Positions 1-64,000 of a stretch of DNA of 64,000 bases are shown here, piece by piece. The stretch lies in assembly GCF_014635665.1 (NCBI RefSeq), contig NZ_BMDG01000006.1:62001-126000 (forward strand), given 5' to 3'. This DNA is from Isoptericola cucumis (GTDB lineage: Bacteria > Actinomycetota > Actinomycetes > Actinomycetales > Cellulomonadaceae). A model generated the notes under the pieces. That model searched no databases, had not been told where the DNA came from, and worked only from the letters and a program-made list of their open reading frames with translations. Positions within the stretch are counted from its first letter, which is position 1, and each line of letters opens with the position of its first letter. The position numbers and the translations under genes were made by a program.

Positions 1-144
1 CGCGGCGCGCATCGGGTGTCGGCCCAGCAGGGCCGCCGTCGTCCAGACCAGCGGGGCCCCGACCTTCTCGGCGAGCTCCTGCCACGTGCGGCCGGTGCGG
101 ATGCGGGCGGTGACGACCTGTTCGGCGGCGGCGGCCTTCGTCAT
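1..144 (-). CDS. cynS: Cyanate hydratase (cyanase), N-terminal part, cut by window edge
   Basis: Cyanase converts cyanate and bicarbonate to ammonia and CO2 in the cytoplasm. The visible 48 residues start MTKAAAAEQVVTARIRTG and contain WTTAALLGRHPM, which matches the helical DNA-binding-like N-terminal domain of cyanases (E. coli has FVTAALLGQQ at this place). The catalytic Arg/Glu/Ser residues of the C-terminal domain lie outside the window. ATG at 142-144 is preceded by an AAGGAG-type ribosome site about 14 nt upstream. It lies 72 nt behind the FNT channel gene on the same strand, so the two are probably one operon. Identification rests on the N-terminal motif only. Confidence 0.8.
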   Translation of the reverse strand, partial: MTKAAAAEQVVTARIRTGRTWQELAEKVGAPLVWTTAALLGRHPMRAA

Positions 145-216
145 GATCGGTTCCACGGGTGCTCCTTCGCGGGGTACGGGGTACAGGGCGCGGCGCGGTG
201 GCCGGGAGGTGCCGAC

Positions 217-1092
217 TCAGCCGACGGGGGTGGCCGTGCGGTCCGCCGCCCGTGCACCTGCGGTGTCGGGCCCGGCCGGGATCGGGCGCAGACGCTCCGG
301 CCCGGTGCGGTGGTGGGTGAGGTACAGCGGCAGGCCGACGAAGGTCAGGCCGCCGACGAGGTTGCCCAGCACGGTCGGCAGCTCGTTCCACACCAGGTAG
401 TCCACGACCGTGAAGTCGCCGCCGAGCAGCAGGCCGGAGGGGAACAGGAACATGTTCACCACGGAGTGCTCGAAGCCCAGGTAGAAGAACAGGAACACGG
501 GCATCCACATGACGACGACCTTGCTGATCGTGTCCTTCGACATGAGGAACGCGACCACCCCCGTGGACACCATCCAGTTGCACAGCACGCCGCGCACGAA
601 CAGCGTGAGCATGCCTGCGGCGCCGTGGTCGGCGTACCCGACGGTGCGGCCCTCGCCGATCGTGCCGAGCGCTTCGCCGATCTCGTCCGGGGGCGTCGAG
701 AAGCCGTAGGTGAACGTGATCGCCATGAGCACGGCCACCGTGAACGCCCCGGCGAAGTTGCCGCAGAACACCAGCCCCCAGTTGCGCCACATCCCGCCCC
801 ACGTGGCGCCCGGACGCCGGGCGATGACGGCGAACGGCACCAGCGTGAACACGCCGGTGAGCAGGTCGAAGCCCATCAGGTACAGCATGATGAAGCCGAT
901 GGGGAAGAACGCCGCCCCGAGCAACGGGTTCCCGGTGTTCGTCGAGATGGTGACGGCCATCGCGGCGGCCAGGGCGAGGATCGCCCCGCCCATGAACGAG
1001 CGGATGAGCGTGTCCCGGGTGGACAGGAACAGCTTCTTCTCGCCGGTGTCGATCATCTGCGTGACGACGTCCTGCGGCTTCACGTACGACAT
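217..1092 (-). CDS. Formate/nitrite transporter (FNT) family channel
   Basis: A 291-residue membrane protein that begins MSYVKPQDVVTQMIDTGEKK and has about six hydrophobic segments, the usual FNT size and layout. The stretches GFDLLTGVFTLVPFAV and RGVLCNWMVSTGVV followed by FEHSVVNMFLFP are FNT signatures (pore loop asparagines and the central histidine in FEHSVVNM). FNT proteins form pentameric channels for formate, nitrite, hydrosulfide and similar small monovalent anions. Because cynS follows directly, the likely cargo is cyanate, bicarbonate or nitrite; this is inference from context. ATG at 1090-1092 has a GAAGGG ribosome site. The 200-bp upstream gap (1093-1292) should hold the operon promoter, and in it the hexamer TTGAGG occurs twice at an 11-bp interval on the + strand. 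Confidence 0.88.
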   Translation of the reverse strand: MSYVKPQDVVTQMIDTGEKKLFLSTRDTLIRSFMGGAILALAAAMAVTISTNTGNPLLGAAFFPIGFIMLYLMGFDLLTGVFTLVPFAVIARRPGATWGGMWRNWGLVFCGNFAGAFTVAVLMAITFTYGFSTPPDEIGEALGTIGEGRTVGYADHGAAGMLTLFVRGVLCNWMVSTGVVAFLMSKDTISKVVVMWMPVFLFFYLGFEHSVVNMFLFPSGLLLGGDFTVVDYLVWNELPTVLGNLVGGLTFVGLPLYLTHHRTGPERLRPIPAGPDTAGARAADRTATPVG

Positions 1093-1292
1093 GGCAACCC
1101 TTCGGCCGGGGATGGGAGGGCGGATCGCGTGCGATGCCGATCCTCGTGCCCGAAGGTTCTGGCCGTGTTGAGGGTGCGTTGAGGTCGTGTTTCGGATCGT
1201 CCGCCCGAGGTAAGGGGCCGGTGTCCGAGGTCTCGCAGGTGCCGGGCGCCCGCCGAGAGGTGGGGACGTGGACCGACCTGGCAGCGGTGCCG

Positions 1293-2216
1293 TCAGGCGG
1301 GGGCGTCCTCGCGGGTGGCCTCGTCCAGGTCGGCGAGCATCTCCTCGGCGTCCGCCACGACCTCCGACAGGTTGCGCCGCACGCCGTGCAGCAGCCACCG
1401 TGCCAGCGCGAGCTCGCCGACGAGGAGGGCGCGGTCGACGAGCCGCAGGTCGTGCAGCTCGGTGCGGCGCAGCTGGTAGGCCTCCATGATCGAGTCCACG
1501 GCCTCCGGCGGCGCCGCGGCGAGCAGCCACGCGAGGTCGTCGGCGGGGTCGGCGACCCGGGCCTCCGACCAGCCGCTGATGGACGTGACGCGCCCACGGG
1601 TGACGAGCATCTGGTCGGGGGCGAGGTCGCCGTGGATGACGACCGGGCGGAACCGCCACAGGGCGACGTCCTCCAGCGCGGCCTCCCAGCGGCGCAGCAG
1701 CCGCGGCGGGACCTTGCCGGTCGAGGCGGCCTCGTCGAGCTCGACCAGCCGGCGCTCCCGGTACTCGGCGGCGGTGTACGACGGCAGGCCGCACGACTCG
1801 ACCACCGACGCGGGCAGCTCGTGCACGGCGGCCAGGGTGCGCCCCAGGTCGGCCGAGAGGCCCGGGCCGGGGTGCAGGGACTCGAGGTCCAGCGGCGTGC
1901 CCGTGACGTGCCGGTGCACGACGGCGCGGCCGCCCTCGGGCAGCAGCGCGTAGCCCGCGACCTGCGGCACGGTGAAGGGCAGCACCCCCGCGTCGACGTA
2001 CAGGTGGAGCGCCTCGAGGAGCTCCACCTCTGCCTCGAGCGCGGCACCGGCCATCGTGGTGCGCGGGGCGCGCACGAACCACTCGCGGTCGTCCCCGGCG
2101 GTCACGACCGCGACGTCGTAGTCGCCCGGGACCTCCTCGGGACGGACCGACCGGGCGTCGAGGCCCGGGACGGCGGCCGTCGCGAGGGCGGCGAGGGCGA
2201 GCGGACTGCGTGGCAC
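1293..2216 (-). CDS. APH/macrolide-phosphotransferase-like kinase with altered metal site
   Basis: A 307-residue protein of the aminoglycoside/macrolide phosphotransferase fold. The catalytic loop is present as HGDLAPDQ (His195-Gly-Asp197). The following segment VTSISGWSEARVADPADDLAWL aligns with the macrolide kinase stretch VTGIIDWTEAKVTDP, but the magnesium-binding Asp (IDW) is Gly215 here. Such a change normally cripples phosphotransfer, so this may be a pseudokinase or use metal differently. GTG at 2214-2216 is chosen because TACGGT lies 7 nt upstream, consistent with leaderless expression. It is divergent from nudC. Its substrate cannot be inferred; it should not be called a resistance enzyme on this evidence. 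Confidence 0.75.
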   Translation of the reverse strand: MPRSPLALAALATAAVPGLDARSVRPEEVPGDYDVAVVTAGDDREWFVRAPRTTMAGAALEAEVELLEALHLYVDAGVLPFTVPQVAGYALLPEGGRAVVHRHVTGTPLDLESLHPGPGLSADLGRTLAAVHELPASVVESCGLPSYTAAEYRERRLVELDEAASTGKVPPRLLRRWEAALEDVALWRFRPVVIHGDLAPDQMLVTRGRVTSISGWSEARVADPADDLAWLLAAAPPEAVDSIMEAYQLRRTELHDLRLVDRALLVGELALARWLLHGVRRNLSEVVADAEEMLADLDEATREDAPA

Positions 2217-2344
2217 GCTGCCCACCGTAGACGCATCCGGGCACCGTGCCGGGCACGGCGGCGCGCGTGTCCGTGCCGCGGCCCGATCGGCGCGGCCGGT
2301 CCCGTCCGGCCGGATCGGCACCGGGCGCCGAGTACGGTCGGGTC

Positions 2345-3346
2345 GTGACCTCTCCCGCCTGGCTCCCCGACCTGTCGTACACCCGTGCCACGCACGACCG
2401 GGCGGCCGAGCGCCGCACGGAGCCGCGGCTCGTGCCGCGGCTGCTCGCCGAGGGGTCGACGGGCGTGGTGCTCGTGCACCGCGGCCGGGTGGCGGTCGGC
2501 GACGACGGAGGGCTGCTGCTGCTCGGCCCGGACGCCGTGGCCGACCTGCCGTCCGAGGCGGACGGCGACGACGCGCACGTCGGCGGGCACCGCTGGCTCT
2601 TCCTCGGGGAGCACGTCGGCGGGGCGGGTGGTGCGTTCGTGGCCCTCGTGCTGCCGGACGCCGCGGACACCGAGGCGGTGGACATCGAGGGGGTCGACCC
2701 CGCGTCGCCGGCGGCCCGGCTCGTGCGCGGGCACGCCTGGGCCGGGCTGCGGGAGCTGGGCGGCCGCGACCTGGACGCCCTCGCCGCCGAGGCGGTCGCG
2801 CTGGCGGCGTGGCACGCGTCGCACGAGCGCTGCCCACGGTGCGGGGAGCCTACCGTCGTCGAGCAGGCCGGCTGGGTCCGGCGCTGCCTCGCCCAGGACC
2901 TCGACATCTACCCGCGCACCGACCCGGCGGTGATCATGACCGTGACCGACGACGCCGACCGGCTGCTGCTCGGGCACGCCGCGCACTGGCCCGCGGGCCG
3001 GTTCTCGACGCTCGCCGGCTACGTCGAGCCGGGCGAGGGGCTGGAGCAGGCGGTGCGCCGGGAGGTCGCCGAGGAGACGGCCGTCGTCGTCGGCGACGCC
3101 CCGGGCGACGTGGAGTACCGCGGGAGCCAGCCGTGGCCGTTCCCGGCCTCGCTCATGCTGGGGTTCCACGCCCGGGCGCGCACGACGGAGGTGCGGGTGG
3201 ACGGCGTCGAGGTCACGGAGGCGCGGTGGTTCACCCGCGAGGAGCTGCTCGCGCAGGTGCGGGCCGGGGCGGTCGGGCTGCCGGGCCGCCCGTCGATCGC
3301 CCGGGCGCTCGTCGAGGAGTGGTACGGAGGGCCGCTGGCGGACTGA
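2345..3346 (+). CDS. nudC: NAD(+)/NADH pyrophosphatase, NudC-type Nudix hydrolase
   Basis: A 333-residue NudC homologue that hydrolyses NAD(H) to NMN(H) and AMP and, in some bacteria, removes NAD caps from RNA. Evidence is the Nudix box (residues about 225-247, GYVEPGEG...RREVAEE) followed by the NudC-specific SQPWPFP motif at 261-267. The zinc ribbon is incomplete: CPRC at 163-166 is present, but the second pair is reduced to one Cys (RRCLAQD, Cys181), so zinc may be absent or bound differently. GTG at 2345 has no Shine-Dalgarno, but TACGGT at 2333-2338 sits 6 nt upstream, which suggests a leaderless mRNA. It neighbours mrx1 and uvrD2 as in mycobacteria. Confidence 0.93.
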   Translation: MTSPAWLPDLSYTRATHDRAAERRTEPRLVPRLLAEGSTGVVLVHRGRVAVGDDGGLLLLGPDAVADLPSEADGDDAHVGGHRWLFLGEHVGGAGGAFVALVLPDAADTEAVDIEGVDPASPAARLVRGHAWAGLRELGGRDLDALAAEAVALAAWHASHERCPRCGEPTVVEQAGWVRRCLAQDLDIYPRTDPAVIMTVTDDADRLLLGHAAHWPAGRFSTLAGYVEPGEGLEQAVRREVAEETAVVVGDAPGDVEYRGSQPWPFPASLMLGFHARARTTEVRVDGVEVTEARWFTREELLAQVRAGAVGLPGRPSIARALVEEWYGGPLAD

Positions 3347-3385
3347 CCGCCACGGCGCTCGGCCCGGCGGGCGCGATCCGCACGG

Positions 3386-3652
3386 TCAGGCCAGGCGCGC
3401 CTTGACGTCGGCGAGCGACGGGTTGGTCGCGGCCGACCCGTCGGGGAAGACCACGGTGGGGACGGTCTGGTTGCCGCCGTTGAGCTGCTCGACGACCTCC
3501 GCGGTGCCGGGCACCTCCTCGATGTCGATCACCGTGTACCCGATGCCGACGGAGTCGAGCTGGGTGCGCAGCCGCCGGCAGTAGCCGCACCACGCGGTGG
3601 AGTACATGGTGACGGTGCCGGGCTCGGGCGTGCGAGGGGCGACGGCGGTCAT
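3386..3652 (-). CDS. mrx1: Mycoredoxin / glutaredoxin-like protein
   Basis: An 88-residue thioredoxin-fold protein with the active site WCGYC near residues 21-25 and the cis-proline segment TVPTVVFPDG. Mycoredoxin-1 reduces mycothiol mixed disulfides in Actinobacteria, which use mycothiol instead of glutathione. The CGYC motif and position between nudC and uvrD2 match the mycobacterial Rv3198A locus. It is divergent from uvrD2, with 62 nt between the two starts holding both promoters. ATG at 3650-3652 has an AGGACC-type ribosome site. Activity with mycothiol is inferred from family and context. Confidence 0.88.
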   Translation of the reverse strand: MTAVAPRTPEPGTVTMYSTAWCGYCRRLRTQLDSVGIGYTVIDIEEVPGTAEVVEQLNGGNQTVPTVVFPDGSAATNPSLADVKARLA

Positions 3653-3714
3653 TCGAGGTCCTCCTGGGGACGACGGGGCGAAGGTGTCGGCAGCGGCTGC
3701 GAGAATCGCAGACG

Positions 3715-5778
3715 ATGTCGACAGCCACCAACTCTTCAGGCAGCACCCGGGCGAACGCCCCCACGGGCCCGCTTCATCCCGACGCCATCCTCGAGGCGCT
3801 CGATCCCGAGCAGCGCGAGGTGGCGCTCGCGCTCACGGGGCCGGTCTGCGTCCTGGCGGGCGCGGGCACGGGCAAGACGCGCGCGATCACCCACCGCATC
3901 GCCTACGGGGTGCGCACGGGGACGTACAAGCCGACGTCGGTGCTCGCGGTCACGTTCACGGCCCGGGCGGCGGGGCAGATGCGCACGCGGCTGCGCGAGC
4001 TCGGCGTCGCCGGGGTGCAGGCGCGGACCTTCCACGCCGCCGCGCTGCGCCAGCTCGGCTACTTCTGGCCGCGGGTGGTGGGGGGTGCACCCCCGCGCAT
4101 CCTCGAGCACAAGGCGCCCGCCGTCGCCGAGGCCGCGCGACGCGTCGGGGCCAGCGTGGACCGGGTGGCCGTGCGCGACCTGTCCAGCGAGGTCGAGTGG
4201 GCCAAGGTGTCCCTGGTCACCGCCGAGGACTACGTCAAGGCCGCGCTCGCCGACGACCGGCCGGCGCCGTCGGGCTACGACCACCAGACCGTGGCGCGCC
4301 TCATCACGGCCTACGAGGACGTCAAGACGGAGCGGGGCGTCATCGACTTCGAGGACGTGCTCCTCATGCTGGCCGACATGCTCGCGGAGCACCGGCAGGT
4401 GTCCGACGAGGTCCGCTCGCAGTACCGGCACTTCGTCGTCGACGAGTACCAGGACGTCTCGCCCCTGCAGCAGTTCCTGCTCGACCAGTGGCTCGGCGGC
4501 CGCCAGGAGCTGTGCGTGGTGGGCGACCCGTCGCAGACCATCTACTCGTTCACGGGGGCGACGCCGCACTATCTGCTCGACTTCACGCGCACCCACCCGG
4601 GCACGCAGGTCGTGCGCCTCGTCCGCGACTACCGCTCGACGCCGCAGGTCGTGCACCTGGCGAACGAGGTGCTGCGGCGGGGGCGCGTCGTCGGGGCCCT
4701 CGAGCTGCAGGCACAGCGCCCTGCCGGGCCGCCGGTGAGCTTCACGACGTACGACGACGACGAGGCGGAGGCCAACGGCATCGCCGCCCGGGCCGCGCGC
4801 CTGATCCAGAGCGGCACGCGGGCCAGCGAGATCGCGGTCCTGTACCGCACGAACGCCCAGTCCGCGGCCTTCGAGTCGGCGCTGGCCGACGCCGGCGTCA
4901 GCTACCTGGTACGAGGCGGGGAGCGGTTCTTCCAGCGCAAGGACGTGCGCGACGCGATCGTCCTGCTGCGCGGGGCCGCGCGGTCCGCCGACCCCGACCA
5001 GCCGATGGGCGAGCAGGTGCGCGACGTCCTCACGTCCGCGGGCTGGTCGGAGAAGCCGCCGGCCGCCCGGGGCGCCGCCCGGGAGCGCTGGGAGGCGATG
5101 CAGGCGCTGGTCGCGCTCGCGGACGACGTGGCCGCCGCCGGGACTCCCGAGGCCCCGGCGACCACGGCCACGCTCGTGGCCGAGCTGGAGGAGCGCGCGT
5201 CGGCCCAGCACGCCCCCACGGTCGAGGGGGTGACCCTCGCGTCGCTGCACGCGGCCAAGGGGCTCGAGTGGGACGCGGTCTTCCTCGCCGGCGTGAGCGA
5301 GGGGCTCATGCCGATCTCGCTCGCGGAGACGGACGAGGGGGTGGCCGAGGAGCGCCGGCTCCTCTACGTCGGCGTCACCCGCGCCCGGGAGCACCTGGAG
5401 CTCTCGTTCGCCCGGGCCCGCAACCCCGGCGGCCGGGCCACGCGCAAGCGGACGCGCTTCCTGGACGGGCTGTGGCCCGACGAGCCGGCCGGCCGGGGCC
5501 GGTCGTCGCGGCCCGTGCGCGGGCAGGCCCGTCAGCGGCTGACCGGCGAGCACGACGTCCAGCTCTTCGACGCGCTGCGCGAGTGGCGCCTGTCCGTCGC
5601 GCGCGAGACCGACAAGCCGGCGTACACGGTCCTGGGGGACGCGACGCTCGCGGCCATCGCAGAGCTGCGGCCCTCCTCGGTGGCGCAGCTCGCCCGGATC
5701 AACGGCATCGGCCCGGCGAAGATCGACCGCTACGGCGCCACCATCCTGGCGATCGTGGGGGACGGGGCGGGCGGCTGA
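3715..5778 (+). CDS. uvrD2: Superfamily I DNA helicase UvrD2 with C-terminal HRDC domain
   Basis: A 687-residue 3'-5' helicase of the UvrD/Rep/PcrA class. Walker A is AGAGTGKT (residues 48-55), the DExx box is VDEYQDVSP (about 241-249), and later motifs include LVRDYRST, VTLASLHAAKGLEWD and VGVTRARE. Residues about 615-686 form an HRDC domain (LFDALREWRL...INGIGPAKIDRYG), a feature of UvrD2 and absent from UvrD1. The four-cysteine linker known in mycobacterial UvrD2 is not evident. It probably acts in DNA repair or replication-fork processing and is essential in M. tuberculosis. A GAGAAT hexamer 8 nt before ATG 3715 may be its -10. It is followed by the whiB7 control region. Confidence 0.93.
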   Translation: MSTATNSSGSTRANAPTGPLHPDAILEALDPEQREVALALTGPVCVLAGAGTGKTRAITHRIAYGVRTGTYKPTSVLAVTFTARAAGQMRTRLRELGVAGVQARTFHAAALRQLGYFWPRVVGGAPPRILEHKAPAVAEAARRVGASVDRVAVRDLSSEVEWAKVSLVTAEDYVKAALADDRPAPSGYDHQTVARLITAYEDVKTERGVIDFEDVLLMLADMLAEHRQVSDEVRSQYRHFVVDEYQDVSPLQQFLLDQWLGGRQELCVVGDPSQTIYSFTGATPHYLLDFTRTHPGTQVVRLVRDYRSTPQVVHLANEVLRRGRVVGALELQAQRPAGPPVSFTTYDDDEAEANGIAARAARLIQSGTRASEIAVLYRTNAQSAAFESALADAGVSYLVRGGERFFQRKDVRDAIVLLRGAARSADPDQPMGEQVRDVLTSAGWSEKPPAARGAARERWEAMQALVALADDVAAAGTPEAPATTATLVAELEERASAQHAPTVEGVTLASLHAAKGLEWDAVFLAGVSEGLMPISLAETDEGVAEERRLLYVGVTRAREHLELSFARARNPGGRATRKRTRFLDGLWPDEPAGRGRSSRPVRGQARQRLTGEHDVQLFDALREWRLSVARETDKPAYTVLGDATLAAIAELRPSSVAQLARINGIGPAKIDRYGATILAIVGDGAGG

Positions 5779-5854
5779 CGGTCCCGGACCGTCCCGGTGT
5801 GAGGGCGGTCGGAGCGGGCGGGATCCCGGCGAACGACGCCTCCGGGGGCCCGCG

Positions 5855-5916
5855 AAAAAATTGTCCGGAAAAAACTTCGAAAAAGAAGTGGCAGCCTCGC
5901 GGGCAGCGTCTATGCT
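5855..5916 (+). promoter_or_regulatory. Putative WhiB7-responsive promoter of whiB7
   Basis: Three A-rich blocks (5855-5860, 5869-5874, 5881-5887) interrupt very GC-rich DNA and lead straight into a candidate -35 (TGGCAG, 5889-5894). A 16-nt spacer and TATGCT (-10, 5911-5916) follow. WhiB7 with its AT-hook activates sigma-A promoters that carry an AT-rich stretch just upstream of the -35, including its own. The layout fits that model. The call is by pattern; no transcription start is known. Confidence 0.75.
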
Positions 5917-5992
5917 CTCTAGAGTCCGAGACGGAAGCGACGCGCGCCGAGAGGCGGAGCGTCCGAGAGCAGTGAGGAGGTGGGTGCACAAG

Positions 5993-6175
5993 ATGGACAC
6001 GATGAACACGATCGTGACGGCGAACGCGGCTATCAACGCTGCGCCGGGGTACAAGTCTGCCCTCGGCGTCGCGGTGACGGCTCTCGTCCCGTTCCGCGTG
6101 CGTCAGCACGCCGGGACCGGCAACGCCGATCTCCACATCGCACCCGACTCCGCCCCCTGGAGCCATCCGGTCTAG
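5993..6175 (+). CDS. 60-codon upstream ORF in the whiB7 leader (leader peptide)
   Basis: ATG at 5993 is preceded by a strong GAGGAGGTG ribosome site, and the frame runs 60 codons to TAG at 6173-6175. The product starts MDTMNTIVTANAAINAAPGY and matches no domain I know. The stop codon lies 11 nt before a strong terminator hairpin and 168 nt before whiB7. In mycobacteria and Streptomyces the whiB7/wblC leaders contain an upstream ORF and an intrinsic terminator that couple ribosome stress to read-through. The layout here makes the same role likely. A hairpin at 6086-6117 lies inside the ORF. It could also be a real small protein, but its position argues for regulation. Confidence 0.75.
   Translation: MDTMNTIVTANAAINAAPGYKSALGVAVTALVPFRVRQHAGTGNADLHIAPDSAPWSHPV
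6086..6117 (+). promoter_or_regulatory. RNA hairpin within the whiB7 leader ORF (candidate attenuator element)
   Basis: GTCCCG (6086-6091) pairs with CGGGAC (6112-6117), and GCGTGC (6096-6101) with GCACGC (6106-6111), around a GTCA loop. A translating ribosome would open it. Its 3' arm includes GGACCGG (6114-6120), which is complementary to CCGGTCC (6179-6185) directly before the terminator, and its CGGGAC could pair with GTCCC inside the terminator. This gives mutually exclusive pairings of the classical attenuator kind. Structure is inferred by eye. Confidence 0.5.
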
Positions 6176-6186
6176 AAACCGGTCCA

Positions 6187-6223
6187 GGCCGCGGAGTCCC
6201 CCGGGACCCGCGGCCTTCGTCTT
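6187..6223 (+). terminator. Intrinsic terminator (attenuator) between leader ORF and whiB7
   Basis: GGCCGCGG (6187-6194) pairs with CCGCGGCC (6208-6215), extended inward by GTCCC/GGGAC with one bulged A. The hairpin is followed by TTCGTCTTT. It stands between the leader ORF stop and the whiB7 start, so it should stop basal transcription before whiB7. Confidence 0.8.
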
Positions 6224-6343
6224 TCCGCCCAGGGAAGAAGACCTCATCAAGGTCGTACGAATCGGCTCTCTGACTCCAGAGGGCCACCCGCAGGTCCTGA
6301 ACACCGACGTTCACACCACACCAAGGACCTGACGGAGGACATC

Positions 6344-6715
6344 GTGCGTCTCGCACAGCTGTTGGACGAGCGGCTGCTCGACACGATCCCCCAGGGCGGC
6401 TCCGGCCCCTGGACACCCCATCAACCCCTCACGCAGAGCGCGGCCGAAGCGGCCGAGCTCGACCAGCAGTTCAGCGCACTGCTGCCCTGCCGCACCAACG
6501 ACCCCGAGCTGTGGTTCGCCGAGCACACGGCCCAGGTCGAGCAGGCCAAGGCGCTGTGCCGCACCTGCCCGCTCCAGGCGGGCTGCCTCTCCGGCGCCCT
6601 GGACCGCCAGGAGCCCTGGGGCGTGTGGGGCGGTGAGGTCTTCGTCGACGGAAAGGTCGTCGCCCGCAAGCGCGGTCGCGGCCGGCCCCGGAAGTCGGAG
6701 ACCGCCGCAGCATGA
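6344..6715 (+). CDS. whiB7: WhiB7 iron-sulfur transcriptional activator (intrinsic antibiotic resistance)
   Basis: A 123-residue WhiB protein. Four cysteines for the [4Fe-4S] cluster are Cys49, Cys72, Cys75 and Cys81, followed by the turn GVWGG (93-97) that contacts sigma-A. The C-terminus carries an AT-hook, RGRGRPRK (110-117), which separates WhiB7 from other WhiB proteins. In mycobacteria and streptomycetes WhiB7/WblC is induced by ribosome-targeting antibiotics and activates efflux, methylase and redox genes as well as itself. GTG at 6344 has a GGAGG ribosome site. Gene order (uvrD2 upstream, E1-like protein downstream) agrees with the mycobacterial locus. The long leader with AT-rich promoter, ORF and terminator supports the assignment independently. 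Confidence 0.96.
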   Translation: MRLAQLLDERLLDTIPQGGSGPWTPHQPLTQSAAEAAELDQQFSALLPCRTNDPELWFAEHTAQVEQAKALCRTCPLQAGCLSGALDRQEPWGVWGGEVFVDGKVVARKRGRGRPRKSETAAA

Positions 6716-6750
6716 CCGCGACGCGCACCCCGGTGCGTCGACGCGGACCA

Positions 6751-6823
6751 CGAGACGCCGAGATGGATCGGCCGTCCGACCTCTCACGACGAGGGGTCGA
6801 CGGCGTTCCACCTCGGCGTCTCG
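6751..6823. terminator. Long inverted repeat between convergent whiB7 and ThiF-like gene
   Basis: CGAGACGCCGAG (6751-6762) and CTCGGCGTCTCG (6812-6823) are perfect complements. The stem extends inward to 16 bp with one G-U pair, and the 41-nt interior can fold again (GACC/GGTC). There is no T tract. It is probably a bidirectional transcription barrier for the convergent pair. Confidence 0.55.
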
Positions 6824-6890
6824 TCGTCGTTCGGGCCCCTGCGGGACGGCGTGCCCCCGGGAGGTCAGGGGTCCGTCGGGATCCGGCGGC

Positions 6891-8027
6891 CTATCGCGGC
6901 ACCCGGGTGCAGCCGCAGCCCGGGTGGGGTACGACCGGGCGCAGCCGTGGCACCGCCTCGGGCAGCGCGACCTCCAGCACCTGTCCGGCCGTGACCGGCC
7001 GGGAGCCGTCGAGGTGGGCGAGCACCTGCCCGGCCGCGAGGGCGGCGGCGCACGCGGAGAGCGTCGTCTCCTGGGGTGCCGTGCGCAGGGCCCGCAGGGA
7101 CCGGGCCACGAGCGGCCAGCGTTCGTCCGCGTCGGCCGCGTACCGCTCGGCACACCCCACGCACGCCGAGATCCCCGGCAGCACGAACGGCCCGAGCGTG
7201 ACGTCCGCCTCCCGCACGACCACCGGCAGGTGGGCGACGCCCGCCCCGAGCAGCCGCTCGTAGCCCGCCGGGTCGGCCGCGTGCGACTCGACCACCACGA
7301 CCACGTCCGGGGGAGCGCCGTCGTCCTCCGCGCCCCGCACCAGCGCCCGGGGGTGCCGGGCGCGCAACCGTCCCGCCAGCGCGCGCTGGCGGAGGTGGCC
7401 GACGTCGTCCTGCTCGTAGCCGCCGGCGCCCAGGTCGGCGACCTGGACCGGCGAACGGTCGTCGAGCACCAGCGTCCCGACGCCCGCCGTGGCGAGGTGG
7501 CCGGCCAGCGCGGCGCCGATGCGGCCCAGTCCGCTGAGGCCGACGGCCCGTGTGCCGCGCGCGGACAGGGTCGCCCCGCCGGCGTCGTCGGGCCGGAGGG
7601 CGCCGAGCACCGCGGCGTCGTCGGCACGGGTGGGGAACCGGCCGCTGCCGGGGCCGACGCGCACGAGGCAGCCGCACCGCACGAGCAGGTCCTCGAGCTG
7701 GAAGCGTCGCTCGGCGCTCACACCGCGCCGGTGCGCGGACCGCGCGAGGTCGTGGTGGCGCCGGACGCGGGCGTCGCACAGCCAGCCGACCTCGGCGGGT
7801 GACAGCCCGGTGAGCACGACGCTCCACCGCGGGTCGAGACCGAGCTGCACCTCGCCGCCACCCCGGTCGACGACGGGCGTCCCGGTGCGCCACCGCAGCG
7901 CGGCGTGCGAGCCCGCTGCCGGGGTCGTGGCTGCCTCCGGCGTGGTGGCCCGGGTCGTGGCCGCCTGGTGCGTGGCCGCCTGGTGCGTGGTGGGCAAGGA
8001 TGCGGCGGGGGAGCTGCCGGGTGCCAT
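6891..8027 (-). CDS. ThiF/E1-like protein, TOMM-type leader-peptide-binding family
   Basis: A 378-residue protein. The middle and C-terminal parts resemble the E1/ThiF/MoeB adenylyltransferase fold: a nucleotide loop VGLSGLGRIGAALAGHL, then LVLDDRSPVQVADLGAGGY. A CVGC pair and a terminal CGC may bind zinc as in E1 enzymes. The N-terminal half (DPRWSVVLTGLSPAEVGWL...) resembles the peptide-binding wing of azole-peptide cyclodehydratases, and the mycobacterial gene at this syntenic place (Rv3196) belongs to that family. No YcaO partner or precursor peptide is visible. The extreme N-terminus has short Ala/Thr/His/Gln repeats from a 15-bp tandem duplication at 7957-7986. ATG at 8025-8027 has AAGGTGG upstream; GTG at 8034-8036 is an alternative. 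Confidence 0.7.
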   Translation of the reverse strand: MAPGSSPAASLPTTHQAATHQAATTRATTPEAATTPAAGSHAALRWRTGTPVVDRGGGEVQLGLDPRWSVVLTGLSPAEVGWLCDARVRRHHDLARSAHRRGVSAERRFQLEDLLVRCGCLVRVGPGSGRFPTRADDAAVLGALRPDDAGGATLSARGTRAVGLSGLGRIGAALAGHLATAGVGTLVLDDRSPVQVADLGAGGYEQDDVGHLRQRALAGRLRARHPRALVRGAEDDGAPPDVVVVVESHAADPAGYERLLGAGVAHLPVVVREADVTLGPFVLPGISACVGCAERYAADADERWPLVARSLRALRTAPQETTLSACAAALAAGQVLAHLDGSRPVTAGQVLEVALPEAVPRLRPVVPHPGCGCTRVPR

Positions 8028-8156
8028 GCCGGCCACCTTGGCACGCCGACGGGCGCGCCGTCGGGCGTCGTCCACAGGCCACCGAACGGCGCCGTGACCG
8101 CCGGGGACGGTGTGTCTCACCGCACAAACATGACGAATCCCCGGTACGGTCGTGCC

Positions 8157-8699
8157 GTGGCCCACGACACGATGGCGTCGGTGGAGGTCCGACGAAGCCG
8201 TCGACGGACCGCCACGGTGAGCGCCTACCGCGACGGCGATCGCACCGTCGTGGCCATCCCCGCGCGCTTCTCGCGCGCCCAGGAGCGCGAGTGGGTGGCC
8301 AAGATGGTCGCCCGGCTCGAGGACAAGGAACGCCGCCGGCGGCCCTCGGACTCCCAGCTGATGGAGCGCGCCCGCGAGCTGTCGGCCAAGTACCTGGACG
8401 GCAAGGCCCACCCGACCAGCGTGTCCTGGTCCCCCCACCAGGGCCGGCGCTGGGGGTCGTGCACCCTCGTGGACGGCTCGATCCGGATCTCGACCCGGGT
8501 GCAGGGCATGCCCGAGTGGGTGCTCGACTACGTGCTCCTGCACGAGCTCGCGCACCTGCTGCACGCCGGCCACGGCCCGGACTTCTGGCGCCTGCTCGAG
8601 GCGTATCCGCGCACCGAGCGTGCCCGCGGGTTCCTCGAGGGCGTCGCGTTCGTCCGCGACGACGCTGCCGGGAACCCGCCGCCGGCCGACGACGACTGA
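8157..8699 (+). CDS. YgjP/DUF45-family zinc metallopeptidase (M48-like)
   Basis: A 180-residue protein with the SprT/YgjP-like zinc site HELAHLLHAGH (His129-Glu-x-x-His133, further His downstream) and the family stretch WGSCTLVDGSIRIS about 25 residues earlier. Proteins of this family are predicted cytoplasmic metal-dependent hydrolases of unknown substrate; E. coli YgjP is a homologue. I choose GTG 8157 because TACGGT lies exactly 6 nt before it (8145-8150), the same layout as nudC. An in-frame ATG at 8130 would add nine residues but lacks a ribosome site and would fall upstream of that -10. It is divergent from the ThiF-like gene. Confidence 0.8.
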   Translation: MAHDTMASVEVRRSRRRTATVSAYRDGDRTVVAIPARFSRAQEREWVAKMVARLEDKERRRRPSDSQLMERARELSAKYLDGKAHPTSVSWSPHQGRRWGSCTLVDGSIRISTRVQGMPEWVLDYVLLHELAHLLHAGHGPDFWRLLEAYPRTERARGFLEGVAFVRDDAAGNPPPADDD

Positions 8700-8720
8700 G
8701 CCGGCCGGCAGCGCGACCCG

Positions 8721-10262
8721 TCAGCCTGCGGGTGTGCCGCCCCCGCGGGGGCCGTCGTCGCCGTCCTCGGGCGCCTGCGGGTCGTCGTCAGGCGCTCCGG
8801 CCGCCGGCCCCTGCTCCTGTCCCTGCACTTGCTCCTGGTCCTCGTCGGATTCCGCCGCGTCGAAGATCTGCGCCAGCGCCGCGTCGACGTCGGACTGCTC
8901 CTGGGCCTGGGCGGCGCGCCGGGTGTGGTAGCCGGCGGGGTCGTCGAGGTCCGCGTCGTCGGGGAGCAGGTCGGGGTGCTGCCACACGGCGTCGCGCGCC
9001 TCGGGGCCGCCCTCGGCGAGGAGGTGGGCGAAGAGCGCGGTCGCCTCGCGGGACCGGCGCGGGCGCAGCTCGAGCCCGACGAGGGTGGCGAAGGTGTGCT
9101 CGGCGGGCCCGCCGGCGGCGCGCCGCCGGCGGATCATCTCGCGCAGCGGGTAGGTGTGCGGCAGGTGGGGGAGCGCCGCGGTTGCCGCGACCTCGGTGAC
9201 CCACCCCTCGACCAGGGCGAGCGCCGTCTCGAGCCGCAGCAGCGTCGCCTCCTGCTCGGGGGTGTGCTGCAGGCCGAACACGCCACCGGTGAGGGCGCCG
9301 CGCAGGGCGTCCGGGTCGCTCATGTCGATGTCGCGCACCTGCTGCTCGAGCATGTCGATGTCGATGGTGATCCCGCGCGCGTACGACTCGACCAGGGCGT
9401 GCAGGTGGGCGGGCAGCCACGGCACGTGGGCGAACAGCCGTGCGTGCGCCGCCTCGCGCAGCGCGAGGAAGTGGCGGACCTCCTCCGGCGGGGCGTCGAG
9501 CCCCTCGGCGAAGGCGGCGACGTTGGTCGGCAGCAGGACGGTCGCGGGCCCGGTGAGCAGCGGGACGCCGACGTCGGTGGCGCCGAACACCTCCCGGGAG
9601 AGCGTCCCGGCGGCCTGCCCCACCTGCATGCCGAAGACGGCCGAGCCGAGCCGGCGCATCATCTCCGAGGGGTCGAGGCCGCTGCCGAGCGCCCCGACGG
9701 GCAGCCCGGGCACCGCGGGCATCCCGCTCCCCGACAGGTCCTCGGGGAGCTGGTCGCGCAGCACGGTGGCGAGGGCCTCGGCCACGGAGGTGGCCACCGG
9801 GGCCACGAGGCCGTGCCACGCGGGCAGCGTCGCCTCCACCCACTCCGACCGGCTCCACGCGTGCTTCGGGCCGCCGGCCGGCGGAAGGTCGGTGACGGCG
9901 TCGAGCCACAGCTCGGCCACGCCGAGCGCGTCGGTGGCGGCCTTCGCCTGACCGCCCGTCAGCGACGGGTCGCCCTCGGCCACCGCGACCTGGCGGGCGA
10001 CGTCGTGCGCGACGTCGGCGTTCACCGGGCCGTCGCCGGAGGAGGAGAGCAGCCGCTGCACCTGGGCCAGCACCGCCTGCATGGTGGCGGGGTCGGGCGC
10101 GCCGGCGCCGGGCACCCCGGCGAGCGCGGCCGGGTCGATGCCCTGCGCGCGCATCTGGGCCAGCACCTCGTCGGTCCGGTCTCCGAAGAACCCCTCGAGC
10201 ATGGAGCGCAGCATGCGCTCCCGCTCCTCGGCGCCCTCGGGGTCGTCGGGCAGGTTGCTCAT
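8721..10262 (-). CDS. Zinc-dependent metalloprotease family protein (DUF2342/zincin-like)
   Basis: A 513-residue protein of the actinobacterial DUF2342 family, the Rv3195 equivalent. The signature is FLALREAAHARLFAHVPWL, where REAAH replaces a classical HExxH, and SYARGITIDIDMLEQQ follows. The N-terminal part is helical and the last 90 residues are low-complexity acidic/Gln-rich (DEDQEQVQGQEQ). Families of this kind are annotated as zincin-like hydrolases, but no substrate is established. ATG at 10260-10262 lies behind GAGGAGCAC on the coding strand. It is divergent from the PDZ-Lon gene, as in mycobacteria. Protease activity is a family-level prediction only. Confidence 0.82.
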   Translation of the reverse strand: MSNLPDDPEGAEERERMLRSMLEGFFGDRTDEVLAQMRAQGIDPAALAGVPGAGAPDPATMQAVLAQVQRLLSSSGDGPVNADVAHDVARQVAVAEGDPSLTGGQAKAATDALGVAELWLDAVTDLPPAGGPKHAWSRSEWVEATLPAWHGLVAPVATSVAEALATVLRDQLPEDLSGSGMPAVPGLPVGALGSGLDPSEMMRRLGSAVFGMQVGQAAGTLSREVFGATDVGVPLLTGPATVLLPTNVAAFAEGLDAPPEEVRHFLALREAAHARLFAHVPWLPAHLHALVESYARGITIDIDMLEQQVRDIDMSDPDALRGALTGGVFGLQHTPEQEATLLRLETALALVEGWVTEVAATAALPHLPHTYPLREMIRRRRAAGGPAEHTFATLVGLELRPRRSREATALFAHLLAEGGPEARDAVWQHPDLLPDDADLDDPAGYHTRRAAQAQEQSDVDAALAQIFDAAESDEDQEQVQGQEQGPAAGAPDDDPQAPEDGDDGPRGGGTPAG

Positions 10263-10392
10263 GCGTGCTCCTCGGCTGGGATGTCGGACGCGGCTCGTTC
10301 ACCGTAACCATCCACGACGCCCCGCGCTGCCGCCTGGTTCCGCCAGTTCGCTCTGGGCGCAGGAACCCCCGAGCCTCAGGGATGATGGGTCG

Positions 10393-11544
10393 GTGACGTT
10401 CGACCACGACATCCTGGCGCCCGACGACGCCGCGTCCCCCGAGCACCCGGCCGCGCCGGTCTCCGGCCGCAGCGTGACCCTGGGGATCTCGCTGCTCGTG
10501 ACGGCGCTGCTGGCGGCCGTCCTGCTGGTGCTGCCCGCGCCGTACGCGATCCGCGCACCCGGCCCGACGCAGGACACGCTCGGCGTCCAGGGAGGCGAGG
10601 CCGCCGCCGAGGACGAGCCCGACGGGGAGAGCGTCACGGCCGTCCCGGTGGTGGCGGTCGACGGCGCGCCCACGTTCGACACGACGGGCCAGCTGCGCCT
10701 CACGACCATCTCAGCCTTCGGCGGGCCGGGCAGCGATGTCCTGCTGGGCGACGTCTTGCAGGCCTGGTACGCGCCGGAGCGATCGGTGCAGCCGGCGGAG
10801 CTGATCTTCGGCGAGGAGTCCACGTCCGAGGAGCAGGAGCGGATGCTGCAGGCGCAGATGGAGGGCTCGGAGGAGTCGGCCACGGTCGCGGCGCTCACCG
10901 CGCTGGGCTACGAGGTGCCCGCGACGCTCACGGTCATCGGCGCCGCCGAGGGGTCGGGCGCCGAGGGCGTGGTGGAGCCGGACGACGTCGTGCGCAGCAT
11001 CGACGGTGAGCCCGTCGTCACGCACCAGGACCTGCTCGCCGGCCTGGACGAGGTGACGCCCGGCGACGACGTCGTGCTCGGTGTCGAGCGCGACGGCGCG
11101 GAGCAGGACCTCACCGTCACCACCGGTGACGGGGACGGGCGCGCGGCGCTCGGTATCTACCTCGACCCGCAGTACCGCTTCCCCGTGGACGTGACGATCC
11201 GGCCCGGCAACATCGGCGGGTCCAGCGCGGGCACGATGTTCGCGCTCGCGATCATCGACAAGATGACGAAGGAGGACGAGCTCGGCGGCGAGATCGTCGC
11301 CGGCACGGGCACGATGAGCGTCGACGGGCGGGTGGGCCCGATCGGCGGCATCCGGCAGAAGATGTTCGGCGCCCAGCGCGACGACGCGCGGTGGTTCCTC
11401 GCCCCGGCGAGCAACTGTGACGAGGTCGTCGGGCACGTGCCGGACGGCCTGCGCGTGGTCCGAGTCGCGACGCTGGACGACGCCCGGTCGGCGATCGAGG
11501 CGATCGGCGCCGGCGCCGCGGACGGGCTGCCGACCTGTTCCTGA
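10393..11544 (+). CDS. PDZ domain membrane protease with Lon-type (S16) catalytic domain
   Basis: A 383-residue YlbL-like protein, the Rv3194c equivalent. An N-terminal anchor (SVTLGISLLVTALLAAVLLV, residues about 25-45) is followed by an extracytoplasmic region, a PDZ domain (about 180-255, EPDDVVRSIDGEPV) and a C-terminal S16 domain. Catalytic Ser278 lies in GGSSAGTM and Lys323 in GGIRQK, both present. It likely cleaves envelope or membrane proteins on the outer face. GTG 10393 is the only sensible start before the anchor; the hexamer GATGAT lies 6 nt upstream, so the transcript may be leaderless. No partner gene follows directly; UPF0182 is 160 nt downstream on the same strand. Confidence 0.9.
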   Translation: MTFDHDILAPDDAASPEHPAAPVSGRSVTLGISLLVTALLAAVLLVLPAPYAIRAPGPTQDTLGVQGGEAAAEDEPDGESVTAVPVVAVDGAPTFDTTGQLRLTTISAFGGPGSDVLLGDVLQAWYAPERSVQPAELIFGEESTSEEQERMLQAQMEGSEESATVAALTALGYEVPATLTVIGAAEGSGAEGVVEPDDVVRSIDGEPVVTHQDLLAGLDEVTPGDDVVLGVERDGAEQDLTVTTGDGDGRAALGIYLDPQYRFPVDVTIRPGNIGGSSAGTMFALAIIDKMTKEDELGGEIVAGTGTMSVDGRVGPIGGIRQKMFGAQRDDARWFLAPASNCDEVVGHVPDGLRVVRVATLDDARSAIEAIGAGAADGLPTCS

Positions 11545-11704
11545 GTCGTTGCTGAGCATCGCGTGAGCACGGCTCGACCGGGCTGTGACGGGGCCGTGCA
11601 GGTGCCGTTCGCCGATCGGGGAGGATGCGTGGGAACCTGGGGAGCAGCAGGGACGTTCTGCTAGGACGTCCGCCCGTCCCGAGCACGAATGAGGTGCCCG
11701 CACA

Positions 11705-14700
11705 GTGTCCTTCGCCGCTCCGCCACGCCGAGGTCCCGCCGGACCACCGGCCAAGCGCCGTCGCAGCCCCCTCGCGATCACGATCACGGTGCTCGCCGTG
11801 CTGGTGGTCGCCCTGCTGCTCCTCGCCCAGTTCTGGACCGAGGTGATGTGGTTCGACGCGCTCGGGTTCGCGAACGTCATCTGGACCGAGTGGGGCTCGC
11901 GCGCCGTCCTGTTCGTGCTGGGCTTCCTGATCATGGGTGCGGCGGTGTTCTCGTCGTTCGCCCTCGCCTACCGGTCGCGCCCCGTGTACGCGCCGTCGAC
12001 CCCCGAGCAGGCCACGCTCGACCAGTACCGGGAGGCGATCGAGCCGCTCCGCAAGGTCGTGACGATCGCGGCCCCGGTGCTGGTGGCGTTCTTCGCCGGC
12101 GTCGCGGCGTCCGCGCAGTGGCGCACCGTGCTCCTCGCGTTCAACGGGTCGTCGTTCGGTTCGAAGGACCCCCAGTTCGGCATCGACCTGGGCTTCTTCG
12201 TCTTCACGCTGCCGGCCCTGCGGTTCGTGGTGAGCTTCCTCATGGCGGTCGTCGTGATCTCGGGCATCGCCGCCCTGGTGACGCACTACCTCTACGGGGG
12301 GCTGCGGCTGGGACCGGTCCCGGACGGGGCGCCCCGCACGACGAAGGCGGCGCGGGTGCACCTCGCGGTCCTCGCGGCCGTGCTCATGGTCGTGATCGCC
12401 GCCAACTACTGGCTGGACCGCTACTCCCTGCTGACGTCGTCGAACGCCAAGTACGACGGGGCGTCGTACTCGGACGTGCACGCCGTCATCCCGTCGAAGG
12501 AGATCCTCACGGGGGTCGCGGTGCTGGTGGCGGCGCTGTTCGTCGTCGCGGCCGTGCGCGGCTCGTGGCGGCTGCCGGCGATCGGCGTGGGCCTGATGGT
12601 GGTCTCCGCGATCGCCATCGGCGGCATCTACCCGGCCGTCGTGCAGCGCTTCCAGGTGAACCCGAACGCCCAGGTGCTCGAGGCCGAGTACATCCAGCGC
12701 AACATCGACGCCACCCTCGACGCCTTCAAGCTCGAGGACGTCGAGACGCAGCCGTACGACGCCACGACCGAGGCCGAGGCGGGCGCGCTGCGCGACGACG
12801 CCGAGACCACGGCGTCGGTGCGTCTCCTCGACCCGCAGGTGGTCAGCCCTTCGTTCCGGCAGCTGCAGCAGAACAAGCAGTACTACGACTTCCAGAGCAA
12901 CCTCGCCGTCGACCGCTACGACATCGACGGCGAGTCGCGCGACACGGTCATCGCGGTGCGCGAGCTCAACCTCGACGGCCTCGGTGACAACCAGCGCAAC
13001 TGGGTCAACGACCACACCGTGTTCACGCACGGCTACGGCGTCGTCGCGGCGTACGGCAACCAGCCGGGTCCGGACGGGCAGCCGGCGTTCTACGAGGGCG
13101 GCATCCCCACCCAGGGTGCGCTGACCGACAAGGGCTACGAGCCGCGCATCTACTTCAGCCCGAACACCACGGAGTACTCGATCGTCGGCGCCCCCGACGA
13201 CGCCGAGCCGTGGGAGCTCGACTACCAGGCGGACGACGAGCAGGGCGGCGGGCAGGTCAACACGACCTTCCCGACGGAGGAGCACGCCGCGGGCCCGGAC
13301 ATCGGCTCGTTCGGCGCGAAGCTGCTGTACGCCCTGAAGTTCGGGTCGGAGCAGATCCTCTTCTCCGACCGGGTCACGAGCGAGTCCCAGATCCTCTACG
13401 ACCGCGACCCGCAGACGCGGGTGCAGAAGGTCGCCCCGTGGCTGACGGTCGACAACCGCACGTACCCGGCGGTGGTGGACGGCAAGGTCAAGTGGATCGT
13501 CGACGCGTACACCACGTCGGACGCGTACCCGTACTCGTCGTCCATGCCGATGGACGAGGCGACCACGGACTCGCTGACCCTGGCCGCCCAGGGCGTGCCG
13601 GTCGAGACCCCGCCGGAGGTCAACTACATCCGCAACTCGGTGAAGGCGACGGTCGACGCGTACGACGGGACCGTCACGCTGTACGCCTGGGAGCCGGACG
13701 ACCCGATGCTGAAGGCGTGGTCGAACGTCTTCCCGACCTCGGTGAAGCCGATGTCGGAGATGTCCGGCGAGCTGATGAGCCACGTGCGCTACCCCGAGGA
13801 CATGTTCAAGGTGCAGCGCTCGCTCCTCACGCAGTACCACGTCGAGGACGCCGGGCAGTTCTTCTCCGGCCAGGACTTCTGGGCGAACCCGGAGGACCCG
13901 ACGGTCGGCGGCGAGAGCCCCAAGCCGCTGCAGCCGCCGTACTACATGACGCTGCAGATGCCGGGGGCCGAGGACTCGTCGTTCTCGCTCACGAGCACGT
14001 TCATCCCGGGCGGCAATACCGACCGCGAGATCCTCACGGGGTATCTCGCGGCCGACGGGGACGCCGGCACGACGGCGGGGGAGAAGGCCGAGAGCTACGG
14101 GAAGCTGAGCATGCTCGAGCTGCCCCGTGACTCGACGGTGCCCGGACCGGGTCAGGTGCAGAACAACTTCGACTCGAACCCGACGATCTCCGAGCAGCTC
14201 AACATCCTCGAGCGCGGGTCGTCGAGCGTGGTCCGAGGCAACCAGCTCACGTTGCCGGTGGGTGGTGGCCTGCTGTACGTGCAGCCGGTGTACATCCAGT
14301 CGTCGGAGGGGACACCGTTCCCGCTGCTGCGCCGCGTGCTCGTGGCGTTCGGTGACCAGACGGGATATGCGCCGACGCTCGACGAGGCGCTCGACCAGGT
14401 GTTCGGCGGCGACTCCGGGGCCACCGCGGGCGACGCCCAGGGCGGGGTCGACACCGAGGTCCCGACGGCTCCCGTCGACGGGGAGGACCCGACTGCCCCG
14501 GAGCCCACGGACGAGCCCGAGCCCACCGAAGAGCCCGAGCCGACGGAGAGCGCCCCGTCGGGCGACGCCCAGGCGCAGCTCGACGCGGCGCTGCAGAACG
14601 CCAACCAGGCGATGCAGGACGCCGACGCCGCTCTCGCCGACGGCGACTTCGCGGCCTATGGCGAGGCGCAGGACCGCCTGCAGAAGGCGCTCGAGGCGGC

Positions 14701-14734
14701 GATCGCCGCGGAGGGCGAGCTGGGCGGCAACTGA
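11705..14734 (+). CDS. UPF0182 family large integral membrane protein
   Basis: A 1009-residue protein typical of UPF0182 (Rv3193c/COG1615). Residues 1-20 are basic and cytoplasmic, then about seven transmembrane segments run to residue ~330 (LAITITVLAVLVVALLLL and others). A large soluble domain follows with motifs such as FDFQSNLAVDRYDIDG-like QYYDFQSNLAVDRYD, WELDY and SVKATVDAYDGTV. The C-terminus has an acidic Pro/Thr/Glu repeat (PTDEPEPTEEPEPTE) and a helical tail. Function is unknown. GTG at 11705 is the annotated start; it is weakly supported because no clear ribosome site is visible. A terminator follows at 14746-14782. Confidence 0.92.
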   Translation: MSFAAPPRRGPAGPPAKRRRSPLAITITVLAVLVVALLLLAQFWTEVMWFDALGFANVIWTEWGSRAVLFVLGFLIMGAAVFSSFALAYRSRPVYAPSTPEQATLDQYREAIEPLRKVVTIAAPVLVAFFAGVAASAQWRTVLLAFNGSSFGSKDPQFGIDLGFFVFTLPALRFVVSFLMAVVVISGIAALVTHYLYGGLRLGPVPDGAPRTTKAARVHLAVLAAVLMVVIAANYWLDRYSLLTSSNAKYDGASYSDVHAVIPSKEILTGVAVLVAALFVVAAVRGSWRLPAIGVGLMVVSAIAIGGIYPAVVQRFQVNPNAQVLEAEYIQRNIDATLDAFKLEDVETQPYDATTEAEAGALRDDAETTASVRLLDPQVVSPSFRQLQQNKQYYDFQSNLAVDRYDIDGESRDTVIAVRELNLDGLGDNQRNWVNDHTVFTHGYGVVAAYGNQPGPDGQPAFYEGGIPTQGALTDKGYEPRIYFSPNTTEYSIVGAPDDAEPWELDYQADDEQGGGQVNTTFPTEEHAAGPDIGSFGAKLLYALKFGSEQILFSDRVTSESQILYDRDPQTRVQKVAPWLTVDNRTYPAVVDGKVKWIVDAYTTSDAYPYSSSMPMDEATTDSLTLAAQGVPVETPPEVNYIRNSVKATVDAYDGTVTLYAWEPDDPMLKAWSNVFPTSVKPMSEMSGELMSHVRYPEDMFKVQRSLLTQYHVEDAGQFFSGQDFWANPEDPTVGGESPKPLQPPYYMTLQMPGAEDSSFSLTSTFIPGGNTDREILTGYLAADGDAGTTAGEKAESYGKLSMLELPRDSTVPGPGQVQNNFDSNPTISEQLNILERGSSSVVRGNQLTLPVGGGLLYVQPVYIQSSEGTPFPLLRRVLVAFGDQTGYAPTLDEALDQVFGGDSGATAGDAQGGVDTEVPTAPVDGEDPTAPEPTDEPEPTEEPEPTESAPSGDAQAQLDAALQNANQAMQDADAALADGDFAAYGEAQDRLQKALEAAIAAEGELGGN

Positions 14735-14745
14735 CGCACGGCAGC

Positions 14746-14782
14746 CCGAGGGCCGTCACCCGATCCGGGTGGCGGCCCTCGG
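14746..14782 (+). terminator. Terminator hairpin after UPF0182 gene
   Basis: Two 17-nt arms (14746-14762 and 14766-14782, the first beginning CCGAGGGCCGTCACC) pair with one mismatch around a 3-nt loop, starting 12 nt after the stop codon. No U tract follows. Confidence 0.7.
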
Positions 14783-14860
14783 CCGTTCCGGGGTGTTCGA
14801 GGACGCCGTCGACGGCCCTGGGGGGCGGGTGTGACCTCCGTCCCACTGGCCCGGACCGAT

Positions 14861-14889
14861 TTGCTTCGCCAGGACGTACGCCGTAATGT
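14861..14889 (+). promoter_or_regulatory. Promoter of first initiator tRNA gene
   Basis: TTGCTT (14861-14866), a 17-nt spacer and TAATGT (14884-14889) lie 12 nt before the tRNA 5' end. The second copy has TAGAGT at the same distance (15157-15162) but a poor -35. Confidence 0.75.
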
Positions 14890-14901
14890 TCTGGGAGTCG
14901 A

Positions 14902-14978
14902 CGCGGGGTGGAGCAGCTCGGTAGCTCGCTGGGCTCATAACCCAGAGGTCGCAGGTTCAAATCCTGCCCCCGCTACCA
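14902..14978 (+). tRNA. tRNA-fMet (CAU), copy 1
   Basis: A 77-nt cloverleaf with encoded CCA. Features: anticodon CAT in loop CTCATAA, anticodon stem with three G-C pairs (GGG/CCC), T-loop GGTTCAAATCC, acceptor 5' CGCGGGG against CCCCGCT. The C1-U72 non-pair and the three G-C pairs mark an initiator tRNA rather than elongator Met. Confidence 0.97.
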
Positions 14979-14980
14979 CG

Positions 14981-15016
14981 GAAGGGCCCGACCGGAGAGA
15001 TCCGGTCGGGCCCTTC
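14981..15016 (+). terminator. Terminator of tRNA-fMet copy 1
   Basis: A perfect 15-bp stem (GAAGGGCCCGACCGG at 14981-14995 with its complement at 15002-15016) with a 6-nt loop, starting 2 nt after the CCA. Confidence 0.85.
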
Positions 15017-15174
15017 GTCATTCCCGGGGTCTGGACCCCGATCGTGGTGCTCTGGCCCCACGGGGCACACGACCATGCGCACGACTCTGGCCACCCCGAC
15101 GCGCTGCCCGCAGACGGTCTCGACCCGGGGTGGCTCGGGCACCCGGCATGATGCCGTAGAGTTCGTAGTGCCGA

Positions 15175-15251
15175 CGCGGGGTGGAGCAGCTCGGTAGCTC
15201 GCTGGGCTCATAACCCAGAGGTCGCAGGTTCAAATCCTGCCCCCGCTACCA
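15175..15251 (+). tRNA. tRNA-fMet (CAU), copy 2
   Basis: Identical in all 77 positions to the copy at 14902. It has its own weak promoter (TAGAGT, 15157-15162) and its own terminator. Confidence 0.97.
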
Positions 15252-15253
15252 CG

Positions 15254-15289
15254 GAAGGGCCCGACCGGAGAGATCCGGTCGGGCCCTTC
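15254..15289 (+). terminator. Terminator of tRNA-fMet copy 2
   Basis: The same perfect 15-bp hairpin as after copy 1, at the same distance from the CCA. Confidence 0.85.
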
Positions 15290-15427
15290 GTCATTTCCGG
15301 GGTTCCCTCGCCCCGATCACGGCGGGACCGCTCCCGAGATGCGATCAGAGCCGGATCGTGGCCACGCTGGAGACAGCCGCCGCGCCGCGGCGGCCGGTCG
15401 ACAGAGCCGACGAGGAAGGAGCCTCCC

Positions 15428-15697
15428 GTGCCCCGACGAGACGCCGGTCCGAGCGTGAAGGACAAGAAGCTCTACGAGGAGCTCCGGGACGAGGGCAACA
15501 GCAAGGAGAAGTCCGCCCGCATCGCGAACGCGGCCGCCGCCCGCGGCCGGGGGAAGGTCGGGTCGAAGGGTGGCGAGTCGGGGTCCTACGAGGACTGGAC
15601 CGTCGACAAGCTGAAGAAGCGCGCGGCCGAGATCGGCATCGAGGGCCGGTCGCGCATGCGCAAGTCCGAGCTGGTCGACGCGCTGCGGTCGCACTGA
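15428..15697 (+). CDS. Small basic protein with Rho N-terminal-like domain (DUF7218-type)
   Basis: An 89-residue highly charged protein. Residues 9-35 (SVKDKKLYEELRDEGNSKEK...) are typical of a short actinobacterial family, and residues about 56-88 (WTVDKLKKRAAEIGIEG...KSELVDALR) form a SAP/Rho-N-like helix pair that may bind nucleic acid. GTG 15428 has AAGGAG 6 nt upstream. The next gene is 52 nt away in the same direction, so both could be cotranscribed. Proteins of this type are often stress-associated in Actinobacteria; no function is established. Confidence 0.75.
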   Translation: MPRRDAGPSVKDKKLYEELRDEGNSKEKSARIANAAAARGRGKVGSKGGESGSYEDWTVDKLKKRAAEIGIEGRSRMRKSELVDALRSH

Positions 15698-15749
15698 CCG
15701 GTGGCGGGCGGACGGGCCCGACCCGCGGCGAGAGAGAAGGAGCACGACC

Positions 15750-16250
15750 ATGAGAGCCACGGTGGGCGACCGGATCGTGGTGGCGTCCGGTGTCGTGGGC
15801 GGCGCGGTGCGTGACGGCGTCGTCGTGGGCTGCGAGCATGCCGACGGCTCGCCGCCGTACCGGGTGCGCTGGTCGGACACGGGGGAGGAGTCGCTGGTGT
15901 TCCCCGGCCCGGACACCCTGGTGCGTCACGACGACGAGGGCCAGGCCGCCGAGGCGACCCGGGGGCGGTCGGTGACCTGGCAGGTCCAGCTGACGCTGGT
16001 CGAGGCGTCGGGCAGCACGACGGCGGAGGCGACCCTGGTGGCGGGGCCGGCTGGCCGCGACGACGACGACGTGGGTGCGCTGCGCGCCGTCGGGCACGCC
16101 CGCAAGGACCCGGGCGACGCGGAGGTGCCGCTCATCGGCGACGAGGTGGCCGCGGGCCGGGCGCTGCGCCGGCTGGCGGACACGCTGCTCGGGCAGGCGG
16201 AGCACGACATCTCCGCCCAGACGGGTCACCGGGCGCACGTGCACACGTGA
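15750..16250 (+). CDS. Fused DUF1918-DUF1876 small protein
   Basis: A 166-residue protein. Residues 1-60 (MRATVGDRIVVASGVVGG...YRVRWSDTGEESLVFPGPD) match the DUF1918 SH3-like barrel. Residues 70-166 (SVTWQVQLTLVEASGSTTAEATL...LADTLLGQAEHDI) match DUF1876, a dsRBD-like alpha/beta domain. In other actinomycetes the two domains are often separate genes, so their fusion suggests a shared role. ATG at 15750 has a GAAGGAG ribosome site. The biological role is unknown. Confidence 0.8.
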   Translation: MRATVGDRIVVASGVVGGAVRDGVVVGCEHADGSPPYRVRWSDTGEESLVFPGPDTLVRHDDEGQAAEATRGRSVTWQVQLTLVEASGSTTAEATLVAGPAGRDDDDVGALRAVGHARKDPGDAEVPLIGDEVAAGRALRRLADTLLGQAEHDISAQTGHRAHVHT

Positions 16251-16256
16251 CGGGTC

Positions 16257-16316
16257 GTCACGCGCCCGGCCGTCACGCGCCCGGCCGTCACGCGCCCGGC
16301 CGTCACCCGCGCGGGC
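16257..16316. repeat. 15-bp tandem repeat between convergent genes
   Basis: GTCACGCGCCCGGCC is repeated exactly three times (16257-16301), and a fourth degenerate copy runs into the 3' end of the sigma factor gene. It starts 6 nt after the DUF1918-DUF1876 stop. A slippage-prone tandem repeat is the simplest reading. Confidence 0.85.
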
Positions 16317-17544
16317 CCGGGTGCCTGCCCGGCGCCAGCCGGGCGCGGCGCCGGCGCAGGTGCTCCCGCTCCGCCCCGTTGTCGCACAGCGCGATCGCGG
16401 CGTCGTAGGCGTCCGCCGCGCGTGCGTCGTCGCCCGCGCGCACGAGGAGCTCGGCCCGCACGGCCGGGAGCCGGTGGCCGGGCAGGGCGACCTGGTCGAG
16501 GGCGGCGAGACCCGCGGCCGGGCCGTGGACCTCGGCGACCGCGACGGCACGGTTGAGCCGCACCACCGGCGTGTCCGTGAGGGCGAGCAGCTCGTCGTAG
16601 CGGGCGAGGATGCGCCCCCAGGCGGTGTCGGCGGCCGTCGGCGCCACGGCGTGCTCCGCGGCGACGAGGGCCTGGACCAGGAACGGCGTCGCGGGGGCGT
16701 GCGCCAGGGGCGTCAGCAGGTCGAGCGCCTCGCCGATCTCGTCCCGGTGCCACAGGGACCGGTCCTGGTCGGGCAGGAGGACGAGCGCGCCGTCCCGCAC
16801 GCGTGCGTCGCGGCGCGAGTGCTGCAGGAGCTCGAGGGCGAGCAGGGCGTCCAGGTCGGCGCGGTCGACCGACGCCGGGATCACGTCCCGGAGCACGCGG
16901 ACCAGCCGGATCGCCTCGCCGGCGAGCGTCGCCCGCACCGCATGGTCGCCGGACGACGGCGCGTAGCCCGCGGTGAACGCGAGGTACGAGACGTCGGCGA
17001 CGACCGCGACGCGGGCCGCGAGCTCCTCCCCTCGGGGAAGCGCGAACGTCTCGCCGGCCAGCTTCTTGCGCGCCCGGGTGAGGCGGGCCGCCATCGTCGG
17101 CGTCTGCTGCAGGAACAGGCGCGCCACGTCCGCCGTCGGGATGCCGAGCACGAGCCGGAGCGAGAGGGCCGCGGCGGCCTCGCGCGACAGCCGGGGGTGC
17201 GCGCACAGCAGCACCAGCCGCAGCCGCTCGTCCGTCAGCGGCTCGCCGGCGTCGGCCATGACCCGCTGGGCGCGCTCGGCGAGGTCCGCCTCGACGACGA
17301 GCAGGGGCATGGACCGCGCGAGGACCTGCTCCGAGCGGAGCCGGTCGAGGACGCGGCGTCGGGCGGCCGTGAGCAGCCACGCGGGGCCGTTGGCCGGCAC
17401 GCCGTCGCGCGGCCACCTGCGGGCGGCGGCCTCGAACGCGTCGGCGAGGCCGTCCTCCGCCAGGTCGAGACGCCGGTAGCGCGCGACGAGCAGGGCCAGC
17501 AGCCGGCCCCACTCGTCGCGCATGAGGCCCTCGAGGGCCTTCAC
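16303..17544 (-). CDS. ECF42-type RNA polymerase sigma factor with C-terminal TPR-like extension
   Basis: A 413-residue sigma factor, twice the size of a classical ECF. Sigma region 2 spans about residues 10-80 and region 4 about 125-175 (LSLRLVLGIPTADVARLFLQQ...ARLTRARKKL). Residues 185-400 form a helical extension typical of the ECF42/SigmaJ-like group (LLALTDTPVVRLNRAVAVAEVHGPAAGLAAL). Such factors lack anti-sigma factors and are linked to DGPF (YCII) proteins, which is what is seen here: two DGPF genes lie directly upstream on the same strand. GTG at 17542-17544 has a GGAAGGA ribosome site. Its promoter targets cannot be told from this window. Confidence 0.9.
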   Translation of the reverse strand: MKALEGLMRDEWGRLLALLVARYRRLDLAEDGLADAFEAAARRWPRDGVPANGPAWLLTAARRRVLDRLRSEQVLARSMPLLVVEADLAERAQRVMADAGEPLTDERLRLVLLCAHPRLSREAAAALSLRLVLGIPTADVARLFLQQTPTMAARLTRARKKLAGETFALPRGEELAARVAVVADVSYLAFTAGYAPSSGDHAVRATLAGEAIRLVRVLRDVIPASVDRADLDALLALELLQHSRRDARVRDGALVLLPDQDRSLWHRDEIGEALDLLTPLAHAPATPFLVQALVAAEHAVAPTAADTAWGRILARYDELLALTDTPVVRLNRAVAVAEVHGPAAGLAALDQVALPGHRLPAVRAELLVRAGDDARAADAYDAAIALCDNGAEREHLRRRRARLAPGRHPGPRG

Positions 17545-17565
17545 AGGCGTCCTTCCGTCACGGCC

Positions 17566-17910
17566 CTACTCCACGACGGCGGGACGGAGCTCGACCGTGA
17601 TCTGGTCCGGCAGCAGCCGCGCGAGCTCGACAGCCGTGCCCAGGTCGGGCAGGTCGACCAGGTAGAAGCCGCCGAGCTGCTCCGCGGCCTCGGCGAAGGG
17701 GCCGTCCGTGACGGTCCGGTCCGGCCCCGGGCCGAGCGTCCGGGCCTGGGCGTGGTGCGCGAGGCCCTCGCCGGCGACGACGGACCCGCGCTCCGCGACG
17801 GCGTCGGCGAACCGTGTCAGGCCGGCGAAGAACTCGTCGCGTTCGGTCCTTTCCATGGCATCCCAGCGCTCGTAGTGGTCCGGCTGGGTGAGCAGCACCG
17901 TGATCCTCAT
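17566..17910 (-). CDS. DGPF/YCII-domain protein 1
   Basis: A 114-residue ferredoxin-like protein with the hallmark VTDGPFAEAAEQLGGFYLV (residues about 68-86), linked with ECF42 sigma factors. The family's biochemical activity is unknown; it is proposed to sense or relay a signal to the sigma factor. Its ATG (17908-17910) overlaps the stop codon of the next DGPF gene by four bases (ATGA), so the two are translationally coupled. Its stop lies 21 nt before the sigma factor start. Confidence 0.88.
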   Translation of the reverse strand: MRITVLLTQPDHYERWDAMERTERDEFFAGLTRFADAVAERGSVVAGEGLAHHAQARTLGPGPDRTVTDGPFAEAAEQLGGFYLVDLPDLGTAVELARLLPDQITVELRPAVVE

Positions 17911-18290
17911 GAGGCACCCCCGGCGTGCTCGACGACCGCGCGGACCTCGACCGTCCCGGCGTCGCCGTCACCGAGGTGGCCGACGAGGATCGCGGAGACC
18001 TGCAGGAGGTCGTCGAGGTCGTCGGACTCGACCAGGTAGAACCCGGTGAGCTGCTCCGTCGTCTCGGCGTACAGGCCGTCGGTGACGACGACGCGCCCCG
18101 CGGCGTCACGCGTCACCTGCTTGGCGTCCCGGGACTGCTCCAGCTCCGCCCCGCCCGTGACGCGGTGCCCGCGCTCGGCGAGCACGCGGGCGAACTCTCC
18201 GTGCTTCGCGTAGACCGCGGCCCGTTCTTCGGCGCTCGCGTGCTCCCAGGCGTCCTCGACGCCTGGCAGCAGTACGACGTAGGTGGTCAT
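17907..18290 (-). CDS. DGPF/YCII-domain protein 2
   Basis: A 127-residue YCII-family protein starting MTTYVVLLPGVEDAWEHASAEE. The DGPF motif is altered to VTDGLYAETTEQLTGFYLVES. It is the first gene of the three-gene operon with the second DGPF protein and the ECF42 sigma factor. ATG 18288-18290 has a GGAAGGACGAGGG ribosome site. Two diverged DGPF paralogues in a row may form a heterodimer (inference). The 165-nt divergent gap to the ABC binding protein holds the operon promoter. Confidence 0.87.
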   Translation of the reverse strand: MTTYVVLLPGVEDAWEHASAEERAAVYAKHGEFARVLAERGHRVTGGAELEQSRDAKQVTRDAAGRVVVTDGLYAETTEQLTGFYLVESDDLDDLLQVSAILVGHLGDGDAGTVEVRAVVEHAGGAS

Positions 18291-18455
18291 GACCCTCGTC
18301 CTTCCTGTCGGTGGATCCGTCACCTCGATGACGGGCCGGGGCACCGGAAATCGACAACGACGTCCGACGGGACCTGTGACCAGCACCATGCCCCATCCGG
18401 CCCCGGTCGGCATAGGCTCGACGACGTCGTGTCCCGCTCCCGGAAGGCCTCACCC

Positions 18456-19313
18456 GTGCGCCCCTCTCGTCCCGCCTTCGCGGTCGCCCTCGTCTCCGCC
18501 GCGGCCCTCGCCCTGGCCGCCTGCTCGACGCCCGACGGTGACGCCGGGTCGCCCTCGGCGGACGCCGCCGCGGACTGCACCCCCGAGGGGCTGCAGACCC
18601 TGACGGAGGGCACGCTGACCGTCGGGGCCAGCGACCCGTTCGAGCCCTGGTACATCGGCGAGCCGACCAGCGGCGAGGGTTTCGAGTCGGCCCTCGTGTA
18701 CGCGGTCGCCGACGAGCTGGGCTTCGCGAAGGACGACGTCGAGTGGACGTCGGTGACCTTCGAGCAGATCGTCAGCCCCGCGGTGAAGCCGTTCGACCTC
18801 GCGGCCTACCAGACGACGATCACCGAGGAGCGGCGCAGCGCGGTCGACTTCTCCAGCCCGTACCTCACGAGCCGGCAGGGCGTCATCGTGGCCGACGAGG
18901 GGAAGTTCTCCGGCGCGAAGGACCTCGCCGACCTCGAGGGCGCGAAGATCGGCGTGACCGCCTCCCAGACGTCCCTCGACGCCGCCGAGGAGGCCTGGGG
19001 CGACGCCGTCGAGGTCACGCCCTTCAACGCGGCCGGCGACGGCATGACGGCGCTCAGCTCCGGCACGATCGACGCGATGGTCATGGACGTCGACCAGGGC
19101 GTGGCCGCCTCGACCGTGTACTTCCCGGACACGCACGTGGTCGGGACCCTGCCGCCGGTCGGCGAGCCGGAGCAGCTCGGGCTCGTCCTGGACAAGGGCT
19201 CGGCGCTCACCGAGTGCGTCTCCCAGGCCGTCGACACCCTCGACGAGAACGGCACCCTGGAGGAGCTGCGTGCGCAGTGGCTGAAGTCCGACGACATCCC
19301 CGAGCTGTCCTGA
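18456..19313 (+). CDS. Polar amino-acid ABC transporter substrate-binding lipoprotein
   Basis: A 285-residue extracellular solute-binding protein of family 3. The signal peptide ends in LALAAC with lipid-anchored Cys23. The mature part shows LTVGASDPFEPWYIG and KPFDLAAYQTTITEERRSAVDFSSPY, the usual ligand-site stretches. GTG 18456 has GGAAGG upstream. A longer in-frame GTG at 18429 (nine more residues) lies 10 nt after a TAGGCT hexamer and could serve as a leaderless start. The permease and ATPase genes follow in the same direction, so this is a complete importer. Ligand is unknown; an amino acid is the family default. Confidence 0.93.
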   Translation: MRPSRPAFAVALVSAAALALAACSTPDGDAGSPSADAAADCTPEGLQTLTEGTLTVGASDPFEPWYIGEPTSGEGFESALVYAVADELGFAKDDVEWTSVTFEQIVSPAVKPFDLAAYQTTITEERRSAVDFSSPYLTSRQGVIVADEGKFSGAKDLADLEGAKIGVTASQTSLDAAEEAWGDAVEVTPFNAAGDGMTALSSGTIDAMVMDVDQGVAASTVYFPDTHVVGTLPPVGEPEQLGLVLDKGSALTECVSQAVDTLDENGTLEELRAQWLKSDDIPELS

Positions 19314-19359
19314 CGCGGCGGTGCCTGCGGATGACGACCGGTGACGGGCTGAGGCGCGC

Positions 19360-20241
19360 ATGACCGCCGGTGCCGACCCCTGGGTGCCGTCCCCGCGGGC
19401 GGCCGCCCGCGACGCGTTCCGGCGTGCCCAGCGGCGCCGCGCCGTGCTCGTCGCCAGCGTGGCGACCGTGGTCGTGGTCGCCGCCGTGGTGTACGTCGTG
19501 ACGACGGCGCCGGGCTGGGAGCGGGCGCGGGAGGCGTTCTTCTCGCCCGAGCGGGCGTGGGAGGTGCTGCCCGAGGTCGCGGAAGGCCTGTGGCTGAACC
19601 TGCGGGTCTGGGTGGTGGCGGGCGTCGTCGGCCTCGTCGTGGGGATGCTGCTCGCCGTCGTGCGGACGTCCCGCATCCCGGCGCTGTTCCCGCTGCGGGT
19701 GTTCGCCGTCGTCTACGTGGACGTCTTCCGTGGCGTACCGCTGCTGCTGGTGCTGCTCCTGGTGGGCTTCGGCCTCCCGGCGCTGCGGCTGCCGTGGCTG
19801 CCCGTCGAGGCGGCGTTCCTCGGCGGCCTGTCGATCGTGCTGTGCTACACCGCCTACCTCGCGGAGATCTTCCGCGCGGGCATCGAGTCCGTGCACCCGT
19901 CGCAGGTCGCGGCGGCACGCTCGCTCGGCCTCACGCGCGCGCAGGCCGCGTGGCGCGTCGTGCTGCCGCAGGCCGTGCGGAACGTGACGGCGCCGGTCGC
20001 GAGCATGCTGGTGTCGCTGCAGAAGGACTCCGGCCTCATCTCGATCCTCGGTGCCGTGGACGCGATCCGGGCCGCCCAGATCGCCACCACCGGCGACTAC
20101 AACTTCACGCCGTACGTCGTGGCGGGTGTCCTGTTCCTGCTCGTCTCGATCCCGCTGACCCGCCTCGTCGACGCCTGGTCGGCACGGCAGGGCTGGCGCG
20201 GCGAGCTGCGTGGCGTGAGCGGCGCGGGGGTCGTCCGATGA
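19360..20241 (+). CDS. Amino-acid ABC transporter permease (HisM/GlnP type)
   Basis: A 293-residue inner-membrane permease. Five hydrophobic segments follow a 30-residue cytoplasmic start; the first is near residues 29-48 (VLVASVATVVVVAAVVYVVT). The cytoplasmic EAA loop is ESVHPSQVAAARSLGLTRAQ (about 187-206), which contacts the ATPase. Only one permease gene is present, so it probably works as a homodimer. It ends in an ATGA overlap with the ATPase gene, which indicates translational coupling. Confidence 0.93.
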   Translation: MTAGADPWVPSPRAAARDAFRRAQRRRAVLVASVATVVVVAAVVYVVTTAPGWERAREAFFSPERAWEVLPEVAEGLWLNLRVWVVAGVVGLVVGMLLAVVRTSRIPALFPLRVFAVVYVDVFRGVPLLLVLLLVGFGLPALRLPWLPVEAAFLGGLSIVLCYTAYLAEIFRAGIESVHPSQVAAARSLGLTRAQAAWRVVLPQAVRNVTAPVASMLVSLQKDSGLISILGAVDAIRAAQIATTGDYNFTPYVVAGVLFLLVSIPLTRLVDAWSARQGWRGELRGVSGAGVVR

Positions 20242-21020
20242 GCGCGGGCGCGCCGGGCGGCGCCGAGCCGCTGCTGTCGCTGCGCGACGTGCGCAAGTCG
20301 TTCGGCGCCGGCGCGGACCGCAAGGTCGTGCTCGACGGCGTCGACCTCGACGTCACCGCCGGGTCGTGCGTCGTCGTGGTCGGGTCGTCCGGCTCGGGGA
20401 AGTCCACCCTGCTGCGGGTCGTCGACCTGCTCGAGGAGGTCGACGACGGCCAGGTCCTGCTCGACGGCGAGGACGTCGCCGACCCCTGGGTGGACGCCGA
20501 CGCGGTACGCGCCCGCCTCGCGATGGTGTTCCAGCAGTACAACCTCTTCCCGCACCTGCGCGTGCTCGACAACGTCACCCTCGCTCCGCGCGTCGTGCAC
20601 GGGATGCGGCGCAAGGACGCCGAGGAGGCGGGGACGGCGATGCTGGAGCGCGTCGGCCTCGCCGACAAGGCCCGCGCCTACCCCGACCAGCTCTCCGGCG
20701 GCCAGCAGCAGCGTGCGGCCATCGCCCGGGCGCTCGTCAGCGGGCCCGAGCTGCTCCTGCTCGACGAGGTGACGTCGGCCCTCGACCCCGAGCTCGTGGG
20801 CGAGGTGCTCGACCTGCTGCTGTCGCTGCGGACCGAGGGCGTCGCGGGGCGTCCGACGACGATGCTCGTGGCCACTCACGAGATGGCCTTCGCGCGCGAC
20901 GTCGCCGACGAGGTCGTCTTCCTGCACGCCGGCCGCGTGCACGAGCGCGGCACGCCCGCCCAGGTCCTCGGTGACCCGCAGCATGACCGGACGCGCGAGT
21001 TCCTGCGCCGCCTGCGCTGA
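20238..21020 (+). CDS. Amino-acid ABC transporter ATP-binding protein
   Basis: A 260-residue ATPase of the GlnQ/HisP class. Walker A GSSGSGKST (49-57), Q-loop VFQQYNLFPHL (98-108), signature LSGGQQQ (152-158), Walker B LLLLDEVTSALDP (172-184) and switch histidine THEMAFARDVADEV are all intact. It overlaps the permease stop by four bases. It is the last gene of the importer operon, followed by the convergent response regulator. Confidence 0.95.
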   Translation: MSAGAPGGAEPLLSLRDVRKSFGAGADRKVVLDGVDLDVTAGSCVVVVGSSGSGKSTLLRVVDLLEEVDDGQVLLDGEDVADPWVDADAVRARLAMVFQQYNLFPHLRVLDNVTLAPRVVHGMRRKDAEEAGTAMLERVGLADKARAYPDQLSGGQQQRAAIARALVSGPELLLLDEVTSALDPELVGEVLDLLLSLRTEGVAGRPTTMLVATHEMAFARDVADEVVFLHAGRVHERGTPAQVLGDPQHDRTREFLRRLR

Positions 21021-21074
21021 GTGCCGCGGCCGTCTCTCCAGCGTCCGCGACCGTGCGGCGGCACGGAACAGAGC

Positions 21075-21743
21075 TCAGGCGGAGGTGTCGGGCGCCGTCG
21101 CACCGGCACGGTCGACCAGCACGGCGAGCTGCTCGCGCGAGGTGAGGCCGAGCTTCGCCATCGCGCGCCCGAGGTGCGCCTTGACGGTGGACGCGGAGCA
21201 GTAGGTGCGAACGCCGATCTCCGGGTTGGACAGGCCGTGCGGCAGGTACGAGGCGAGCTCGAGCTCGCGGTCGGTGAGGCCGGCCAGCGCGGCTCGTGCC
21301 TCGTCCTGCCGCGAGCCGAGGCGACGGCTGCCGCTCAGGTGCCGGATGACGGCGCCGGCGGCGCCGTGGTCCAGCGCGCCTGCGCCGTCGGCGACCTGAC
21401 GGACGTGTCGGGCGATGTGCTCGGGGTCGTCGTCCTTGCTCAGGAAGCCCTGCGCACCGGCGTCGAGGGCCTCGACGACCGTCTCGTCCGTGCCGAACGA
21501 CGTCAGCGCGATCACCGCGGGCGGTGCGGACGTGCCCCGGAGCGTGCGGATGGCGTCGAGGCCGCTGGTGCGGCGCATGTGCAGGTCCATGAGGACGACG
21601 TCCGGCCGACGTTCCGCGACGGCGCGGGGGACCTCGTCACCGTCGGTCGCCTCGCCCACCACGTCGATGCCCTGGGCGGTCAGCACCGTCGTCAGGAGCC
21701 GCCGCACCATCGGGTCGTCGTCGACGAGCAGGACGCGGGTCAC
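21075..21743 (-). CDS. NarL/LuxR-family response regulator
   Basis: A 222-residue regulator. The receiver domain shows acidic VDDD (8-10), phospho-acceptor Asp53 (VVLMDLHM) and the conserved Lys in LSKDD. The C-terminal LuxR HTH is LTDRELELASYLPHGLSNPEIG... with STVKAHLGRAMAKLGL. It pairs with the sensor kinase 11 nt upstream on the same strand. GTG 21741-21743 is chosen because it gives the canonical receiver start TRVLLVDDDP; TAGGCT formed by the kinase stop region lies 8 nt upstream and might be an internal promoter. Confidence 0.92.
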   Translation of the reverse strand: MTRVLLVDDDPMVRRLLTTVLTAQGIDVVGEATDGDEVPRAVAERRPDVVLMDLHMRRTSGLDAIRTLRGTSAPPAVIALTSFGTDETVVEALDAGAQGFLSKDDDPEHIARHVRQVADGAGALDHGAAGAVIRHLSGSRRLGSRQDEARAALAGLTDRELELASYLPHGLSNPEIGVRTYCSASTVKAHLGRAMAKLGLTSREQLAVLVDRAGATAPDTSA

Positions 21744-21754
21744 ACCGTCGGAGC

Positions 21755-23071
21755 CTAGCCTCGAGCGACCTCGCCCGCGGCCGGGGCGTCCCACGGGAGC
21801 GAGGCGGCGACGCCGAACCGCCCGTCCGCGGCACCGGCGTCGAGCCGTCCGCCGACCGCCTCGGCACGCTCACGCATCCCCAGGATGCCGGACCCGGTGC
21901 CCAGGACCACGCGCTCCTGCGAGGAACGCGCGTCCGGGAGAGGGTTGCTCACGCGGATGCTCACGCCGTGCACCGGCGCGGCACGCACCGCGACGTCGAC
22001 GGGCTGGCCGGGAGCGTGCTTGAGGGCGTTCGTCACCGCCTCCTGGACGATGCGGAACGTCGCCCGGGTGATCGGCGGGGGAGCCTGGTCCGCCCCGGAC
22101 ACGAACACCGTGCTGGTGAGGCGTGCGCCGTCGTGGCGGAGCTGCTCGAGCAGCGGGGCGAGGTCGTCGAGACTCGTCCCGGGGAGCACGACACCGTCCT
22201 GGTCGCCCGATCGGAGCGTGGCCAGGAGCGTGCGCAGCTCGGCGATCGCCTGCTGCGCGGAGGCGCGCACCTCTCGCGCCGTCCCGCTCACCTCGGAGTC
22301 GTCGGTGCGCATCACCTCCAGGGCCGAGGCCTGCAGCGAGATCGCGGCGATATGGTGCGCCACCGTGTCGTGCACCTCCCGGGCGATGAGCTCGCGCTCC
22401 TCCTGGCGCGTCATCTGGTCGCGCAGGACGGCGGTCACTGACGCCTGCGCCTCCTGCTGCTCTCGTGCCCGGGCAGCCGTGGCGCGCGAGCGGCGCGCCA
22501 GGCCCACGGCGAGCGACGCGGCCAGCAGCGCGACCCCGATCACCACGAACGCGCTGGCTCCGGGGTGCTGGATCACCATGACGGCGTCGGACCCGGGGCG
22601 GGACGTCACCGCACCGGACGGCTGGTCGACGACGGCGAACACCATGTCGCCGGGGTCACGGAGTGCGTCGCGCGCCAGGGCAGCCCCCGTGGCGGCGCCG
22701 GTGAGGACCGTGCAGGCCGCTGACGTGCGTACCGACGCCGTCGCCACCACCCAGGGGAGGGTGAGCAGCGCGGCGGACGAGTCGATCGGCAGCAGGATCG
22801 ACGCGGCCGACGCGACTACGCAGAGCGCGACCGCGTGCCGGCGACGCAGCACCAGTGCCCCGGCAAGCGTCAGGCCGACGAGCGTGGCGAGGACGTACAG
22901 CCCGGTGTTCGGTGTGCCGTCCTGCTCCGCCGCCGTGGCGGCGAACGACACGGCGACCATCGCGCTGCATGCCGACACGGCGACTGCACCGACGGTCCCG
23001 GCCCGCGACAACCACCGTCGCACGGAGCCGCCGACCTTCACCGAAGGGCCGGTCGTTGCTCGGGCTGACAT
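21755..23071 (-). CDS. NarL-type (HisKA_3) sensor histidine kinase
   Basis: A 438-residue membrane kinase. About five hydrophobic segments occupy residues 20-180, with little extracytoplasmic sequence, so the signal is probably sensed in or near the membrane. The dimerization helix carries REVHDTVAHH with phospho-acceptor His234. The ATPase domain shows FRIVQEAVTNALKHAPG and GTGSGILGMRERAEAVGG. It forms a pair with the downstream response regulator. ATG 23069-23071 lies 7 nt after TAGGGT (coding strand), suggesting leaderless transcription. The divergent DUF4352 gene is a plausible target (inference). Confidence 0.92.
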   Translation of the reverse strand: MSARATTGPSVKVGGSVRRWLSRAGTVGAVAVSACSAMVAVSFAATAAEQDGTPNTGLYVLATLVGLTLAGALVLRRRHAVALCVVASAASILLPIDSSAALLTLPWVVATASVRTSAACTVLTGAATGAALARDALRDPGDMVFAVVDQPSGAVTSRPGSDAVMVIQHPGASAFVVIGVALLAASLAVGLARRSRATAARAREQQEAQASVTAVLRDQMTRQEERELIAREVHDTVAHHIAAISLQASALEVMRTDDSEVSGTAREVRASAQQAIAELRTLLATLRSGDQDGVVLPGTSLDDLAPLLEQLRHDGARLTSTVFVSGADQAPPPITRATFRIVQEAVTNALKHAPGQPVDVAVRAAPVHGVSIRVSNPLPDARSSQERVVLGTGSGILGMRERAEAVGGRLDAGAADGRFGVAASLPWDAPAAGEVARG

Positions 23072-23284
23072 GAGAGCGACCCTACGGCGAGGCATGCGTC
23101 GTCGCGTCGCCCAACGGGCCAGTGCATGGAGGCCGGAGATACCCGATCGGGCGGGGAGGTCTGCCCGTTCGGCCGATGTCCGCTGGGCGTCGGCTGGACG
23201 AACCTGGAGCCAGACCGAGCGCGGGACCCCGCACCGGAGCCGTCGCACCTCCCGTGCCGATGGCATGACCTCAGAGGAGCAGCG

Positions 23285-23962
23285 ATGACCGACCAGTTCC
23301 CGCCCCCCACCCCGCCGACCGGACCCGTGACGCCGGAGCCCGCCAGCAAGGCCGACCTCAAGCGCCAGGCGCGAGAGGCCAAGGCCGTCGCGAAGGCGAA
23401 CAGAAACTGGTTCGCGCGGCACAAGGTGCTGACCGGCGTCGGTGCCGTCGCGGCCATCGGCATCGTAGGCTCCGCGATGGGCGGAGGCGGCGAAGAGCCG
23501 CCGGCACCCGCCGCGGTGGCGGACACGACGACGACCGATGCGGCTGCCAAGGCCGAGCCGGAGAAGACTGCGGCCATCGGGGACGCCGTGCGCGACGGCA
23601 AGTTCGAGTTCACCGTCACCGACGTCGAGGACGGCGTGGAGAGCGTCGGGGACGAGTACCTGAGCGAGACCGCCCAGGGTCAGTACGTCCTCGTTCACGT
23701 GACCGTCGAGAACATCGGCGACGAGAGCCAGATGTTCTACTCCGGGAACCAGTACGCCTACGACGGCAAGGACCGGGAGTACTCCGCCGATGACGAGGCC
23801 GGTATCTACCTCGATGACTCGGAGGCGTTCCTCAATGACATCAACCCTGGCAACAAGGTCGAGGGTGTCGTCGTCTTCGACGTGCCGGAGAAGTCGGGGC
23901 TCACCTCGATCGAGCTGCACGACTCGGCCTTCTCTGACGGGGTCACGGTCGACCTGAAGTAG
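23285..23962 (+). CDS. Membrane-anchored DUF4352 protein
   Basis: A 225-residue protein with a Pro-rich cytoplasmic start, a charged segment (KRQAREAKAVAKANRNW), one membrane helix (about 47-66, LTGVGAVAAIGIVGSAMGGG) and an exported immunoglobulin-like DUF4352 domain (GQYVLVHVTVENIGDES...). DUF4352 domains occur in secreted or lipoprotein antigens such as telokin-like/MPT63-like folds. ATG 23285 has a GAGGAG ribosome site. Codon use is less GC-extreme than its neighbours, and Thr/Ala-rich linker residues 75-95 look variable. It is divergent from the sensor kinase with a 213-bp gap. A good terminator follows. Confidence 0.82.
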   Translation: MTDQFPPPTPPTGPVTPEPASKADLKRQAREAKAVAKANRNWFARHKVLTGVGAVAAIGIVGSAMGGGGEEPPAPAAVADTTTTDAAAKAEPEKTAAIGDAVRDGKFEFTVTDVEDGVESVGDEYLSETAQGQYVLVHVTVENIGDESQMFYSGNQYAYDGKDREYSADDEAGIYLDDSEAFLNDINPGNKVEGVVVFDVPEKSGLTSIELHDSAFSDGVTVDLK

Positions 23963-23971
23963 AGCACTGAC

Positions 23972-24016
23972 ACGTCGAGTCCGGGCCGCGCCTTCGTCGT
24001 GGCCCGGTCTCGACGT
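23972..24016 (+). terminator. Terminator after DUF4352 gene
   Basis: ACGTCGAG-t-CCGGGCC pairs with GGCCCGG-t-CTCGACGT around a 13-nt loop, beginning 10 nt after the stop and followed by CTTCG. Confidence 0.8.
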
Positions 24017-24132
24017 CTTCGGATTCGGGATCGTGCTGAGCGCCGTCGACGACGCTGGCTACGCTGAGGCGCCCGGCGTCGCCGTCGTGCCGGGCCGCTT
24101 CCGACGACGACGGCGAGTGCGGAGGTTCAGGC

Positions 24133-25011
24133 ATGCAGGGCACGACGATCGGGTTCGTGGGGCTGGGGCCGATGGGAGCGCCGATGGCCCGGAACCTGCT
24201 GGGGGCGGGCTTCGACGTCGCGCTGTGGAACCGGACGGCGTCGAAGGCCCAGGCGGTCGCCGGCGACCATCCTCGCGCGACGGTCGCGACGACGCCGGCC
24301 GAAGCGGCGCGGCCGGTCGTCGTCGCGATGCTCCCGGACCTGCCGCAGGTGCGCGACGTCGTCGAGCGCGCCGACGGGCTGCGTGCGGGGTGGCGGGCAG
24401 CAGGGGTCGACGACCCGCTGCTGGTGGTCATGTCGACGGTGAGCCCGGTCGCGGTGCGGGAGTGGGCGCGCGATCTCGCGGCCGACGGCGTCCGGCTCGT
24501 GGACGCCCCGGTGAGCGGAGGCGTCGAGGGTGCCGCCGCGGGGACGTTGAGCATCATGGCCGGCGGGGCGGACGCGGACGTCGCGCTGCTGGGACCGGTC
24601 TTCGACGCGCTGGGCCGCACGGTGCGACACCTCGGCCCGGTGGGTGCGGGTTCCCTGACGAAGACGTGCAACCAGGTCGTCGTGGGCGGCACGCTCAACG
24701 CGCTGGCGGAGGCCGTGGCGATCGCCGAGGCCGGTGGGCTCGACCTCGAGGCGGTGCTCGACGTCCTCGGCGGCGGGCTGGCCGCGTCGCAGCTGCTCAC
24801 GGACAAGGCACGCCGCTACCTGACGGGCGACTTCACGCACGGTGCCGCGTGCCGCACGCAGCTCAAGGACCTGGAGTTCGGCATCGCGGCTGGCCGGGAA
24901 CTCGGCGTCGCCACCGGGGCGACCGAGGTGGCGCGCGACCGCTACCAGCAGATGGTGGACCGGGGCGACGCCGAGCTCGACCACAGCGCCGTGGTCCGCG
25001 TCGTCGTCTGA
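24133..25011 (+). CDS. NAD(P)-dependent beta-hydroxyacid dehydrogenase (3-hydroxyisobutyrate/tartronate semialdehyde type)
   Basis: A 292-residue oxidoreductase. N-terminal Rossmann motif GFVGLGPMGAPMARNL (residues 7-22), substrate loop DAPVSGGVEGAAAGTLSIM (124-142) and catalytic Lys177 in GSLTKTCNQ are present. WNRT at 32-35, with Arg34 after the second strand, suggests NADP preference. Tartronate semialdehyde reductase or 3-hydroxyisobutyrate dehydrogenase are possible; the sequence alone does not decide. ATG 24133 lies behind GGAGG. It stands alone, 88 nt before the DUF2235 gene. Confidence 0.9.
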   Translation: MQGTTIGFVGLGPMGAPMARNLLGAGFDVALWNRTASKAQAVAGDHPRATVATTPAEAARPVVVAMLPDLPQVRDVVERADGLRAGWRAAGVDDPLLVVMSTVSPVAVREWARDLAADGVRLVDAPVSGGVEGAAAGTLSIMAGGADADVALLGPVFDALGRTVRHLGPVGAGSLTKTCNQVVVGGTLNALAEAVAIAEAGGLDLEAVLDVLGGGLAASQLLTDKARRYLTGDFTHGAACRTQLKDLEFGIAAGRELGVATGATEVARDRYQQMVDRGDAELDHSAVVRVVV

Positions 25012-25099
25012 CCGCGGGTGTCGCCGACCGGACACGCGATCGCCCGCCCGCGTATCAGCCCAGCCCCGGGCACCTCTGTCGTTCATGGGGAGGAAGACC

Positions 25100-26407
25100 A
25101 TGAAGCGACTCGTGCTCTGCTGTGACGGCACCTGGAGCCATGCGGTGAACCCGCAGGTCTCCAACATCGTGAAGCTCGCCCGGTCGATGCCGATCGGCAC
25201 GACCCGCGGCGCGGACGGCGAGGACGTCGTCCAGCTGGTCCAGTACGTCGGGGGAGTGGGGGCACACGGGTACCTGCTGGACCGGCTCTTCGGGGGCGCG
25301 TTCGGCTACGGACTGACCCGCAACGTGATGGACGGCTACCGCTTCCTGGCCATGGCGTACGAGCCGGGCGACGAGATCGTCGTGCTCGGCTACTCCCGCG
25401 GGGCGTACACGGCCCGCAGCATCGTCGGCATGCTCTCGCAGGTCGGGCTGCTCGAGCCGGACGCCGTCGACGCCGGCCTGCTCTGCGAGGCGGAGCGGGT
25501 CTACCGGCTGCAGCCCCCGTCGCCGCGTCGGCTGGCGCGCGCGGCCCGCGTGGCGCGGACCGCCCGCCCCGGGTCGTGGCGGCACCGTCGCGCAGAGCGC
25601 GTGCTGGCCCGGGTGCGCGAGGTCGCGCAGGAGAAGACCACGTTCCACGACGAGCACGGTCGCACCGTCCCGGTCGACCTGCTCGGCGTCTTCGACACGG
25701 TGGGTGCGCTCGGGGTCCCCGGCCCGTCACGACGCAAGAGCCGCTTCCACGACGTCTCCCTCTCGCCGATCGTGCGCAGGGCTCGGCAGGCGCTCGCGAT
25801 CGACGAGCGGCGCATCACGTTCGCCCCGTGCCTGTGGAGCGTCCCCGAGGACGACCCGCCCGGTCGGGTGGCGCAGGTGTGGTTCCCGGGGACGCACGGC
25901 GACGTGGGGGGCGGCGGGGCCCGCTGCGGCCTGTCGGACCTGGCGCTGCAGTGGATGGCGGACGAGCTGCGCGACGCCGGCGTGGCGATCGACCCGCACC
26001 GGCTGTCCCGGCAGCTCTCGCCGCGCGCCCCGCTGGTGCTCGAGCAGGCCCCGCCGTGGCCGTTCCGGGCCCTGAACGCGGTGAAGCGGCTCATGCCCCG
26101 CTACGGGATCGTGGACGGCCGACTGGTCTTCCGGCAGGGGCTGCGCGTGCTGGCGCTGCCGTCGCCGACCGGGGCCTGGCGGGACGGCGTGCGCCTCGCC
26201 GACACGGTGCTGCGGTACGTGCTGCGCGACGCCTACGGCACGCTCGCCCCCAACCTCGGCTGGTGGATGGCCGAGGCCGGGGGCGTGGAGCGTGTGCCCG
26301 TCGAGCCGATCGCGGCGGCGCGGGCCGACCTGCGTCCGCTGGTCGCGGGCGACCGTGAGGTCAGCGCACCGGAGCGTAGTCCTCGAGCGCTGACGGCGGG
26401 TCGGTGA
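25100..26407 (+). CDS. DUF2235 alpha/beta-hydrolase (Tle1-like phospholipase fold)
   Basis: A 435-residue cytoplasmic hydrolase. It begins MKRLVLCCDGTW (the conserved CDGTW is at 8-12), has the nucleophile elbow GYSRGA (Ser99) and the later VWFPGTHGDVGGG stretch, all typical of DUF2235. The family includes type VI secretion phospholipase effectors (Tle1), but no secretion genes or immunity partner are here, so a housekeeping esterase or lipid role is likelier. ATG 25100 is preferred over ATG 25085 because GGGAGGAAG sits just before it. Its last 47 bp overlap the 3' end of the convergent symporter gene; the tail (about 420-435) looks non-conserved. Confidence 0.85.
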   Translation: MKRLVLCCDGTWSHAVNPQVSNIVKLARSMPIGTTRGADGEDVVQLVQYVGGVGAHGYLLDRLFGGAFGYGLTRNVMDGYRFLAMAYEPGDEIVVLGYSRGAYTARSIVGMLSQVGLLEPDAVDAGLLCEAERVYRLQPPSPRRLARAARVARTARPGSWRHRRAERVLARVREVAQEKTTFHDEHGRTVPVDLLGVFDTVGALGVPGPSRRKSRFHDVSLSPIVRRARQALAIDERRITFAPCLWSVPEDDPPGRVAQVWFPGTHGDVGGGGARCGLSDLALQWMADELRDAGVAIDPHRLSRQLSPRAPLVLEQAPPWPFRALNAVKRLMPRYGIVDGRLVFRQGLRVLALPSPTGAWRDGVRLADTVLRYVLRDAYGTLAPNLGWWMAEAGGVERVPVEPIAAARADLRPLVAGDREVSAPERSPRALTAGR

Positions 26408-27764
26408 GGTCGGGGTCCTTCGCCAGGTAGGCGTGGGTCTCGCGGGCGATGAGCCCCGACAGCAGGAGCAGGCCGATGAGGTTCGGCAGCGCCATGAGCC
26501 CGTTGAGGACGTCGGCCACGCCCCAGACCAGCTCGAGCTCCCAGACCGCGCCGACGAGGCACACCAGGGTGAAGATCGCCCGGTAGGGGAGAGAGACCTT
26601 GATGCCGAAGAGCGACGTGGCGCAGCGCTCGCCGTAGTACGCCCAGCCGATCACGGTGGACAGGGCGAAGAAGACGACGGCGATGGTCACCACGGCGCCG
26701 CCGATCTGGGCGAGCGGGCCGGAGGACATGGCCTCGGCGGTCATCGCGGCGCCCTCCTTGCCAGACGTCCACGCGCCGGAGGTGATGATGACGAGGCCCG
26801 TGAACGACACGACGATGATGGTGTCGATGAACGTCTGGGTCATCGACACGAGCCCCTGGCGCACCGGGTGCACGCTCTTGGCCGCCGCCGCGACGATCGC
26901 GGCCGAACCGAGCCCGGACTCGTTGGAGAACAGGCCGCGCGCGACGCCGAACTGCAGCGCCATCGCCACGGTCGAGCCCACGAACCCGCCCGTCGCGGCG
27001 GTGCCGGTGAACGCGTCGGTGAAGATGAGCGCGAAGGCGTCGGGGATGGCGGTGACGTTGGCCCCCAGGACGACGAGGCCCGCGAGCACGTAGAACAGGA
27101 TCATCGTGGGCACGAACGATGCGGTGACGTTGCCGATCCGCTTGATGCCGCCGATCAGCACCACGCCGACGAACACCACGATCACGATGCCGGAGGCCAG
27201 CGGCGGAATGCCGAAGGTGTCGTCCATCGACTGCGCGATGGTGTTGGTCTGGGTCATGTTGCCGATGCCGAACGCGGCCAGGGCGGCGAAGATCGCGAAC
27301 GCGACGGCGAGGACCTTGCCGAACGGCCCCTTGATCCCGCGCTTGAGGTACTCCTGCGGCCCGCCGCGCTGCTCGCCGTTCTCGTCGACGACGCGGAACT
27401 TCGACCCGAGGAAGGACTCGGAGTACTTCGAGGCCATGCCCACGAGGCCGGTGACCCACATCCAGAACAGGGCGCCCGGGCCACCGAGGCCGATCGCCGT
27501 CGCGACACCCGCGATGTTGCCGACGCCGACGGTGGCGGCGAGCGCCGTGGTGAGCGCCTGGTAGTGCGAGATGTCGCCGGGCGCGTCGCCGGCCTCCTTG
27601 CGCTTGAGCAGGCCAAGACGCAGGGCCGCGCCGAGCTTGCGGAACTGCAGCCCGTGGAGGCGGATGGTCAGGAACAGGCCGGTGCCCAGCAGCAGGGGGA
27701 TGAGGAGGAACGGCCCCCAGACGAAGGAGCTGGCGGCGGCGACAGCGTCGGCGAAGGAATCCAC
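26361..27764 (-). CDS. Alanine or glycine:sodium symporter (AGCS family)
   Basis: A 467-residue transporter with about 11 membrane segments. Family motifs are GTGLFLTIRLHGLQF, the AATVGVGNIAGVATAIGLGGPGALFWMW block and FGVARGLFSNESGLGSAAI. AGCS proteins take up alanine/glycine with sodium. GTG at 27762-27764 is chosen to match the usual N-terminus (FxWGPxLLxLLLGTGLFLT), but other in-frame GTGs lie just upstream and none has a clear ribosome site. Its upstream region is shared with the operator region of the divergent RHH gene. The 3' end overlaps the DUF2235 gene without a terminator. Confidence 0.9.
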   Translation of the reverse strand: MDSFADAVAAASSFVWGPFLLIPLLLGTGLFLTIRLHGLQFRKLGAALRLGLLKRKEAGDAPGDISHYQALTTALAATVGVGNIAGVATAIGLGGPGALFWMWVTGLVGMASKYSESFLGSKFRVVDENGEQRGGPQEYLKRGIKGPFGKVLAVAFAIFAALAAFGIGNMTQTNTIAQSMDDTFGIPPLASGIVIVVFVGVVLIGGIKRIGNVTASFVPTMILFYVLAGLVVLGANVTAIPDAFALIFTDAFTGTAATGGFVGSTVAMALQFGVARGLFSNESGLGSAAIVAAAAKSVHPVRQGLVSMTQTFIDTIIVVSFTGLVIITSGAWTSGKEGAAMTAEAMSSGPLAQIGGAVVTIAVVFFALSTVIGWAYYGERCATSLFGIKVSLPYRAIFTLVCLVGAVWELELVWGVADVLNGLMALPNLIGLLLLSGLIARETHAYLAKDPDLTDPPSALEDYAPVR

Positions 27765-27847
27765 GCAGCGCACCGTACATCGGTGACTCAGGACACATGC
27801 AAGCGCAACCACGTCGCGGCCCGTCACGGCACGCCCTGAGAGCCGGG

Positions 27848-27919
27848 TGACGCCACTCTGACATCAATTTGACGTCAACCTCTTGCGTTGACACCACACA
27901 TGGTGTCATAGTGGCGTCA
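27848..27919. promoter_or_regulatory. Array of six TGAC(G/A)(C/T)CA half-sites before the RHH gene
   Basis: Half-sites TGACGCCA (27848), TGACATCA (27859) and TGACGTCA (27870) follow each other at 11-bp steps. TGACACCA (27889) and the inverted TGGTGTCA (27901) and TGGCGTCA (27912) come next. The outer pair TGACGCCACT/AGTGGCGTCA and the inner pair TGACACCA/TGGTGTCA are perfect inverted repeats. This looks like an operator for cooperative dimers one helical turn apart, most likely autoregulation by the adjacent RHH protein, and it overlaps the start codon. -35-like TTGACG and TTGACA hexamers are embedded in it. Confidence 0.8.
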
Positions 27920-28452
27920 TGGACCTGACCCGATACGTCGACAACCTCCAGCAGCAGCTGGCCACCGCCGCGGCCGCGGGGGGAGAGGACGCCCGCGAGC
28001 TCGCCGGCCGGCTGACCGCTCCGCTCGACACCGCCGCGCGCCTCGTCCTGCTCGAGGCGCTCTCCGACGCCGCCGGTGAGATCTCCGCCGAGCTCGCACC
28101 GGGCTCGGTCGACGTCCGGCTGCGTGGCGGCGCCCCGGAGTTCGTCGTGGCGGCACCGAGAGCAGGCGCCACGGAGCCCGTCCCCGTGACCCTGCCGGTC
28201 AGCGACGCCTCGGCGCAGGCGGCCCTGTCGGCCGCCGACGTCGAGAGCGGCGCCACCACCCGCACCACGCTGCGGCTTCCCGAGCACCTCAAGACGAAGG
28301 CGGAGGCCGCCGCGGCCCGCGACGGCGTCTCGGTCAACACCTGGCTCGTGCGTGCGGTCGCGGCGGCGCTGGAGCAGCCCACCGGGCGCCCCGCCGCGCA
28401 GAGCCGGCCGGACCAGCGGGGCAGCGGCCGCGTCACCGGCTGGGTGCGCTGA
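27919..28452 (+). CDS. Ribbon-helix-helix (HicB/Arc-like) transcriptional regulator
   Basis: A 177-residue protein. Residues 113-151 (TTRTTLRLPEHLKTKAEAA...GVSVNTWLVRAVAAALE) form a ribbon-helix-helix DNA-binding domain of HicB/Arc type. The N-terminal 110 residues hold a predicted helical segment and a short beta part without a known name. No toxin gene accompanies it, so it is better seen as an operon regulator than an antitoxin. ATG 27919 lies inside the operator array, and half-sites recur before the next gene, so it probably represses itself and the DUF4097-ABC genes. The C-terminal 25 residues are basic and disordered. Confidence 0.8.
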   Translation: MDLTRYVDNLQQQLATAAAAGGEDARELAGRLTAPLDTAARLVLLEALSDAAGEISAELAPGSVDVRLRGGAPEFVVAAPRAGATEPVPVTLPVSDASAQAALSAADVESGATTRTTLRLPEHLKTKAEAAAARDGVSVNTWLVRAVAAALEQPTGRPAAQSRPDQRGSGRVTGWVR

Positions 28453-28476
28453 CCGCGCCCCCGCCCCCCGATCACC

Positions 28477-28495
28477 TGACATCACCCCGACACCA
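28477..28495 (+). promoter_or_regulatory. Secondary operator half-sites before DUF4097 gene
   Basis: TGACATCA (28477-28484) and CGACACCA (28488-28495) lie 11 bp apart, matching the half-sites and spacing of the array at 27848-27919. They fall in the 54-nt gap between the RHH and DUF4097 genes. Confidence 0.65.
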
Positions 28496-28506
28496 CGGAG
28501 CTCACC

Positions 28507-29346
28507 ATGCCTACCTTTTCCGCCCCCCACCCCGTCCCGATCGTCGTGGACGTCCCCTTCGGCAACCTGCACCTCGTCGCCTCCGAGCGTGACGACGTCG
28601 TCGTCACCGTCCTGCCCTCCGGCACGAAGTCCGGCAGCGTCCGCGCCGCCGAGGAGATCCAGGTCGGGCGCGACGGCGACGCGGTCACCATCACGTATCC
28701 GGGATCGTGGAAGCAGTTCGTCCTGCCCTTCGCGGCCGGCACCGCGGACATCACGGTCGAGCTGCCCCTCGGCTCCGACGTGCGGGGCAAGACCGGCTCG
28801 CTCTACGCCGAGGGCGCGCTGGGTGCCGTCGACATGACGCTCTCCGCCGGGAACGCCCGGCTGGAGGAGGTCGGCCGGCTCGGCCTCAAGGTCTCCGCCG
28901 GCTCGGTCGAGGTCCGCCGTGCCGTCGGCGCCACCGACGTCAAGGTGAGCGCCGGTTCGGTGCGCATCGAGGAGGCCGCGGGCGACGGCACGGTCCGCGC
29001 CAGCAGCGGCACCACGACCCTGGGCACCGTCACCGGCACCCTCGAGGTGCACGGGGCGCACGGCGACATCGCGGTGGACCGGGTGCGCGGCACCCTCACC
29101 GTGAAGTCCGCGCACGCCGGGATCCGGGTCGGCAGCCTCGAGTCCGGCAGCGCCACCCTCACCACGTCGTACGGCTCCATCGACGTCGGCGTGCCCGAGG
29201 GCACCGCCGCGTTCCTCGACATCGCGTCGGAGCACGGCGCCGTCCGCAACCAGCTGACCCCCACCGACGGCCCCATCGACGACGAGGCCACCGCGGAGAT
29301 CCACGCCAGCACCGGCTACGGCGACGTCGTCGTACGCCGCCCCTGA
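28507..29346 (+). CDS. DUF4097 beta-repeat protein
   Basis: A 279-residue protein made of short beta-strand repeats with alternating Gly/Ser/Val (KVSAGSVEVRRAVGATDVKVSAGSVRIEE). This is the DUF4097/DUF2807 beta-solenoid pattern. No signal peptide is visible, so it is presumably cytoplasmic or membrane-associated through partners. It sits between an RHH regulator and a DrrAB-like exporter, an order in which the family often occurs in Actinobacteria, but its role is unknown; sensing of envelope or drug stress is a guess. ATG 28507 has GGAG upstream. Confidence 0.85.
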   Translation: MPTFSAPHPVPIVVDVPFGNLHLVASERDDVVVTVLPSGTKSGSVRAAEEIQVGRDGDAVTITYPGSWKQFVLPFAAGTADITVELPLGSDVRGKTGSLYAEGALGAVDMTLSAGNARLEEVGRLGLKVSAGSVEVRRAVGATDVKVSAGSVRIEEAAGDGTVRASSGTTTLGTVTGTLEVHGAHGDIAVDRVRGTLTVKSAHAGIRVGSLESGSATLTTSYGSIDVGVPEGTAAFLDIASEHGAVRNQLTPTDGPIDDEATAEIHASTGYGDVVVRRP

Positions 29347-29372
29347 GAAGAATCCGTCAGAGGAGAACAGAC

Positions 29373-30161
29373 ATGACCACCGACCAGGCCCGCGGACCCG
29401 AGATCCGCGTCCAGGGCGTCCGGAAGTCGTTCGGCGAGCTTCAGGTGCTGCGCGGCGTCGACTTCGACGTGGCCGCAGGCAGCATCTTCGCGCTGCTCGG
29501 CTCGAACGGCGCCGGCAAGACCACGCTGGTGAAGATCCTGTCGACGCTGCTGAAGGCCGACGAGGGCACCGCCACGGTCCACGGCTTCGACGTCGCGGCG
29601 ACGCCCGGAGACGTCCGCGAGTCCATCAGCCTCACCGGGCAGTTCGCCGCGGTCGACGAGGTCCTCACCGGGCGGGAGAACCTGGTGCTCGTCGCCAGGT
29701 TGCGCCACATGAAGGACCCGGGCGCCGTCGCTGACGAGCTGCTGGCACGCTTCTCGCTCACGGAGGCCGGCGGGCGCCGGGCCGGGACCTACTCCGGCGG
29801 CATGCGCCGTCGCCTCGACATCTCGATGAGCCTCATCGGCGACCCGCCGATCATCTTCCTCGACGAGCCCACCACCGGCCTCGACCCGCAGGCGCGGGTC
29901 GAGGTGTGGGAGACCGTCAAGAAGCTGGCTCAGGGCGGCACCACCGTGCTGCTCACCACGCAGTACCTCGACGAGGCCGAGCAGCTCGCCGACCGGATCG
30001 CCATCCTGCACGAGGGAACGATCATCCAGAACGGCACCCTCGCCGAGCTCAAGCAGCTCCTCCCGCCCGCCAAGGTCGAGTACGTCGAGAAGCAGCCGTC
30101 CCTCGAGGACGTCTTCCTCTCGCTCGTCGGTGCGACCGGTATCGAGAAGGAATCCCGATGA
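29373..30161 (+). CDS. ABC exporter ATP-binding protein (DrrA-like)
   Basis: A 262-residue ATPase. Walker A GSNGAGKTT (43-51), signature YSGGMRRRLD (140-149), Walker B IIFLDEPTTGLDP (160-172) and a C-terminal YVEKQPSLEDVFLSLVG tail of the daunorubicin-resistance type are present. It would energize the following permease for export of a hydrophobic compound or lipid. AGAGGAG lies before ATG 29373. Its stop overlaps the permease ATG (ATGA). Confidence 0.93.
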   Translation: MTTDQARGPEIRVQGVRKSFGELQVLRGVDFDVAAGSIFALLGSNGAGKTTLVKILSTLLKADEGTATVHGFDVAATPGDVRESISLTGQFAAVDEVLTGRENLVLVARLRHMKDPGAVADELLARFSLTEAGGRRAGTYSGGMRRRLDISMSLIGDPPIIFLDEPTTGLDPQARVEVWETVKKLAQGGTTVLLTTQYLDEAEQLADRIAILHEGTIIQNGTLAELKQLLPPAKVEYVEKQPSLEDVFLSLVGATGIEKESR

Positions 30162-30922
30162 CCACCCACGCTCTCGCCGACACTCGTACCCTCACCGGCC
30201 GGTCGCTGCGCCACATCCTGCGGAGCCCGGACACCATCATCACCACCGCGGTCACGCCGATCGCGCTGATGCTCATCTTCGTCTACGTCTTCGGCGGCGC
30301 CATCAACACCGGGACCGGCGACTCGTACATCAACTACATGCTGCCCGGCATCCTGCTGATCACCGTGGCGTCCGGCATCGCGTACACCGCGTACCGGCTG
30401 TTCCTCGACATGCAGGGCGGCATCTTCGAGCGGTTCCAGTCGATGCCGATCGCGCGGTCGAGCGTGCTGTGGGGGCACGTGCTCACGTCCCTCATCTCGA
30501 ACCTGGTCTCGGTCGCCATCGTCATCGCGGTCGCGTTCGCCATGGGCTTCCGCACGGGGGCGTCCTTCGGTGCCTGGCTCGCCGTGGCCGGCATCATGAC
30601 CCTGTTCACCCTCGCCCTGACCTGGCTCGCCGTGATCGCCGGGCTCTCGGCGAAGACCGTGGACGGCGCGAGCGCCTTCAGCTACCCGCTGATCTTCCTG
30701 CCGTTCATCAGCTCGGCCTTCGTGCCCACGGACACGATGCCCGGCCCGGTCGCCTGGTTCGCCGAGAACCAGCCCGTGACGTCCATCGTCAACTCCATCC
30801 GGGCCCTGTTCGCCGAGCAGCCCGTCGGCGACGACATCTGGATCGCCCTCGCCTGGCTGGTCGGCATCTTCGTCGCCGCCTACGCCTTCGCCGTCGCCGC
30901 CTACCGCCGCAGGATCAGCTGA
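30158..30922 (+). CDS. ABC-2 type exporter permease (DrrB-like)
   Basis: A 254-residue membrane protein with six hydrophobic segments (first about 31-49, IITTAVTPIALMLIFVYVF). The ABC-2 features are MLPGILLITVASG and FERFQSMPIARSSVLWGHVL, the amphipathic coupling region. It is translationally coupled to the ATPase and completes the RHH-DUF4097-DrrAB operon. The exported compound is unknown. A strong terminator stands 40 nt downstream. Confidence 0.92.
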   Translation: MTTHALADTRTLTGRSLRHILRSPDTIITTAVTPIALMLIFVYVFGGAINTGTGDSYINYMLPGILLITVASGIAYTAYRLFLDMQGGIFERFQSMPIARSSVLWGHVLTSLISNLVSVAIVIAVAFAMGFRTGASFGAWLAVAGIMTLFTLALTWLAVIAGLSAKTVDGASAFSYPLIFLPFISSAFVPTDTMPGPVAWFAENQPVTSIVNSIRALFAEQPVGDDIWIALAWLVGIFVAAYAFAVAAYRRRIS

Positions 30923-30961
30923 CCGACGCCGGGCGGGCGACACGTCCGAGGAACCGCGCAT

Positions 30962-30994
30962 CGAGCCCGTCGAGATCCGATCTCGACGGGCTCG
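30962..30994. terminator. Bidirectional terminator between exporter operon and uspA
   Basis: A perfect 15-bp stem (CGAGCCCGTCGAGAT at 30962-30976, complement at 30980-30994) with a 3-nt loop between convergent genes. No U tract follows. Confidence 0.8.
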
Positions 30995-30999
30995 GCGCG

Positions 31000-31389
31000 T
31001 CAGGAGTCGTACGCGTCCTTGACCACCAGGACGGGCACGGGGGAGTCGAGCAGCACGCGCTGCGTGGTGGTGCCCATGAGGAAGGTGCCGGCGCTGGACC
31101 GCTTGCGGGAGCCGATCACGACCAGCGACGCGCCGGACGCCTCGGTCGCGTCGAGGATGGCGTCGGCGGGCTCGGCGCCCGTGCTGCGGCGCGTCACGGG
31201 CTGGACGTCGACGCCCTCGGGCGCGGCGTCCAGGAGCGCGGCCAGCGACCGCGCGGCGTCGTCCGCGCCGTCGGGCGGCGCCAGGTTCACCACGTGCAGC
31301 GGGAGCCGCCGTCGGGCTGCCTCGGAGATCGCCGTCCGGACGGCCGCCTCGCCGTGCGGCGACGGGTTGTAGGCCACGAGCACCGTCAT
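31000..31389 (-). CDS. Universal stress protein (UspA family)
   Basis: A 129-residue single-domain Usp. The ATP-binding pattern G-x2-G-x9-G-(S/T) is recognisable in altered form (IGSRKRSSAGTFLMGTTTQRVLLDSPVPVLVV). It starts MTVLVAYNPSPHGEAAVRTA at ATG 31387-31389. GAGAGT lies 6 nt before the start on the coding strand, so the mRNA may be leaderless. Ligand binding and the stress that induces it are unknown. Confidence 0.88.
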   Translation of the reverse strand: MTVLVAYNPSPHGEAAVRTAISEAARRRLPLHVVNLAPPDGADDAARSLAALLDAAPEGVDVQPVTRRSTGAEPADAILDATEASGASLVVIGSRKRSSAGTFLMGTTTQRVLLDSPVPVLVVKDAYDS

Positions 31390-31467
31390 GGGCACACTCT
31401 CGCACATCGGGAACCGTCGGAGGGCCCCGGGCGTTGAGACAGCCAGCCGACGAAGGAGCAGCTCGCG

Positions 31468-31848
31468 ATGCAGTGTCCGCACGATCAGTCCGTCCTGGTG
31501 ATGACCGAGCGCAAGGGGGTCGAGATCGACTACTGCCCCCAGTGTCGTGGGGTGTGGCTCGACCGGGGTGAGCTCGACAAGATCATCGACCGGTCGATGG
31601 AGGCGGAGATCGCCGCCGAGGCCGGCAGCCCCCTGCGGCCCGCCGAGCCCGCCGCCTACGGCGCGGGGGCTCCGGCCGGCGCGCGGTACGACGACCGCGG
31701 CCCCGACCCGCGCGGGTACGACCCGCGGTACGACGACCGGCGCCGGGACGACCGGCGTCGTGACGACCGCGGGTACGACCCGCGCCGCGACGAGTACCGC
31801 CGCAAGAAGAAGAAGGAGTCCTTCCTGGGCGACCTCTTCGACTTCTGA
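31468..31848 (+). CDS. TFIIB-type zinc-ribbon protein
   Basis: A 126-residue protein. Residues 1-42 form a zinc ribbon (MQCPHDQ..., CPQCRGVWLDRGELDKII) as in the small zf-TFIIB family. Residues 65-115 are a disordered Arg/Asp/Tyr-rich segment (YDDRRRDDRRRDDRGYDPRR) made of near-repeats. The end (KKKKESFLGDLFDF) is conserved in this family. Function is not established. The gene is divergent from uspA with a 78-nt gap; AAGGAGCAG precedes ATG 31468. Confidence 0.85.
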   Translation: MQCPHDQSVLVMTERKGVEIDYCPQCRGVWLDRGELDKIIDRSMEAEIAAEAGSPLRPAEPAAYGAGAPAGARYDDRGPDPRGYDPRYDDRRRDDRRRDDRGYDPRRDEYRRKKKKESFLGDLFDF

Positions 31849-31929
31849 GCCCGGCTCTGCTGAGCCCTGCCCTGCTGAGCCCTGTTCTGCTGGGCCGTGC
31901 CCCGAGCGGCGCCCCGAGCGGCGCCCCGG

Positions 31930-32370
31930 TCAGGCCGCGAGCTGCTCGCGCACCTGGCGCTTCGCGCGCGTGAGCATGCCTGCCATGCCGTTGAGGCGCA
32001 GCGGGCTGACGGCTCGGGTGAGGCCGATCATCAGGGGGAAGTCCTCGGGCACGTCCAGCACCTGCTGCGTCGTCAGGCCCGACAGCCCCTGCGCCAGGAT
32101 CGACGCGAAGCCCCGGGTGGTCGGTGCCTCCTCGGGGGCCGACGCGTAGAAGTGCACGACCCCGTCGGTCACCTCGGCGAACGCCCGCACGGGCGACTGG
32201 CACTCCTCGACCCGCTCCAGCAGGCCCGGCGCGCTCTCGTAGCGCTCGGGCAGGGCCGGGAGCTCGCGCGAGAACTCCAGCAGCAGCTGCAGGCGCTCAC
32301 GCTCGGGCAGGTCGAGGAACTCCTCGCGGATCTCGGCGAGAGCGTCGGGCAGCGTGGGTGCGTCGGTCAT
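31930..32370 (-). CDS. sufE: SufE family cysteine-desulfurase activator / sulfur acceptor
   Basis: A 146-residue SufE homologue. Cys57 in EECQSPV is the sulfur-accepting residue (E. coli GCQSQV), and RGFASILAQGLSGLTTQQVL is the second conserved block. It takes persulfide sulfur from SufS for iron-sulfur cluster assembly. It lies 99 nt downstream of a rhodanese gene on the same strand, a pairing common in Actinobacteria, which suggests linked sulfur transfer. The gap contains a strong hairpin, so the two genes may be separately transcribed. Confidence 0.92.
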   Translation of the reverse strand: MTDAPTLPDALAEIREEFLDLPERERLQLLLEFSRELPALPERYESAPGLLERVEECQSPVRAFAEVTDGVVHFYASAPEEAPTTRGFASILAQGLSGLTTQQVLDVPEDFPLMIGLTRAVSPLRLNGMAGMLTRAKRQVREQLAA

Positions 32371-32401
32371 GGGTCCAGTCTCTCGCAGGGGCGGTGACAC
32401 G

Positions 32402-32443
32402 GGTCGAGCCTGTCGGGACCGCGGGGTCTCGACAGGCTCGACC
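32402..32443. terminator. Inverted repeat between rhodanese and sufE
   Basis: GGTCGAGCCTGTCG (32402-32415) and CGACAGGCTCGACC (32430-32443) are perfect complements with a 14-nt loop. It probably terminates the rhodanese transcript, or is a copy of a short dispersed palindrome. Confidence 0.65.
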
Positions 32444-32469
32444 GGTGGGGTGGTCGTGACCGGGGTCGG

Positions 32470-33396
32470 TCAGGCGGCCTGGGCGGTGGCCTTGGCGCCG
32501 GGCACCTGGCCGGCCTCGGTGCCCGCGGCGATCGGCACGCGCACGGCGTTGCCCCACTCGGTCCAGGAACCGTCGTAGTTGCGCACGTCCTCGATGCCGA
32601 GCAGGTACTTCAGCGCGAACCACGTGTGGCTGGAGCGCTCGCCGATGCGGCAGTACGTGATCACGGAGTCGTCCGCCTCGATGCCGAGGCCGCCCTCGCG
32701 GTAGATCGCCTCCAGCTCGGCGCGCGGCTTGTACGTGCCGTCCGACGAGACGGCGGTCGCCCACGGCACGTTGCGCGCGGTGGGGATGTGCCCGCCGCGC
32801 AGCACGCCCTCCTCGGGGTAGTCCGGGATGTGCAGGCGCTCGCCCGTGTACTCCTGCGGGGAGCGGATGTCGACGAGCGGGCCGGTGCCGAGGTGCGCGA
32901 GCACGTCCTCCTTGAAGGCGCGGAACGTGGTGTCGTCGCGCTCGACCACGGGGTAGTCGCCGCGGGCGGGGGAGGACACGTCGGTGGTGAGCTCACGGCC
33001 CTCGGCGACCCAGAGGTTGCGGCCGCCGTCGAGCAGGCGGACGTCCTCGTGGCCGAACAGGGTGAAGACCCAGGCGGTGTAGGCGGCCCACCAGTTGTTC
33101 TTGTCGCCGTACAGCACGATGGTCGTGTCGCGCGAGATGCCGCGGCTCGCCAGCAGGTCCGCGAAGCCGGCGCCGTCGAGGTAGTCACGCTCGACCGGCT
33201 GCAGGAGGTCGGTGTGCCAGTCGATCTTCACCGCACCCGGGATGTGGCCGGTCTCGTAGAGGAGCACGTCCTCGTCGGACTCGACGACCACGAGGCCGGC
33301 GTCGTCGAGGTGCTCGGCCAGCCAGTCCGTGGTGACGAGGCGCTCCGGGTGCGCGTACTCGGCGAGGCGGGGCGTCGGGTCGGTGGGTGCGGGCAT
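32470..33396 (-). CDS. sseA: Thiosulfate/3-mercaptopyruvate sulfurtransferase (rhodanese)
   Basis: A 308-residue protein with two rhodanese domains (about 20-140 and 160-285). The active cysteine Cys249 lies in [22 protein letters not shown] is close to the CRVGxRSS loop of actinobacterial sulfurtransferases. The N-terminal domain lacks Cys, as usual. It transfers sulfur from thiosulfate or mercaptopyruvate to cyanide or thiols. ATG 33394-33396 has a GGAGGAG ribosome site. SufE downstream points to sulfur trafficking. Confidence 0.93.
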
Positions 33397-33544
33397 GGCT
33401 CCTCCATCTGTCGGCGTGCGCCGGGTGCGGGTGCGTCCCGGCCACTCTAAGGAGTGCGCGACCTGCGCCGACAGGTGCCGTCCAGAATGTGGGACCACGA
33501 TGTGAGACGGCGTCGCCATTGGCGGTGACGAATTCGCGATGCGG

Positions 33545-33592
33545 AACAAGTTTTCCAAACCTGTTGTGCGCTCCGTCACGTGCTGCTAGCGT
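33545..33592 (+). promoter_or_regulatory. Promoter with 21-bp imperfect palindrome before purine gene cluster
   Basis: AACAAG and CTTGTT-like arms form an imperfect palindrome (33545-33565, 16 of 21 positions symmetric) centred on TTTTCCAAA. It overlaps a -35 TTGTGC (33564-33569), which a 17-nt spacer separates from TAGCGT (33587-33592). The position over the -35 suggests a repressor site for the purine operon; the regulator is not in this window. Confidence 0.6.
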
Positions 33593-33800
33593 CGGCAGGA
33601 CCAACGGCGGGCCCGGGCCGCGCCGGCGCCGACGGCGTCAGCGCGGTGGTCGACAGGAGTCGATCCGACACCGGCAGCTATCTACCAGGTGGAACGACAA
33701 CTCACCTGCAGCGGCCCGCCGTGCCCCAGCCACGTCGGGCGAGCGTCATCGCGAGCCTCCGGGCACGCCGCGGCCGCTGCCCGATCCGTGGAGACCCGTG
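33593..33800 (+). other. Long GC-rich leader before guanine deaminase gene
   Basis: About 200 nt lie between the predicted start site and ATG 33801. CAGGTG/CACCTG (33687-33709 region) forms one small hairpin; I see no known riboswitch core, ribosome-site-led ORF or terminator. With the 148 nt upstream (33397-33544) it is the only content of the gap after the rhodanese gene. It could be plain leader or a structured element. Confidence 0.35.
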
Positions 33801-34358
33801 ATGGAACACCATGCCGTGGACACCCGTGCCGCGACCGGCACCCGTACCGCCGAGCCGGACCCGGCCGCGAGCCATGCCGAGCACCTCGAGCGGGCCGTGG
33901 CCCTCGCCGTCGCCAGCGTCGCCGACGCCGGCGGACCGTTCGGCGCCGTCGTCGTCACCGCCGACGGCCAGGTCGTCGAGGGCGACAACCGCGTCACCCA
34001 GGACAACGACCCCACCGCCCACGCGGAGGTCACCGCCGTCCGGCGCGCGTGCGCGGCGCTCGGCACCTTCGACCTGACCGGCGCCACGCTCTACTCGAGC
34101 TGCGAGCCGTGCCCCATGTGCCTGGCGACCGCCCTGTGGGCGCGCGTCGACGCCGTGTACTTCGCGGCCGACCGGCACGACGCGGCGGCCGCCGGCTTCG
34201 ACGACGCCGCCTTCTACGACTTCTTCGCCGCCCGGCTCCAGGACCTGCCCGAGGCCCCGGCCGCCGGCGGGGTCATGACCGTGCGCCACGAGCGCACCGC
34301 CAGCGCCGTCACGCCGTTCGACGCGTGGCGCGTGCTCGAGACGCGGGTCGACTACTGA
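33801..34358 (+). CDS. Nucleoside/nucleobase deaminase, probable guanine deaminase
   Basis: A 185-residue cytidine-deaminase-fold enzyme. The zinc site is His74-Ala-Glu76 plus PCPMC (Cys104, Cys107), and DAVYFAADRHDAAAAGFDDAAFYDFF follows as in guanine deaminases of the GuaD (B. subtilis) type. Guanine would be converted to xanthine. It starts a cluster with a purine permease and a xanthine-type hydroxylase, which supports this. The first 25 residues look disordered. The ribosome site before ATG 33801 is weak (GTGGAGA). Confidence 0.85.
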   Translation: MEHHAVDTRAATGTRTAEPDPAASHAEHLERAVALAVASVADAGGPFGAVVVTADGQVVEGDNRVTQDNDPTAHAEVTAVRRACAALGTFDLTGATLYSSCEPCPMCLATALWARVDAVYFAADRHDAAAAGFDDAAFYDFFAARLQDLPEAPAAGGVMTVRHERTASAVTPFDAWRVLETRVDY

Positions 34359-34403
34359 CCCGACCGGCCTGACCCCATCCCGCACCGGAAAGGACACAAG
34401 GAC

Positions 34404-35894
34404 GTGACCATCCTGGGAACGCGGCGGGACACCGCCGAGCACGACGGCCCCCGCACCACCACCGGAGCCCGAGGCGCGCTGGACCGCCTCTTCAAGATCA
34501 CCGCACGTGGCTCCACCACGGGCCGCGAGGTCCGCGGCGGCCTGGTGACCTTCTTCGCGATGGCGTACATCGTCATCCTCAACCCGCTGATCCTCGGCGG
34601 CACCAGCGCCGAGAACGCGCCCACCGACGTCGCGGGCGGCTGGCTCGCGACCGCCCAGGTGGGGGCCGTCACCGGCCTGGCGGCGGGCGTGCTGACGATC
34701 CTGTTCGGCCTCGTGGCGAACCTGCCCTTCGCGCTCGCCGCGGGGCTCGGCATCAACTCCTTCCTCGCGGTCGCCGTGATCGGCGACGTCACGTGGCCCG
34801 AGGCGATGGGCCTCGTGCTGATCAACGGCCTGCTCATCGTGCTGCTCGCCGTCACGGGCGCGCGGTCGGCGATCTTCAACGCCGTCCCACGCCAGCTCAA
34901 GGCCGCCATCACCGTGGGCATCGGCCTGTTCATCGCCTTCATCGGCTTCGTGGACGCCGGTTTCGTCACCCGCACCCCGGGCGGCCCGCCGGTCCAGCTG
35001 GGCGACGGCGGGTCGATCACCACCGTGCCGACCATGATCTTCGTCCTCGGGCTGCTGCTCATGGGGATCCTCGTGGCGCGCAGGGTGAAGGGCGGGCTGC
35101 TCATCGGCCTCGTCGCCACGACGGTCGTCGCGATCGTCGTGGAGGCGGTGCTGCAGCTCGGGCCCGCGGGCGACGACAACCCGGGCGGCTGGCACCTGTC
35201 GGTGCCGGCCCTGCCGGAGCAGCTCGTGTCCGTGCCCGACCTGTCCCTGCTGGGGCAGTTCAGCCTCGGCGCCTTCGACCGCATCGGGGCGCTCGCCGCG
35301 ACGATGCTCGTCTTCACCCTGTTCTTCACGAACTTCTTCGACGCCATGGGCACGATGACGGGCCTGGCCAAGCAGGGCGGGCTCGCCGACGCCGACGGGA
35401 ACTTCCCGCGGATCAAGTCGGCGCTGGTGGTCGAGGGCGTGGGCGCGGTCGTGGGCGGGGCGACCTCGTCGTCGTCCAACACCGTGTTCGTGGACTCCGC
35501 GGCCGGCATCGGGGAGGGCGCGCGGACCGGCCTGGCGTCGGTCGTGGCGGGCGGGCTGTTCCTCGTCGCCATGTTCCTCACCCCGCTGACGGCGGTCGTG
35601 CCGATCGAGGTCGCCAGCGGCGCCCTCGTCGTGGTCGGCGCGATGATGATGAGGGAGATCAAGGAGATCGACCTGGGCGACTTCTCCGTCGCGCTGCCGG
35701 TGTTCCTCACCGTCGTGACCATGCCGCTGACGTACTCCATCGCCAACGGCATCGGGATCGGCTTCATCACGTGGGTGCTGCTGCGGTTCGCCTGCGGCAG
35801 GGCGCGCGACGTCCACCCGCTGCTGTGGGTGGTCGCCGCCGGTTTCCTCGTGTACTTCGTGCGCGGTCCGCTCTCCGCGGCGATCGGCGCCTGA
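34404..35894 (+). CDS. NCS2-family guanine/hypoxanthine permease (AzgA/GhxP type)
   Basis: A 496-residue transporter with about 12-14 membrane segments. It shows TFFAMAYIVILNPLIL, the NCS2/AzgA motif GLGINSF and GATSSSSNTVFVDSAAGIGEGARTGLASV. It imports guanine, hypoxanthine or adenine by proton symport. It lies 45 nt behind the deaminase gene and before XdhC, and is probably cotranscribed. GTG 34404 has an AAAGGA/AAGGA ribosome site. Confidence 0.93.
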   Translation: MTILGTRRDTAEHDGPRTTTGARGALDRLFKITARGSTTGREVRGGLVTFFAMAYIVILNPLILGGTSAENAPTDVAGGWLATAQVGAVTGLAAGVLTILFGLVANLPFALAAGLGINSFLAVAVIGDVTWPEAMGLVLINGLLIVLLAVTGARSAIFNAVPRQLKAAITVGIGLFIAFIGFVDAGFVTRTPGGPPVQLGDGGSITTVPTMIFVLGLLLMGILVARRVKGGLLIGLVATTVVAIVVEAVLQLGPAGDDNPGGWHLSVPALPEQLVSVPDLSLLGQFSLGAFDRIGALAATMLVFTLFFTNFFDAMGTMTGLAKQGGLADADGNFPRIKSALVVEGVGAVVGGATSSSSNTVFVDSAAGIGEGARTGLASVVAGGLFLVAMFLTPLTAVVPIEVASGALVVVGAMMMREIKEIDLGDFSVALPVFLTVVTMPLTYSIANGIGIGFITWVLLRFACGRARDVHPLLWVVAAGFLVYFVRGPLSAAIGA

Positions 35895-35955
35895 CGACGA
35901 CATCGGTCGGGCCCGTCAAGACCCGGCGGGCCCGACCGAGAGGGAGGGGGCACTG

Positions 35956-37173
35956 ATGCTCACCCTGGTTGACCAGCTGGCCGCGTGGCTCGGACCCGGC
36001 GGTGCGCCGTTCGCCGTCGCGACGGTGGTCGGGGCGTCGGGCTCGGTGCCGCGCCCTGTCGGCACCGCGATGGCGGTACGCGCCGACGGAGCCGTGATCG
36101 GCAGCCTGTCCGGCGGGTGCGTCGAGGCGGCGGTGCACGCCGCCGCGCTCGACGCGATCGCCGCCCGGGAGTGCCACCGCGAGACCTTCGGCTGGTCCGA
36201 CGACGACGCGTTCGCCGTCGGCCTCACCTGCGGCGGCAGCCTCGAGGTGCACGTCCAGCCCGTACGGCCCGGCGACGACGGCGACCCCGGCGCGGTGGCG
36301 CTGGCCGAGCTCGCCGCGGGCGAGGACGCCCCCGCCGCGCTCGTGCGGCGCCTGGACGTCGCGCGCCCCACCGCCGTCGTTCTCGAGTTGTCAGAGCCAG
36401 GTGGCGATATAGGCCCACGTGGCTCTGACAACTCGCTGCGGGGGCTCGTCGACGAAGGCGCGCTGCCGGCGGTGGCGGCCCAGGTCGACGCCGTCCTGCG
36501 CGCGGGCGGCGCCGCGACCGTCCACGCGGCACCCGGCGTCGACGACGGCGGGTGCACGCCCGACGACGAGCCCGTCACGCTGCTGGTCGAGACCCGGCTC
36601 GCCCCGCCGCGCTTCGTCGTCGTCGGCGCGGGCGACTTCGCGGGCGCGCTGATCCGGGCGGTGCGGCTGCTGGGCTACCGCGTGACCCTCGTCGACGCCC
36701 GGGAGGTGTTCGCGGACCCGCGCCGCTTCCCGCAGGCGGACGAGGTGGTCGTGGACTGGCCCGACCGGTACCTGGCGGCCGAGGCGGAGGCCGGGCGCCT
36801 CGACGCCCGCACCGCCGTGGCGGTCCTCACGCACGACGCCAAGTTCGACGTCCCGACCCTGCGGCTCGCGCTCGGGCTGCCGCTCGCGTACGTCGGGGCG
36901 ATGGGGTCGCGCCGCTCGCACGCCCAGCGCCTGGAGGCCCTGCGCGCCGAGGGCGTGACGCCCGAGGCGCTGGCGCGGCTGCGCTCGCCCATCGGCCTCG
37001 ACCTGGGCGCCGTGACGCCCGAGGAGGTCGCCGTCTCCGTCGTGGCCGAGCTCGTCGCCGTCCGTCACGGCCGCGCCGCCGCGCTGCCCCTGAGCCGCAC
37101 GGACGGCCCGCTGCACGCGGCGCCGGCCGTTCCCCGCGACGACCACAGCAAGGAGGGCTCCCGGTGGACCTGA
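35956..37173 (+). CDS. xdhC: XdhC-family molybdenum-hydroxylase maturation protein
   Basis: A 405-residue protein. The N-terminal XdhC/CoxI domain shows [34 protein letters not shown] (residues about 28-60, quoted in part) and TCGGSLEV. The C-terminal Rossmann domain (about 215-365) shows [22 protein letters not shown] and [15 protein letters not shown]. XdhC inserts or protects the sulfurated molybdenum cofactor of xanthine dehydrogenase. A 52-bp near-palindrome (36384-36435) lies in frame within the interdomain linker and encodes about 17 residues ([16 protein letters not shown]). AGGGAGGGGG precedes ATG 35956; the stop overlaps the FAD-subunit start by 10 nt. Confidence 0.88.
36384..36435. 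repeat. 52-bp palindromic element inside the xdhC coding sequence
   Basis: CGAGTTGTCAGAGCCA (36384-36399) and its exact complement (36420-36435) flank a 20-nt centre that is itself partly symmetric (GTGG...CCAC around GATATA). The centre is AT-richer than the surrounding gene. It sits in the linker between the two XdhC domains and keeps the reading frame. This looks like an inserted mobile or dispersed palindrome. Confidence 0.8.
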
Positions 37174-38075
37174 GCACCGTCACCGACCTGGTCCCCACGG
37201 CCGACCCCGCCGACTGGCGCGAGGGCGACGCGTGGCTGGCCGGCGGCACCGTCCTGTTCTCGTACGGCAGCCAGAGCCTGCGCCGGCTGCTCGACCTCAC
37301 GAGCGCCGGGTGGCCCGCGCTCACGGTGACGGACGACGGGCTGGAGGTCGCCGCGACCTGCACCGTCGCGGAGCTGTACGCCTTCCCGGACGACCCGGCC
37401 GCGGCGGCCGTGCGCGACGCATGGCCCGCGCTGGACCTCGTGCGCCCGTGCTGCGACGCCTTCGTCGCGTCGTTCAAGATCTGGAACACCTCGACCGTGG
37501 GCGGGAACGTGGCCACGTCCCTCCCGGCGGGGCCGATGACGTCGCTGACCGCGGCGCTCGACGGCGTCGCCGAGGTCTGGGGCCCGGGCGGGGCGCGCCG
37601 CACGCAGCCCGTGGTCGAGCTGGTCACGGGCGAGATGCGCAACACCCTCGCGCCGGGCGAGCTGCTGCGCGCGATCCGGCTGCCGGCCGCGGCGCTGCGT
37701 GCCCGCACGGCGTTCCGCCGGCTCTCGCTGTCGAACCTCGGGCGCTCCGGCGTGCTGCTGATCGGCCGCCTCGACGCGGCGGACCCGACGGACGGCGCCG
37801 GCGGCGAGCTCGTGATCACCGTGACGGCGTCCACCCGTCGGCCGGTGCAGCTGCGGTTCCCGCCGGGCGCGCACCCCGACGCCGCGGGCCTGGCGGCGTC
37901 GATCGACGCCGCGATCCCGGACGACCTGTACCACGACGACATCCACGGCCTGCCCGCGTGGCGCCGCGACATGACCTACCGGCTCGCGGAGGAGATCCGC
38001 CGCGAGCTGCTCGAGCGCGACGACAGCCCGACCGACAGCCCGACCGACAGCCCGACCGACGGAGGCCGGCGATGA
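37164..38075 (+). CDS. FAD-binding subunit of molybdenum hydroxylase (xanthine dehydrogenase type)
   Basis: A 303-residue subunit. The FAD-binding features are [22 protein letters not shown] (residues 24-45, quoted in part) and [18 protein letters not shown], and a CO-dehydrogenase flavoprotein C-terminal domain follows ([17 protein letters not shown]). It carries electrons from the iron-sulfur clusters to NAD. A separate FAD subunit before a fused FeS-Mo subunit is the E. coli YgfM-XdhD layout. The C-terminus ends in three DSPT repeats. GTG 37164 has AAGGAGG upstream. Confidence 0.88.
38022..38057 (+). repeat. 12-bp tandem repeat at 3' end of FAD-subunit gene
   Basis: GACAGCCCGACC occurs three times in a row and encodes (DSPT)x3. 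It keeps the frame and probably varies in copy number among strains. Confidence 0.85.
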
Positions 38076-41014
38076 CCGAGGCGACCACCCGCCCCACCAC
38101 CCCGACGTCGGCCGCCGGCCCGGGCACGACGCCGGTGCTGCGCGTGGACGGCCGGGACGTCGACGCCGTGCCCCGCGCGGGCCAGTGCCTGCGCACGTTC
38201 CTGCGCGAGCAGGGCGCGCTCGGCGTCAAGAAGGGCTGCGACGGGGGCGACTGCGGCGCGTGCACGGTGCACGTCGACGGCGTGCCGGTGCACAGCTGCG
38301 TCTACCCCGCGCGGCGCGCGGCCGGCCGCGACGTGACGACGATCGGCGGGCTCGCGGCGTCGGCCCACGGCCCCGACGCGGCCGCCGACGGGGCGCTGCA
38401 CCCCGTCCAGCAGCAGGTCCTCGACTCCCAGGGCTTCCAGTGCGGCTTCTGCACGGCGGGCCTGATCATGACGGCGGCGACGTTCGACGACGACCAGCGG
38501 GCGAACCTGCCGCGCAGCCTCAAGGGCAACCTGTGCCGCTGCACGGGGTACCGGTCGATCGCGGACGCCGTGACGGGCGGGGACACCTGCGGCGTGCCGC
38601 ACCCGGCCGGCGCCGCGCCGTGCGACCAGGGCCACGACGGGTGGACGCCCGCGCACTCGCACGGCGAGCCGGGCGCGGTGGGCACGGCCGCCTTCGGCAC
38701 CAACGAGCCCGCCCCGGCGAGCCGCGGCGTCGTGACGGGGCAGGTGCGCTACACGCTCGACGTCGACCCGGATGCCTACCCGGGGCTGCTGCACCTGAGG
38801 CTGGCGCGCTCGCCGCACGCGCACGCCCGCATCACCGCGTTCGACACGGCGGACGCGCTCGCGGTGCCCGGCGTGCGCGCCGTCCTCACGCACGCCGACG
38901 CCCCGGCGGCGCGCTTCAGCACGGCCCAGCACGAGCACTGGACGGACGACCCCGACGACACGCGCATCCTCGACGACGTCGTGCGCTTCGTGGGGCAGCG
39001 GGTGGCCGCCGTCGTGGCCGACTCGGTCGCCGCGGCGGAGGAGGGAGTGCGGCGGCTGCGCGTCGACTATGAGGTGCTGCCCGCCGTCGTCGACCCCGAG
39101 GAGGCGATGGCGCCCGGCGCGCCGCTCGTGCACCCGGAGCTGGACGCCGCGTCCGCGCGGGTCTCCCGGCCCGGGGCGAACGTCGTCGCCGAGGTGCACA
39201 GCGAGCTCGGCGACGTCGAGGCGGGCCTCGCGGAGGCGGACGTCGTGCACGAGGCCACCTACCGCACGCAGCGGGTGCAGAACGCGGCCCTCGAGACCCA
39301 CGCGGCGATCGCGTCGTTCGACGACGACGGCCGGCTGGTGGTCCGGTCGTCGACCCAGGTGCCGTTCCTGGCCCGCCGCCACCTGGCACGGGTGCTCGAC
39401 CTGCCCCTGGACCGCGTGCGCGTGTACTGCGAGCGGGTCGGCGGCGGGTTCGGCGGCAAGCAGGAGGTGCTGGTCGAGGACGTCGCGGCGCTCGCGGCGC
39501 TGCGGCTGCGCCGGCCCGTGCAGCTCGAGCTGACCCGGACGGAGACCTTCACCGGCACGACGACGCGGCACCCCTTCCGTGTCCGGGTCCGGGCCGGCGC
39601 CCGTCGCGACGGCACGCTGACGGCGCTGCACCTGGATGTGCTGAGCAACACCGGCGCCTACGGCAACCACGGGCCGGGCGTGATGTTCCACGGCTGCGGC
39701 GAGTCGATCGCCGTCTACACGTGCGCGAACAAGAAGGTCGACGCGCACTGCGTGTACACGCACACGCTGCCGTCCGGGGCGTTCCGCGGGTACGGGCTGA
39801 GCCAGATGATCTTCGCGGTGGAGTCGGCGATGGACGAGCTGGCCCGCCGACTCGGGATGGACCCGCTCGACCTGCGTCGGCGCAACGTGGTGCGCGAGGG
39901 CGACCCCATGCTGTCGCTCAACCCCGAGCCGGAGGAGGATGTGCTGTACGGCAGCTACGGCCTCGACGAGTGCATCGAGCTGGCCGACGACGCCCTCGCC
40001 CGCGGCCGGGCACGGGACGTCGCCGCGTACGGGGCCGACCCCGACGACCCGGGGACGCCGTGGCTGGGCCAGGAGTGGGATGTCGGCGAGGGGACGGCCG
40101 TCTCCATGATCGACACGGTCCCGCCGCGGGGCCACGTCGCCCACGCGCGGGCGCGGCTGCGCCCGGACGGCGTGGTCGAGGCGGAGGTCGGCACGGCGGA
40201 GTTCGGCAACGGCACCACGACCGTGCACGCCCAGCTCGTGGCCGGCGCGACCGGCCAGCGCGCGGGCGACGTCGTCGTCCGGCAGTCCGACACCGACCTC
40301 GTGGAGCACGACACGGGCGCGTTCGGCTCCACCGGGACGGTCGTGGCGGGCAAGGCGTCGCTCGCCGCGGCGACCGAGCTCGCGACCCAGGTGCTGGCCG
40401 TGGCCGCGACGGCGGCGGGGACGGAGGTGGCCGGGTGCCGTCTCGTGCCCGGCGGCGTCGAGTGCGCGGGGAGCACCCTTGCGCTGGCCGACGTGGCGCG
40501 CCACGCCGCCGCCGCGGGGGTGCGGCTGGAGGCGGAGGGCCGCTGGGGCGGCACGCCGCGGTCGGTCGCGTTCAACGTGCACGGGTTCCGCGTCGCGGTG
40601 CACCGCGGCACCGGCGAGATCCGCATCCTGCAGAGCGTGCAGGCCGCGGACGCGGGGGAGGTCGTCAACCCGCGCCAGTGCCGTGGCCAGGTCGAGGGCG
40701 GCATCGCGCAGGCGCTCGGCGCCGCCCTGTACGAGGACGTGGTGATCGACGACGACGGGCGCGTCACCACCGACATCTTCCGCCAGTACCACCTGCCCAC
40801 GTTCGCGGACGTGCCCCGCAGCGAGGTCTACTTCGCCCGCACCAGCGACACCACCGGGCCGATGGGGGCCAAGTCGATGAGCGAGAGCCCGTTCAACCCG
40901 GTCGCGCCGGCCCTGGCCAACGCGGTCCGCGCCGCGACGGGCGTGCGGTTCACCGAGCTGCCGCTCGCGCGGGACAAGGTCTACCTCGGCATCAGGGCGG
41001 CCGCCACCACCTGA
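38072..41014 (+). CDS. Molybdenum hydroxylase with fused [2Fe-2S] and Mo-cofactor domains (xanthine dehydrogenase/XdhD type)
   Basis: A 980-residue enzyme. Residues 20-170 bear two [2Fe-2S] clusters: Cys56, 61, 64, 76 (CDGGDCGAC...C) and Cys124, 127, 155, 157 (CGFC...CRC). Residues 215-960 form the molybdopterin domains, with [20 protein letters not shown] and the active-site Glu in [11 protein letters not shown]. The fusion of FeS and Mo parts with separate FAD matches E. coli XdhD/YgfM rather than classical XdhAB. Hydroxylation of hypoxanthine/xanthine is likely given the neighbours (guanine deaminase, purine permease). No in-frame TGA selenocysteine or selenium genes are seen. ATG 38072 overlaps the FAD-subunit stop by four bases. 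Confidence 0.9.
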
Positions 41015-41049
41015 CCCGGCGCTGTGCACCCACAGCGCCCCGGGTCAGG
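41010..41049. terminator. Bidirectional terminator overlapping both stop codons
   Basis: CCTGACCCGG-CGCTGTG (41010-41026) pairs with CACAGCG-CCCCGGGTCAGG (41031-41049) with minor bulges. It contains the TGA of the hydroxylase gene and the TGA (TCA on this strand) of the convergent MocA-like gene. Confidence 0.75.
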
Positions 41050-41695
41050 TGAGCAGGTCGAGGTCGGCCTCGGTGTCGACGTCGCGCCCGTCGCCCGGGT
41101 GCACGACGACGTCGATCAGGTCGGCGTGGGCGCGCAGGAAGTCGCGCGCTCCGGCGTCGCCCGTGGCGCTCGCGGCCGCGGGGCCGGCGAGCGCGGCGTC
41201 CAGCACCAGCGGGTGGGCCCAGCGGGGCCGCCCCGGGCCCGGCGCCGCCGCGTCGGCCCAGCGCGAGACGGCGATCCGGCCGGGCCGGTGCGCGGCCAGC
41301 AGGCGGCCGACGTCGTCGGGCCTCACGCCGGGCTGGTCCACGTGCGCCACGACGAGGCGTCCCGTGGGCACGCCGTCGCGAGGCTCCAGCGCGGCCGCGA
41401 CCCCGGCCCGCAGCGACGACGCCATCCCCGTGGCCCACGCGTCGTTGACCACGACCCGCACCCGGGAGGCGTCCCACCTGGCGCCGTCGCGCACCTGCCT
41501 CGCCTGCGCGCCGAGCACGACGACGACCTCGTCGCAGCCGCCCGCCCGGAGCACGTCCGCGACGTGCTCGGCCAGGGTGCGGCCGGCGTGGGGGAGGAGC
41601 GCCTTCGTGCCGCGGCCCAGCCGGGTGCCTGCTCCCGCCGCGAGCAGGACGGCGACGGTGCGGGGGAGGTCGCTGGTCCCGGGCGGCGCGGTCAC
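41045..41695 (-). CDS. MobA/MocA-like nucleotidyltransferase for molybdopterin cofactor
   Basis: A 216-residue enzyme with the nucleotide-binding start VLLAAGAGTRLGRGTKALLP. VDQPGVRPDDVGRL carries the metal-binding Asp. MocA (E. coli YgfJ) makes molybdopterin cytosine dinucleotide for hydroxylases, and its place at the end of the xanthine dehydrogenase cluster fits. GTG 41693-41695 is chosen because TACCCT lies 6 nt upstream on the coding strand. The gene is convergent with the hydroxylase, so it is transcribed separately. Confidence 0.87.
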   Translation of the reverse strand: MTAPPGTSDLPRTVAVLLAAGAGTRLGRGTKALLPHAGRTLAEHVADVLRAGGCDEVVVVLGAQARQVRDGARWDASRVRVVVNDAWATGMASSLRAGVAAALEPRDGVPTGRLVVAHVDQPGVRPDDVGRLLAAHRPGRIAVSRWADAAAPGPGRPRWAHPLVLDAALAGPAAASATGDAGARDFLRAHADLIDVVVHPGDGRDVDTEADLDLLT

Positions 41696-41766
41696 CGGTC
41701 CAGGGTAGGGCGCGGCCGGGGCGGCGGCGCCTCTGCGGCCGGGCCCTGCCCGGTGGTCGTCGACAC

Positions 41767-41796
41767 TTGACGTGCAAGTAACGACTTGCCTATCGT
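41767..41796 (+). promoter_or_regulatory. Promoter with operator for SRPBCC gene
   Basis: TTGACG (41767-41772), an 18-nt spacer and TATCGT (41791-41796). The spacer contains the perfect inverted repeat GCAAGT-aacg-ACTTGC (41774-41789), a likely operator for an ArsR/MarR/TetR repressor that is not encoded next to it. Confidence 0.75.
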
Positions 41797-41877
41797 CGTG
41801 CCTGCGCGGCAGAGCACTCGGCGACCGTGGGCCACCGTGCAGCGCACCGGCCACAGACCCGGAAGGGACGGCACGAC

Positions 41878-42402
41878 ATGACCGCACACCTGGCCTACGG
41901 CACCTTGGACGAGGCAGACGGGCGCCCCCGGCTGCGCTTCGAGCTCACGGTCGCACACCCGGTCGAGCGGGTGTGGCAGGCGGTCTCCGTCCCGGCCGAG
42001 CTCGGGCGCTTCTTCCCCGGCGCCGCGCCGTGGACGCCGGCGGAAGGGGAGGTCGTCGACCTCGGCGGAGCCGTGCTCGAGGTGACCGAGGTCGACGCGC
42101 CTCATCGCCTGGCCTGGACCTTCGCCGGTCAGCCGCAGGCGTTCGAGCTCTCGCGCACGGAGGACGGCTGCCGCCTCGTCTACACCCACGTCATCGACGA
42201 CCTGCCCGCGGCGCAGACCGCTGCCGGGTGGGAGACCTACCTCGCGCGCCTCGAGCCCCATCTCGCCGGAGGCTTCCTCTCGGACGAGGAGGCGCACGAG
42301 CCGTGGCGCGAGATCCACGAGCGCTACGCGGAGCGCTTCGGCGTCGACCCGGAGCCCGGCCGCCGGTGGGCCGACGCGAACCTCCCCGCCGGTCGTCGCT
42401 GA
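41878..42402 (+). CDS. SRPBCC (AHSA1-like, START/Bet v1 fold) protein
   Basis: A 174-residue protein. FELTVAHPVERVWQAVSVPAELGRFF at the start and RLAWTFAGQPQAFELSRTEDGCRLVYTHV after it are the AHSA1/SRPBCC hallmarks of a hydrophobic ligand cavity. Many actinobacterial members sit beside an ArsR regulator; none is adjacent here, but the promoter carries a perfect palindromic operator. ATG 41878 has GGAAGGGA upstream. Ligand unknown. Confidence 0.85.
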   Translation: MTAHLAYGTLDEADGRPRLRFELTVAHPVERVWQAVSVPAELGRFFPGAAPWTPAEGEVVDLGGAVLEVTEVDAPHRLAWTFAGQPQAFELSRTEDGCRLVYTHVIDDLPAAQTAAGWETYLARLEPHLAGGFLSDEEAHEPWREIHERYAERFGVDPEPGRRWADANLPAGRR

Positions 42403-42451
42403 GCGGCGGACCTCCGCGTCGTCGTGCCGGCGGGATCCCTAGACTCGCCCG

Positions 42452-43432
42452 GTGCGTCGTGTGCTGAGCCGGTGGGTGGACCCGTTCGTCGTCGTCCTGA
42501 TGGTCGTCCTCGTGGCGGGGCTGGTGATCCCCGTGGGCCCGGGCGCACAGCGGGTGGTGGACGTCGTCAGCGACGTCGCGGTGACCGCCCTGTTCCTCGT
42601 CTACGGCATGCGGCTGTCGACGCGGGAGGTGTGGGCGGGCCTGCGCAACGGGCGGCTGCAGGGCGGGATCCTGGCGTCGACGTACGTCGTCTTCCCCCTC
42701 CTCGGGCTGCTGGTCGCCTGGGCGGTCGTGCCGCTCGTGGGCGCGCCGCTGGCCGCCGGGATGCTCTTCCTGGCGCTGCTCCCGTCGACGGTGCAGTCGT
42801 CGGTGGCCTTCACCTCCGTGGCCCGCGGCAACGTGGCGGGCGCGATCTGCGGCGCCACCGTCTCCAACGTGCTCGGCATGCTGCTCACGCCTCTGCTCGT
42901 GCTGTGGCTGATGCCCGACGCGTCCGGCGCGGCGGGGGCCGGGGCCGCCGGCGGGCTCGGCGGCGTCCGCACGGTGCTGGTGCAGCTGCTGCTGCCGTTC
43001 GTCGTCGGGCAGCTGCTGCAGCCGGTCGTGGGCGACTGGGTACGGGCCCGCCGCTGGCTGACCCTCTCCGTGGACCGCGGCACCATCCTGGTCGTGGTGT
43101 TCTCGGCCGTCGCCGCGGCGTCGTCGGCGGGCGTGTGGGCCGGCACCTCCGCGTGGGTGATCGTGGCGCTGCTGCTGGTCAGCGCGGTGCTGCTCGCGGT
43201 CATGCTCGCGATCACCTGGTGGGGCGGCGCGGCGCTGCGGTTGCCCGTCACCGACCGGGTCGCGCTGCTCATGTGCGGGTCGAAGAAGTCGCTCGCGACC
43301 GGGCTGCCGATGGCGAGCGTGCTGTTCCCGGTCGCGGTGGCCGGCGTGGTCGCGGTGCCCGTGATCGTCTTCCACCAGCTCCAGCTCGTGGTGTGCGCCG
43401 TCCTGGCACGTCGCCTCGCGCTGCGTGACTGA
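42452..43432 (+). CDS. Bile acid:sodium symporter family (BASS/YfeH-like) transporter
   Basis: A 326-residue membrane protein with about ten hydrophobic segments (first near residues 10-26). LLPSTVQSSVAFTSVARGNVAGAICGATVSNVLGML and LMCGSKKSLATGLPM are motifs of the YfeH subfamily (quoted in part). The substrate is an organic anion, not known here. TAGACT at 42440-42445 is 6 nt before GTG 42452, so the mRNA is probably leaderless. Confidence 0.9.
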   Translation: MRRVLSRWVDPFVVVLMVVLVAGLVIPVGPGAQRVVDVVSDVAVTALFLVYGMRLSTREVWAGLRNGRLQGGILASTYVVFPLLGLLVAWAVVPLVGAPLAAGMLFLALLPSTVQSSVAFTSVARGNVAGAICGATVSNVLGMLLTPLLVLWLMPDASGAAGAGAAGGLGGVRTVLVQLLLPFVVGQLLQPVVGDWVRARRWLTLSVDRGTILVVVFSAVAAASSAGVWAGTSAWVIVALLLVSAVLLAVMLAITWWGGAALRLPVTDRVALLMCGSKKSLATGLPMASVLFPVAVAGVVAVPVIVFHQLQLVVCAVLARRLALRD

Positions 43433-43482
43433 GCGGGCGGAGGCAGGCTGCGAGCAGCCGCGGCCCTGCCTAGCGTCGGAGG

Positions 43483-43773
43483 ATGGCGAAGCACGACGGG
43501 AGCGACGAGAAGTGGTCGCAGGACGTCACGGAGCACTCCGACGCGCTCGACCTCGACGACGACGTGTTCACCTGGGACGACCCGGCGCGCATCGCGGCGT
43601 CTCTCAAGCGCTCCGCCGAGTCGAGCCGGCGCCGCAAGGGGTCGGCCTACCAGTCGGCGATGTCGATGCTGACGTTCTACGTCAACCGGGCGGGCACGAA
43701 CCTGCCGGCGTCGCAGCGGGACGTGCTCGAGCGGGCGAAGGACGAGCTGCGCAAGGCCTTCGGGCGGGACTGA
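43483..43773 (+). CDS. DUF3175 family small protein
   Basis: A 96-residue soluble charged protein starting MAKHDGSDEKWSQDVTEHSD, typical of DUF3175 (KWSxxVTxxSxALDLE). It has no known catalytic residues. TAGCGT (43471-43476) lies 6 nt before ATG and a GGAGG sits in the gap, so start choice is firm. Role unknown. Confidence 0.85.
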   Translation: MAKHDGSDEKWSQDVTEHSDALDLDDDVFTWDDPARIAASLKRSAESSRRRKGSAYQSAMSMLTFYVNRAGTNLPASQRDVLERAKDELRKAFGRD

Positions 43774-43834
43774 CGCCGGGGCGTCGGCGTCCTACACTGT
43801 CCGCACCACCGGACGACGACGTCGGGAGGTCCTG

Positions 43835-45127
43835 ATGCGCAAGGCGACGGACGCCGCGGCCCACCCGGGCGGGCGCCCCCGACGCACCGGCCCGCGCCAC
43901 GACCCGACCGGCGTGCGCGCCGCCTACGAGACGTTCCTGGGCACCGGTGAGCCCCCGGCGGGCGTGGACCCGCTGGTCGCGGCCTCCTGGCGTCGTTCGC
44001 TGCGCAGCGGCGTCGACCCGGACGCCCCGCACGCGGCGGCGCCGCTCGGTCGTGACCAGCTGGCCGACTACCGCCAGGGACACCCCCTCGCCCCCGCGAT
44101 GCCGGTGGTGCGGGAGCTCGTCGTCGACGCGGCGGCGGACGACGGCCTCGTCGTCGCGGTCTCCGACGAGACGGGCCGGCTGCTGTGGGTGGAGGGCAGC
44201 CGCGGGCTGCGCGGGACCGTCGAGCGCGTCGGGTTCGTCGAGGGCGCGGTGTGGCGCGAGGAGAGCGTCGGGACGAACGCCCCCGGCACGGCGCTCGCGA
44301 CCCGACGGGCCGTCCAGGTGATCGGGGCCGAGCACTACTCGCGGCCCGTGCAGGAGCTCAGCTGCGCCGCGGCACCCATCCACGACCTGGCGACCGGGCG
44401 CGTGCTCGGGGTGCTGGACGTGACCGGCGGACCCGCGGCGGCCTCGAACGTCGTGCTCTCCCTGGTCCGCGCGACCGTCGCGACCGTCGAGCGGGAGCTC
44501 GCCGCGCGCGCGGCGGCCGGTGTCCGGGCCGGGCCCGACGCCTCGCTGTCGGGCGCCGCACCCGACCTCGTCGTGCTCGGCAGGCCGACGCTGCGCACCG
44601 TCCGGGGCGTGCAGCCCCTGTCGCTGCGGCACGCCGAGATCCTGCTGCTCCTGGCCGAGCACCCCGGGGGGCTCGGCGCGGACGAGCTCGCCGTGCTGCT
44701 GCACCCGGGGGAGCTGTCGGACGTGACGGTCCGCGCGGAGGTGTCGCGGCTGCGGCGCGTCGTCGGGCCGCTGCTCGCCGACTCCCGGCCGTACCGGCTC
44801 GCCCGGCCCCTGCGCACCGACGCGGGCGACGTGCGGGAGGCGCTCGGCCGGGGTGACGTCCGGACCGCGGCGGGTCGCTACGCCCCGCTGCTGCCGAGAT
44901 CCGGAGCGCCCGGCGTGGAGGCGCTGCGCGCCGAGCTGGCCGCCGAGGTCCGGGCCGCCGTGCTCGCCTCCCACGACCTGGCCGCACTGGACGCGTGGGT
45001 GCGCGGCGTCGACGGCGCCGACGACCACGCCGCGTGGACCCGCCTGCTCGCCGTCGCCGCGCCCGGCAGCCCGCACGCGGTGCGGGCCGGTGCCCACGTC
45101 GCCCTCCTGGACGCCGAACTGTCCTGA
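43835..45127 (+). CDS. GAF-domain transcriptional regulator (AcoR-like, no AAA domain)
   Basis: A 430-residue regulator. Residues 20-215 resemble the N-terminal GAF part of AcoR-type activators (VAASWRRSLRSGVDP, GTNAPGTALATRRAVQVIGAEHYSR). The sigma-54 AAA+ and Fis domains are replaced by a C-terminal winged-helix-like part (about 250-320, LSLRHAEILLLLAEHP...DVTVRAEVSRLRRVVG). Actinobacteria lack sigma-54, so this form is expected. It stands directly upstream of an acetaldehyde dehydrogenase and likely controls it. GGGAGGTC precedes ATG 43835. The effector could be acetaldehyde or a related alcohol (inference). Confidence 0.88.
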   Translation: MRKATDAAAHPGGRPRRTGPRHDPTGVRAAYETFLGTGEPPAGVDPLVAASWRRSLRSGVDPDAPHAAAPLGRDQLADYRQGHPLAPAMPVVRELVVDAAADDGLVVAVSDETGRLLWVEGSRGLRGTVERVGFVEGAVWREESVGTNAPGTALATRRAVQVIGAEHYSRPVQELSCAAAPIHDLATGRVLGVLDVTGGPAAASNVVLSLVRATVATVERELAARAAAGVRAGPDASLSGAAPDLVVLGRPTLRTVRGVQPLSLRHAEILLLLAEHPGGLGADELAVLLHPGELSDVTVRAEVSRLRRVVGPLLADSRPYRLARPLRTDAGDVREALGRGDVRTAAGRYAPLLPRSGAPGVEALRAELAAEVRAAVLASHDLAALDAWVRGVDGADDHAAWTRLLAVAAPGSPHAVRAGAHVALLDAELS

Positions 45128-45146
45128 CGGTCCGCGGCCGGTCGCG

Positions 45147-45164
45147 CTGCAACGGGACTGCAAC
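45147..45164 (+). promoter_or_regulatory. Direct repeat (CTGCAAC x2, 11-bp period) before aldehyde dehydrogenase gene
   Basis: CTGCAAC at 45147-45153 and 45158-45164 lie on the same helix face in the 102-nt gap before the dehydrogenase. A likely binding site of the preceding GAF regulator; no clear -35/-10 was identified. Confidence 0.5.
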
Positions 45165-45229
45165 CTTCCGGCGCCTACCGTCGCGACCACGCGGCGCGAC
45201 GGCGCGCCGCAGGCACGCGAGGAGGCAGC

Positions 45230-46753
<1,524 letters not shown>

Positions 46754-46775
46754 GCCGGACGACGAAGGAGGCGCG

Positions 46776-47219
46776 ATGAGCGACGACGACGGGGCGGCCG
46801 CCGGCGGGCTCCCTGCGCGCGTCGCCGTGACCGCCGCCGCGGCCGGGCTCCTCGCCCGGCTGCGGCGGCAGCACGGCGAGCTGATGTTCCACCAGTCGGG
46901 CGGGTGCTGCGACGGGTCGAGCCCGATGTGCTACCCCGACGGCGACTTCCTGCTCGGCGACGCGGACGTGCACCTGGGCGACCTCGAGCTGAAGGACGAG
47001 CCGCTCACCGAGCCGGGCGCGACCGGCGAGACGTTCACCGTGCCGGTGTGGATGAGCCGGGCCCAGTTCGAGTACTGGAGCCACACGCACCTGACGATCG
47101 ACGTGGTGCCCGGGCGCGGCTCCGGGTTCAGCGTCGAGGCGCCGGAGGGGGTGCGGTTCCTCATCCGGTCGCGGCTGTTCACGGACGACGAGCTGGCGAC
47201 GCTGACCGCGGTGCGCTGA
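46776..47219 (+). CDS. DUF779 protein (aldehyde dehydrogenase accessory)
   Basis: A 147-residue protein. MFHQSGGCCDGSSPMCYPDGDF is the diagnostic DUF779 stretch (cysteine-rich, residues about 37-55), followed by FEYWSHTHLTIDV-like residues. It is always linked to ExaC-type dehydrogenases; function is unknown. AAGGAGG precedes ATG 46776, 22 nt after the dehydrogenase stop, so they are cotranscribed. Confidence 0.92.
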   Translation: MSDDDGAAAGGLPARVAVTAAAAGLLARLRRQHGELMFHQSGGCCDGSSPMCYPDGDFLLGDADVHLGDLELKDEPLTEPGATGETFTVPVWMSRAQFEYWSHTHLTIDVVPGRGSGFSVEAPEGVRFLIRSRLFTDDELATLTAVR

Positions 47220-47235
47220 GCGTGCCGCGCCGGGC

Positions 47236-47601
47236 TCACCAGCCGGCGAAGCGGCCGATCGCCACGAACGCCGCGAGCAGGGCGAGCAGCACGTTGATCG
47301 TGAGCTGGGAGGTCTCCTGCCGGCGCACGTGCACCATGATCGCGAGCACCTGCAGCAGGAACAGGCACGCGGCGGCGATCGGCGTGAGCACGGGCACGAC
47401 GTCCGTCAGCCAGGGGAGGATCACGCCCAGGGCGCCCGCGATCTCGCACAGCCCGATGAAGCGCACCACGACGTCGGGGAAGTCTTCGACCCAGCCCATC
47501 CGGGTCCGCAGCCGCTCCTTGCCGCGGGTGAGCTTCACGAAGCCCACCACGAGATAGAGCGCGGCCAGCAGCCCCGCGGCGACCCAGAGTGCGATGTCCA
47601 T
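47236..47601 (-). CDS. DoxX-family membrane protein
   Basis: A 121-residue protein with four membrane segments (starting ALWVAAGLLAALYLVVGFVKL). FIGLCEIAGALGVILPWLT resembles the DoxX/SURF4-like signature. Small DoxX proteins act in redox or membrane organization in mycobacteria, but no partner is visible. It is convergent with DUF779 with only 16 nt between the stops. ATG 47599-47601 has GAGGGACC upstream. Confidence 0.85.
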   Translation of the reverse strand: MDIALWVAAGLLAALYLVVGFVKLTRGKERLRTRMGWVEDFPDVVVRFIGLCEIAGALGVILPWLTDVVPVLTPIAAACLFLLQVLAIMVHVRRQETSQLTINVLLALLAAFVAIGRFAGW

Positions 47602-47757
47602 GGTCCCTCCACGATGTCGGCGACGCCGTCGTGCCTGGTGGTGAACCTACCGCGCACCGGCGGTGCGGGGAACGACCTGGCCTCCGGGGTGTCGTGCGGT
47701 GTCATCGGATGTCGGGCGATGTCGTGCTCGGGCCCGTTCGCCCGATATCTTCGCCTC

Positions 47758-48801
47758 GTGACCCGAGAGAGCGAGACCATCCCGTCCTTGTCGGCGCTGC
47801 CCGCCTGGCTGGTGCCGTCGGTGTACCTGCACTGGTCCGGCGAGTGGCTGCGCGAGTCCGTCGCGATCGCCACCCGCTCGCGCGAGCACACGCTCCCCGG
47901 CGGGCCGGGCGGGCCCCAGCGCGGCGACGTCGTCGTCACCGTGCTGGGTGACGCCGGCGTGGTCGCCTCCGTCGAGCTGATGGGCACCCCCGACGGCGAG
48001 AGCTGGGTGTCCGACGACCTGTTCGGCCCCGACCGGCCGATCGTCTGGGCCGACCTCTTCGACGGGGCCGACAGCTACACCGGCACGTCCGGGTGGCTGC
48101 CGGCCGAGCACGCCCGGCTGGTGCTCGACGGCGTCGCCGAGCAGTTCGGCGCGGGCCCGGTGCACACCCTGGACCCGGGCGACTGCGGCGCCGGCCGCAC
48201 CGCACCCGACGTGCACGCGCTGCGCATCCTCGGGCACCGCGCCGTGACCGGCTGGGCGATGCGGCGCGAGGAGCGCTGCGCGTCGTGCGAGCGCTTCGTC
48301 GACGTGCACCAGATGCAGGCGCACGACGACGGCGCCGTCCGCCTCGGCACCACCACGGCGGGCGGGCGCACGCTCGAGCAGGTCGTGCGCGACGTGCACC
48401 TGCTGTGCGAGGCGTGCCACGACCTCATGCACGCCCACACGGTCGCGGCGCAGCGCGCCCGCATGCGGCCGCAGTGCCCGGGCTGCGGGGCCCGGGGGCG
48501 CACCAAGCGCGTCGTGTGGGGCATGACGTTCCAGGACGACGTGATGAACGCCGAGCCGGACGTCGTGTACGGCGGCTTCGAGGTGCCCGTCCCCACGCCC
48601 GAGTGGTACTGCACGGCCTGCCACGCGAACTTCGCGAGCTCCGTCATCGCGTCGCGGGCGCTCACCTCCGCCGCGGGCGGCGACCTCGGCGGGCCCCCGC
48701 CCCTCGGTGCGGACCTGCCCGGGGCCGAGCGCGCCCCGGTCGAGCGAGCCGGCGTCGAGCTCGGCGGGCCCGAGCTGATGGGCGACGACCCCGCCGCCTG
48801 A
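47758..48801 (+). CDS. Unknown protein with four cysteine-pair zinc sites
   Basis: A 347-residue protein I do not recognise. Residues 1-165 hold no motif. The C-terminal half carries CxxC pairs at 174/177 (CASC), 217/220 (CEACHDLMH), 240/243 (CPGC) and 285/288 (CTACH), consistent with two zinc-binding sites; the second pair followed by DLMHAH resembles a degenerate HNH or zinc-ribbon knuckle. Residues 310-347 are Ala/Pro/Gly-rich. It is next to, but convergent with, an HNH nuclease gene. TATCTT (47746-47751) lies 6 nt before GTG 47758, so translation is probably leaderless. Confidence 0.7.
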   Translation: MTRESETIPSLSALPAWLVPSVYLHWSGEWLRESVAIATRSREHTLPGGPGGPQRGDVVVTVLGDAGVVASVELMGTPDGESWVSDDLFGPDRPIVWADLFDGADSYTGTSGWLPAEHARLVLDGVAEQFGAGPVHTLDPGDCGAGRTAPDVHALRILGHRAVTGWAMRREERCASCERFVDVHQMQAHDDGAVRLGTTTAGGRTLEQVVRDVHLLCEACHDLMHAHTVAAQRARMRPQCPGCGARGRTKRVVWGMTFQDDVMNAEPDVVYGGFEVPVPTPEWYCTACHANFASSVIASRALTSAAGGDLGGPPPLGADLPGAERAPVERAGVELGGPELMGDDPAA

Positions 48802-48833
48802 GCGACCAGGGCTGCCGTCGCCCGGGCCGGCCG

Positions 48834-49349
48834 TCAGGCGACGGCGGGCTCGGCGACCGCGGCCTGGTGCCCCGGCGACCCGCGGCGCGCGCCCGACCGG
48901 TGCCGGCGCACCAGGCCGTGCTCCGCCGGCGGGACGAACGGCGCGAGGCGCAGCGGCATCCCCGCTTCGAGCGGGGTGCGATCGGCCTTGCGGTGGTTGC
49001 ACGGCACGCAGGCCGCGACGAGGTTGAGCCACGACGAGTCGCCGCCGCGCGAGCGGGGCACCACGTGGTCCACCGTCTCGGCCGGGCCGCCGCAGTAGGC
49101 GCACTCGCCGTCGCGGTGCTTGACGCCCTCCTTGGTGACCGCCGGGCGGCCCGCCGCGCGGTACCGCCAGCGCATCGCCACGTAGCGCACCAGCCGCAGC
49201 ACGCGCGGCAGGGGATAGGGCCCGAAGCGGTGGCCCTCGACGGCCTCCTCGACGACCGCCACGCCGCGCACGAGCATCGTCATGGCGTGCTTCACCGACA
49301 CGCGGTGCAGGGGCTCGTAGCCCGCGTTGAGGACCAGCACGTCGGCCAT
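48834..49349 (-). CDS. HNH endonuclease family protein
   Basis: A 171-residue protein. The HNH core is CAYC (83-86), DHVVPRSRGGDSSWLNLV (94-111) and CVPCNHRK (114-121), with both zinc-knuckle cysteine pairs intact. The N-terminus VLVLNAGYEPLHRVSVKHAM is typical of a stand-alone actinobacterial HNH protein found as a single chromosomal gene. Its role is not established; there is no associated methylase. It is divergent from the DHFR-like gene. The terminal 25 residues look disordered. Confidence 0.9.
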   Translation of the reverse strand: MADVLVLNAGYEPLHRVSVKHAMTMLVRGVAVVEEAVEGHRFGPYPLPRVLRLVRYVAMRWRYRAAGRPAVTKEGVKHRDGECAYCGGPAETVDHVVPRSRGGDSSWLNLVAACVPCNHRKADRTPLEAGMPLRLAPFVPPAEHGLVRRHRSGARRGSPGHQAAVAEPAVA

Positions 49350-49462
49350 GGTTCGTGCTCCCTCCTGGCGGGGCGCGTCGTGCGACGCGCGGGCGGCTCC
49401 TCGTCGGTGTCGGTCGTGCTGCTGTGAGGCGGGTCACCAGGGCCCGCCGAGGTGAAAGTATG

Positions 49463-49494
49463 CCCCCATGCCCTGAAAGTCCAGGGCATTGGGG
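49463..49494. repeat. Inverted repeat between HNH and DHFR-like genes
   Basis: CCCCCATGCCCTG (49463-49475) and CAGGGCATTGGGG (49482-49494) pair with one G-U around a 6-nt loop, in the 234-nt divergent gap. It may be an operator or a short palindromic element. Confidence 0.55.
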
Positions 49495-49583
49495 CGATCC
49501 GTCGTGCGTGTGGTCTGGGCGATGAGTCCGTGACGGTCGCCCGGTCCTACCCCCGTCACCACCCCACATCAGAGGAGGACAGG

Positions 49584-50225
49584 GTGCTCAGCGTCAACAT
49601 GTTCACGTCGCTCGACGGTGTCGTCCAGGGCGCGGGCGGGCCCGAGGAGGACACCAGCGGCGGCTTCGACAAGGGCGGGTGGTTCATCCCGTTCACCGCC
49701 GACCCGATGTTCGGCAGGGTCGTCGACGGGTGGTTCGCCGCTACCGACGCGATCCTGCTCGGCCGCACCACCTACGACATGTTCCGCGGCTACTGGCCGG
49801 ACGTCACCGACCCCGAGGACACCGTCGCCGCGAGGATCAACGCCGGCCCGCGGTACGTCGTCTCGGCGACGCTGCGCGAGCCGTCGTGGGCCGGCACGAC
49901 GGTGATCGACCCGTCGTCGTCCGACCTCGCCGCCGAGGTCGAGGCGCTCAAGGCGCGCGCGGGCGACGAGCTGCAGGTGCACGGCAGCGCGCGGCTCGCG
50001 AGCACGCTGCACGACCTCGGGCTCGTGGACGTCTACCGGATCTTCGTCGCCCCCGTCGTGCTCGGCGACGGCAAGCGGCTGTTCGACCGCGGCGCCGTCC
50101 CGTCCGGGTTCACCGTCACCCGCACCGAGGTCGGCGAGAGCGGGCTGGTGTACCTGGAGCTGCGCCCCGGCCCGCTCGAGCTGGCCGAGTCCGCCGTCAT
50201 CGACAACCGGGACTCGGTGCGCTGA
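49584..50225 (+). CDS. DHFR-like (RibD C-terminal domain) reductase
   Basis: A 213-residue protein. VLSVNMFTSLDGVVQG at the start, ILLGRTTYDMF, and LQVHGSARLASTLHDLGLVDVYRIFVAPVVLGDGKRLF are hallmarks of the RibD_C/DHFR-like family (parts quoted). It probably reduces a small molecule with NADPH; riboflavin synthesis is not implied because no other rib genes are near. GTG 49584 has AGAGGAGGACA upstream. Confidence 0.87.
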   Translation: MLSVNMFTSLDGVVQGAGGPEEDTSGGFDKGGWFIPFTADPMFGRVVDGWFAATDAILLGRTTYDMFRGYWPDVTDPEDTVAARINAGPRYVVSATLREPSWAGTTVIDPSSSDLAAEVEALKARAGDELQVHGSARLASTLHDLGLVDVYRIFVAPVVLGDGKRLFDRGAVPSGFTVTRTEVGESGLVYLELRPGPLELAESAVIDNRDSVR

Positions 50226-50277
50226 GCCGGGGCCGGTGCGGCGGGCGAGCCCGGGCACCGCATGACGCCGGCGGCGG

Positions 50278-50694
50278 TCACGCGTCGTCGAGCGTGAGCG
50301 GCCGCACCTCGCCCCCGGCGGCGACGAACACGCCGCGCACGCGGACGCCGGAGCGGGCACGCAGCGCGCGGTTCCACGCGCGGTCGCCGGCCGACACCGC
50401 GGAGTCGCCGGGCCGGCCGAGGACGGCCACGACGCTGCCGCCGGGGGCGTGCTCGTCCAGGACCTCGCGCAGCAGGTCGCCGAGGTGACGCGCCGCGGCG
50501 GCGTCGGGAGCGGTGGGCACGTCGTCGACGGGCAGGACGACGCCGACGACCCGGTCGTCGGCGTCGAGCCACGTGAGGGTGAGGTCGCGCTCGCCGGGAC
50601 GGCTGCCGTCGGCGAGGTAGCACGCGAGCTCCAGGAGCTCGGCGTCGTCGGTGATCCGGTCGCCCGGGCGGAAGGGTTCGGTGAGCGTCTCCAT
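50278..50694 (-). CDS. Hypothetical protein (no recognised domain)
   Basis: A 138-residue acidic alpha/beta protein starting METLTEPFRPGDRITDDAELLEL. It holds hydrophobic strands such as VVGVVLPV and SVVAVLGRPGD, and GVRVRGVFVAAGGEVRPLTLDDA at the end, suggesting a RelE/DUF-like or ATPase-remnant fold, but I cannot assign it. ATG 50692-50694 has CAGGGT 8 nt upstream on the coding strand. It is convergent with the DHFR-like gene and lies on the same strand as aceB downstream of it. The real gene is likely; function unknown. Confidence 0.6.
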   Translation of the reverse strand: METLTEPFRPGDRITDDAELLELACYLADGSRPGERDLTLTWLDADDRVVGVVLPVDDVPTAPDAAAARHLGDLLREVLDEHAPGGSVVAVLGRPGDSAVSAGDRAWNRALRARSGVRVRGVFVAAGGEVRPLTLDDA

Positions 50695-50765
50695 GCGTCG
50701 TCACCCTGCCCCAGTCGACAGGTCTCCCGCCGGCGTCATCCACAGGCCCCTGGCACCTGGGCGCC

Positions 50766-50819
50766 GAACAGGCGATTGCGCACGTTCTGACCGCTCAGAA
50801 CGTGCGCAACCGCCTGTTC
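50766..50819. repeat. 54-bp near-perfect palindrome upstream of hypothetical gene
   Basis: Two 25-nt arms (50766-50790 and 50795-50819, the outer end GAACAGGCG/CGCCTGTTC) pair with a single mismatch and a 4-nt loop. It starts 20 nt after the aceB stop (minus strand) and lies 72 nt before the hypothetical gene. Such length goes beyond a usual terminator. Confidence 0.8.
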
Positions 50820-50838
50820 GGCCACTGGCCGGCGCCGG

Positions 50839-52566
50839 TCAGCCGGCCAGGTAGCGGGCGTAGGCCCCCGTGGTGAGGAACGGCGGGAAGTCGGTGCCCA
50901 GCGCGACCTCGCGGAAGATCGCCGCGGCGTCGTCGAAGCGGTCGCCGGCCGAGCGCGGCAGCCCGATCAGCACGGAACGCAGCACCGCCTCGCACCGCCC
51001 GCGCGTGATCGGCTCGCCGTCCTCGGTGCGGGTGCCCGAGGTGACCCACTGCCACACCTGCGACCGGGAGATCTCCGCGGTCGCGGCGTCCTCCATCAGG
51101 TGGTCGATCGCCGCGGCCCCGGCGCCCCGCAGCCACGACTCGATGTACCGCACGCCCACGGAGACGTTGGCGCGCAGGCCCGCCTCGGTCACGGTCGCGC
51201 CGGCCCGCCGTGCGGACGCGACGTCGAGCAGGTCTGCCTGGTCGACGCGGACGTCGTCACGCTGCCGGTCGACCTGGTTGTCGCGGTCGCCGAGCACCTC
51301 GTCGAACGCGCCGAGCGCCACCTCGACCAGGTCCGGGTGCGCCACCCAGGTGCCGTCGAAGCCGTCGTGCGCCTCGCGCGTCTTGTCGGCCCACACCTGC
51401 TCGACGGCGCGCTCCGTCACCGCCGGGTCACGACGGTCGGGGATGAACGCGCTCATCCCGCCCATCGCGTGCGCGCCTCGCCGGTGGCAGGTGGCCACGA
51501 GCAGCTCGGTGTACGCCCGCATGAACGGCGCCGTCATCGTCACCTGCCCCCGGTCGGGCAGCACGTACGAGTCGCCGCGGGTGCGGAAGCACTTGATCAC
51601 CGAGAACAGGTAGTCCCAGCGGCCGGCGTTGAGGCCGGCGCAGTGCTCGCGCAGCTCGTAGAGGATCTCCTCCATCTCGAACGCGGCCGGCAGCGTCTCG
51701 ACGAGCACCGTCGCGCGGATCGTGCCGCGCGGCAGGCCGAGCGCCTCCTGCGCCACCTCGAAGACCTCGTTCCACAGCCGCGCCTCGCGGTAGCCCTCGA
51801 GCTTCGGCAGGTAGAAGTACGGCCCGCGCCCGCGGGCGACCAGCTCGGTCGCGTTGTGGAACAGGTACAGCCCGAAGTCCACCAGCGTGCCCGACGCCGG
51901 CTGGGTGGAGCCGTCCGGGCCGGTGTAGGCCAGGTGCGACTCGAACAGGTGCCAGCCGCGGGGGCGGAAGACGATCGTCGGCAGCTCGGTCAGGTCCGAC
52001 GACGGCAGGGTGTAGTGCTTGCCGTTCGGCGCGGTGTGCTCGAGCGTGCCGCGGATCGCGTCGCGCAGCGCGAGCTGCCCCTCGACGACGTTGCGCCACG
52101 TCGGCGACTGCGCGTCCTCGGCGTCCGCCAGCCAGCAGCGGGCACCGGAGCTCAGCGCGTTGATCGTCATCTTCGGGTCCGTCGGACCGGTGATCTCGAC
52201 GCGCCGGTCGGCGAGCCCGGGGGCGCCGGCCGACCCCGCCACCCGCCACGACGGGTCGTCGCGCACCGGGCGGGTGGCCGGGCTGAAGTCCGGGTCCTCG
52301 CCGTCGGCGATGCGGCGCATGCGCCGCTGCCGCTCCAGCAGGAGCAGGGTGCGGTCGTCGGCGAACCGGTCGTGGAGCATGGCGAGGAACGCCAGCGCCC
52401 CGGGGGTGAGGACCTCCGCGTCGCGCGGGCCGAGGTCGGCGGCGACGGTGACGGTGCCCTCGGCGAGGGACGCCGCGCCCCAGGCCGACGGCCCGGAGGC
52501 GGTGTCGGCCAGCGGGGTGGCGAGGGTGTCGGTGGGACGGGTGCGTGGGTCGGCGAGCGTGGTCAT
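50839..52566 (-). CDS. aceB: Malate synthase A
   Basis: A 575-residue enzyme that condenses glyoxylate and acetyl-CoA to malate. Conserved stretches are DAEDAQSPTWRNVVEGQLAL, FYLPKLEGYREARLWNEVF and IRATVLVETLPAAFEMEEILYELREHCAGLN (quoted in part), including the catalytic Glu and Arg. The C-terminal part GVRYIESWLRGAGAAAIDHLMEDAATAEISR is the usual MSA end. The length fits malate synthase A, not the 720-residue G form. It is downstream of aceA on the same strand, 110 nt apart. ATG 52564-52566 has GGAGGCATC upstream. Confidence 0.96.
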   Translation of the reverse strand: MTTLADPRTRPTDTLATPLADTASGPSAWGAASLAEGTVTVAADLGPRDAEVLTPGALAFLAMLHDRFADDRTLLLLERQRRMRRIADGEDPDFSPATRPVRDDPSWRVAGSAGAPGLADRRVEITGPTDPKMTINALSSGARCWLADAEDAQSPTWRNVVEGQLALRDAIRGTLEHTAPNGKHYTLPSSDLTELPTIVFRPRGWHLFESHLAYTGPDGSTQPASGTLVDFGLYLFHNATELVARGRGPYFYLPKLEGYREARLWNEVFEVAQEALGLPRGTIRATVLVETLPAAFEMEEILYELREHCAGLNAGRWDYLFSVIKCFRTRGDSYVLPDRGQVTMTAPFMRAYTELLVATCHRRGAHAMGGMSAFIPDRRDPAVTERAVEQVWADKTREAHDGFDGTWVAHPDLVEVALGAFDEVLGDRDNQVDRQRDDVRVDQADLLDVASARRAGATVTEAGLRANVSVGVRYIESWLRGAGAAAIDHLMEDAATAEISRSQVWQWVTSGTRTEDGEPITRGRCEAVLRSVLIGLPRSAGDRFDDAAAIFREVALGTDFPPFLTTGAYARYLAG

Positions 52567-52594
52567 GATGCCTCCGGGACGAGTGGGCCGTGAA

Positions 52595-52655
52595 GTAGTG
52601 CCTGGCGCGCTCCGGTAGTGCCGGCAGAGCACTACCGGAGCGCGCAGGGCACTAC
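52595..52655. repeat. 61-bp near-perfect palindrome between aceA and aceB
   Basis: Two 27-nt arms (52595-52621 and 52629-52655, outer ends GTAGTGCC/GGCACTAC) pair with two mismatches and a 7-nt loop. GTAGTGCC occurs at both the outer and inner edges. It lies between the aceA stop (52677) and aceB start (52566) on the minus strand and could limit read-through or act as mRNA stabilizer. Confidence 0.8.
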
Positions 52656-52676
52656 CGCGGCGACACCGGGGATCGG

Positions 52677-53990
52677 TCAGAACTGGGCCGTCTCGGTGGA
52701 GCCGGCGAGGGCCAGGGTGGCGGCGTCGGGGTTGAGCGCGGTGGCGACGCGGTCGAAGTAGCCGGTGCCCACCTCGCGCTGGTGCTTGGTGGCGGTGTAG
52801 CCGCGCCCCTCGGCGGCGAACTCCTTCTCCTGCAGCTCCACGTAGGCCGACATCTGCTCGCGGGCGTACCCGTGGGCCAGGTCGAACATCGAGTAGTTCA
52901 GGGCGTGGAAGCCGGCGAGGGTGATGAACTGGAAGGCGAAGCCCATGGCGCCCAGCTCGCGCTGGAACTTCGCGATGGTGTCGTCGTCCAGGTGCTTCTT
53001 CCAGTTGAACGACGGCGAGCAGTTGTACGCCAGCATCTGGTCCGGGAAGTCGGCCTTGACGGCCTCGGCGAACCGGCGGGCGAGGTCGAGGTCCGGCGTG
53101 CCGGTCTCCATCCAGATGAGGTCGGAGTACGGCGCGTAGGCCTTGGCGCGGGCGATGCACGGCTCGATGCCGTTCGTCACCTCGTAGAAGCCCTCGGCGG
53201 TCCGCTTTCCGGTGATGAAGGGGCGGTCGCGCTCGTCGACGTCGGAGGTGATCAGGGTCGCCGCCTCGGCGTCGGTACGGGCGATCACGACCGACGGCAC
53301 GTCGGAGACGTCGGCGGCGAGGCGGGCCGCGTTGAGGGTCCGCACGTGCTGCTGGGTGGGGATCAGCACCTTGCCGCCGAGGTGGCCGCACTTCTTCTCC
53401 GAGGCGAGCTGGTCCTCCCAGTGCACGCCCGCGGCGCCCGAGGAGATCATGGACCTCATCAGCTCGTAGGCGTTGAGCGGGCCCCCGAAGCCGGCCTCGG
53501 CGTCGGCCACGATCGGGGCGAGCCAGTCGCGGGTGGCCGCGCCGTTCTCCGCGACGTCGATCTGGTCGGCGCGCAGCAGCGCGTTGTTGATGCGACGGAC
53601 CACGGCCGGCACGGAGTTGGCGGGGTAGAGCGACTGGTCGGGGTAGGTCTGGCCCGCCAGGTTCGCGTCGCCGGCGACCTGCCAGCCGGACAGGTAGATC
53701 GCCTGCAGGCCCGCCTTGACCTGCTGCACCGCCTGGTTCCCGGTCAGCGCTCCGAGGGCGTTGATGTAGTCCTCGGTGTGCAGCTGCCGCCACAGGCGCT
53801 CGGCGCCGCGCCGCGCGAGCGTGCACTCCTCGCCGACGGAGCCGCGCAGCGCCACGACGTCCTCGGCCGTGAACGTGCGCTCGACGCCTGCCCAGCGGGG
53901 GTCGGTGGCCCACTGCTCGGCGAGCTGCTCGGCGGTCTGCGTCTGGTCGCCGGGGCGGGTGGTGGTCTGGGGCTCGAGCGTCGCGGTCAT
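52677..53990 (-). CDS. aceA: Isocitrate lyase
   Basis: A 437-residue enzyme that splits isocitrate to glyoxylate and succinate. The signature KKCGH lies at residues 199-203 with catalytic Cys201, and [13 protein letters not shown] and [12 protein letters not shown] are present. The length equals the short actinobacterial ICL1. It is the first gene of the aceA-aceB pair and is divergent from a RamB-like regulator, as the corynebacterial counterpart would suggest. ATG 53988-53990 lies behind GGCACCGACC, a weak ribosome site. Confidence 0.97.
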
Positions 53991-54101
53991 GGTCGGTGCC
54001 TCTCCGTCTACGTCACTGCGGTCGGTCTGCCGGACGGCGGCCGCCCGTCGTCCTGATGACGACCCTGACGCTCGGCGACGCGCCCCGGCCAGCGATACGG
54101 C

Positions 54102-54125
54102 GGAGAAGTTTCACGGTTCTTCTCC
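54102..54125. promoter_or_regulatory. Operator-like inverted repeat before RamB-like gene
   Basis: GGAGAAG (54102-54108) and CTTCTCC (54119-54125) flank a 10-nt centre TTTCACGGTT. It lies 20 nt before the regulator's ATG in the divergent aceA/ramB gap (154 nt) and may serve both genes. Confidence 0.5.
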
Positions 54126-54144
54126 TGGACGGAAGGGGTGGTGC

Positions 54145-55668
54145 ATGTCACCCTCGACCATGGCCATCTCGACCGAACAGCAGCCCGGTACCCGGGACGA
54201 CGCGGCGCTGCCGACCGGCATCCCGATCGGGCACGAGGCGGACGCCCTGACGATCGGCCGCCGCATCCGGCACCTGCGCACCCGCCGCGGCATGACCCTG
54301 GAGCAGCTCGGAGGGGCCATCGGACGTGCACCGTCACAGGTCTCCATGCTCGAGAACGGCAAGCGCGAGCCGACGATCGCACGGCTGCAGGCGGTCGCCC
54401 GCGCGCTCGGGGCGAGCGTCGAGGACCTGCTCTCGCCCCAGCCGCCGTCGCACCGCGACGCGCTGGAGATCGAGCTCGAGCGCGTGCAAAGAGGGCCGCT
54501 CTTCTCGGCGCTGGGGGTCAAGCCGGTGCGGGTCGGCAAGTCGCTGCCGACGGACGCGCTGGAGGCGGTCGTCGCGCTGCAGCGCGAGCTCGAGCGGCTG
54601 CACTCGGAGCGGGCCCTGACGCCGGAGGAGGCGCGCCGGGCGAACACCGAGCTGCGCGCCGACATGCGCGCGCAGGACAACTACTTCCCCGACCTGGAGG
54701 TCGTCGCGCGCCGGCTGCTCGACGGCGTCGGGCACGGGCGCGGCCCGCTGCCGCAGCGGGCGGCGGGGGAGCTGGCGGAGCACCTCGGCTTCACCATCCA
54801 CTACGAGGCCGACCTGCCGCAGTCGACCCGCGCCGTGATCGACCAGCGGCACCGGCGCGTCTACCTGCCGAGCAACGGCATCCGCGGCCGGTCCGACGCC
54901 CGCTCCGCGGTGCTGCAGGCGCTGGCGTCGCACGTCCTCGAGCACTCCGAGCCGGGCGACTACCGCGAGTTCCTGCGCCAGCGCGTGGAGGCGAACTACC
55001 TGTGCGCCGCGCTGCTGATCCCGGAGCGGGAGGCGGTCAAGCAGCTGCGCGAGGCCAAGGAGGCCCGGGCGATCTCGCTCGAGGACCTGCGCGACGCGTT
55101 CGCCGTCTCGTACGAGACGGCCGCCCACCGCTTCACCAACCTCGCCACGCGGCACCTCGGCATCGGGGTGCACTTCATGAAGGTCCACGAGTCCGGGGCC
55201 ATCCACAAGGCGTACGAGAACGACGGCGTGCGGTTCCCGGCCGACGCGCTCGGCACCGTCGAGGGGCAGCACGTGTGCCGGCACTGGACGGCGCGCGTCG
55301 TCTTCGGCATCACCGACCGCCTCAGCCCGTACTACCAGTACACCGACACCCCGACGGGCACGTACTGGTGCACGTCACGCGTGACGGACACCGCCGACGG
55401 CCGCTTCTCGGTGAGCGTGGGGGTGCCGTACGCCCAGGTCAAGTGGTTCCTGGGCCGGGAGACGACGGCGCGCGCGACGTCGCGCTGCCCGGACGAGTCG
55501 TGCTGCCGGCAGCCCGCCCGCCCGCTCGCCCAGCGGTGGGCCGGGCAGGCGTTCCCGAGCGCCCGGCCGCACGCGTCGATGCTTGCCGCGATGCCGTCCG
55601 GCGCGTTCCCCGGCGTCGACACGACCGAGGTCTACGAGTTCCTGGAGCGGCACGCCCCCGCGTCGTGA
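54145..55668 (+). CDS. ramB: RamB-like XRE regulator of acetate/fatty-acid genes
   Basis: A 507-residue regulator. N-terminal XRE helix-turn-helix at 36-96 (TIGRRIRHLRTRRGMTLEQLG...APSQVSMLENGKREPTI), then an ImmA/IrrE-like region whose metal motif is degenerate (LASHVLEH), and a C-terminal domain with cysteines (CRHWTARVVF, YWCTSR, CPDESCCRQ). RamB in Corynebacterium represses aceA, aceB and acetate genes. The divergent position next to aceA makes the same role likely. ATG 54145 has GGAAGGGGTGG upstream. Also compatible with a short-chain fatty acyl regulator family (ScfR-type). Confidence 0.88.
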   Translation: MSPSTMAISTEQQPGTRDDAALPTGIPIGHEADALTIGRRIRHLRTRRGMTLEQLGGAIGRAPSQVSMLENGKREPTIARLQAVARALGASVEDLLSPQPPSHRDALEIELERVQRGPLFSALGVKPVRVGKSLPTDALEAVVALQRELERLHSERALTPEEARRANTELRADMRAQDNYFPDLEVVARRLLDGVGHGRGPLPQRAAGELAEHLGFTIHYEADLPQSTRAVIDQRHRRVYLPSNGIRGRSDARSAVLQALASHVLEHSEPGDYREFLRQRVEANYLCAALLIPEREAVKQLREAKEARAISLEDLRDAFAVSYETAAHRFTNLATRHLGIGVHFMKVHESGAIHKAYENDGVRFPADALGTVEGQHVCRHWTARVVFGITDRLSPYYQYTDTPTGTYWCTSRVTDTADGRFSVSVGVPYAQVKWFLGRETTARATSRCPDESCCRQPARPLAQRWAGQAFPSARPHASMLAAMPSGAFPGVDTTEVYEFLERHAPAS

Positions 55669-55674
55669 GGGTCG

Positions 55675-56406
55675 TCAGTCGTGCCAGGCGCCCACCCACT
55701 CGTCCCAGCGAGGGCCGTCGGGGAGGGGCTGCCCGGCGCGCGCCTGCTCGTGCAGGCCGCGGGCGACGAGCGCGAGGTAGCGCAGGTGGAGCGCGTCCGC
55801 GCGGTCGCGCCCGAACGGCAGCGCCGGGCGCAGGTGCTGCAGCAGCTGCATGACGTCAGCCGAGGTGAAACCCTCCGGGAGCAGCCCGGCGGCGCGGTCG
55901 CGCGCGACGATCCGCTCCAGCTCGGCGCCGAGCTCGGCCGAGGCGGCGGCGAGGTCGGGGGGCAGCGGCCCACGCAGGCCCGGCGGGCGCAGCAGCGGTC
56001 CGGTCGCGCCGGTGATCTGCCTCTCGAGGAACGCGGTGACGCCGCCCCGGTCCTCCAGGGCAGGGCCGTCCTCCGGGGCGGGGCCGTCCTCCCGCCGGGA
56101 CCCGGGAACCGGAGCGGTCGGCGCCCCCGCGGCGCCCTCGACGGCGTCGGCGACCTCGGCGGCGAGCCGCGCCGCCTCCCGCACGGCGTGCACGTGCAGC
56201 GCCTCGACCAGGGCCTCCTTGGTCGGGTAGCGCCGGTAGACGGAGCCCACGCCCACGCCGGCGTGCCGGGCGACGTCGGCCATCGACGCCTCGGTGCCGC
56301 GTGCGGAGAACACCTCGCGCGCGGCCGTCAGCACGGCGGTGTCGTTGGCGCGCGCCTCCCGCTGCCGGCCGGGGAGGGGGCGGTCGGGCTCGTCGGTGGC
56401 AGGCAT
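55675..56406 (-). CDS. TetR-family transcriptional regulator
   Basis: A 243-residue repressor. TetR DNA-binding helices are VLTAAREVFSARGTEASMADVARHAGVGVGSVYRRYPTKEAL (residues about 25-65, quoted in part). The ligand domain contains a disordered Pro/Glu-rich insert (about 100-120, EDGPAPEDGPALED). It is divergent from an MFS exporter and most likely represses it and itself through the palindrome at 56440-56466. It is convergent with ramB with 6 nt between their stops. Confidence 0.92.
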   Translation of the reverse strand: MPATDEPDRPLPGRQREARANDTAVLTAAREVFSARGTEASMADVARHAGVGVGSVYRRYPTKEALVEALHVHAVREAARLAAEVADAVEGAAGAPTAPVPGSRREDGPAPEDGPALEDRGGVTAFLERQITGATGPLLRPPGLRGPLPPDLAAASAELGAELERIVARDRAAGLLPEGFTSADVMQLLQHLRPALPFGRDRADALHLRYLALVARGLHEQARAGQPLPDGPRWDEWVGAWHD

Positions 56407-56439
56407 GGCCTCACGGTAGTGCGGGCGGGTGCTAGCCTG

Positions 56440-56466
56440 AATCGGAACGAGCATTCCGTTCCGATT
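56440..56466. promoter_or_regulatory. TetR operator between regulator and MFS gene
   Basis: AATCGGAACG (56440-56449) and CGTTCCGATT (56457-56466) form a perfect inverted repeat with a 7-nt spacer. It lies just after a TAGCCT hexamer (56433-56438), so binding would block both divergent promoters. Confidence 0.85.
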
Positions 56467-56562
56467 GGATGACGGCACGCCGTCCGACGCCCGGACGTCC
56501 CGGCGATGCCCGACCGCCGTCCGCCGGACGGCGACCCCCCACGGCAGAGAGCGAGCCCACCC

Positions 56563-57990
56563 GTGCCCCCGACCAGCACCCCCGTCGACGAGGTCGCGCC
56601 CGACCGCACCGACCCGACGATCACGCGGCACCCCGCCCGGGTCACGTTCGCGCTGAGCATGGCGGTGCTCGCGTTCTCGCTGATGCAGACCCTCGTCGTG
56701 CCGGCGCTGCCGACCCTGGGGCGCGAGCTCGGCGCGACCGCCCAGGGCACGGGCTGGATCCTCACGGCCTTCCTGCTCGCCGGTGCGGTCCTCGCGCCGG
56801 TGGTCGGGAACCTCGGCGACCGGTTCGGCCACCGGCGCGTGCTGCTCGCCACGATCCTCGTCTTCGCGGCGGCCACCCTGGCCGCGGCCGCGGCCCCGAG
56901 CCTCGGCGTGCTGCTCGCCGCCCGCGTCGTCCAGGGCGTGAGCACCGCGACGTTCCCGCTCGCGCTGGCGCTCGCACGCCAGGTGCTGGCCGGCCCGCGG
57001 CTCGCCGCCGCGTTCGGCTGGATCCCGGGCATGATCGGGCTCGGCGCGGGCGCCGCGCTCGTCGTCGGTGGCGTCGTGGTGGACGCTCTGTCGTGGCGCT
57101 GGCTGTTCGTCCTCGGGGCGGTGCTCATCCTCGGCTCAGCCGTGCTGGTCGCGGCCTGGGTGCCCCGCGGCGGCGCGCCCGCCGTGCAGCGCCGGACCGA
57201 CTGGCCCGGCATCGCCCTGCTCGCCGGCGGGCTCGTGGGCGTGCTGCTCGCGGTGTCCCAGGGCGGCACCTGGGGCTGGACCTCCGCGCGCACGCTCGGT
57301 GCGGGCGTCGCCGGCCTGGTGCTGCTCGCCCTGCTGGTGCTCGTCGAGCTGCGCTCGCCGGCGCCGGTGGTGGACGTGCGCACCTTCCGGCACGGGCCGA
57401 TCGTGCTGGTCAGCCTCCTCACCGTTGCCGTCGGGTTCGTGCCGTACGTCTGCTACGTCGCGCTCCCGCTGCTCATGCAGGCCCCGGCGGCCACGGGCTA
57501 CGGGCACGGGATGAGCGTGACCGTCTCGGGCCTGGCCATGCTGCCGAGCGCCGTCCTGGTGTTCCTCGGCGGGCGCACGACGCCGGTGCTCGTCCGGCGC
57601 GTCGGCGCGGGACGCACGGGTGCCGTCGCGGCCGCCGTCATGGCGCTCGGCGCCGCCGGGCTGGCCCTGTGGCCCGCGACGCCGTGGGCGGTCGTCGTCG
57701 CGTTCTCCGTGCTGGGGCTCGGCAACGGCATCGGCTACGCGATCTGCGCACAGCTCGTCGTCATGTCGTCGCCGGCCACCGAGACCGGGGCCGCCACGGG
57801 GCTCAACAGCGTGGTCCGGACCGTCGGCTCGGCGGCGGCGGCGCCCGTCGTGACCGCGCTGCTCGCGGCCGCGGGCAGCGCGGAACCCGTCGGCGGGTAC
57901 GCGGCCGCGTTCTGGGTGGCCACGGCGGTCAGCGTCGTGGGGGTCGCCGTCGCCCTGGTCCTCGCCGCCCGGACGCGCCGCGCCGGCTGA
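56563..57990 (+). CDS. MFS multidrug efflux transporter (DHA2/EmrB-QacA type)
   Basis: A 475-residue transporter with about 14 membrane segments. It has the MFS motif A variant GNLGDRFGHRRVLL after helix 2 and WILTAFLLAGAVLAPV, and the proline-glycine motif C-like GWIPGMIGLGAGAALVVGG. It would export drugs by proton antiport under the control of the divergent TetR repressor. GTG 56563 is preferred because the segment before it is rich in Arg/Pro and unlike a conserved N-terminus; ATG 56506 in frame would add 19 residues, and neither has a strong ribosome site. Confidence 0.88.
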   Translation: MPPTSTPVDEVAPDRTDPTITRHPARVTFALSMAVLAFSLMQTLVVPALPTLGRELGATAQGTGWILTAFLLAGAVLAPVVGNLGDRFGHRRVLLATILVFAAATLAAAAAPSLGVLLAARVVQGVSTATFPLALALARQVLAGPRLAAAFGWIPGMIGLGAGAALVVGGVVVDALSWRWLFVLGAVLILGSAVLVAAWVPRGGAPAVQRRTDWPGIALLAGGLVGVLLAVSQGGTWGWTSARTLGAGVAGLVLLALLVLVELRSPAPVVDVRTFRHGPIVLVSLLTVAVGFVPYVCYVALPLLMQAPAATGYGHGMSVTVSGLAMLPSAVLVFLGGRTTPVLVRRVGAGRTGAVAAAVMALGAAGLALWPATPWAVVVAFSVLGLGNGIGYAICAQLVVMSSPATETGAATGLNSVVRTVGSAAAAPVVTALLAAAGSAEPVGGYAAAFWVATAVSVVGVAVALVLAARTRRAG

Positions 57991-58017
57991 CCCCCGGGGG
58001 CGCCGGGTCAGCCGGCG
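57981..58017. terminator. Bidirectional terminator overlapping stop codons of MFS and AtoE-like genes
   Basis: CGCCGGCTGACCC (57981-57993) and GGGTCAGCCGGCG (58005-58017) are perfect complements around an 11-nt loop, and each arm contains one of the two TGA stop codons. Confidence 0.8.
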
Positions 58018-59402
58018 CCCACGACCAGCAGCGTGCCCGCGAACACGACGCCGGACGCGATCAGCGTGACGGTGGTGTAGCCGAGGATGTCGCGCACCTT
58101 GAGGCCGGCGATGGCCAGCAGGGGGAGCGCCCAGAACGGCTGGATCATGTTGGTCCACTGGTCGCCGTAGGCGATCGCCATGATCGCGACGGACGGGTTC
58201 ACGCCGAGGTCGTTCGCTGCCTGCAGCAGGATCGGGGCCTGGACGGCGAACTGCCCGCCGCCGGACGGCACGAAGAAGTTGACCAGGCCCGCCGACAGCA
58301 GCGACAGGACGCCGAAGGTCCCCGGCGTCGAGATGCTCACGAACCAGTCGGAGAGCACCGCGACCAGGCCCGTCGCCGTCATCATCCCGAGGATCCCCGC
58401 GTACAGGGGGAACTGCAGCAGGATGTCGCCCACGTTGGACGCCGCGGCCTTGACGAGCGCCATGATCTCGAACGGGTTGCGCACCAGCAGCATGATCAGG
58501 GCCAGGAACGTCCAGTTGACGATGTCCAGCGTGGGCCCGCCGCCGCGTGTGAAGTAGACGACGAGGTAGGCGACGATCGCCACGCCCACCAGGGACGTGA
58601 GCCACCGGGAGGCGTCGAGCCGGTCGGCGGGGGTGCGTCGCTCCTCGTCGACCTCGACGCCCTGGTCGCGCGCGTCCACCCGGAGCTCCACGATCCGGTC
58701 GCCGCCGCGCGGGGCGACGAGCGCGAGGGCGCCCGCCACGACGACGATCGTCACGACGGCGGCGACCAGGTTCCAGGTCGCGAAGGTCGTCTCGGCCACG
58801 GGGACGGTCGACCCCAGCTGGGTGGCGATGAAGGATCCCTCGGTGGCGGCGGTGAGCGGACCCGACCCGGTGTAGCCCATGTGCCACACGACGAACCCGG
58901 AGAACCCCGCCGCGACCAGCAGCGGGAAGTGGACGCGCAGCCCCTTCGCCCGCGCCTGGGCCGCGACCTCCCGCGCGAGGATGCCGCCCACGACGAGGCC
59001 GAGGCCCCACTGCAGCAAGGACGCGACCGCCGCCACCACGAACACGAAGACGTAGGCCTGCAGGGGCGTGCGGGGGACCGCGCCGAGCCGCGCGAGCAGG
59101 CGGCGTACCGGCCGCGTGTTCGCCAGCATGTGTCCCAGCAGCAGGATGAGCGCCATCTGCGTCATGAACTCCAGCAGCCCGGCGAGCCCGTCGCCCCAGG
59201 CGACCAGGACGTCGACCGGTCCCGCGTCCGTGAGGGCCAGCGCGAGGATCGCGACGACCACCGTGAGGAGGATCGCGAAGACGAGGGCGCTCGGGATGAA
59301 CCGCTCGACCAGCGCGTTCACCGGCCGCATCGCCCGAGCGAACGGGTTGCGCGACGGTGGCGGTGCTCCCGGGGACGCCGTCGTGGCCTGGGTGTCGCTC
59401 AT
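58008..59402 (-). CDS. Short-chain fatty acid transporter (AtoE family)
   Basis: A 464-residue membrane protein with about 12 hydrophobic segments. Family stretches: RFIPSALVFAILLT, WGLGLVVGGILAREVAAQA, YTGSGPL, FVPSGGGQFAVQAPIL and AYGDQWTNMIQPFWALPLLAIAGL (parts quoted). AtoE imports acetoacetate, butyrate and related acids. Its location near aceA/aceB/ramB suggests a role in acetate and fatty-acid use, though it is transcribed on its own. ATG 59400-59402 has GGAGGTAG upstream. Confidence 0.9.
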   Translation of the reverse strand: MSDTQATTASPGAPPPSRNPFARAMRPVNALVERFIPSALVFAILLTVVVAILALALTDAGPVDVLVAWGDGLAGLLEFMTQMALILLLGHMLANTRPVRRLLARLGAVPRTPLQAYVFVFVVAAVASLLQWGLGLVVGGILAREVAAQARAKGLRVHFPLLVAAGFSGFVVWHMGYTGSGPLTAATEGSFIATQLGSTVPVAETTFATWNLVAAVVTIVVVAGALALVAPRGGDRIVELRVDARDQGVEVDEERRTPADRLDASRWLTSLVGVAIVAYLVVYFTRGGGPTLDIVNWTFLALIMLLVRNPFEIMALVKAAASNVGDILLQFPLYAGILGMMTATGLVAVLSDWFVSISTPGTFGVLSLLSAGLVNFFVPSGGGQFAVQAPILLQAANDLGVNPSVAIMAIAYGDQWTNMIQPFWALPLLAIAGLKVRDILGYTTVTLIASGVVFAGTLLVVGAG

Positions 59403-59581
59403 GGGGTGCTACCTCCGTGTCGTCGTCGACCGCGGGGCGCGCCGTTGCGCCCCGTCGCACTCTGGCGCAGATCCGGCGTGCGGTCGAGGCGGCCGGCCGG
59501 GGTCGCCTCGGGGTCACCTCAGGGTCCGTCCGGGGGATCTCCTGATGGTGCCGGGGTGCCCGCCTCGACGACCGTGGAGGG

Positions 59582-60316
59582 ATGATCGACGCGATCGCCT
59601 CGGCGTGGGGCCAGCTCGAAGCGTGGCTCCTGGCGCTGGTGTCGTCGTCGTGGGCGTTCCCGGCGCTCTTCGGCGCCACCGCGGGCGACGGCTTCTTCCC
59701 CCCGGTGCCGGGCGAGACCGTCATCATCATGCTCGCCGTGGGTGCGCAGGCCGACGGGGGAGTGAACCTCGCCGCCGTGCTGTTCGTCGCCGCCCTCGGG
59801 GCATGGTGCGGCGACCAGCTGGCGTTCTCGATCGGGCGGGCGTTCGGCACCGGCAGGGTGCCGTTCCTGCGGGGGCCGCGCGGCAGGCGCGCCGTGGCGT
59901 GGGCCGCCCGCTCGCTCGACCGGCGGGGCGCGTCGGTCGTGCTCGCCGCGCGCTTCGTCCCCGTGGGGCGCACCGCCGTGAACGTCACCGCGGGCGCGGT
60001 CGGCTTCTCCCGGCGCCGGTTCATGGCGCTGTCGGCCGTGGCCTCGGCGGCCTGGTCGGTCTACTCGGTGCTCATCGGCGTCGTCGTGGCCAGCACCCTC
60101 GGCTCGCAGCCGCTGCTGGCCGTCCTGGTCGGCATCGTGACCGGGACGCTGCTCGGGGCGGTCGTCGACCGGGCCGTCGCCGCCCGCGACGCCCGCCGCG
60201 CCCTGGGTGCCCGCGGCGCGGCGGCGGTCACCGAACCCGTGCCGCCGATGATCGAGGCGGTCGGTGTGTCCGGCGACCCCGCCGGCGGCACGGTCAGTCC
60301 TTCTCGTCCCCGATGA
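59582..60316 (+). CDS. DedA-family membrane protein
   Basis: A 244-residue protein with several membrane segments. DGFFPPVPGETVI and ARFVPVGRTAVNVTAGAVGFSRRRF are diagnostic of DedA (FIPxxE-like and FhxR-like motifs). DedA proteins act as flippases or envelope-lipid recyclers (undecaprenyl phosphate / phosphatidylethanolamine). ATG 59582 has GGAGGG. The C-terminal about 40 residues are poorly conserved, and the last 23 bp overlap the end of the convergent nhaA gene. Confidence 0.9.
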   Translation: MIDAIASAWGQLEAWLLALVSSSWAFPALFGATAGDGFFPPVPGETVIIMLAVGAQADGGVNLAAVLFVAALGAWCGDQLAFSIGRAFGTGRVPFLRGPRGRRAVAWAARSLDRRGASVVLAARFVPVGRTAVNVTAGAVGFSRRRFMALSAVASAAWSVYSVLIGVVVASTLGSQPLLAVLVGIVTGTLLGAVVDRAVAARDARRALGARGAAAVTEPVPPMIEAVGVSGDPAGGTVSPSRPR

Positions 60317-61523
60317 AGTTGGTGACGGCGTCGTCCTGGCCGTCGAGGTTCATGTCCGCCGAACGGGCCTGGCGGGCGTCCCAGCGCAGCGTCAGCGCCC
60401 CCAGCACGGCCGCGACGACGCTCGCCAGCAGGATGGCGGCCTTCGCGCCGTCGGTGTGCTCGGACCCGTGCCCGAACGAGAGCTCGGCGACCAGCAGCGC
60501 CACGGTGAACCCGATGCCGGCCAGGAAGGCGACCGGCAGGAGGTCGCGCACGCCGATGCCCTGCGCGAGCCGCAGCGGCGTGACCCTCGTGACGAGCGCC
60601 GTCATCCCCAGGACGCCGAGGACCTTGCCCACGACCAGGCCGACGGTGATCGCCAGGACCACCGGCTGCCCGAGGATCTCGGCGACACCGCCGCCGTCGA
60701 CCAGGTTCACCCCGGCGGCGAAGAACGCGAAGACGGGGAGCGCGAGCCCCTGCGACCACGGCTTGACCGCGCTCTCGTAGCGGTGGGTGCGCGGCTCGGG
60801 CTCGTCGTACATCGGGCGTGCCGCCACGGTGAAGCCCATGAGCACGCCGGCGACCGTGGCGTGCACGCCCGACGCGTGCATGAGGGCCCAGGTCACCAGG
60901 AACAGCGGGACGAGCAGCCACCAGCGGGGCGTGCGCGAGCGGACCTGCCAGCCGAAGAGCACCACGCCGAGCAGCGCGAGGGCGAGGAACAGCAGGTTGA
61001 TCGACTCGGTGTAGAACACCGCGATCACGGTGATCGCCAGCAGGTCGTCGACGACCGCCAGCGTCAGCAGGAACGTACGGATCGCGACCGGCAGGCCTTT
61101 GCCGAAGACGGCGAGGACGCCCACGGCGAACGCGATGTCGGTGGCGGTCGGGATCGCCCAGCCGTGCAGCGCCCCGGGGTCACCGAGCCCGACGACGATC
61201 ACCGAGTACAGGATCGCCGGGACCGCCATGCCCCCGACGGCCGCGAGGATCGGGACCCCCGCCTCCTTGGGGCTGCGCAGGCTCCCTGCGACGAACTCGT
61301 GCTTGAGCTCGACCCCGACGACGAAGAAGAAGACCGCGAGCAGCCCGTCGGCCGCCCAGGCGGCGAGGCTGAGGTCGAGGTGCAGCGCGGCGGGACCGAC
61401 GACGGTCTCGGTGAGCGTGGTGTAGGCGTCGCGCCAGGGAGAGTTGGCGAACAGCAGCGCGACGACCGCTGCCCCGATGAGGAGGGCCCCGCCGGTCGTC
61501 TCTCGTGAGACGAACCGGCGCAC
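60294..61523 (-). CDS. nhaA: Na+/H+ antiporter NhaA
   Basis: A 409-residue antiporter. VELKHEFVAGSLRSPKEA and the Asp-rich core TDIAFAVGVLAVFGKGLP followed by LLTLAVVDDLLAITVIAVFYT carry the sodium-binding Asp residues. WALMHASGVHATVAGVLMGFTV is also conserved. It expels sodium for protons. GTG at 61521-61523 is used here but has no ribosome site. An in-frame CTG at 61587-61589 has an ideal AGGAG at 8 nt and would add 22 residues (STLSPDGATTPALPD-like), so the real start may be there. The upstream 12-bp repeat GCAGCCGGCGTC occurs twice at 61622-61650. Confidence 0.93.
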   Translation of the reverse strand: MRRFVSRETTGGALLIGAAVVALLFANSPWRDAYTTLTETVVGPAALHLDLSLAAWAADGLLAVFFFVVGVELKHEFVAGSLRSPKEAGVPILAAVGGMAVPAILYSVIVVGLGDPGALHGWAIPTATDIAFAVGVLAVFGKGLPVAIRTFLLTLAVVDDLLAITVIAVFYTESINLLFLALALLGVVLFGWQVRSRTPRWWLLVPLFLVTWALMHASGVHATVAGVLMGFTVAARPMYDEPEPRTHRYESAVKPWSQGLALPVFAFFAAGVNLVDGGGVAEILGQPVVLAITVGLVVGKVLGVLGMTALVTRVTPLRLAQGIGVRDLLPVAFLAGIGFTVALLVAELSFGHGSEHTDGAKAAILLASVVAAVLGALTLRWDARQARSADMNLDGQDDAVTNFIGDEKD

Positions 61524-61722
61524 CTGGGCGGGGAACGTCGGGGTGGGGCCGTCGGGAAGGGCCGGGGTGGTCGCGCCGTCGGGGCTCAGGGTGCTGCTCC
61601 TGTCGGATGGGGGTGCAGGGACGCAGCCGGCGTCGCAGCCGGCGTCGCCGACCAGACTTCCCGGCTCACCGCGGGCCAGCCTACAAGGCGCCGGGGCGTG
61701 GTCGTCGGGCCGTCCGCCCGCG

Positions 61723-62283
61723 TCAGGGCACCGTGGCGCTCTGGCGCGCCATCGTCAGCAGCCGCGTGACGGTGTTCCAGTTGCGGGCCGTCGTCCAGGT
61801 GCCGGCGGCCCGGTCGGTGGCGTCGGTGGTCACCCTCGAGCGGCCGATGCCGTCCACGTAGTGCACGAAGAGCACGCCGGCGGCGACGGCGAACAGCTCG
61901 CGCCCGCGGTTGCCCAGGTCGAGGCGGGCGATGCCGACCTCGTCCACGCGTTCCGCGCCGACGTGCACCTGCAGGCGCGAGGGATCGGTGCGGGCGGCGG
62001 CGCGGAACGGGTTGGCGGCCACGACGTCGACGAGGCGGTTCAACGAGAGCGCGACGGCCTGCACGCGGGTACCGGTGACGTGCTCGAGCGCGTCCGAGAC
62101 GCGGTCGGCGACGTCCGTGGCACGTTCCGGGGCCACGGCGACGAGGTTGCCGCTGTTCGCGTGCGTGCGCGCGTCGTCGAGCCCGGCGTCGGCGGCGGCC
62201 TGGCGCAGCTCGGCAGCGGTCACGCGACGGTGCGGACCGAGGTTGACCCCGCGGAGCAGGACGACATAGGTGGTGGCGGCCAT
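61723..62283 (-). CDS. DUF1697 family protein
   Basis: A 186-residue protein. TYVVLLRGVNLGPHRRVTAAELR and HANSGNLV at the start, VHYVDGIGRSRVT, and NWNTVTRLLTMA at the end are the defining DUF1697 stretches. It has a two-subdomain ferredoxin-like fold; function is unknown. ATG 62281-62283 has no ribosome site, but CAGCAT lies 6 nt upstream on the coding strand, resembling the leaderless layout. It is the last gene on the minus strand before PhoH. Confidence 0.9.
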   Translation of the reverse strand: MAATTYVVLLRGVNLGPHRRVTAAELRQAAADAGLDDARTHANSGNLVAVAPERATDVADRVSDALEHVTGTRVQAVALSLNRLVDVVAANPFRAAARTDPSRLQVHVGAERVDEVGIARLDLGNRGRELFAVAAGVLFVHYVDGIGRSRVTTDATDRAAGTWTTARNWNTVTRLLTMARQSATVP

Positions 62284-62603
62284 GCCCCCATGCTGCCCCT
62301 CTCGGGGCCCCCGAGGCACATCCGCTGGTCAACGCCGGGTCGTCCCGGGTGGTGGCGCGAGGTGCCCGCCGACGTCGTGCGGGCGACGGCCGTATGAACG
62401 ACGGATGACATCTCGCGACCCGCCGCGGCGGGGGTGGTGGCGCGAATCACAGCGTCGTAGTTTGGCGCCATGGACGGCAACCAGCCGTCCACCGGGAGGC
62501 CAGCCGATGGGGTTCACGCTCCGGACAGGAGGGCCGGCACCGGCTCTGCGTCCGCAGCGCCCTGGGCCGGCCGCCCGCCCACCCACGAGCATGGGAGTGC
62601 GCC
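62284..62603. other. 320-bp gap before phoH: promoter region with hairpin and possible uORF
   Basis: GGACGGC/GCCGTCC (62472-62490) is a perfect 7-bp hairpin. TAGTTT (62457-62462) is a candidate -10. An ATG at 62507 behind GGGAGG opens a frame that overlaps phoH, but its residues are composition-driven. I see no known riboswitch or terminator. Confidence 0.4.
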
Positions 62604-63965
62604 GTGGTCCAGAACGCCACCAACCCCCCAGGAACCCCCGAGCCGCGCACCGCCTGCCGGACCTTCGTGGTCGACACGTCGGTGCTGCTGTCCGACCCGC
62701 GGGCGATCTACCGCTTCGCGGAGCACGACGTCGTCCTGCCGGTGGTCGTCGTCACCGAGCTGGAGGCCAAGCGGCACCACGCCGAGCTGGGCTACTTCGC
62801 GCGCAGCGCGCTGCGGATGCTGGACGACCTGCGCGTCCGGCACGGTCGGCTCGACGCGCCGCTGCCGGTCGGTGACGACGGCGGGACGTTGCGGGTCGAG
62901 CTCAACCACACCGACCCGCAGGTGCTCCCCGCGGGCTTCCGGCTGGGGGACAACGACACGCGGATCCTGTCGGTCGCGGCCAACCTGGCGGCCGAGGGCC
63001 GGGACGTCACCGTGGTGTCCAAGGACCTCCCCATGCGGGTGAAGGCCTCGGCCGTCGGGCTGCGCGCGGAGGAGTTCCGCCACGAGCTCGCCGTCGACTC
63101 CGGCTGGACGGGCATGCGCGAGGTGGACGTCGCGGACGAGCAGATGAGCGGCCTGTACGAGGTGGGCGAGCTCGAGCTCGCCTCCCTCGAACCGGACGTC
63201 CTCGAGGCGGCGTCGCCCCTGCTGTGCCACACCGGGGTGGTGGTCCACTCGCCGCGCGGCTCGGCGCTCGGCCGCGTCACCGCGGACAAGAAGCTGCGGC
63301 TCGTGCGCGGGGACCAGGACGTCTTCGGCGTGCACGGCCGCTCCGCGGAGCAGCGGATCGCGATCGACCTGCTGCTCGACCCCGAGGTCGGGATCGTCTC
63401 GCTCGGCGGCCGGGCCGGCACCGGCAAGTCCGCGCTCGCGCTGTGCGCCGGGCTGGAGGCCGTGCTGGAGCGTCGTGAGCACCGCAAGGTCATCGTGTTC
63501 CGGCCGCTGTACGCCGTCGGCGGGCAGGAGCTGGGCTACCTGCCCGGGTCCGAGTCCGAGAAGATGAACCCGTGGGCGCAGGCGGTCTACGACACGCTCG
63601 GCGCGCTCGTGTCGCCGGACGTCCTGGACGAGGTGATCGACCGGGAGATGCTGGAGGTGCTGCCGCTCACGCACATCCGCGGCCGCTCGCTGCACGACGC
63701 CTTCGTCATCGTCGACGAGGCCCAGTCCCTGGAGCGCAACGTGCTGCTCACGGTGCTCTCGCGGATCGGGCAGGAGTCGCGGGTGGTGCTCACCCACGAC
63801 GTCGCGCAGCGCGACAACCTGCGCGTGGGGCGGCACGACGGCGTCGCGGCCGTGATCGAGGCGATGAAGGGCCACCCGCTGTTCGCGCACGTCACGCTGA
63901 CGCGGTCCGAGCGGTCGCCGGTGGCCGCGCTCGTCACCGAGATGCTGGAGTCGCTGGAGATCTGA
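62604..63965 (+). CDS. PIN-PhoH fusion protein (PhoH2-type RNA helicase/nuclease)
   Basis: A 453-residue fusion. N-terminal PIN nuclease domain (about 18-150, [19 protein letters not shown]...[11 protein letters not shown], with conserved acidic residues). C-terminal PhoH ATPase (about 245-450) with Walker [11 protein letters not shown] (268-277) and Walker B VIVDEAQ (368-374). PIN-PhoH proteins unwind and cleave RNA in vitro in mycobacteria, where an upstream antitoxin-like gene sometimes exists; none is obvious here. GTG 62604 has GGGAGTG nearby as a weak ribosome site. Confidence 0.92.
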
Positions 63966-64000
63966 CCGTCGGGGCTCAGCCGGCGGCCCGGCCGGCGCGG

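Follow-up and report, generated by a model that had tools for sequence, protein, structure and literature searches.

A putative ribosome-sensing attenuator with a conserved antiterminator upstream of whiB7 in Isoptericola cucumis

What does the leader in front of whiB7 in Isoptericola cucumis do, and by which base pairings could it decide whether transcription enters the gene? We addressed this question in a stretch of 64,000 nucleotides (the window; positions 62001-126000 of contig C6) from the 4.46 Mb genome of this soil bacterium, whose family also holds Cellulosimicrobium, Oerskovia and Promicromonospora. A preliminary description had proposed a switch in which an upstream ORF (uORF), a terminator and an antiterminator follow an AT-rich promoter. 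Judged by its sequence, the leader belongs, with a probability of about 0.92, to the known whiB7/wblC transcription attenuators, which sense ribosomes. Its parts are present and conserved, and its pairings are mutually exclusive. The leader and the gene comprise:

5855-5916, + strand: AT-rich element with the -35-like sequence GTGGCA (5888-5893), a 17-nt spacer and the -10-like sequence TATGCT (5911-5916)
5976-5982, + strand: Shine-Dalgarno sequence of the leader ORF, GGAGGTG, which is conserved across the genus alignment
5993-6175, + strand: leader ORF of 60 codons, with its TAG stop at 6173-6175
6086-6117, + strand: hairpin within the ORF, stable in the window, with all its pairs formed in 2/19 aligned leaders
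6146-6153, + strand: 5' arm of the antiterminator outer helix, GACTCCGC, inside the ORF; partner 6191-6198
6156-6161, + strand: 5' arm of the antiterminator middle helix, CCTGGA; partner TCCAGG at 6183-6188
6167-6182, + strand: antiterminator apical hairpin, CCGGT(CTAGAA)ACCGG, whose loop holds the ORF stop codon
6187-6215, + strand: intrinsic terminator hairpin, whose 5'-arm bases 6191-6198 are the 3' partner of the antiterminator
6344-6715, + strand: whiB7, 123 aa, GTG start, WhiB domain, C-terminal RGRGRPRK

The gene behind this leader begins at 6344, where the preliminary description had put the start of whiB7, and its product matches the Pfam WhiB domain (E 2.5e-16, 60.4 bits). Four cysteines, C49, C72, C75 and C81, are invariant in an alignment of five WhiB7 sequences including that of the window; we take four cysteines to be the mark of a WhiB domain, and the window protein has them. 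The C-terminal RGRGRPRK is also invariant among the five aligned sequences and contains the AT-hook RGRP, which we take to be the motif of the WhiB7 family. A search of the protein against NCBIfam at E 0.001 returned no family match, and Pfam gave the general WhiB domain only. The best named relatives are the proteins of Isoptericola luteus (95%) and Krasilnikoviella flava (93%), a list from which records of the window's own genome were possibly omitted. Upstream of whiB7, a helicase with UvrD and HRDC domains (Pfam) is encoded at 3715-5778, and this neighbour presumably matches the arrangement in M. tuberculosis, where uvrD2 adjoins whiB7. At E 1e-20, 142 of 150 family genomes, counting that of the window, gave a WhiB7 match, and these cover 25/25 genera.

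Directly after whiB7 lies a long imperfect inverted repeat (6746-6828; 80% identity with its reverse complement), which is possibly the terminator of the gene. The stretch 6716-6850 that contains the repeat folds with -86.9 kcal/mol (z -5.2). With 40 candidates scored in each genome, the rest of this genome and 2 of 17 relatives yielded only short partial matches to the repeat.

Out of the 142 genomes with a WhiB7 match, 130 upstream regions were sampled, and a terminator was found in 123 of them, from 23 genera (Isoptericola and 22 related ones). In the window, the strong terminator that had been placed at 6187-6215 was confirmed: the fold of 6186-6216 has -25.9 kcal/mol, matched by none of 200 shuffled sequences, and the hairpin begins 11 nt past the uORF stop. 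Its stem is bulged and its U-tract, TTCGTCTTT, is imperfect and broken; an automatic terminator scan of the leader called no standard terminator. For an alignment of 86 leaders, drawn from the 123 by dropping identical rows and keeping no more than five from any genus other than that of the window, the terminator pairing is kept in 95.9% of cells, and five of its pairs have changed on both sides, a number that no shuffle reached.

The seven regions with no recognised terminator are all six g25 leaders fetched and the sole g5 leader, L133. In L133 a weaker GGCCG...CGGCC stem before TTTTCC is visible by eye, which we excluded from the count. The g25 leaders (L107, L112, L118, L123, L124 and L125) still have a promoter-like sequence and, after a ribosome site, an ATG, and because all six are without a terminator by the rule used, the switch may work another way in this genus.

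At the 5' end of the leader, the A-rich sequence that had been noticed beside a -35/-10 pair is indeed present, as GTGGCA(17)TATGCT at 5888-5916. By a simple rule, the arrangement of an AT-rich stretch, a -35-like sequence and TANNNT was found in 92 of the 123 leaders. A generic scan for the sigma-70 consensus detected no promoter at the leader. When the genome was searched for other WhiB7-type promoters, one pattern matched nothing, missing that of whiB7 too, and the sole match of a second pattern was the whiB7 promoter itself. A hairpin with a GAGA loop (5939-5963, loop 5949-5952) precedes the ribosome site of the uORF, and a comparison of 19 leaders shows several of its base pairs altered at both positions.

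The 60-codon ORF at 5993-6175 stands as it had been described, with a strong ribosome site (GGAGG at 5976-5980). A candidate uORF was picked in all 123 leaders that have a terminator, by a permissive picker some of whose picks are doubtful, e.g., in g14. Its stop codon lies 10-28 nt upstream of the terminator in 119 of the 123, the exceptions being L128, L129, L130 and L131. Within the genus, divergence at codon positions 1/2/3 is 0.33/0.38/0.44 before the ORF tail and 0.24/0.21/0.22 within it; this signature of coding is weak and gives slight support for translation of the candidate uORF. Alanine accounts for 15.4% of residues in the uORF peptides of the genus. The peptide had been thought undescribed, and it has no match in Pfam or NCBIfam at E 0.001; as an element of whiB7 leaders, however, the uORF is already published. 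The hairpin reported inside the ORF at 6086-6117 also exists (-20.2 kcal/mol; 0/200 shuffles as good). We rejected it as a conserved part of the leader, as it is full in 2 of the 19 aligned leaders and has at least 10 of its 12 pairs in 5.

In 16 sequences of the genus, few stretches are as well conserved as the tail of the ORF and the terminator, and it is here that the antiterminator would form. The sequence GACTCCGC (6146-6153) is exactly complementary to GCGGAGTC (6191-6198) in the 5' arm of the terminator, and the antiterminator and terminator pairings, which share 6191-6198, are mutually exclusive. The antiterminator of the window folds with -32.7 kcal/mol (z -5.8, 1/200 shuffles as good), compared with -25.9 for the terminator. 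Of the 19 aligned leaders, that of the window among them, 17 have the whole outer helix, 18 the whole middle helix and 13 the whole apical hairpin, the last judged by alignment column. As for known RNA families, we dropped the leader as a member of any Rfam family: a covariance-model search of 4000-9000 gave nothing above the gathering score and three sub-threshold matches (up to E 5).

These pairings suggest how the leader could work as an attenuator, and we infer uORF translation, termination, read-through, drug response and autoactivation. RNA polymerase would start just 5' of the leader ORF. Ribosomes that translate the ORF to its stop would cover the tail (6146-6175) and block the antiterminator; the terminator at 6187-6215 would then form and transcription would stop before whiB7. 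An early stall in the ORF or a failed initiation, caused by antibiotics or a shortage of charged tRNA, would leave 6146-6171 free to capture 6178-6198, and the loss of the terminator's 5' arm would permit read-through into whiB7. The WhiB7 protein would then boost its own AT-rich promoter.

It seems quite unlikely that the leader peptide is instead an arrest peptide, in which specific residues together with a drug in the exit tunnel would stall the ribosome at one codon. Such stalling in a uORF, promoted by antibiotics, controls erm genes according to a partial text of PMC4128351, and a PDSAP-like C-terminal tail (D-S-A/V-P) recurs in many of the picked peptides. However, the picked peptides have 29-97 residues and widely variable sequences, and the codons of the recurring tail are the very bases that form the antiterminator. 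Because the uORF peptide varies so widely, the position of the ribosome, rather than an arrest sequence, is probably what is sensed.

A constitutive terminator, with the promoter alone setting the level of whiB7 and the antiterminator being a by-product of G+C-rich sequence, is very improbable. In its favour, the outer helix alone is unexceptional in a sequence so rich in G+C: for the 8-base complement by itself p is 0.07 in the window, and among the 123 leaders only 19 have a best complement with p ≤0.05. The full antiterminator, in contrast, with its z of -5.8 in the window, has a mean z of -3.2 against shuffled upstream sequence over the 123 leaders and lies below -1 in 119 of them. In 123/123 leaders the ORF tail together with the terminator 5' arm folds more stably than the terminator does, a comparison of energies that is partly length-driven and in which the z-score alone discriminates. 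At least 7 bases of the terminator arm pair upstream in 121 of the 123 (mean 10.3 observed vs 9.1 shuffled); in L128 the arm is unpaired within the stretch folded, and in L131 only 5 arm bases are paired. Also against a constitutive terminator, the outer helix is paired in 95.2% of cells in the 86 leaders vs 30-49% in slid registers, and the uORF stop keeps its distance of 10-28 nt in the 119 leaders mentioned above. Two of the eight outer-helix pairs are changed on both sides, a number reached by 71 of 500 shuffles, which suggests that covariation of this helix within the family is modest; its covariation score is reached by 0/500. Conservation is the main evidence for the antiterminator pairing of the predicted attenuator.

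The switch can hardly be the pairing of GGACCGG (6114-6120) with CCGGTCC (6179-6185), with GTCCC and GGGAC exchanging partners, and we reject it as the antiterminator: the two segments are complementary in the window and keep at least 5 of 7 pairs in 13 of the 19 leaders, but all 7 pairs in only 2/19, as few as are complete for the hairpin at 6086-6117 and compared with 17/19 and 18/19 for the competing outer (6146-6153 with 6191-6198) and middle helices. What the preliminary description had said of the class of switch behind the AT-rich promoter is right and strongly conserved; the specific swap that it had drawn is not conserved.

For the attenuator with the antiterminator at 6146-6198, leaders of other families were also folded. 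Among 18 analysed, the fold of the arm with the ORF tail was at least as stable as the terminator in 14 (a tie in L142); L144 and L151 gave no such fold, and the wrong hairpin was picked in L146 and L150. The stem letters in these leaders differ yet match, e.g., CCGCGGAA with TTCCGTGG. A held-out set from other families of the order comprised 40 leaders, of which 17 had no terminator by a strict rule and 4 more were unusable; the antiterminator was more stable in 18 of the 19 analysable leaders. As a separate observation, in the g8 leaders L054, L058-L065 and L067, GGACTCCGT occurs within the uORF, 103-107 nt before the terminator, and could pair with the terminator 5' arm.

Between the terminator and whiB7, three further segments concern the ribosome site of the gene:

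6203-6213, + strand: TT3, the terminator 3' arm GGGACCCGCGG, complementary to 6288-6298 with one mismatch
6288-6299, + strand: S5, CCGCAGGTCCTG, complementary to TT3 and at the same time the 5' arm of a hairpin before the whiB7 ribosome site
6324-6335, + strand: S3, AGGACCTGACGG, the pairing partner of S5; its bases 6334-6335 are also the first two of the whiB7 Shine-Dalgarno sequence (6334-6338)

Read from the sequence, S5 and TT3 pair over 11 positions with one mismatch and one G-U pair, and the S5/S3 hairpin touches the whiB7 Shine-Dalgarno sequence (z -2.5, 3/200 shuffles as good). Two other hairpins, at 6240-6254 and 6264-6285, lie between the terminator and S5, with one double-changed pair each (in 8/19 and 5/19 sequences).

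In 39 representatives from 21 genera of the family, the complement of the 3' arm had a mean z of 1.59, vs -0.26 for the 5'-arm control, and it ended 36-56 nt before whiB7 in 30 of the 39, vs 9.1 expected. When the arms were swapped among these 39 leaders, 0/5000 permutations reached the observed mean, one representative per genus gave a mean p of 0.005 over 20 draws (worst 0.016), and with 17 distant leaders added 0/2000 permutations reached the observed value and the own arm beat the mean of exchanged arms in 34/56, figures that are optimistic, as related genomes are non-independent. Of 121 leaders (L131 and L132, where the start rule found no ribosome site, are excluded), 34 had a duplex energy of the terminator 3' arm with the region downstream that reached p 0.05; the mean z was -1.4, and p for the window was 0.086. 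When S5 was blocked in silico, the predicted exposure of the whiB7 Shine-Dalgarno sequence rose in 52 of 137 leaders and fell in 23, in each case by more than 0.05; for the window it was unchanged (0.42 to 0.40). S5 ranked first among the segments to block in 18 of the 137, vs 7.5 expected.

On the held-out leaders, with two criteria fixed beforehand, the 3'-arm complement again exceeded the 5'-arm control (mean z 0.88 vs 0.08); the 3' arm was ahead in 12/19, and the effect was carried mainly by family f83. The position of the complement was not replicated (4/19 vs 4.1 expected). In L215 and L219, both of f83, an 11-base perfect complement of the terminator 3' arm follows shortly after the terminator, not near whiB7. 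Taken together, these comparisons support an S5 element within the family of the window, not as a general rule.

In a model that goes beyond a two-hairpin attenuator, the leader could be a five-segment relay, in which the antiterminator would free 6203-6213, which would then take S5 from the S3 hairpin. We consider this idea tentative and rather doubtful; the duplex energies, the exposure predictions and the position in the held-out leaders speak against it. If it were true, one stalled ribosome would permit transcription and also open the translation of whiB7, and recovered translation on existing mRNA would close whiB7 again. If S5, which co-varies with the terminator 3' arm within the family, is functional, one sensor would control whiB7 twice, which would bear on how fast the intrinsic antibiotic response is turned on and off.

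How does this leader compare with known systems? Partial texts of a review (PMC11550727), of a review on intrinsic resistance (PMC9618640) and of PMC13236596 describe the control of whiB7/wblC by a uORF, a terminator and an antiterminator with the same ribosome logic, and citing papers, in the portions consulted, credit the attenuator of Mycobacterium and Streptomyces to Lee, Lee and Roe 2022. An early account of the uORF and terminator in mycobacteria is that of Dinan 2014 (PMC4128351, in part of its text). In the sections covered, PMC13236596 (2026, M. tuberculosis) reports that uORF stalling induces whiB7, and PMC12121999 states that a drug-induced stall inside the uORF was previously untested. 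As far as these partial accounts go, the whiB7/wblC attenuator resembles the leader described here in having a uORF behind a Shine-Dalgarno sequence, a terminator just after it, a competing antiterminator and whiB7 downstream. The present leader differs from that of Mycobacterium and Streptomyces in the letters of the stems and in the peptide, and in the S5 segment, which goes unmentioned in the accounts as far as covered. S5 is possibly a new feature; no description of it was found in a partial survey of the whiB7-leader literature that excludes the primary paper, and we do not claim that it is unpublished.

The attenuators of ABCF resistance genes (VmlR, LmrC and others), in a partial account (PMC12421871), share the principle that a drug-stalled ribosome on a leader ORF favours an antiterminator; they differ in the downstream gene, and the likeness is one of description, leader sequences aside. 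Amino-acid attenuators such as that of ilvBNC, as far as their description was covered, share two exclusive hairpins that are read by the position of the ribosome. The trp attenuator is the classical attenuator of this kind, in which ribosome position chooses between exclusive hairpins. The present leader differs from the amino-acid attenuators in that no codon run of a single amino acid was seen when the window peptide was inspected.

A literature search for Isoptericola together with whiB7 returned no paper naming both. This type of switch is already known, in mycobacteria and Streptomyces; here it is found in Isoptericola with a corrected antiterminator. Explicit pairings are given for the putative ribosome-sensing switch of whiB7 in Isoptericola and in 22 genera related to it, and a precise, testable antiterminator replaces the version first proposed.
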